A program made the translations under genes and the position numbers. Shown piece after piece: positions 1 to 16,753 of a DNA stretch of 16,753 bases. Source of the stretch: Desulfobacula sp. (GTDB taxonomy: Bacteria; Desulfobacterota; Desulfobacteria; Desulfobacterales; Desulfobacteraceae); the NCBI RefSeq assembly GCF_021107415.1, contig NZ_JAIOSW010000207.1:1-16753 (forward strand), read 5' to 3'. The notes below the pieces were generated by a model. That model made no database searches, had not been told where the DNA came from, and worked only from the letters and a program-made list of their open reading frames with translations. Position 1 is the stretch's first letter. Each line of letters opens with the position of its first letter.

Positions 1-649
1 GGGTGATTCCCCAGGTCAGCCGGGATTTTGGACGGGAAATGCAAAGATCTTCCAAAGGTTCCTTTAAAAAAGAAAGAATTTCATTTTTGTATTGTGCAGG
101 CCGGATAAAATCAGGATTGGTTTTGATGTGGTTGATAAGCCATTCCTGGTATTTGCTCATTTTGAAAAAATAATTGGATTCCTTGATAACCTTGGGCGCA
201 ACGCCATGGTCCGGGCATTTGCCGTCGACAAGTTCTCTTTCCTGGTAAAACCGTTCACATCCAAAACAATACAGCCCCTCATAGCTTGAAAAATAGATAT
301 CTCCTGAGTCATAAATTTTTAAAAGAACATCGCTGACCACCTTGATATGATCCGGATCTGTTGTTCTGATAAAATGATCATTTTTGACATTTAATATTGG
401 CAATAGATCCTGAAAAAGCTTACTGATATTGTCTGCATATTCTTTTGGCGTTGTTTTCTGGCTTTGGGCTGCCTGAACAATTTTATCTCCGTGTTCATCT
501 GTTCCGGTTAGAAAAAAAGTTTCATGATCATCCATCTGTTTGAATCTTGTTGCAACATCAGCAGCGATGGAGGTGTATGCATGCCCCAGATGGGGCTTGG
601 CATTGACATAATATATGGGGGTTGTAAAAAATTGCTTTTTTGCTTTCAT
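1..649 (-). CDS. metG: Methionyl-tRNA synthetase, N-terminal part (runs off the left edge)
   Basis: Charges tRNA-Met with methionine in the cytoplasm. The 216 visible codons begin MKAKKQFFTTPIYYVN and carry the class I signature as HLGH (residues 20-23). The TGTDEHG segment lies at 48-54. A knuckle-type zinc site follows with C128, C131, C145 and H148. The segment ISRPKSRLTWGI near 204-215 is typical of the Thermus/Bacillus-like MetRS form. The KMSKS loop, the anticodon-binding domain and any C-terminal tRNA-binding domain lie outside the window. The ATG at 649 is preceded by AGGA overlapping the ricT stop codon, with a 16-nt gap to ricT, so translation is probably coupled. It is the last visible gene of the lptD-nusG-ihf-holB-ricT-metG string. 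Identity is secure; only completeness is unknown. Confidence 0.96.
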   Translation of the reverse strand, partial: MKAKKQFFTTPIYYVNAKPHLGHAYTSIAADVATRFKQMDDHETFFLTGTDEHGDKIVQAAQSQKTTPKEYADNISKLFQDLLPILNVKNDHFIRTTDPDHIKVVSDVLLKIYDSGDIYFSSYEGLYCFGCERFYQERELVDGKCPDHGVAPKVIKESNYFFKMSKYQEWLINHIKTNPDFIRPAQYKNEILSFLKEPLEDLCISRPKSRLTWGIT

Positions 650-665
650 TATTTTGTAGATCCTG

Positions 666-1457
666 TTATTGCCTCGCCAGTTGTTGGATGGTTTTTTCTA
701 TTTCGGTATTATTTTCTAAACGAATAGTGATACTCTCTTTTAACACATTCTGCCTGATAACTTTTCCTTTACCTTCTTCTATGGTGATTCTTTTACCCAG
801 TTTGGGCATTTCGCGTTTAAGGCTTTTATAGGTTTCATTTTCAAAGGTCAGACAGCACATCAGTCTGCCGCAAACCCCGGAAATTTTTGTGGGATTCAAT
901 GACAGTCCCTGCTCTTTGGCCATTTTGATGGAAACCGGTTCAAAGGTATGCATAAAAGAAGAACAGCAAAGTTCTCTTCCGCATTTGCCAATACCACCGC
1001 AATGTTTTGAAAGATTGCGAATCCCGACCTGACGCATTTCAATCCGAATAGTGAATTCTTTTACCAGAAGTTTGATTAATTCTCTGAAATCAATCCTGCC
1101 GTCAGCAGTGTAGAAAAAAGTTAATTTGTTTCGATCAAATGTGCTTTCAACGCTGAACAGGTTCATGAAAAGATCTAAATCAGTAATGCATTGGATGCAA
1201 AAATCAAAGGCTCTTTTTTCAAGTTTTTTTATTTCTTCTCTTCTAAGACAGTCTTCTTTGGTGGCAACACGGATAATCTGCTTTAATTTTTTTTCCACAT
1301 TTTCAACTTCAACGGGAGGGATGGCGATTTTGCCAAATCCAAGACCCTGCTCGGTTTCTACGATTACAGAGTCTCCTTCTTTCAGCACAAAAGCATTGCT
1401 TTTGAAGTCATATATTTTCCCTGCTGTTTTAAATTTAACGCCAGCAACTTTAATCAT
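666..1457 (-). CDS. ricT: RicT/YaaT-type PSP1-domain iron-sulfur protein
   Basis: A 263-residue protein of the PSP1 C-terminal-domain family. The family hallmark is a double cysteine cluster, seen here as GKCGRELCC (C159, C164, C165) and GVCGRLMCC (C196, C201, C202), with a further C153. In Bacillus subtilis the homologue RicT (YaaT) joins RicA and RicF in a [4Fe-4S]-binding complex affecting RNase Y-dependent mRNA processing and development. That is family knowledge; no RicA or RicF partner is visible here. The start ATG lies inside the end of holB (8-nt overlap, ATGATTAA), and AAAGGAAAG in the holB 3' end serves as its ribosome-binding site. The holB-ricT neighbourhood is the same as in Bacillus. 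Function in this organism is inferred; family assignment is strong. Confidence 0.92.
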   Translation of the reverse strand: MIKVAGVKFKTAGKIYDFKSNAFVLKEGDSVIVETEQGLGFGKIAIPPVEVENVEKKLKQIIRVATKEDCLRREEIKKLEKRAFDFCIQCITDLDLFMNLFSVESTFDRNKLTFFYTADGRIDFRELIKLLVKEFTIRIEMRQVGIRNLSKHCGGIGKCGRELCCSSFMHTFEPVSIKMAKEQGLSLNPTKISGVCGRLMCCLTFENETYKSLKREMPKLGKRITIEEGKGKVIRQNVLKESITIRLENNTEIEKTIQQLARQ

Positions 1458-2508
1458 AAATTAACTTTCCTTTGTTCGTAATAATTTTAAGGAAAAATCT
1501 ATCCAATGTTAATCTTAATGTGCAGTTTGATGCCAGTCTTTTTTCCGTTTCATAAAGATCTTTGATCCACTCACATTTTTTTTTTGTTCCAGCCATTTGA
1601 CTAATATCTATAATAGCGTCAGAAAAATCAAGATTAACTATTTTTTTGGGATGAAATTTAAAAACCATTAGATCCCGGAAAAACGTTTTCATAATGGCAA
1701 TGGCATCATCAATTAGGTCGGGATACAAGCTCAACTTTTGTGAAAGCATCAATCCTTTTGATATGTCGTGATTCGTGTCAGCTTGAATTATGCCGGCAAG
1801 GGTTTTAAGCAGCCACTTTCTTTTTTTGATCCAGTCAATCTTTTTTGCTTTATCATCCAAAGTTAAATTCAAATACATCATTGCCTTTCTAAGATCAGAA
1901 TCGGCAGTTTTCGATGCAATTGCCGCCATTTGCTTGTCAGTTTTGAATTCATTGATCAGGTATTGCTCAATGAATTCGTTGGTCAACGGTTTAAATCTGA
2001 TTTTACGGCATCTTGAAATAATGGTTGGAAGAAATAAAGATATCTTGCTGGCAATGAGGATGAAAAATGTTTTTTCAGGGGGCTCTTCAAGCATTTTTAA
2101 TAATGCGTTCTGGGCCTGGATATTCATTAGATCTGCATTTAATATTAATACCATTCTGAATTTGGCTTCATTGGGCCTGGATGAAATTGCTAATCCCATT
2201 TCACGGATCTGGGATATGGAGATTATTTTTTTGTCTTTTAGAGGGTTGATACTTAGGATATCGGGATGACTTTTTGCATTTATTTTACGGCACGATTTAC
2301 AATCGTTGCAAGCAAGTCCCGTCCCTTTCAAACAATTACACCCCTTAGCAAAGAAAAATGCCGCTTTTTTTCTTCCTGTATTCTCATTTCCAAAGAAAAG
2401 AAGGGCATTTGGAATTTTTTTTGCCTGAATGATGATAGTTAACTCGGATACGGTTTCCGCTTGGTATTGCATTTGATCAAAATCAGACATGGTTTGATCA
2501 ATAACCAT
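1450..2508 (-). CDS. holB: DNA polymerase III delta' clamp-loader subunit
   Basis: A 352-residue AAA+ clamp-loader subunit that helps load the beta sliding clamp during replication. The P-loop region reads GNENTGRKK (40-48), without a proper GK[ST]; delta' subunits commonly lack a functional ATP site. A zinc-module cysteine cluster follows (C57/C59, C67, C70, C73). The conserved NALLKMLEEPP segment lies at 134-144 and the SRC motif at 165-167, the latter needed in the family to trigger hydrolysis in a neighbouring subunit. The C-terminal half is divergent, as usual for delta'. The gap to the upstream IHF/HU stop is only 3 nt. The Shine-Dalgarno is weak (GGTAG about 12 nt upstream), so coupled translation is likely. 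An in-frame ATG six codons in is an alternative start without a better ribosome-binding site. Confidence 0.93.
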   Translation of the reverse strand: MVIDQTMSDFDQMQYQAETVSELTIIIQAKKIPNALLFFGNENTGRKKAAFFFAKGCNCLKGTGLACNDCKSCRKINAKSHPDILSINPLKDKKIISISQIREMGLAISSRPNEAKFRMVLILNADLMNIQAQNALLKMLEEPPEKTFFILIASKISLFLPTIISRCRKIRFKPLTNEFIEQYLINEFKTDKQMAAIASKTADSDLRKAMMYLNLTLDDKAKKIDWIKKRKWLLKTLAGIIQADTNHDISKGLMLSQKLSLYPDLIDDAIAIMKTFFRDLMVFKFHPKKIVNLDFSDAIIDISQMAGTKKKCEWIKDLYETEKRLASNCTLRLTLDRFFLKIITNKGKLIYD

Positions 2509-2511
2509 TTG

Positions 2512-2787
2512 TTAATAATCTACCCGCTCCTTTAGTTCTTTCCCACATTTAAAAAAGGGGAGCCGTTTGGGAGGAATGGTGACTTTTTGGCCGGTTTTCG
2601 GGTTTCGGCCTGTGTAGCTTTTGTACCCTTTTATATAAAAACTGCAAAAACCCCTAATTTCAACCCTTTCTCCTTTTATAAATGAATCGGAAAGCGAGTC
2701 AAAAAATATTTTAATAACCTCTGAAGCTTCGGATTTTGTCAGGCTTGCTTTCTCTTTTAATGTCGAAATCAATTCAAGTTTATTCAT
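2512..2787 (-). CDS. IHF/HU-family DNA-bending protein
   Basis: A 91-residue nucleoid-associated protein that should dimerise and bend DNA. Visible hallmarks are the N-terminal helical dimer region (MNKLELISTLKEKASLTKSE), the EIRGFCSF beta segment (43-50) and the DNA-arm RNPKTG (61-66), whose proline intercalates in IHF/HU. The PFFKCGKELKERV C-terminal signature (78-89) resembles IHF subunits more than HU. C48 sits where most relatives have glycine (GFGSF), and C81 lies in the FKxGKELK segment. The reading frame is open up to a TTG at 2865, but the ATG at 2787 has a clear GAGGAAG ribosome-binding site and gives the normal family length. It sits between a NusG paralogue and holB. Whether it is the alpha, beta or a stand-alone form cannot be settled here. 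Confidence 0.92.
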   Translation of the reverse strand: MNKLELISTLKEKASLTKSEASEVIKIFFDSLSDSFIKGERVEIRGFCSFYIKGYKSYTGRNPKTGQKVTIPPKRLPFFKCGKELKERVDY

Positions 2788-2836
2788 ACTTCCTCTTTCT
2801 ATTATTGAATGCTGCAATCTTATTATTTTCATAAGG

Positions 2837-2865
2837 ACTTTAATTAAAATTTGATAAAAAGTCAA
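2837..2865 (-). promoter_or_regulatory. Possible internal sigma70-type promoter for the IHF/HU gene
   Basis: On the minus strand, TTGACT (2865-2860), a 17-nt spacer and TAAAGT (2842-2837) lie in the 82-nt gap between the NusG-paralogue stop and the IHF/HU start. It is the only sizeable gap in this gene string. It may allow IHF/HU, holB, ricT and metG to be expressed independently of lptD. By-eye consensus match only. Confidence 0.4.
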
Positions 2866-2869
2866 GGGG

Positions 2870-3394
2870 TTATGCTAAAAAATCAGGGACTCTTTCAACA
2901 TTATCTTCTTTAACTTCAACCCCGGCGTATTGTCCTAAAACATCTATTTTGATAACAACACGTCCTTTGCCTTTATATCTTGCAAACTCGCCTTTAACCC
3001 CTGCCATAGGACCTTCTAAAATTATCACAGGCTGGCCTTTTTTTATGCGGACATTTTCTCCAGTGATCAGATCCATATTGGCGCTGGTAAGGATTTTTAA
3101 TGATTCAACCTGTGATTCGGGCACGGGCACGGGTCCGGATTGATTTCCCAATAATCTAACGGCCCCGACAGTTTTTAAAATATTGAGCTGGTCAGCAGCT
3201 TCAAACGTTGATTGTACAAAAACATATCCCGGGAAAAGCGGGATTTCTATCATGAGATTTCTATCTTTCCGCCTGCTTTTCCTTTTTGTTTTGGGTAAAA
3301 ACGCTTGGATTTTTTTTTTCACAATACTAGTGTATACTATTTGCTCAAAGTTACTTCTTGTCAGAAGAGCAAACCAGTTTAATCGTTCAATCAT
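2870..3394 (-). CDS. NusG paralogue (RfaH/UpxY-like transcription antiterminator)
   Basis: A 174-residue protein with an N-terminal NGN domain (about 5-103; NWFALLTRSNFEQ, FLPKTKRKSRRK, then IPLFPGYVFV) and a C-terminal KOW domain (about 118-150; GQPVIILEGPMAGVKGEFAR). The length and the RPVP-like VPVPES linker match the specialised NusG paralogues (RfaH, UpxY, LoaP families) that bind elongating RNA polymerase and suppress termination in particular long operons. Housekeeping nusG normally sits beside secE and rplK, which are absent here. Its ATG overlaps the lptD stop codon (ATGA, 3391-3394), so it is translationally coupled to the outer-membrane LPS translocon gene. An operon-specific role, in this operon or in surface polysaccharide operons elsewhere, is inference. 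I found no ops-like element by eye. Confidence 0.88.
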   Translation of the reverse strand: MIERLNWFALLTRSNFEQIVYTSIVKKKIQAFLPKTKRKSRRKDRNLMIEIPLFPGYVFVQSTFEAADQLNILKTVGAVRLLGNQSGPVPVPESQVESLKILTSANMDLITGENVRIKKGQPVIILEGPMAGVKGEFARYKGKGRVVIKIDVLGQYAGVEVKEDNVERVPDFLA

Positions 3395-5613
3395 TTTGTA
3401 CCAAATTCTCCGATTCCATGAAGATTTATTAGAAAGGTAATACTCTGTTCACCACGTGATTCTGAAAAATAAAGGCTAAATAACCAGCAGGATTTATTGA
3501 TAGTGAATCCGGCCTGGGTTTCCACGGTTTTATTTTCCTGTATGTTTTTTTCAATGGAGTAATATGCGGTTAATTCGTCTGTTAAGCTGATATCAATCTT
3601 TGAATACAGAGATTCTGAAGAGCTGCTAGTATATCGATATTCTGTTCTTAAACTGTCACCCCGATTGTCTTTGAGAGTATTCCCAATGTTTAATGTTTTA
3701 AAATGGCTGTCATAGGGAGACCAGGAAAGATCCATATCAAGGGTACAAAACTCATTTAGATTCAGCTCCGTATCCAATAGGATATCAGAAAATGGTTTTG
3801 ATTCATTGTCCCTTTCCCTTTTGATATCAAAACTTTGGGAAATTTTGATATATGCAAAATCGCGGTAGGTTAATCTCTCTTCGCCTTTAGGGGTTAAACT
3901 GGATTTTCTGGAAATGAAATGATTGGTAAGAGACCAGGTAAGTAAATTTTTTTCCGGAATATTGTCCAGAGAATCAAAGGTCGGCAGATCATTTTGAATG
4001 ATGCTCGGGGTAAAGGCGTATTCAATATTCGGGATAATTTCATGTTTGATCTTATCAGCAAATTCATTGTTGGGATTAAAGATTTTAATCAGTTTTGTGG
4101 ATAGTTCCGCGCCAATATCATACATCTGTCTTGTCCGAAGACTGTCGGAATTGCCGTTAATATCCGTGAATTCATTGGTATGCCAGACGGTTTGCCTTAC
4201 ACCAACAGATGGTTCAAAATTAAAAAAACCGCCAAATTTCAGGGGCAGATAGACTTTGGGGTAGATATCTGCTCGTTGCCCTTTCACAAGTGTTGCACTT
4301 GTATCTTTCCTGTAAAAAGATCGATACTCGGTATCAAGAGAATAAAAGAATTTTGAAAGACCAATTTGCTGTTTTGCAGCATCAAACTGAATGCTTGGAA
4401 GTGTTTGCAAAGTTGTGTCATCAATATTCTGGCGCCGGGCAGAAATATTGTCATACCACAAAGCATCAACATTGAATATGTAGCTATCCCATGATTTATT
4501 GATATTCAACCAGTTTTTTCGGGTATTGTCATCATATTCATCCAGACTTCGCCCAAATTCTTTTTCAAAATATTCTTTGGTTTCATCATATCCCGTAAAT
4601 CCGTCTTGAAATTCATGAAGGTAATCTTCATCACTGACTACGTCGATATCCAGCTTGGCTGTAATTCCATTGGGAAGGTCCTGGTTGTGTCTCATCCTGA
4701 ACCAGAAGCGGTCAGAGTTGGTTCTTTGAGGGGTGGTGGAAAAACTATAGTTTTTTGTACTGATGGTTCCATCATCTGTTTTGTCATCTTTAAGAAAATC
4801 AAAGAATATTGACCCCTTTGTCTTGTTATCCAGAACATATCGGTATTCAGTACCCAATTTTGTTCCTCGATCAGACATGTAATCTGCATATACCGTTGCA
4901 TCGGTATTTCTTGAAATAGCGATAAAAAGAGGCTGTTCGTATTCAAATCCCTTTCGGTCAGATGATGATATCCTGGGGATTAAAAGGCCTGTCTGGCGTT
5001 TGGTCTGGACCGGAAACACAAGAAAAGGGCTGTAGACAACAGGAACCTTCTTGGCCCAAAGAACGGTATGGCTTGCAACCCCGTATCCTTCAACAGTTAC
5101 TTTGATATTTTTGCCGGAAATTTTCCAGTCAGGAGAATCACCTGTGCATGATGTAATGGATCCCTTTTGGGCACTATAAGTAAATTTACCGGTCTTTCTA
5201 ATAATCTCACCATTAATATAAAAATTGTTTTTCTGGATAAAAATGGTGCCTTTGTTTATCGTACCGATTTGACTTGTAAGGTTGATATTCATTGCATTGC
5301 AGGAGATGGAATCTTCACCGGCTATTAAAAGAACATTGCCTTGTGCAAAGGCATCCTTTGTTTTATTTGAGAATTCAACATAATCTGCTTCAAGCCTGGT
5401 TTTGCCTCCTGTGATCACTACATCATTTTCGGCAATATAGAGGTTTTTTTTGTTGTCAAAGGTCACTGTCCGTGCAGATATATGCCAGGAAATTTCTTCG
5501 GGATTTTGGGGTAAAGAATTTGCTATTACGCTCCCCCCGGCTGATATGAATATATAAAAAAAAGCAAATATCACAAAAAGTGGCCAAGACTTTTGCTTTG
5601 ACAAACTAACCAT
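3391..5613 (-). CDS. lptD: LPS-assembly protein LptD (outer-membrane LPS translocon)
   Basis: A 740-residue outer-membrane protein that inserts lipopolysaccharide into the outer leaflet together with lipoprotein LptE. A signal peptide (residues 1 to about 31, ending near VIANS) is followed by an OstA/LptA-like beta-jellyroll with regularly spaced segments such as ARTVTFDNKKNLYIAENDV. ITSCTGDSPDWKI then leads into the region with PVVYSPFLVFPVQTKRQTGL, typical of the LptD plug/barrel junction. A long beta-barrel of alternating polar and aromatic residues ends with LHGIGEFGTK. The frame is open to a GTG at 5637, but the ATG at 5613 has GGAAAG immediately upstream and starts at the signal peptide, so I chose it. 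It is first in the leftward gene string, with a possible promoter about 45-70 nt upstream. Confidence 0.94.
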   Translation of the reverse strand: MVSLSKQKSWPLFVIFAFFYIFISAGGSVIANSLPQNPEEISWHISARTVTFDNKKNLYIAENDVVITGGKTRLEADYVEFSNKTKDAFAQGNVLLIAGEDSISCNAMNINLTSQIGTINKGTIFIQKNNFYINGEIIRKTGKFTYSAQKGSITSCTGDSPDWKISGKNIKVTVEGYGVASHTVLWAKKVPVVYSPFLVFPVQTKRQTGLLIPRISSSDRKGFEYEQPLFIAISRNTDATVYADYMSDRGTKLGTEYRYVLDNKTKGSIFFDFLKDDKTDDGTISTKNYSFSTTPQRTNSDRFWFRMRHNQDLPNGITAKLDIDVVSDEDYLHEFQDGFTGYDETKEYFEKEFGRSLDEYDDNTRKNWLNINKSWDSYIFNVDALWYDNISARRQNIDDTTLQTLPSIQFDAAKQQIGLSKFFYSLDTEYRSFYRKDTSATLVKGQRADIYPKVYLPLKFGGFFNFEPSVGVRQTVWHTNEFTDINGNSDSLRTRQMYDIGAELSTKLIKIFNPNNEFADKIKHEIIPNIEYAFTPSIIQNDLPTFDSLDNIPEKNLLTWSLTNHFISRKSSLTPKGEERLTYRDFAYIKISQSFDIKRERDNESKPFSDILLDTELNLNEFCTLDMDLSWSPYDSHFKTLNIGNTLKDNRGDSLRTEYRYTSSSSESLYSKIDISLTDELTAYYSIEKNIQENKTVETQAGFTINKSCWLFSLYFSESRGEQSITFLINLHGIGEFGTK

Positions 5614-5631
5614 GTTCTTTCCAGTAAAAAA

Positions 5632-5660
5632 TTGCACATCAGTTAAAATTACTGTATAAA
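5632..5660 (+). promoter_or_regulatory. Possible promoter for the cysK-cysS fusion gene
   Basis: TTGCAC (5632-5637), a 17-nt spacer and TATAAA (5655-5660) precede the fusion gene by about 75 nt on the plus strand. Its -10 box coincides with the candidate -10 of the opposing lptD promoter, and its -35 falls in the presumed lptD 5' leader. Consensus match by eye. Confidence 0.35.
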
Positions 5661-5684
5661 GCCATCTTATACTTTAAAAGTCAA
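5655..5684 (-). promoter_or_regulatory. Possible promoter for the lptD gene string
   Basis: On the minus strand, TTGACT (5684-5679) is followed after 18 nt by TTTATA (5660-5655), or after 17 nt by CTTTAT. The predicted transcript start is about 35 nt before the lptD ATG. It overlaps the candidate rightward promoter of the fusion gene. By-eye match. Confidence 0.4.
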
Positions 5685-5714
5685 GTTTTGAATACATGAT
5701 TTGGAGAGTTCAAC

Positions 5715-5732
5715 ATGACAAAGGTTAAATAA
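5715..5732 (+). other. Possible five-codon leader ORF (MTKVK) before the fusion gene
   Basis: A short ORF, ATG ACA AAG GTT AAA TAA, has its own GGAGAG Shine-Dalgarno at 5703-5708. It ends 3 nt before the ATG of the cysK-cysS fusion and is in the same frame. The fusion ATG itself has only AAGG about 11 nt upstream. The mini-ORF could therefore deliver ribosomes to the main start by reinitiation, or it may be coincidence. Nothing in its five residues points to attenuation (no cysteine run). Confidence 0.3.
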
Positions 5733-5735
5733 AAA

Positions 5736-8015
5736 ATGACGTTTTCAATTATAGATTCCATTGGCAATACCCCTCTTGTTGAGATAAAAAAGATGAATCC
5801 TGTAAAAGGGGTCAAGATTCTTGCCAAACTTGAATATATGAATCCCGGTGGCTCTGTTAAAGACCGGGCAGCGCTGTATATGATCAACGAGGCGGAAAAA
5901 TCCGGTGAATTGACCAAAGACAAAATTGTTATCGAGGCAACCAGCGGGAATACGGGTATCGGACTTGCCATGATTTGTGCGGTTAAAGGATATAAAATTG
6001 CCCTTACCATGGCAGAAAATGCAAGTGAAGAACGAAAAAGTATTTTGCGCGCAAGGGGTGCCCAGATTATTTTAACCCCCAAACGTCTGGGGTCTGATGG
6101 CGCAATTGAAGAGGCATACAGACTTGCCAGGGAAAATCCGGATAAATATTTTCTTTGTGATCAGTATAATAATGAAGCCAATTGGAAAGCCCATTATTAT
6201 ACCACGGGACCTGAAATCATTGAGCAGACCAATGGAAAGGTCACTTCTATTGTAGCAACCATTGGAACAAGTGGAACGCTTATGGGGCTTTCCAGGAGAT
6301 TAAAAGAGCATAATAAGGATATTTGGATTGTATGTGTTGAACCGTACCTCGGGCATAAGATCCAGGGTCTGAAAAATATGAAGGAATCTTATACCCCTGA
6401 GATCATGGAGAAAAGCCGTCTTGATGAAAAGGTGAATATTGATGATGACACGGCTTTTGCTGCTGCTCGCAGTTTAGCTGTAAAAGAAGGACTTTTTGTT
6501 GGGATGAGCAGTGGCGCAGCAATGGCAGCTGCCATTGAGCAGGCCCATAAAATTAAACAAGGTCTTATCGTGGTTATCTTTCCAGACAGCGGAGAACGGT
6601 ACCTGTCCACCAATCTTTTCTCTGTAAAAAGCCATATCGGCTTGTCGCTTTTTAATACATTTTCAAGATCAAAAGTAAGGTTTGAACCGCTTGAAAAAGA
6701 AAAAGTGTCTATATACACCTGCGGACCCACTGTCCATGAAAGGCTCAATATAGGGCAGTTCAGAAGATATGCATTTACGGATTTACTGGTCAGATATATC
6801 GAGTATCATAATATTGCTGTCAATCATGTGGTTAATATCACAGACTATGATGACAAGACCATTCAGGGGTCACAGAAGGCAGGGAGGTCACTTTCTAAGT
6901 TCACCCAAACCTATATAGATCTTTTTAGGAAAGATCTATCAAAATTGAATATCCGAAAAGCAGATGCCTATCCAACAGTATCAGACCATCTTGATGAAAT
7001 GGTTGATGTGGCAAAACAGCTGCAATCAAATCAGCATGCCTATGAAAAACTGCATTCTCTCTATTTTGATATTGGAAGCCTGCCCGAGTATGGTGATCTT
7101 TCCAGAATTAATCTTGATAAGATAAAAGTCGGGGCAACAGTGGATCTTGACGAGTATGAAAAGCGTAATCCAAAGGATTTTACATTGTTAAAACGGGTTC
7201 GGCTTTCAGAACTTAAAAGAGGCGTGGGGATTAAGACCCAATGGGGTAATGTCCGTCCTTCACTTCATTTGCAGTGTGCGGCCATTGCCATGAAGTTTCT
7301 GGGAGAAAATTTTGATATTCAAACCGGCAGCCTGGAACTTATATTCCCGCACCATGAAAACGAAGTTGCCATTGCAAGAGCTGCAAAAGGAGCAACGCTT
7401 GCAAGGTGCTGGCTGCATTGTGATCCGGTTCACTATGACGGGTCTTTAGATGCATCAGATATTGAAACACTGACACTTGAAACCCTTGTCAACCAGGGCT
7501 GGGCCCTCAAAACCATTCGACTCTGGTTGATTTCCAACCATTACAGAAAAACCTTAGTGCTGTCAGAACAATCCCTGAAACAGGCTCAATATACTCTGGA
7601 TAAAATCAATAGGTGTCTTACTACTTTGAGTGTGATTAAAGAAGGAGATAATTTTAAAGAGATTGATCAATTGGTATATGATATAAAATCGGCTTTTCTT
7701 CAATCCATGGAAGATGATTTAAAAATTTCAGGGGTCATCTCTTCTTTGCTGGCAAATGTGAAAACCATCAACAGGCTGATCAATCAGAACAAAATTGATC
7801 CGGATAGTGCCCAAAAACTTGTGAATTGTTTTAAAGACATTGATTTGGTTCTTAAGATTTTTAGTTTTGGCAAAAAACAAGAATATTCAGGCGAAATCCA
7901 AAATCTTATAAAGGAACGTGAACGCGCACGAGAGCAAAATGACTGGGAACTGGCGGACAGGATTCGGGAGCAGTTAACAGGTTTAGGCATCAGCGTTCAT
8001 GATAAAAAGGCATAA
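5736..8015 (+). CDS. Cysteine synthase fused to a degenerate cysteinyl-tRNA synthetase domain
   Basis: A 759-residue two-part protein. Residues 1 to about 300 are a PLP-dependent O-acetylserine sulfhydrylase-type domain: SIGNTPLVEI at the start, the Schiff-base lysine K42 in GGSVKDR, TSGNTG (69-74), the phosphate-binding GTSGT (177-181) and PDSGERY (283-289). From about 310, the sequence follows cysteinyl-tRNA synthetase along its length: TCGPTVHE, NITDYDDKTI, NPKDF, FPHHENE and a C-terminal helical region near 724-755. All four expected zinc ligands are present (C329, C514, H539, E543). However, HIGH is replaced by NIGQ (338-341), KMSKS by LDASD (571-575), the GWHIEC tryptophan by L510, and DIHGGG by DIQTGS. 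The C-terminus also stops short of the usual family end. Cysteine synthesis is likely; aminoacylation is doubtful. A separate true cysS elsewhere in the genome is expected. Confidence 0.9.
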   Translation: MTFSIIDSIGNTPLVEIKKMNPVKGVKILAKLEYMNPGGSVKDRAALYMINEAEKSGELTKDKIVIEATSGNTGIGLAMICAVKGYKIALTMAENASEERKSILRARGAQIILTPKRLGSDGAIEEAYRLARENPDKYFLCDQYNNEANWKAHYYTTGPEIIEQTNGKVTSIVATIGTSGTLMGLSRRLKEHNKDIWIVCVEPYLGHKIQGLKNMKESYTPEIMEKSRLDEKVNIDDDTAFAAARSLAVKEGLFVGMSSGAAMAAAIEQAHKIKQGLIVVIFPDSGERYLSTNLFSVKSHIGLSLFNTFSRSKVRFEPLEKEKVSIYTCGPTVHERLNIGQFRRYAFTDLLVRYIEYHNIAVNHVVNITDYDDKTIQGSQKAGRSLSKFTQTYIDLFRKDLSKLNIRKADAYPTVSDHLDEMVDVAKQLQSNQHAYEKLHSLYFDIGSLPEYGDLSRINLDKIKVGATVDLDEYEKRNPKDFTLLKRVRLSELKRGVGIKTQWGNVRPSLHLQCAAIAMKFLGENFDIQTGSLELIFPHHENEVAIARAAKGATLARCWLHCDPVHYDGSLDASDIETLTLETLVNQGWALKTIRLWLISNHYRKTLVLSEQSLKQAQYTLDKINRCLTTLSVIKEGDNFKEIDQLVYDIKSAFLQSMEDDLKISGVISSLLANVKTINRLINQNKIDPDSAQKLVNCFKDIDLVLKIFSFGKKQEYSGEIQNLIKERERAREQNDWELADRIREQLTGLGISVHDKKA

Positions 8016-8018
8016 GTC

Positions 8019-8993
8019 ATGACAAATAAATTTTTATTTTTTCCCTTCACCCATATTACCTTAAAACAGTTAAACACCATTTTAGCTTTTTTCCCGTCAT
8101 TTCAATATTTACCGGGAAGCCGGGATTTCAAGCATCATCAAGTATTACAGGCGTTATTTGAACAGGGGAAAATCGCTCCGTTTTTTTTATCAGCCAAAGA
8201 ACTTGAGACGGTTGAACAAAAACTTGAACAATATCTGGAATGGGTTCGGATTCATAAAGGAAATAAAGTAAATCTTAAATCACTTTTAAAGGACAACCCT
8301 TATTTTACAAGTGATACAAATGTGACAGCCATTAAATCACGGATCAAAGGGTTTAAAGAAGGTAAAAGAGATCCAGATACTGCTTTATCAGATGAATCAG
8401 CCCTGCAACGCGATTTGTTGTTTTTGAAGATGGCTCAATTGTGTGATGAACAAAATGAACGCATTGATTTGGAGTTAAAAAATCTGGATACAACTCGCCA
8501 TAAGCTTATGTCAACTTTGCGCGGATTAGAAAGCCCCTCAAGTGATATCAAGGGCAGTAAAACAGATGGCGATAAAGATTCAGGGGATATGATGACCCGT
8601 GAGCGGATATATACCTGGTCAGGATGTATGGCTCAAAAGGGGGCATTCAAAAAAGAAGGGGGAGGGCAGCCTTTATTCATCACTACCAGTGAGGCAGTAT
8701 TTGACTATCTTGAGTCTATTTGCAAAGATGTTGTAAATGCCCTTGACATTGATAAAATAAAAGTGCATGAAAATGAATGTGAAAATAAAAGTGAATGGCA
8801 ACATTATTTTTGTGACTATTTGATGCGTGCAATTCAAGGCAATGGAACCCGGGAAAACAATATGCCAAAAGTGAATGACAAGTGCTCGCTTTCAGGGCAG
8901 ATTAAATTAAATCTCTTTTCCGGGAATGATATAAATAAACTCTTTAATTATTCAGAAAAACATATACCTGTATGTCTGATCAAATTAAAGTGA
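8019..8993 (+). CDS. Uncharacterised 324-residue protein coupled to the CysK-CysS fusion
   Basis: I do not recognise this family. It starts 3 nt after the fusion-gene stop, with AAAAGG inside the end of the fusion gene as its likely ribosome-binding site, so the two are almost certainly co-transcribed. The N-terminus is aromatic-rich but has no convincing signal peptide or membrane helix (KFLFFPFTHITLKQLN). Residues about 60-80 and 125-170 look like amphipathic or coiled-coil helices, including ALQRDLLFLKMAQLCDEQNE. A polar, probably disordered stretch (172-192) precedes a C-terminal part holding six of the seven cysteines (C203, C235, C254, C265, C289, C319), not arranged as a standard iron-sulfur or zinc motif. 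Codon and base use match the neighbours. A role with the fusion protein is suggested only by position. Confidence 0.8.
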   Translation: MTNKFLFFPFTHITLKQLNTILAFFPSFQYLPGSRDFKHHQVLQALFEQGKIAPFFLSAKELETVEQKLEQYLEWVRIHKGNKVNLKSLLKDNPYFTSDTNVTAIKSRIKGFKEGKRDPDTALSDESALQRDLLFLKMAQLCDEQNERIDLELKNLDTTRHKLMSTLRGLESPSSDIKGSKTDGDKDSGDMMTRERIYTWSGCMAQKGAFKKEGGGQPLFITTSEAVFDYLESICKDVVNALDIDKIKVHENECENKSEWQHYFCDYLMRAIQGNGTRENNMPKVNDKCSLSGQIKLNLFSGNDINKLFNYSEKHIPVCLIKLK

Positions 8994-9001
8994 TAAAAAA
9001 C

Positions 9002-9029
9002 TTGATTTTAATTAATACAATGTTATAAA
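9002..9029 (+). promoter_or_regulatory. Possible promoter for the ferredoxin gene
   Basis: TTGATT (9002-9007), a 16-nt spacer and TATAAA (9024-9029) lie in the AT-rich gap before the ferredoxin gene. A second TATAAT occurs at 9066-9071 without a clear -35. No terminator is evident after the preceding gene, so some read-through is also possible. Confidence 0.4.
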
Positions 9030-9090
9030 AGCGTTTTTATACAGATTATATTTAAAGAATGAGTTTATAATATAATAATGTTAATTTTTT

Positions 9091-9097
9091 AAGGAGG
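9091..9097 (+). promoter_or_regulatory. Near-perfect Shine-Dalgarno of the ferredoxin gene
   Basis: AAGGAGG lies 8 nt before the ferredoxin ATG. It is the strongest ribosome-binding site in the window; most other genes here have partial matches. This suggests high translation of the ferredoxin. Confidence 0.8.
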
Positions 9098-9105
9098 CTA
9101 TTAAA

Positions 9106-9294
9106 ATGGCATTTACCCCAATTGTTGATCACGAAAAATGTGTTGGTTGTGAAGAATGTGTAGACGTATGTCCAGTGGAAGTATTTGAAATGGAAGATGG
9201 CAAGTCTGTTCCAGTTAATGCTGAAGAATGCATGGGCTGCGAAAGCTGCGTGGAAGTTTGTGAAGAAGACGCTATTGTAATTGAAGAAGACTAA
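9106..9294 (+). CDS. 2[4Fe-4S] bacterial ferredoxin
   Basis: A 62-residue soluble, acidic electron carrier. Two clusters are predicted from paired CxxCxxCxxxC motifs: C12, C15, C18, C22 (the last followed by proline) and C42, C45, C48, C52 (followed by glutamate instead of the usual proline). No extra insert, twin-arginine signal or membrane anchor is present, so it is cytoplasmic. Low-potential ferredoxins of this size serve as partners of oxidoreductases in anaerobes such as sulfate reducers; the partner here cannot be read from context. It appears to be a single-gene unit: a candidate promoter upstream, a very strong Shine-Dalgarno and a strong terminator 23 nt after the stop codon. Those signals suggest high expression. 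Confidence 0.96.
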
Positions 9295-9316
9295 GAAAAC
9301 ACGTCTTACAATAGAT

Positions 9317-9359
9317 AAAAATACCGGGTGATGCTTTACATCACCCGGTATTTTTTTTT
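9317..9359. terminator. Strong bidirectional intrinsic terminator
   Basis: A perfect 17-bp stem (9317-9333 pairing with 9339-9355) closes a five-base CTTTA loop and is followed by a T-run to 9359. The left arm begins with an A-run, so the minus strand also reads hairpin plus T-run. It can end both the ferredoxin transcript and the convergent transporter transcript. The right arm encodes the last residues and the stop codon of the transporter. Confidence 0.93.
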
Positions 9360-10228
9360 GTGCCGACAGTATTGGTCAGGTATACACCTGTAATAACAAA
9401 TACTGCCCCAATAATTAAAGAAAAGGTTAAAGGTTCTTTTAAAATAAAGAACGAAAGAACAATAGCACTGACAGGGACAACGTTAATGAAGATACCGGCT
9501 TTCATCGGGCCGATTTGTTTGATCCCTTCATAATACCACAGAAATCCAAGCACTGTGCCAAAAAATCCCAGATAGAACAGACTCGCCCATTCAACAGGTT
9601 TATAGGATGCCATATTCAAAAATACACCCTTAAAAAGGGCCGGGAAAAACAATAGCAGAGTCCCTGCAATGGATGAATAGCAGACTGATACAATGGGGGA
9701 TAAATCATTCATGGCTTTTTTCCCCAGGATCGAATAGGCAACCCAGCTTGCAACACATCCAAAGATGAGAAGCTCTCCTTTCCCAATCCCCAGTGTTAAT
9801 ATAGTAAAAAGATTTCCATTTGAAATAACAATTAAAGCGCCTGTGACTGACAGACAAAGCCCAATCACTTTCAGGAAGTTAAGCTGCTCCCTAAAAAAGA
9901 TAACAGAACAAAGGCTGATAAAAATAGGATTGCCGGCAATAATCAGTGATGCCTGGTTGGCCTGAATATGATTTAGGCCTGAGAAAAAAAACAGGTTATA
10001 GGAAAAGATACCTGTAAGACCCAATAAAAATACGATAAATATTTTATCAGGGGCAAGCCTGGGAAGGTGCCCTTCGATTTTTACGGTTAAAAAGATGAGA
10101 AAAAAAGAAGCGATGAAAAACCGTATGAAAGCTGCTGAGGAGGGGTCTATATTGTGAGAAATTAATTTCCCCGCAATAAAGGTTCCTCCCCAGAAAACAG
10201 CAGCAAATATCAATTTGAGATATGTCAA
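9341..10228 (-). CDS. EamA/DMT-superfamily transporter, TTG start
   Basis: A 295-residue inner-membrane protein with about ten predicted transmembrane helices arranged as two EamA repeats (first begins LKLIFAAVFWGGTFIAGKLI; second begins near LLIFGCVASWVAYSILGKKA). The family exports metabolites, including some amino acids and other small compounds; the substrate is not predictable here. The start codon is TTG: AAAGGA lies 7 nt upstream, and the first helix begins four residues in, leaving no room for a later start. The C-terminal residues KKNTG and the stop codon lie inside the terminator hairpin shared with the ferredoxin gene. A TTGACA-containing promoter candidate lies just upstream. The gene stands alone on its strand. 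Confidence 0.92.
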   Translation of the reverse strand: MTYLKLIFAAVFWGGTFIAGKLISHNIDPSSAAFIRFFIASFFLIFLTVKIEGHLPRLAPDKIFIVFLLGLTGIFSYNLFFFSGLNHIQANQASLIIAGNPIFISLCSVIFFREQLNFLKVIGLCLSVTGALIVISNGNLFTILTLGIGKGELLIFGCVASWVAYSILGKKAMNDLSPIVSVCYSSIAGTLLLFFPALFKGVFLNMASYKPVEWASLFYLGFFGTVLGFLWYYEGIKQIGPMKAGIFINVVPVSAIVLSFFILKEPLTFSLIIGAVFVITGVYLTNTVGTKKNTG

Positions 10229-10235
10229 ACTTCTA

Positions 10236-10241
10236 TCCTTT
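10236..10241 (-). promoter_or_regulatory. Ribosome-binding site supporting the transporter's TTG start
   Basis: AAAGGA on the minus strand, 7 nt before the TTG at 10228. No ATG or GTG lies near enough to serve the first transmembrane segment. Confidence 0.65.
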
Positions 10242-10260
10242 AAATAAAAATAATTTTGGT

Positions 10261-10289
10261 ATTAGCACAGACAAGCGTTTAAATGTCAA
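10261..10289 (-). promoter_or_regulatory. Possible promoter for the DMT transporter gene
   Basis: On the minus strand, a consensus TTGACA (10289-10284) is followed after 17 nt by GCTAAT (10266-10261). An alternative is TAATAC after 19 nt, preceded by TGC. The predicted transcript start is roughly 25 nt before the TTG start codon. Confidence 0.5.
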
Positions 10290-10404
10290 GCAAAACACCT
10301 CAAATTCAAATCTTGCGTTATATGAATGATGTAAAAAGGTTGAGGAAGTTTGATTTATTTTTAAAATTCACCTGTGATTATCCCCAAGTAAAAATTCTTA
10401 AACC

Positions 10405-10434
10405 TTTACAATTTCATACGCTATAAATTATATA
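10405..10434 (+). promoter_or_regulatory. Weak promoter candidate for the GspE/PilB gene
   Basis: TTTACA (10405-10410), an 18-nt spacer and TATATA (10429-10434), about 50 nt before the gene start. The 253-nt divergent gap (10229-10481) is AT-rich and otherwise shows no structure or ORF I can support. Confidence 0.3.
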
Positions 10435-10481
10435 TATGAAGACAAGATTTTAACCCTATATTCATCAGGACAAATGATTTT

Positions 10482-12305
10482 ATGCCGAATTTAAAAGACA
10501 AAAGATTCTCCTCACAAAATATCTGTAAAATTCTTTTGGCAGGAAAATTAATTTCAAAGGACCAGGCCCGGGATCTTTTAAAAAAAGAGAGCAAGGTAAG
10601 AAGTCTTCTCCTTAAACAGGCGATAAAAAAAATCAATAAAGATTTGTCAAAAGATCAACAGGCCTCCCTGATTTCTTTTATTGATGTTATTTTATATTTT
10701 AAAATAGAAAGAAAGGGTTACCCTTCAAAAAGAATTGATGAAGATTTGATTTATAAAACTTTGGCTGAAGCATGGAAGGTCCCCTATAAAAAAATTGATC
10801 CATTGAAACTTGAGCTGAATCTTGTGACAGGGACTATCTCTAAATCATTTGCCACAAAACATTTATTGCTGCCATTGATGGTCGAGGAAGGCAAATTGAT
10901 TGTTGCAACCCCTGATCCTTTTAATTATGAGGCTATCAGCGATGTTGAAATGGTGTCAAAACTTAAAGTAAAGACTGTGGTCAGTTCAAAATCAGATATT
11001 GAAAAATTGATCAATGAATTTTTTGGATTCAGGCATTCCATTTCTGCGGCAGAAGACCTTTTTTCAACAAAGACACTTGATATCGGCAACCTGGAACAAT
11101 TTGTCAGTTTAAAATCCCTGGATGATATGCCCTCAACAGACCAGCATATTGTTAATGCGGTTAATCATTTGTTTTCCTATTCGTTTGATCAGAAGGCCAG
11201 TGATATCCATATTGAGCCCAAACGGGACATCTGTCTGGTTCGTATGAGAATCGACGGGGTGCTTCATACGGTTTATAAGCTTCCCAAAAAACTTCACAAT
11301 GCCGTGGTCAGCAGGATTAAAACCCTTTCACGGCTGGATATGGCTGAAAAAAGAAGGCCCCAGGATGGTCGGATTAAAATGGAGAAAGATAATACTGAGG
11401 TTGAAATCAGAGTTTCTACCATCCCGGTGGCATTTGGTGAGAAAGTGGTCTTGAGAATCATGGACCCGGATGTCATTTTTCAGGATCTTGAAATGCTGGG
11501 GTTTTTTCAAGATGATTTTAAAAGATATAAAAAATTGATTACCATGCCGTTCGGCATGATTCTTGTGACAGGACCGACCGGATCAGGAAAGTCTACGACT
11601 CTTTATTCAAGCTTAAGATTGCTCTCTTCACCTAAAGTCAATATTACCACCATTGAAGATCCCATTGAAATGATACATGAGGAGTTCAATCAGATTGCCG
11701 TACAGCCCTCGATTGGTGTGACATTCAGTACGGTATTAAAAAATATACTCCGCCAGGACCCTGATATTATTATGGTGGGTGAAATAAGGGATCTTGAAAC
11801 AGCACAGGCAGCAGTCCAGGCTGCATTGACAGGGCATCTTGTTCTTTCCACACTTCATACAAATGATGCAGTGTCCACGATTTTCAGATTGCTTGATCTG
11901 GGTATTCCCCCCTATCTTATCCACTCATCATTGAATGGCATTGTGGCACAGAGACTTGTCAGGAAAATTTGCCCCTATTGTGCCCAGGAGTTTGAAATGG
12001 ATGCAAAAGAGCTTGCTGCCCTTGGACTTAAAATTAAATCCCAGGGTGTTGTCAAGCTTAAGCATGGGAAAGGGTGCGTGAAATGCAGAAATACCGGATA
12101 TAAGGGACGGTCCGGGATTTATGAAATAATGCCGTATTCGGAATCTCTTAAACAGCTGACAACTTCCAATGCAGGACTGGAAACACTAAGAAAAAAAGCC
12201 GTGGAAGAAGGGCTTGTTCTTTTACGCAAAAATGGTATTAAAAGAATGCTTAAAGGGCATACCACTTACCAGGAGATTTTGAGGGTTACTTCGGATCAAA
12301 TATAG
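10482..12305 (+). CDS. GspE/PilB-family secretion or pilus assembly ATPase
   Basis: A 607-residue hexameric ATPase that powers pilus extension or type II secretion from the cytoplasmic face of the inner membrane. Order: a divergent, lysine-rich N-terminal extension (1 to about 85); an MshEN/T2SSE-N-like domain (about 85-185; KHLLLPLMVEEGKLIVATPDP); an N2 domain with ASDIHIEP (239-246); and the RecA-like core. Walker A is GPTGSGKS (364-371) and Walker B DPDIIMVGE (426-434). The Asp box is IEDPIE and the His box is STLHTND (456-462). A tetracysteine zinc module follows (C497, C500, C532, C535). All catalytic elements look intact. No gsp or pil partner gene flanks it, so GspE versus PilB cannot be decided. 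AGGA lies 11 nt before the ATG. Confidence 0.93.
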   Translation: MPNLKDKRFSSQNICKILLAGKLISKDQARDLLKKESKVRSLLLKQAIKKINKDLSKDQQASLISFIDVILYFKIERKGYPSKRIDEDLIYKTLAEAWKVPYKKIDPLKLELNLVTGTISKSFATKHLLLPLMVEEGKLIVATPDPFNYEAISDVEMVSKLKVKTVVSSKSDIEKLINEFFGFRHSISAAEDLFSTKTLDIGNLEQFVSLKSLDDMPSTDQHIVNAVNHLFSYSFDQKASDIHIEPKRDICLVRMRIDGVLHTVYKLPKKLHNAVVSRIKTLSRLDMAEKRRPQDGRIKMEKDNTEVEIRVSTIPVAFGEKVVLRIMDPDVIFQDLEMLGFFQDDFKRYKKLITMPFGMILVTGPTGSGKSTTLYSSLRLLSSPKVNITTIEDPIEMIHEEFNQIAVQPSIGVTFSTVLKNILRQDPDIIMVGEIRDLETAQAAVQAALTGHLVLSTLHTNDAVSTIFRLLDLGIPPYLIHSSLNGIVAQRLVRKICPYCAQEFEMDAKELAALGLKIKSQGVVKLKHGKGCVKCRNTGYKGRSGIYEIMPYSESLKQLTTSNAGLETLRKKAVEEGLVLLRKNGIKRMLKGHTTYQEILRVTSDQI

Positions 12306-12346
12306 CCTTGAAACTTAATTTTTAACAATGATCGACAAGCGGTTAA

Positions 12347-13375
12347 TTAATTTACCATGTCATCCGGGTAAATGGCATAACTTGAAGACATAATCATTAC
12401 GGTTGATGAAATGTCTTCAGTATGGAGTACAATCAGTTTTCCGGATTCCAGGTTCTCAAGTTTAATGGATTCTTTTTTTTGGGGTTGCCAGAGTGTATGG
12501 TCTTTTGTCTCATTTTCCCGAAGAATCGAGTATATCTGTCCGGGCGTAACTTTGGCTTTTCCCGTGTCAATAAATGCAATAGTGTAATCATTAACCATGA
12601 TATTATTGTCTTCGGAACAAATAATTCTTGCATCAATAGGGTTAGGATTTTCTTGAACCGTTAAAATAGAATCCCGCTTATAATATTCCATAATCAAGTC
12701 ATCTTTATATACAGCTCTATATGCATTGGTGATTAATGCTTTTACATAAGTCACTTTATGTTCAAGTATTTTAACCTGTGCTTTGATCAGATGCTTTACA
12801 CCGATAAATGTTTGACCATGAATTTTTTCTTTTAGATTATGGGTGGTGAAAATGTGGTAGACTCTGCCGGGAATAAGTGTTCCTTTGCCTGAGGGTTTTA
12901 TAAAAATAATATCATTAGTAGACATCATCAGGCTGCCGTCCTGTTCCTTTATGATATTGCCAAGGGATGGGTGTGCCTTTTTTTTAATAAACCCGATATG
13001 ATCCATTTGGGAAAAAGAAAAAGAGGCCTTAACCTTGACGGGAACAATTTTTTTTTCAACTTTCTGGACTTTTACAATTTTTGGTTTAAGCGCAATTTTT
13101 TTCTTTAAAAAGATTTGTATCTTTTTTCCGGGATATATCCAATGGGGATTTTTAATATCATCATTTAATTCCCACAGGCCTGGCCAGTCCCATTGGGAAT
13201 TATAAAATTTTTGAGACAAATCCCAAAGGGTATCCCCTTTTTTTATGGTATAGTAGAAACCTGAGTTTTCTCCCGGAATAAATTCTTTATCATCCTGGGC
13301 AAACCCTGTTGAGCAAAAAGCAAATCCCCAAAAAGTTAAAACAAATATTGCTATCATTGTTTTCTGACTTTGCAT
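12347..13375 (-). CDS. Secreted LysM-domain protein
   Basis: A 342-residue exported protein. A signal peptide (residues 1-26, likely cleavage after GFA) precedes one LysM peptidoglycan-binding domain (about 41-90; YYTIKKGDTLWDLSQKFY, then NPHWIYPGKKIQIF). A lysine-rich linker (about 91-117) leads to a beta-rich C-terminal region of some 220 residues containing two similar-looking segments, around PGRVYHIF and PGQIYSIL. I recognise no enzymatic motif there, so a structural or envelope-anchoring role is more likely than hydrolase activity. The ATG is preceded by AGGAGG. The gene converges on the GspE/PilB ATPase with only 41 nt between stop codons and no obvious hairpin. It diverges from the HD-domain gene through a dyad-symmetric promoter region. 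A link to pili or motility is possible but only positional. Confidence 0.88.
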   Translation of the reverse strand: MQSQKTMIAIFVLTFWGFAFCSTGFAQDDKEFIPGENSGFYYTIKKGDTLWDLSQKFYNSQWDWPGLWELNDDIKNPHWIYPGKKIQIFLKKKIALKPKIVKVQKVEKKIVPVKVKASFSFSQMDHIGFIKKKAHPSLGNIIKEQDGSLMMSTNDIIFIKPSGKGTLIPGRVYHIFTTHNLKEKIHGQTFIGVKHLIKAQVKILEHKVTYVKALITNAYRAVYKDDLIMEYYKRDSILTVQENPNPIDARIICSEDNNIMVNDYTIAFIDTGKAKVTPGQIYSILRENETKDHTLWQPQKKESIKLENLESGKLIVLHTEDISSTVMIMSSSYAIYPDDMVN

Positions 13376-13413
13376 ATTTTCCTCCTGATTTGCCTTGGTT
13401 TATTCTTGAATTC

Positions 13414-13443
13414 TTGACTTTATTTAAACTATAGTCCTATAAA
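13414..13443 (+). promoter_or_regulatory. Possible promoter for the HD-REC-motAB gene string
   Basis: TTGACT (13414-13419), an 18-nt spacer and TATAAA (13438-13443), with the HD-gene ATG about 36 nt further on. It overlaps the opposing promoter candidate of the LysM gene. No sigma54 or clear flagellar sigma28 signature was found. Confidence 0.45.
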
Positions 13444-13450
13444 AAGTCAA
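13423..13450 (-). promoter_or_regulatory. Possible promoter for the LysM-protein gene
   Basis: On the minus strand, TTGACT (13450-13445), a 16-nt spacer and TTTAAA (13428-13423). The transcript start would be about 40 nt before the ATG. It interleaves with the rightward promoter in the inverted repeat. Confidence 0.38.
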
Positions 13451-13479
13451 GAATTGTTGCGAATATCATAGGAATTGGA

Positions 13480-14037
13480 ATGAAAATGAAACATATTGCC
13501 AACTTATTATTTGAAGTGAGGATATTAAAGGATATTGTTAGATCCGGATATGCTTTTCTGGGATCGGGAAAAGAAAGTATTGCTGAACACAGCTTTATGA
13601 CAGCCTTTATCTGCTTTGCCATGGCCAGGATAGATCCGGATATTAATAGTGAAAAGCTGGTGACCATGGCCCTGGTTCATGATATTGCCGAGGCAAGGAC
13701 AGGAGATTTTAACTATGTAGAAAAAAAATATTCAACTATTGATGAGGCGTGTGCAATTTCCCATTTGATAAAGCACCTTTCTTTTGGTAATGATATAAAA
13801 AATTTAATAGATGAGTTTAATTCAGGTGAGACAAAAGAAGCAAAACTCGTTAATGATGCGGATCAGATATCTTTTATCCTTGAATTAAAAAAAATGGATG
13901 ATACCGGAGCAAAAGGTCCTGAAAAATGGTTGCCGATTGTCCTTAAAAGACTTAAAACAGATACGGGCAGACGAATAGCTCAAAGTATCATGGAGACCCG
14001 TTGGGATGAATGGTGGATGAATGATTATTCCGAATAA
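13480..14037 (+). CDS. HD-domain phosphohydrolase (YfbR/HDDC2-like)
   Basis: A 185-residue cytoplasmic metal-dependent phosphohydrolase. The family signature residues are all present: H37 in ESIAEHSFM, the H67-D68 pair followed by E71 in LVHDIAEARTGD, and D126 in LVNDADQISF. Length and motif spacing match the YfbR/HDDC2 group, whose characterised members are 5'-deoxynucleotidases; activity on that substrate here is inference. The RIDP and ARTGD segments after the motifs also fit. The ATG follows AGGAATTGGA. It is the first gene of a rightward string leading to a REC/HD protein and the motor stator genes. That placement is unusual for a nucleotide-salvage enzyme and may simply reflect a shared promoter. 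Confidence 0.87.
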   Translation: MKMKHIANLLFEVRILKDIVRSGYAFLGSGKESIAEHSFMTAFICFAMARIDPDINSEKLVTMALVHDIAEARTGDFNYVEKKYSTIDEACAISHLIKHLSFGNDIKNLIDEFNSGETKEAKLVNDADQISFILELKKMDDTGAKGPEKWLPIVLKRLKTDTGRRIAQSIMETRWDEWWMNDYSE

Positions 14038-14066
14038 ACAAAATTTAATTGATTTTTCAGAGTGTT

Positions 14067-15407
14067 ATGGATAAAGAGTTTGTTTCTTTACTTTATATCT
14101 ATGATTCAAAGACCTTTGAGGATTTATCGAAATTTTCAAAACTAAACGGATTTATTCTTAAAAAATGTGATGATTTTATAAAGGGGTGTGATCTTGCAAA
14201 ATCAAAGCCGCCGGATCTTATCCTTATTGACCTGGATATAAATAAATCACAGGCCTTTAAAAGAGGCATGAATGCGTTTTTGAAAATTCAGTTTAATTTT
14301 AAACCTGCTGTTTTTCTCATTTTATCTGAATACCCGGAGTCTAATAAGAGACTGAAGCTGCTGCATCAAGGGTGTGATGATTTTTTAATCAAGCCTTTTT
14401 TAATTGAAGAAGTTCAAGAAAAGTTCAACATTTATCAGCAGTTTAAACATCTCAATCAAAAAATCCTTACCCAGGACTCAAAGCTTGAAAAAACATTTGG
14501 ATATCTGGATAAATTTAAAAAAGAGTTAAAAATTACAAAAACAGAGCTTTATGAAGAACGAACCACGCTGAACAATGCATTGAAACAAGTCAACCAAATG
14601 ACACAGGAACGGAATCGAATAAAAAAAGAGATAAAAAAAATCAAAAAGGTTCTTTTTCACAATATAGAGGGATTTTCAGATCTGATTTCCAATTTGATTC
14701 AAACAAGGGTTGAAAAAAACAGGGGGCATGGTGAACGGGTTGCCCATATTGCTCATTTTATTGCCAAACAGCTTAAATTTGATGAAAAAAAGTTGGAGGA
14801 TATTCGAAAAGCTGCTATGTTGCATGAGGTTGGACTTCTTTTTATCCCGGAATTGATATTGCAAAAATCAGAAGATCAACTGACTGATTATGAAAAAGAT
14901 TATTTTGTTCATTATCCGGCTAAGGGTGCCGATCTTCTTTTAAATTGCACTGAATTTAAAAATTGTGCTGAGATTATTCGGCATTTGAATGAGAATTCAG
15001 ATGGAACCGGCAGTCCCCAGGGTTTAAAACGAAGATTTATCCCCTTGTTGTCCAGGATTTTAGCAGGAGCCCATGTGTTTGACATATTAAGAGATGAAAA
15101 AGGTATTTCATCCCTGGAAATATTCTTAGAAAAACTGGAAGCATTCTCAGGCACAAGACTTGATCCTGCTATCGTGTCCTGGCTTGAAAAATATGCAGTG
15201 CTTCATATGGGATCTGATTCATACCGGGTAAAAGGTGTCGGGATTCATCAGCTTGAGCCTGGCATGGCCCTTGGAACGGCGCTTTTTACAAACACGGGAA
15301 CCAAACTTTTTTCGGTAAATACTTTACTTACCAAGGAAGCTATTGATAAGATTAGAAAATATAACAGGGAATATCCTGTTGATGAAATAGTTTATATAAG
15401 GGCGTGA
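14067..15407 (+). CDS. Response regulator with degenerate HD-GYP domain
   Basis: A 446-residue signalling protein upstream of motA. A receiver domain (about 5-122) keeps the probable phospho-acceptor D55 (LILIDLD) and K109 (FLIKPF), though the usual acidic pair is reduced to IYD. A charged coiled coil (about 128-195) joins it to an HD-GYP-like domain (about 215-375). In that domain HDIGK reads HEVGL (253-257), HHExxDGxGYP reads HLNENSDGTGSP (306-317) and HYP (282-284) is kept. The loss of the metal-binding aspartate and the GYP tyrosine argues against c-di-GMP hydrolysis. A C-terminal module (391-446; LEPGMALGTALFTNTG) resembles that found in HD-GYP response regulators. The frame is open to a TTG at 14049, but the ATG at 14067 gives a cleaner receiver start; neither has a strong Shine-Dalgarno. 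Confidence 0.85.
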   Translation: MDKEFVSLLYIYDSKTFEDLSKFSKLNGFILKKCDDFIKGCDLAKSKPPDLILIDLDINKSQAFKRGMNAFLKIQFNFKPAVFLILSEYPESNKRLKLLHQGCDDFLIKPFLIEEVQEKFNIYQQFKHLNQKILTQDSKLEKTFGYLDKFKKELKITKTELYEERTTLNNALKQVNQMTQERNRIKKEIKKIKKVLFHNIEGFSDLISNLIQTRVEKNRGHGERVAHIAHFIAKQLKFDEKKLEDIRKAAMLHEVGLLFIPELILQKSEDQLTDYEKDYFVHYPAKGADLLLNCTEFKNCAEIIRHLNENSDGTGSPQGLKRRFIPLLSRILAGAHVFDILRDEKGISSLEIFLEKLEAFSGTRLDPAIVSWLEKYAVLHMGSDSYRVKGVGIHQLEPGMALGTALFTNTGTKLFSVNTLLTKEAIDKIRKYNREYPVDEIVYIRA

Positions 15408-15410
15408 GAT

Positions 15411-16175
15411 ATGGATATAGCTTCGATTATAGGTGTTGTCTCCGGTATGGGGTTTATCCTTGGAACCATACTGCTTGGCGGTTCGATTATGGCGTTTGTC
15501 AACATCCCTTCGGTTTTAGTTGTAATGGGGGGTACCATAGCAGCCACATTGGTAGGATATCCTCTTAAGGATTTTTTAAGTATATTTAAGGCTGTCATGA
15601 AGATCTTTATGTTTAAACTTCAGTCGCCTGAAGAGATTATAACCAACCTGGTTGAAACTTCCAATAAGGCAAGAAAAGGCGGTCTTCTTTCCATTGAAGG
15701 AGACATACAAAGCACCAGTGACCCCTATCTTGCCCAGGCCCTGCAGATGACGGTGGATGGGGTTAAGACGGCAGATATTGCCGCAATCATGCAAACAAAG
15801 ATGAAATTGACCAAAAAAAATCTTGATACAGGTGCCAATATGTTGTCCAGCATGGGAGCTTATGCACCGGCTTTTGGAATGATCGGAACATTGATCGGGC
15901 TTGTACAGATGCTGGCTAATCTGGATGATCCCTCATCCATTGGCCCGAAGATGGCGGTTGCAATGATCACTACATTCTACGGGGCTGTTATAGCCAATCT
16001 TTTTTTTATCCCAATGTCTGATAAGCTGTCCGGACGAAATGAAGAAGAAATAACCAATATGAATATAATTTTTGAAGGAATTATTTCCATAAGAGAAGGT
16101 GAACATCCGAAACTCATGGAAGATAAGCTAAATATTTATGTAGGTGATAAACAAGAAAGCAAAGAGAAAAAGTAA
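15411..16175 (+). CDS. motA: Flagellar motor stator protein MotA (PomA-like)
   Basis: A 254-residue inner-membrane subunit of the ion-driven stator that turns the flagellar rotor. Four membrane segments are visible: IASIIGVVSGMGFILGTIL, a second near IPSVLVVMGGTIAATLVGY, and a pair around MGAYAPAFGMIGTLIGLVQM and MAVAMITTFYGAVIANLFF. The cytoplasmic loop holds ARKGGLLSIE and the long acidic/basic region that contacts FliG in the family. The APAFGMIGTLIGLVQML and MAVAMITTFYG segments are family hallmarks. The compact size resembles the PomA/B. subtilis MotA type rather than the longer E. coli form. It starts 3 nt after the regulator stop and is followed 17 nt later by motB. Ion specificity cannot be fixed from MotA alone. 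Confidence 0.96.
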   Translation: MDIASIIGVVSGMGFILGTILLGGSIMAFVNIPSVLVVMGGTIAATLVGYPLKDFLSIFKAVMKIFMFKLQSPEEIITNLVETSNKARKGGLLSIEGDIQSTSDPYLAQALQMTVDGVKTADIAAIMQTKMKLTKKNLDTGANMLSSMGAYAPAFGMIGTLIGLVQMLANLDDPSSIGPKMAVAMITTFYGAVIANLFFIPMSDKLSGRNEEEITNMNIIFEGIISIREGEHPKLMEDKLNIYVGDKQESKEKK

Positions 16176-16192
16176 TAAAAAGAGAATAAAAA

Positions 16193-16753
16193 ATGGCTGA
16201 TGACGTTGCTTCTGCAGAAGCTGAAGAAGAAGTATCCCTCGCACCTCCACCGGAAGAAAAAAAAGAAGGGAAGGCGGGTGCACCGGCATGGATGGCAACA
16301 TTTGCCGATCTTGTGACGCTTTTGATGTGCTTTTTCGTTCTTCTTTTTGCCATGAGTACCACCCAGCAAGAGACCTATAAGGAACTTGTACAATCATTAA
16401 GAAGTGCATTAGGTGCCCAGGCAGTACCTGAATCAGGTACCAGGGAAGGCCTTACCATGCATGCGGTTCCATCTGAAGAACCTTCTGAAAATCAGCAGAT
16501 TGATGAGCTTGGCGGGATGATCGAAAAAGAAATGGAAGAGATCGTCAGTGAAATCAGGGAACTTGTTTTGTTTAACAAGCTGGGAGGAGAGGTCAGTGTG
16601 ACAAAAACTGACGACGGTGTTGTGATTACCATGTCTGATCTTTTGCTTTTTTCACAGGGGGGGGCCAGGCTTTCTGAAAAAGGACATGATATTTTAAAAA
16701 AAGTTGCTGCTGTTCTTTCCAAGCTTGCATACCATGTTAAAATAAAAGGGCAT
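16193..16753 (+). CDS. motB: Flagellar motor stator protein MotB, N-terminal part (runs off the right edge)
   Basis: The first 187 codons of the peptidoglycan-anchored stator subunit. An acidic/proline-rich cytoplasmic tail (about 1-30) precedes PAWMATFADLVTLLMCFFVL. This holds the essential ion-carrying aspartate D39 at the cytoplasmic end of the single transmembrane helix (about 38-55). A linker and plug-like segment follow. The OmpA-like peptidoglycan-binding domain begins near VVITMSDLLLFSQGGARLSEKG and continues outside the window. The stretch has no stop codon before the edge. The start ATG is 17 nt after motA, with a weak AGAG ribosome-binding site, consistent with co-translation of the A4B2-type stator complex known for the family. 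Confidence 0.95.
   Translation, partial: MADDVASAEAEEEVSLAPPPEEKKEGKAGAPAWMATFADLVTLLMCFFVLLFAMSTTQQETYKELVQSLRSALGAQAVPESGTREGLTMHAVPSEEPSENQQIDELGGMIEKEMEEIVSEIRELVLFNKLGGEVSVTKTDDGVVITMSDLLLFSQGGARLSEKGHDILKKVAAVLSKLAYHVKIKGH

Follow-up and report, generated by a model that had tools for sequence, protein, structure and literature searches.

A cysteine synthase fused to a cysteinyl-tRNA synthetase-like domain in Desulfobacterota: possible control of cysteine production by tRNA-Cys

A stretch of 16,753 nucleotides from Desulfobacula sp. (contig NZ_JAIOSW010000207.1; here called the window) encodes a cysteine synthase fused to a cysteinyl-tRNA synthetase (CysRS)-like domain. In the family to which this protein belongs, found in many sulfate reducers and related bacteria, a decayed amino acid-loading site is combined with a retained tRNA-reading tail. 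This combination points to a link between cysteine production and the state of tRNA-Cys. We slightly favour the reading that the protein is an active cysteine synthase, probably fed with O-phosphoserine where cysE is absent, and controlled by tRNA-Cys through a CysRS module that does not aminoacylate. A wider proposal is more tentative, and we lean a little against it: that a widespread cysteine synthase gated by its cognate tRNA replaces CysE-based control by sulfur supply in sulfide-rich bacteria. The sequence evidence consists of the fusion itself, the PLP site, decay of the ATP motifs and of part of the zinc site, an anticodon signature, an apparent single origin, a separate CysRS and, often, the fusion as sole synthase match.

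The fusion protein of 759 aa is encoded by an uninterrupted frame that starts with ATG (window ORF analysis). Pfam assigned PALP to residues 7-284 (E 2e-72), tRNA-synt_1e to 316-618 (E 3e-71) and the CysS_C anticodon domain to 716-758 (E 9e-9), and DALR_2 scored marginally short of its cut-off. The ORF and Pfam results agree with the first-pass annotation of this DNA, which had described a single 759-codon frame joining a PLP cysteine synthase to a CysRS-like domain. The features are as follows.

5736..8015 (+): whole fusion gene, cysteine synthase plus CysRS-like domain, 759 aa
5736..6626 (+): PLP cysteine synthase domain, CysM type, residues 1-297
5859..5861 (+): K42, the PLP lysine position, invariant in 153/153 fusions
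6372..6374 (+): K213, invariant in 153/153 fusions, in the column of M. tuberculosis CysM R220
6639..7601 (+): CysRS-like catalytic core plus insert, residues 302-622, without adenylation motifs
6720..6722 (+): C329, zinc ligand 1
6747..6758 (+): NIGQ, residues 338-341, at the HIGH/HIGN site
7263..7277 (+): L510-H-L-Q-C514 replacing W-H-I-E-C, with zinc ligand 2 at C514
7350..7364 (+): H539 and E543, zinc ligands 3 and 4, inside FPHHENE
7434..7460 (+): YDGSLDASD, residues 567-575, at the expected KMSKS site
7602..7883 (+): helical bundle, DALR-like, residues 623-716; DALR_2 below its cut-off
7884..8012 (+): anticodon-binding domain, residues 717-759, from CysS_C and alignment to E. coli CysRS

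Among the best 120 of 3204 matches to the CysRS-like half (one row being the window itself), 118 carried both Pfam domains, with identities falling from 88% to 59%. We conclude that the fusion is no sequencing chimera. Names among the matches listed were mostly Desulfobacula, Desulfobacter, Desulfobacterales and the like, the genome-scan loci L001-L008 were all Desulfobacterota, and the database names of the fusion proteins were ordinary cysteine synthase or cysteine--tRNA ligase. We sampled 395 genomes of Desulfobacterota, the phylum of the Desulfobacula genome G001, and counted as a fusion any frame of 704 aa or more, which every fusion frame taken satisfies. At least 145 of the 395 genomes (at least 37%) carried one, this count being a lower bound. 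The fusion was also present in 3 of 199 genomes of Acidobacteriota, the phylum of G404 (G688, G783 and G725), each of which had a second CysRS match besides it. In Nitrospirota (198 genomes, phylum of G403), 16 passed the threshold and six of these had frames longer than 700 aa; three of the six were examined, and none of the three had a PALP match.

The adenylation motifs are lost from the window protein. As the first-pass annotation had stated, N338-I-G-Q341 is read at the HIGH position, L510 replaces the GWHIEC tryptophan and D527-I-Q-T-G-S532 replaces DIHGGG. In the genome scan, 55 of 72 reference CysRS loci had HIGN rather than HIGH, and since the nearest ordinary CysRSs are mostly HIGN, the changes in the window are likely H to N and N to Q. 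Loss of KMSKS was likewise borne out, but its plain substitution by LDASD was not: the corresponding stretch, VxYDGSL in close relatives, is shorter than the KMSKS region, which makes 'LDASD' no more than the nearest column. With the CysRS model TIGR00435 the window protein scored 325.4 bits, below the cut-off of 340, which many other fusions pass.

For family-wide counts we used 153 fusions (the window, L002-L008 and those of the 145 sampled genomes). Motif loss, constant among the 120 close matches, proved variable on this scale. HxG followed by H or N occurred in 14/153 fusions. A KMSKS-like motif was found in 34 by a strict pattern, which also misses 8/72 reference CysRSs, and in 54 when 20 near-misses (KMSFS, KMSRA, KASRV) were added, leaving 99 without; decay of this motif is far from complete across the family. 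Four fusions (L118, L123, L127 and L133) combined HxG[HN], a KMSKS motif and the zinc set, and the looser count also leaves four. They have HxGN, KMSRS and every zinc ligand, and might still aminoacylate. In the 140 reference CysRSs (68 canonical loci from fusion genomes plus the 72), HxG[HN] and the zinc and anticodon sets were complete in 140/140, and strict KMSKS was found in 132/140, the remaining eight having near forms.

The anticodon set (R/K732, an aromatic residue at 737, D741 and D756) was complete in 151/153 fusions; of the two exceptions, L246 has a frame that does not include this region, and L167 has a gap at the final position. R732, W737, D741 and D756 of the window align with R427, W432, D436 and D451 of E. 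coli CysRS, which, according to a 2004 structure paper, reportedly read the GCA anticodon. In the literature searched, including the available part of PMC9855970, we did not find the roles of D436 and D451 or of R220 in M. tuberculosis CysM. In the core, 62 columns are fixed at 95% in the references, and in 31 of them 95% of fusions have the reference residue; the five such columns of the anticodon domain all remain at 94.8% or above. As five columns are few, the contrast between core and anticodon domain rests on the key residues and not on the whole tail, which is not the most conserved part either (identity between the window and L001 0.814 in the tail and 0.858 in the core). The core is still under constraint, since 153/153 fusions have H511, H539 and R344, the last a new arginine, and these invariants suggest a core function outside tRNA-only reading. 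Taken together, the alignments indicate that the adenylation site decayed along several branches while the tRNA-reading part stayed. The conserved anticodon residues could instead serve folding or structure.

All four zinc ligands that had been reported, C329, C514, H539 and E543, are present in the window protein. They are kept in all of the best 120 of 3204 matches apart from a single gap at C329, and the same matches share L510 without exception. An alternative to control by tRNA, raised in part by the first-pass annotation, is therefore a cysteine sensor in which the synthase would receive feedback from its product, cysteine, bound at the zinc site. Such a sensor would have a precedent in HisZ, a HisRS paralog without adenylation that mediates feedback on HisG (available part of PMC9437257). 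Against it, the zinc set C, C, H, E is complete in 81/153 fusions and incomplete in 72/153, compared with 151/153 for the anticodon signature, so zinc or cysteine sensing alone cannot be family-wide. In addition, L510 and Q513 of the window alter conserved CysRS pocket residues, and a sensor of this kind leaves the retained anticodon residues unexplained. We consider it unlikely, and it is not supported as the general function; for the window's lineage only, the ligands kept in the 120 close matches make a cysteine- or metal-binding role plausible.

A FastTree phylogeny of 293 domains placed 153/153 fusions in one clade (support 1.0). When the three Acidobacteriota fusions were added, 156/156 formed one clade in which the Acidobacteriota branched first and the other 153 fusions grouped together with support 0.81. 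These trees argue for a single origin of the fused CysRS-like domains. The clade sits among mostly-HIGN CysRSs (Acidobacteriota, archaea and others), away from the HIGH-type CysRSs that the fusion genomes also encode, and the fused CysRS was therefore probably not copied from a resident one. In the Nitrospirota genome G438, a frame at L329:1814-3940 (-) has a serine acetyltransferase fused ahead of CysRS (cysE 238 bits, cut-off 210.65; CysRS 598 bits). L330 and L331 are long frames with extensions similar in length to that of L329. As the L329 fusion is independent of the cysteine synthase fusion, cysteine-making enzymes joined CysRS more than once. In Acidobacteriota, four frames (L325:1002-3446 (+), L326, L327 and L328) have an in-frame stretch of ~280-355 residues N-terminal to CysRS, for which no Pfam match was found in L325 and L328; these frames run from stop to stop, and the stretch may be partly untranslated.

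Within some fusion subgroups the members share a close neighbour, but no neighbour is widely conserved: the largest cluster occurred in 16/123 loci (short loci L105-L134 left out), and the window has none of the 12 most widespread clusters. No tRNA-Cys gene was found near the fusion in 152 loci (3-17 kb; 35 hold some tRNA), nor in the window, which also had no Rfam element at gathering cut-offs. Next to the 72 other and 68 canonical CysRS loci (the canonical ones 2.6-4.5 kb), no cysteine synthase was found at 1e-10. An ORF of 324 aa at 8019-8993 (+) begins three bases 3' of the fusion gene, and its protein has no Pfam match. Elsewhere in the window, a strong inverted repeat at 9317-9355 with T-runs on both sides is likely a two-way terminator between convergent genes and overlaps the final bases of an EamA-like ORF (9341-10228 (-)). 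A NusG-like protein at 2870-3394 (-), adjoining LptD, is a possible RfaH-type paralog.

These data bear on a delivery or channelling role, in which the module would dock tRNA-Cys or CysRS and pass new cysteine on to charging while enzyme activity stays uncontrolled. Two consecutive steps held in a fixed fusion, and the independent serine acetyltransferase-CysRS fusion of L329, speak for such a role. Against it, the fused CysRS, if dead, would be unable to use cysteine itself, the additional CysRS is encoded separately, and a widely conserved gene neighbour is missing. We regard channelling as quite unlikely.

The first-pass annotation had called for a search for a second cysS; run on the genomes of relatives, it gave the predicted outcome. 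A full-length separate CysRS was found in 8/8 named fusion genomes (PF01406 profile search) and, among the TIGR00435 matches listed, in 140/145 sampled ones (76/80 plus 64/65). Pooling the two sets and counting G001 only once gives a separate CysRS in 147 of 152 fusion genomes of Desulfobacterota, and the CysRS-like domain is thus normally a paralog. HxGH and KMSKS were present in 68/68 standalone CysRS loci, the best-scoring ones from the named and sampled fusion genomes (G001 twice). Separate CysRSs of G113 and G169 are HIGN-type with KMAKS, the standalone CysRSs L313 and L314 have HIGN, GWHIEC and KMAKS, the separate CysRS frame of G143 measures 419 aa and includes KMSKS, the match in G114 covers the first 332 model positions, and the separate CysRS of G102 carries an additional C-terminal part. 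Three CysRSs of 729-742 aa (L310, L311 and L312, from G066, G028 and G102) have KMAKS instead of KMSKS; judged by eye, their C-terminal part is family 2 glycosyltransferase-like. No other CysRS was seen in 5/145 genomes, G013, G031 (second match unlisted), G086, G225 and G362. Because these are multi-contig assemblies whose fusions have no strict-pattern KMSKS, incompleteness is the probable cause.

The separate CysRS of most genomes also speaks against the suggestion that the fusion is still a ligase, one that would activate cysteine in an unusual manner and charge tRNA-Cys or, like MshC, another acceptor. The window protein has no equivalents of HIGH and KMSKS and scored 161 bits with the MshC model TIGR03447 (cut-off 485). 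We consider a ligase very unlikely, and the MshC-like variant raised at first pass is not supported.

The window protein has the PLP lysine, the TSGNTG substrate loop and the GTxGT phosphate loop of a cysteine synthase and scored 368.9 bits with TIGR01136, above the cut-off of 344.15. K42, S70-G74, G177, T178, G180, T181, S258 and K213 are invariant in 153/153 fusions, and PALP catalytic residues occur in all 145 sampled fusion genomes. In the alignment K213 falls on R220 of the O-phosphoserine-dependent CysM of M. tuberculosis, a residue that we take to have a role in this dependence; as proof of phosphoserine use K213 was dropped, because E. coli CysM likewise has Arg there. Among the standalone relatives of 297-298 aa, those that carry names are CysMs of archaea (Pacearchaeota, Woesearchaeota, Nanoarchaeota). 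They show 63-66% identity to the fused domain and share its GHKxQGLKNMKE motif; other short rows of higher identity may be truncated fusions. The DPANN proteins (P0189, P0222 and P0231) may indicate transfer between archaea and the fusion-bearing bacteria.

Cysteine supply was examined in 60 fusion genomes, which were hand-picked from the 145 in favour of long contigs and are not a random sample. A cysE match (1e-20) was found in 32 and none in 28. The best matches in the 32 genomes scored 151-171 bits, all below the curated cut-off of 210.65, and 'cysE' there therefore denotes a cysE-like acetyltransferase. Its gene adjoins the second cysteine synthase in several genomes, e.g. on contig 9 of G001. 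A further cysKM match was present in 32/32 genomes with a cysE match, whereas the fusion was the only cysteine-synthase match in 26/28 without one (exceptions G239 and G136; Fisher p 5e-15 for the association, relatedness ignored). Among the 26, the fusion contig approximates the whole genome in G046, G109, G222, G212, G073, G036, G339 and G022. For comparison, 60 non-fusion genomes gave a cysE match in 48 (25 over the cut-off) and a cysKM match in 59. The fusion thus appears to be the sole cysteine synthase in many species. With no serine acetyltransferase match, O-phosphoserine is the likely substrate there, although there may be an acetyltransferase that the model misses. The fusion is also kept where cysE and a second cysteine synthase are present, and it need not be the main cysteine supply in those genomes.

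The genomes without cysE raise another scheme, in which the PLP domain would sulfhydrylate a serine derivative esterified to tRNA-Cys, as a CysM-based counterpart of SepRS/SepCysS. The lack of a cysE match in 28/60 genomes, the fusion as sole synthase match in 26/28 of these and the kept tRNA-Cys anticodon signature would fit, but synthesis on tRNA requires an enzyme that charges tRNA-Cys with the serine derivative. Moreover, SepCysS exceeded its cut-off in 0/28 of these genomes (three weak matches, 42-50 bits vs 365), and a separate CysRS is present. We judge this scheme highly improbable.

Just as improbable is a decayed passenger that merely stabilises or oligomerises the enzyme: the HIGH, KMSKS and zinc motifs do vary widely among branches of the clade, but the anticodon residues are kept in 151/153 fusions, there are new invariants such as R344, the fusion frames all have at least 704 aa (704 being the smallest counted as a fusion), and dN/dS of the CysRS-like half is ~0.14 (one pair, window vs L001). 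For this pair, dN was 0.073 and dS 0.504 in the CysRS-like half, compared with 0.043 and 0.567 in the cysteine synthase half. Selection on the CysRS-like half is purifying.

An intact synthase, constrained tRNA-reading residues, decayed adenylation and a separate CysRS make sensing of tRNA-Cys the simplest common function. The earlier suggestion that the domain may bind tRNA-Cys and/or a thiol without aminoacylation fits the intact cysteine synthase site and the second CysRS. Under control by tRNA-Cys, the N-terminal half would be a catalytically active cysteine synthase, and the C-terminal half a former CysRS that lost cysteine adenylation and would bind tRNA-Cys via its anticodon domain. The simplest bound form would be uncharged tRNA-Cys, accumulating at cysteine shortage. 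Binding would be relayed allosterically to the cysteine synthase domain and turn its output up or down. For E. coli CysRS, the available part of PMC9976931 describes coupling that reaches from the anticodon region into the catalytic site. HisZ-HisG offers a loose parallel, since HisZ shows that a synthetase relative without adenylation is able to control its matching biosynthetic enzyme (PMC9437257). Cysteine output would then track translation demand and not sulfide supply, and sulfide is expected to be seldom short in a sulfide-producing cell.

If this is true, a major group of sulfur bacteria couples its cysteine synthesis to translation via tRNA itself. The family would be a natural experiment in which synthetase chemistry was lost on several branches and the tRNA-reading part kept, and the fusion may be the only cysteine synthase of many such species. 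Ordinary database names for it can mislead metabolic models and genetic-code surveys. We found no description of a cysteine synthase-CysRS fusion in the literature searched, which lay mostly outside subscription journals, and the available parts of PMC2922099, PMC5424206, PMC9437257, PMC11580382 and PMC8762117 do not mention one; an earlier description elsewhere is possible.

The window protein resembles CysRS (cysS; E. coli 1u0b/1li5, 8qhp) in its fold over residues 302-759, the zinc ligands, FPHHENE and the anticodon domain. It differs in being fused, in having neither HIGH/HIGN nor KMSKS nor the GWHIEC tryptophan, and in the separate CysRS that most relatives possess. With CysM/O-phosphoserine sulfhydrylase (E. 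coli 2bhs; M. tuberculosis 3dki) it shares the entire N-terminal domain, the catalytic residues and Lys/Arg at position 213, but it bears a CysRS-like extension of 460 aa. MshC, the mycothiol Cys ligase, also has a CysRS-derived fold; according to the accessible portion of PMC9437257 it is an ATP-dependent ligase, unlike the window protein, which is without ATP motifs and keeps the anticodon domain. The same portion describes CysRS* (Desulfobacterales, with SelC*), which like the fusion is an extra CysRS relative within this group of bacteria; CysRS* has no anticodon domain and charges tRNA, the opposite of the fusion. SepRS/SepCysS also links cysteine synthesis to tRNA-Cys, through different proteins. 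HisZ belongs to the class II synthetases, is a separate subunit and answers to histidine, whereas the window protein is class I, covalently joined to its enzyme and retains the anticodon domain. Both are non-adenylating synthetase relatives tied to the matching biosynthetic enzyme, for HisZ as described in the available part of PMC9437257 and for the window protein as its lost motifs imply.
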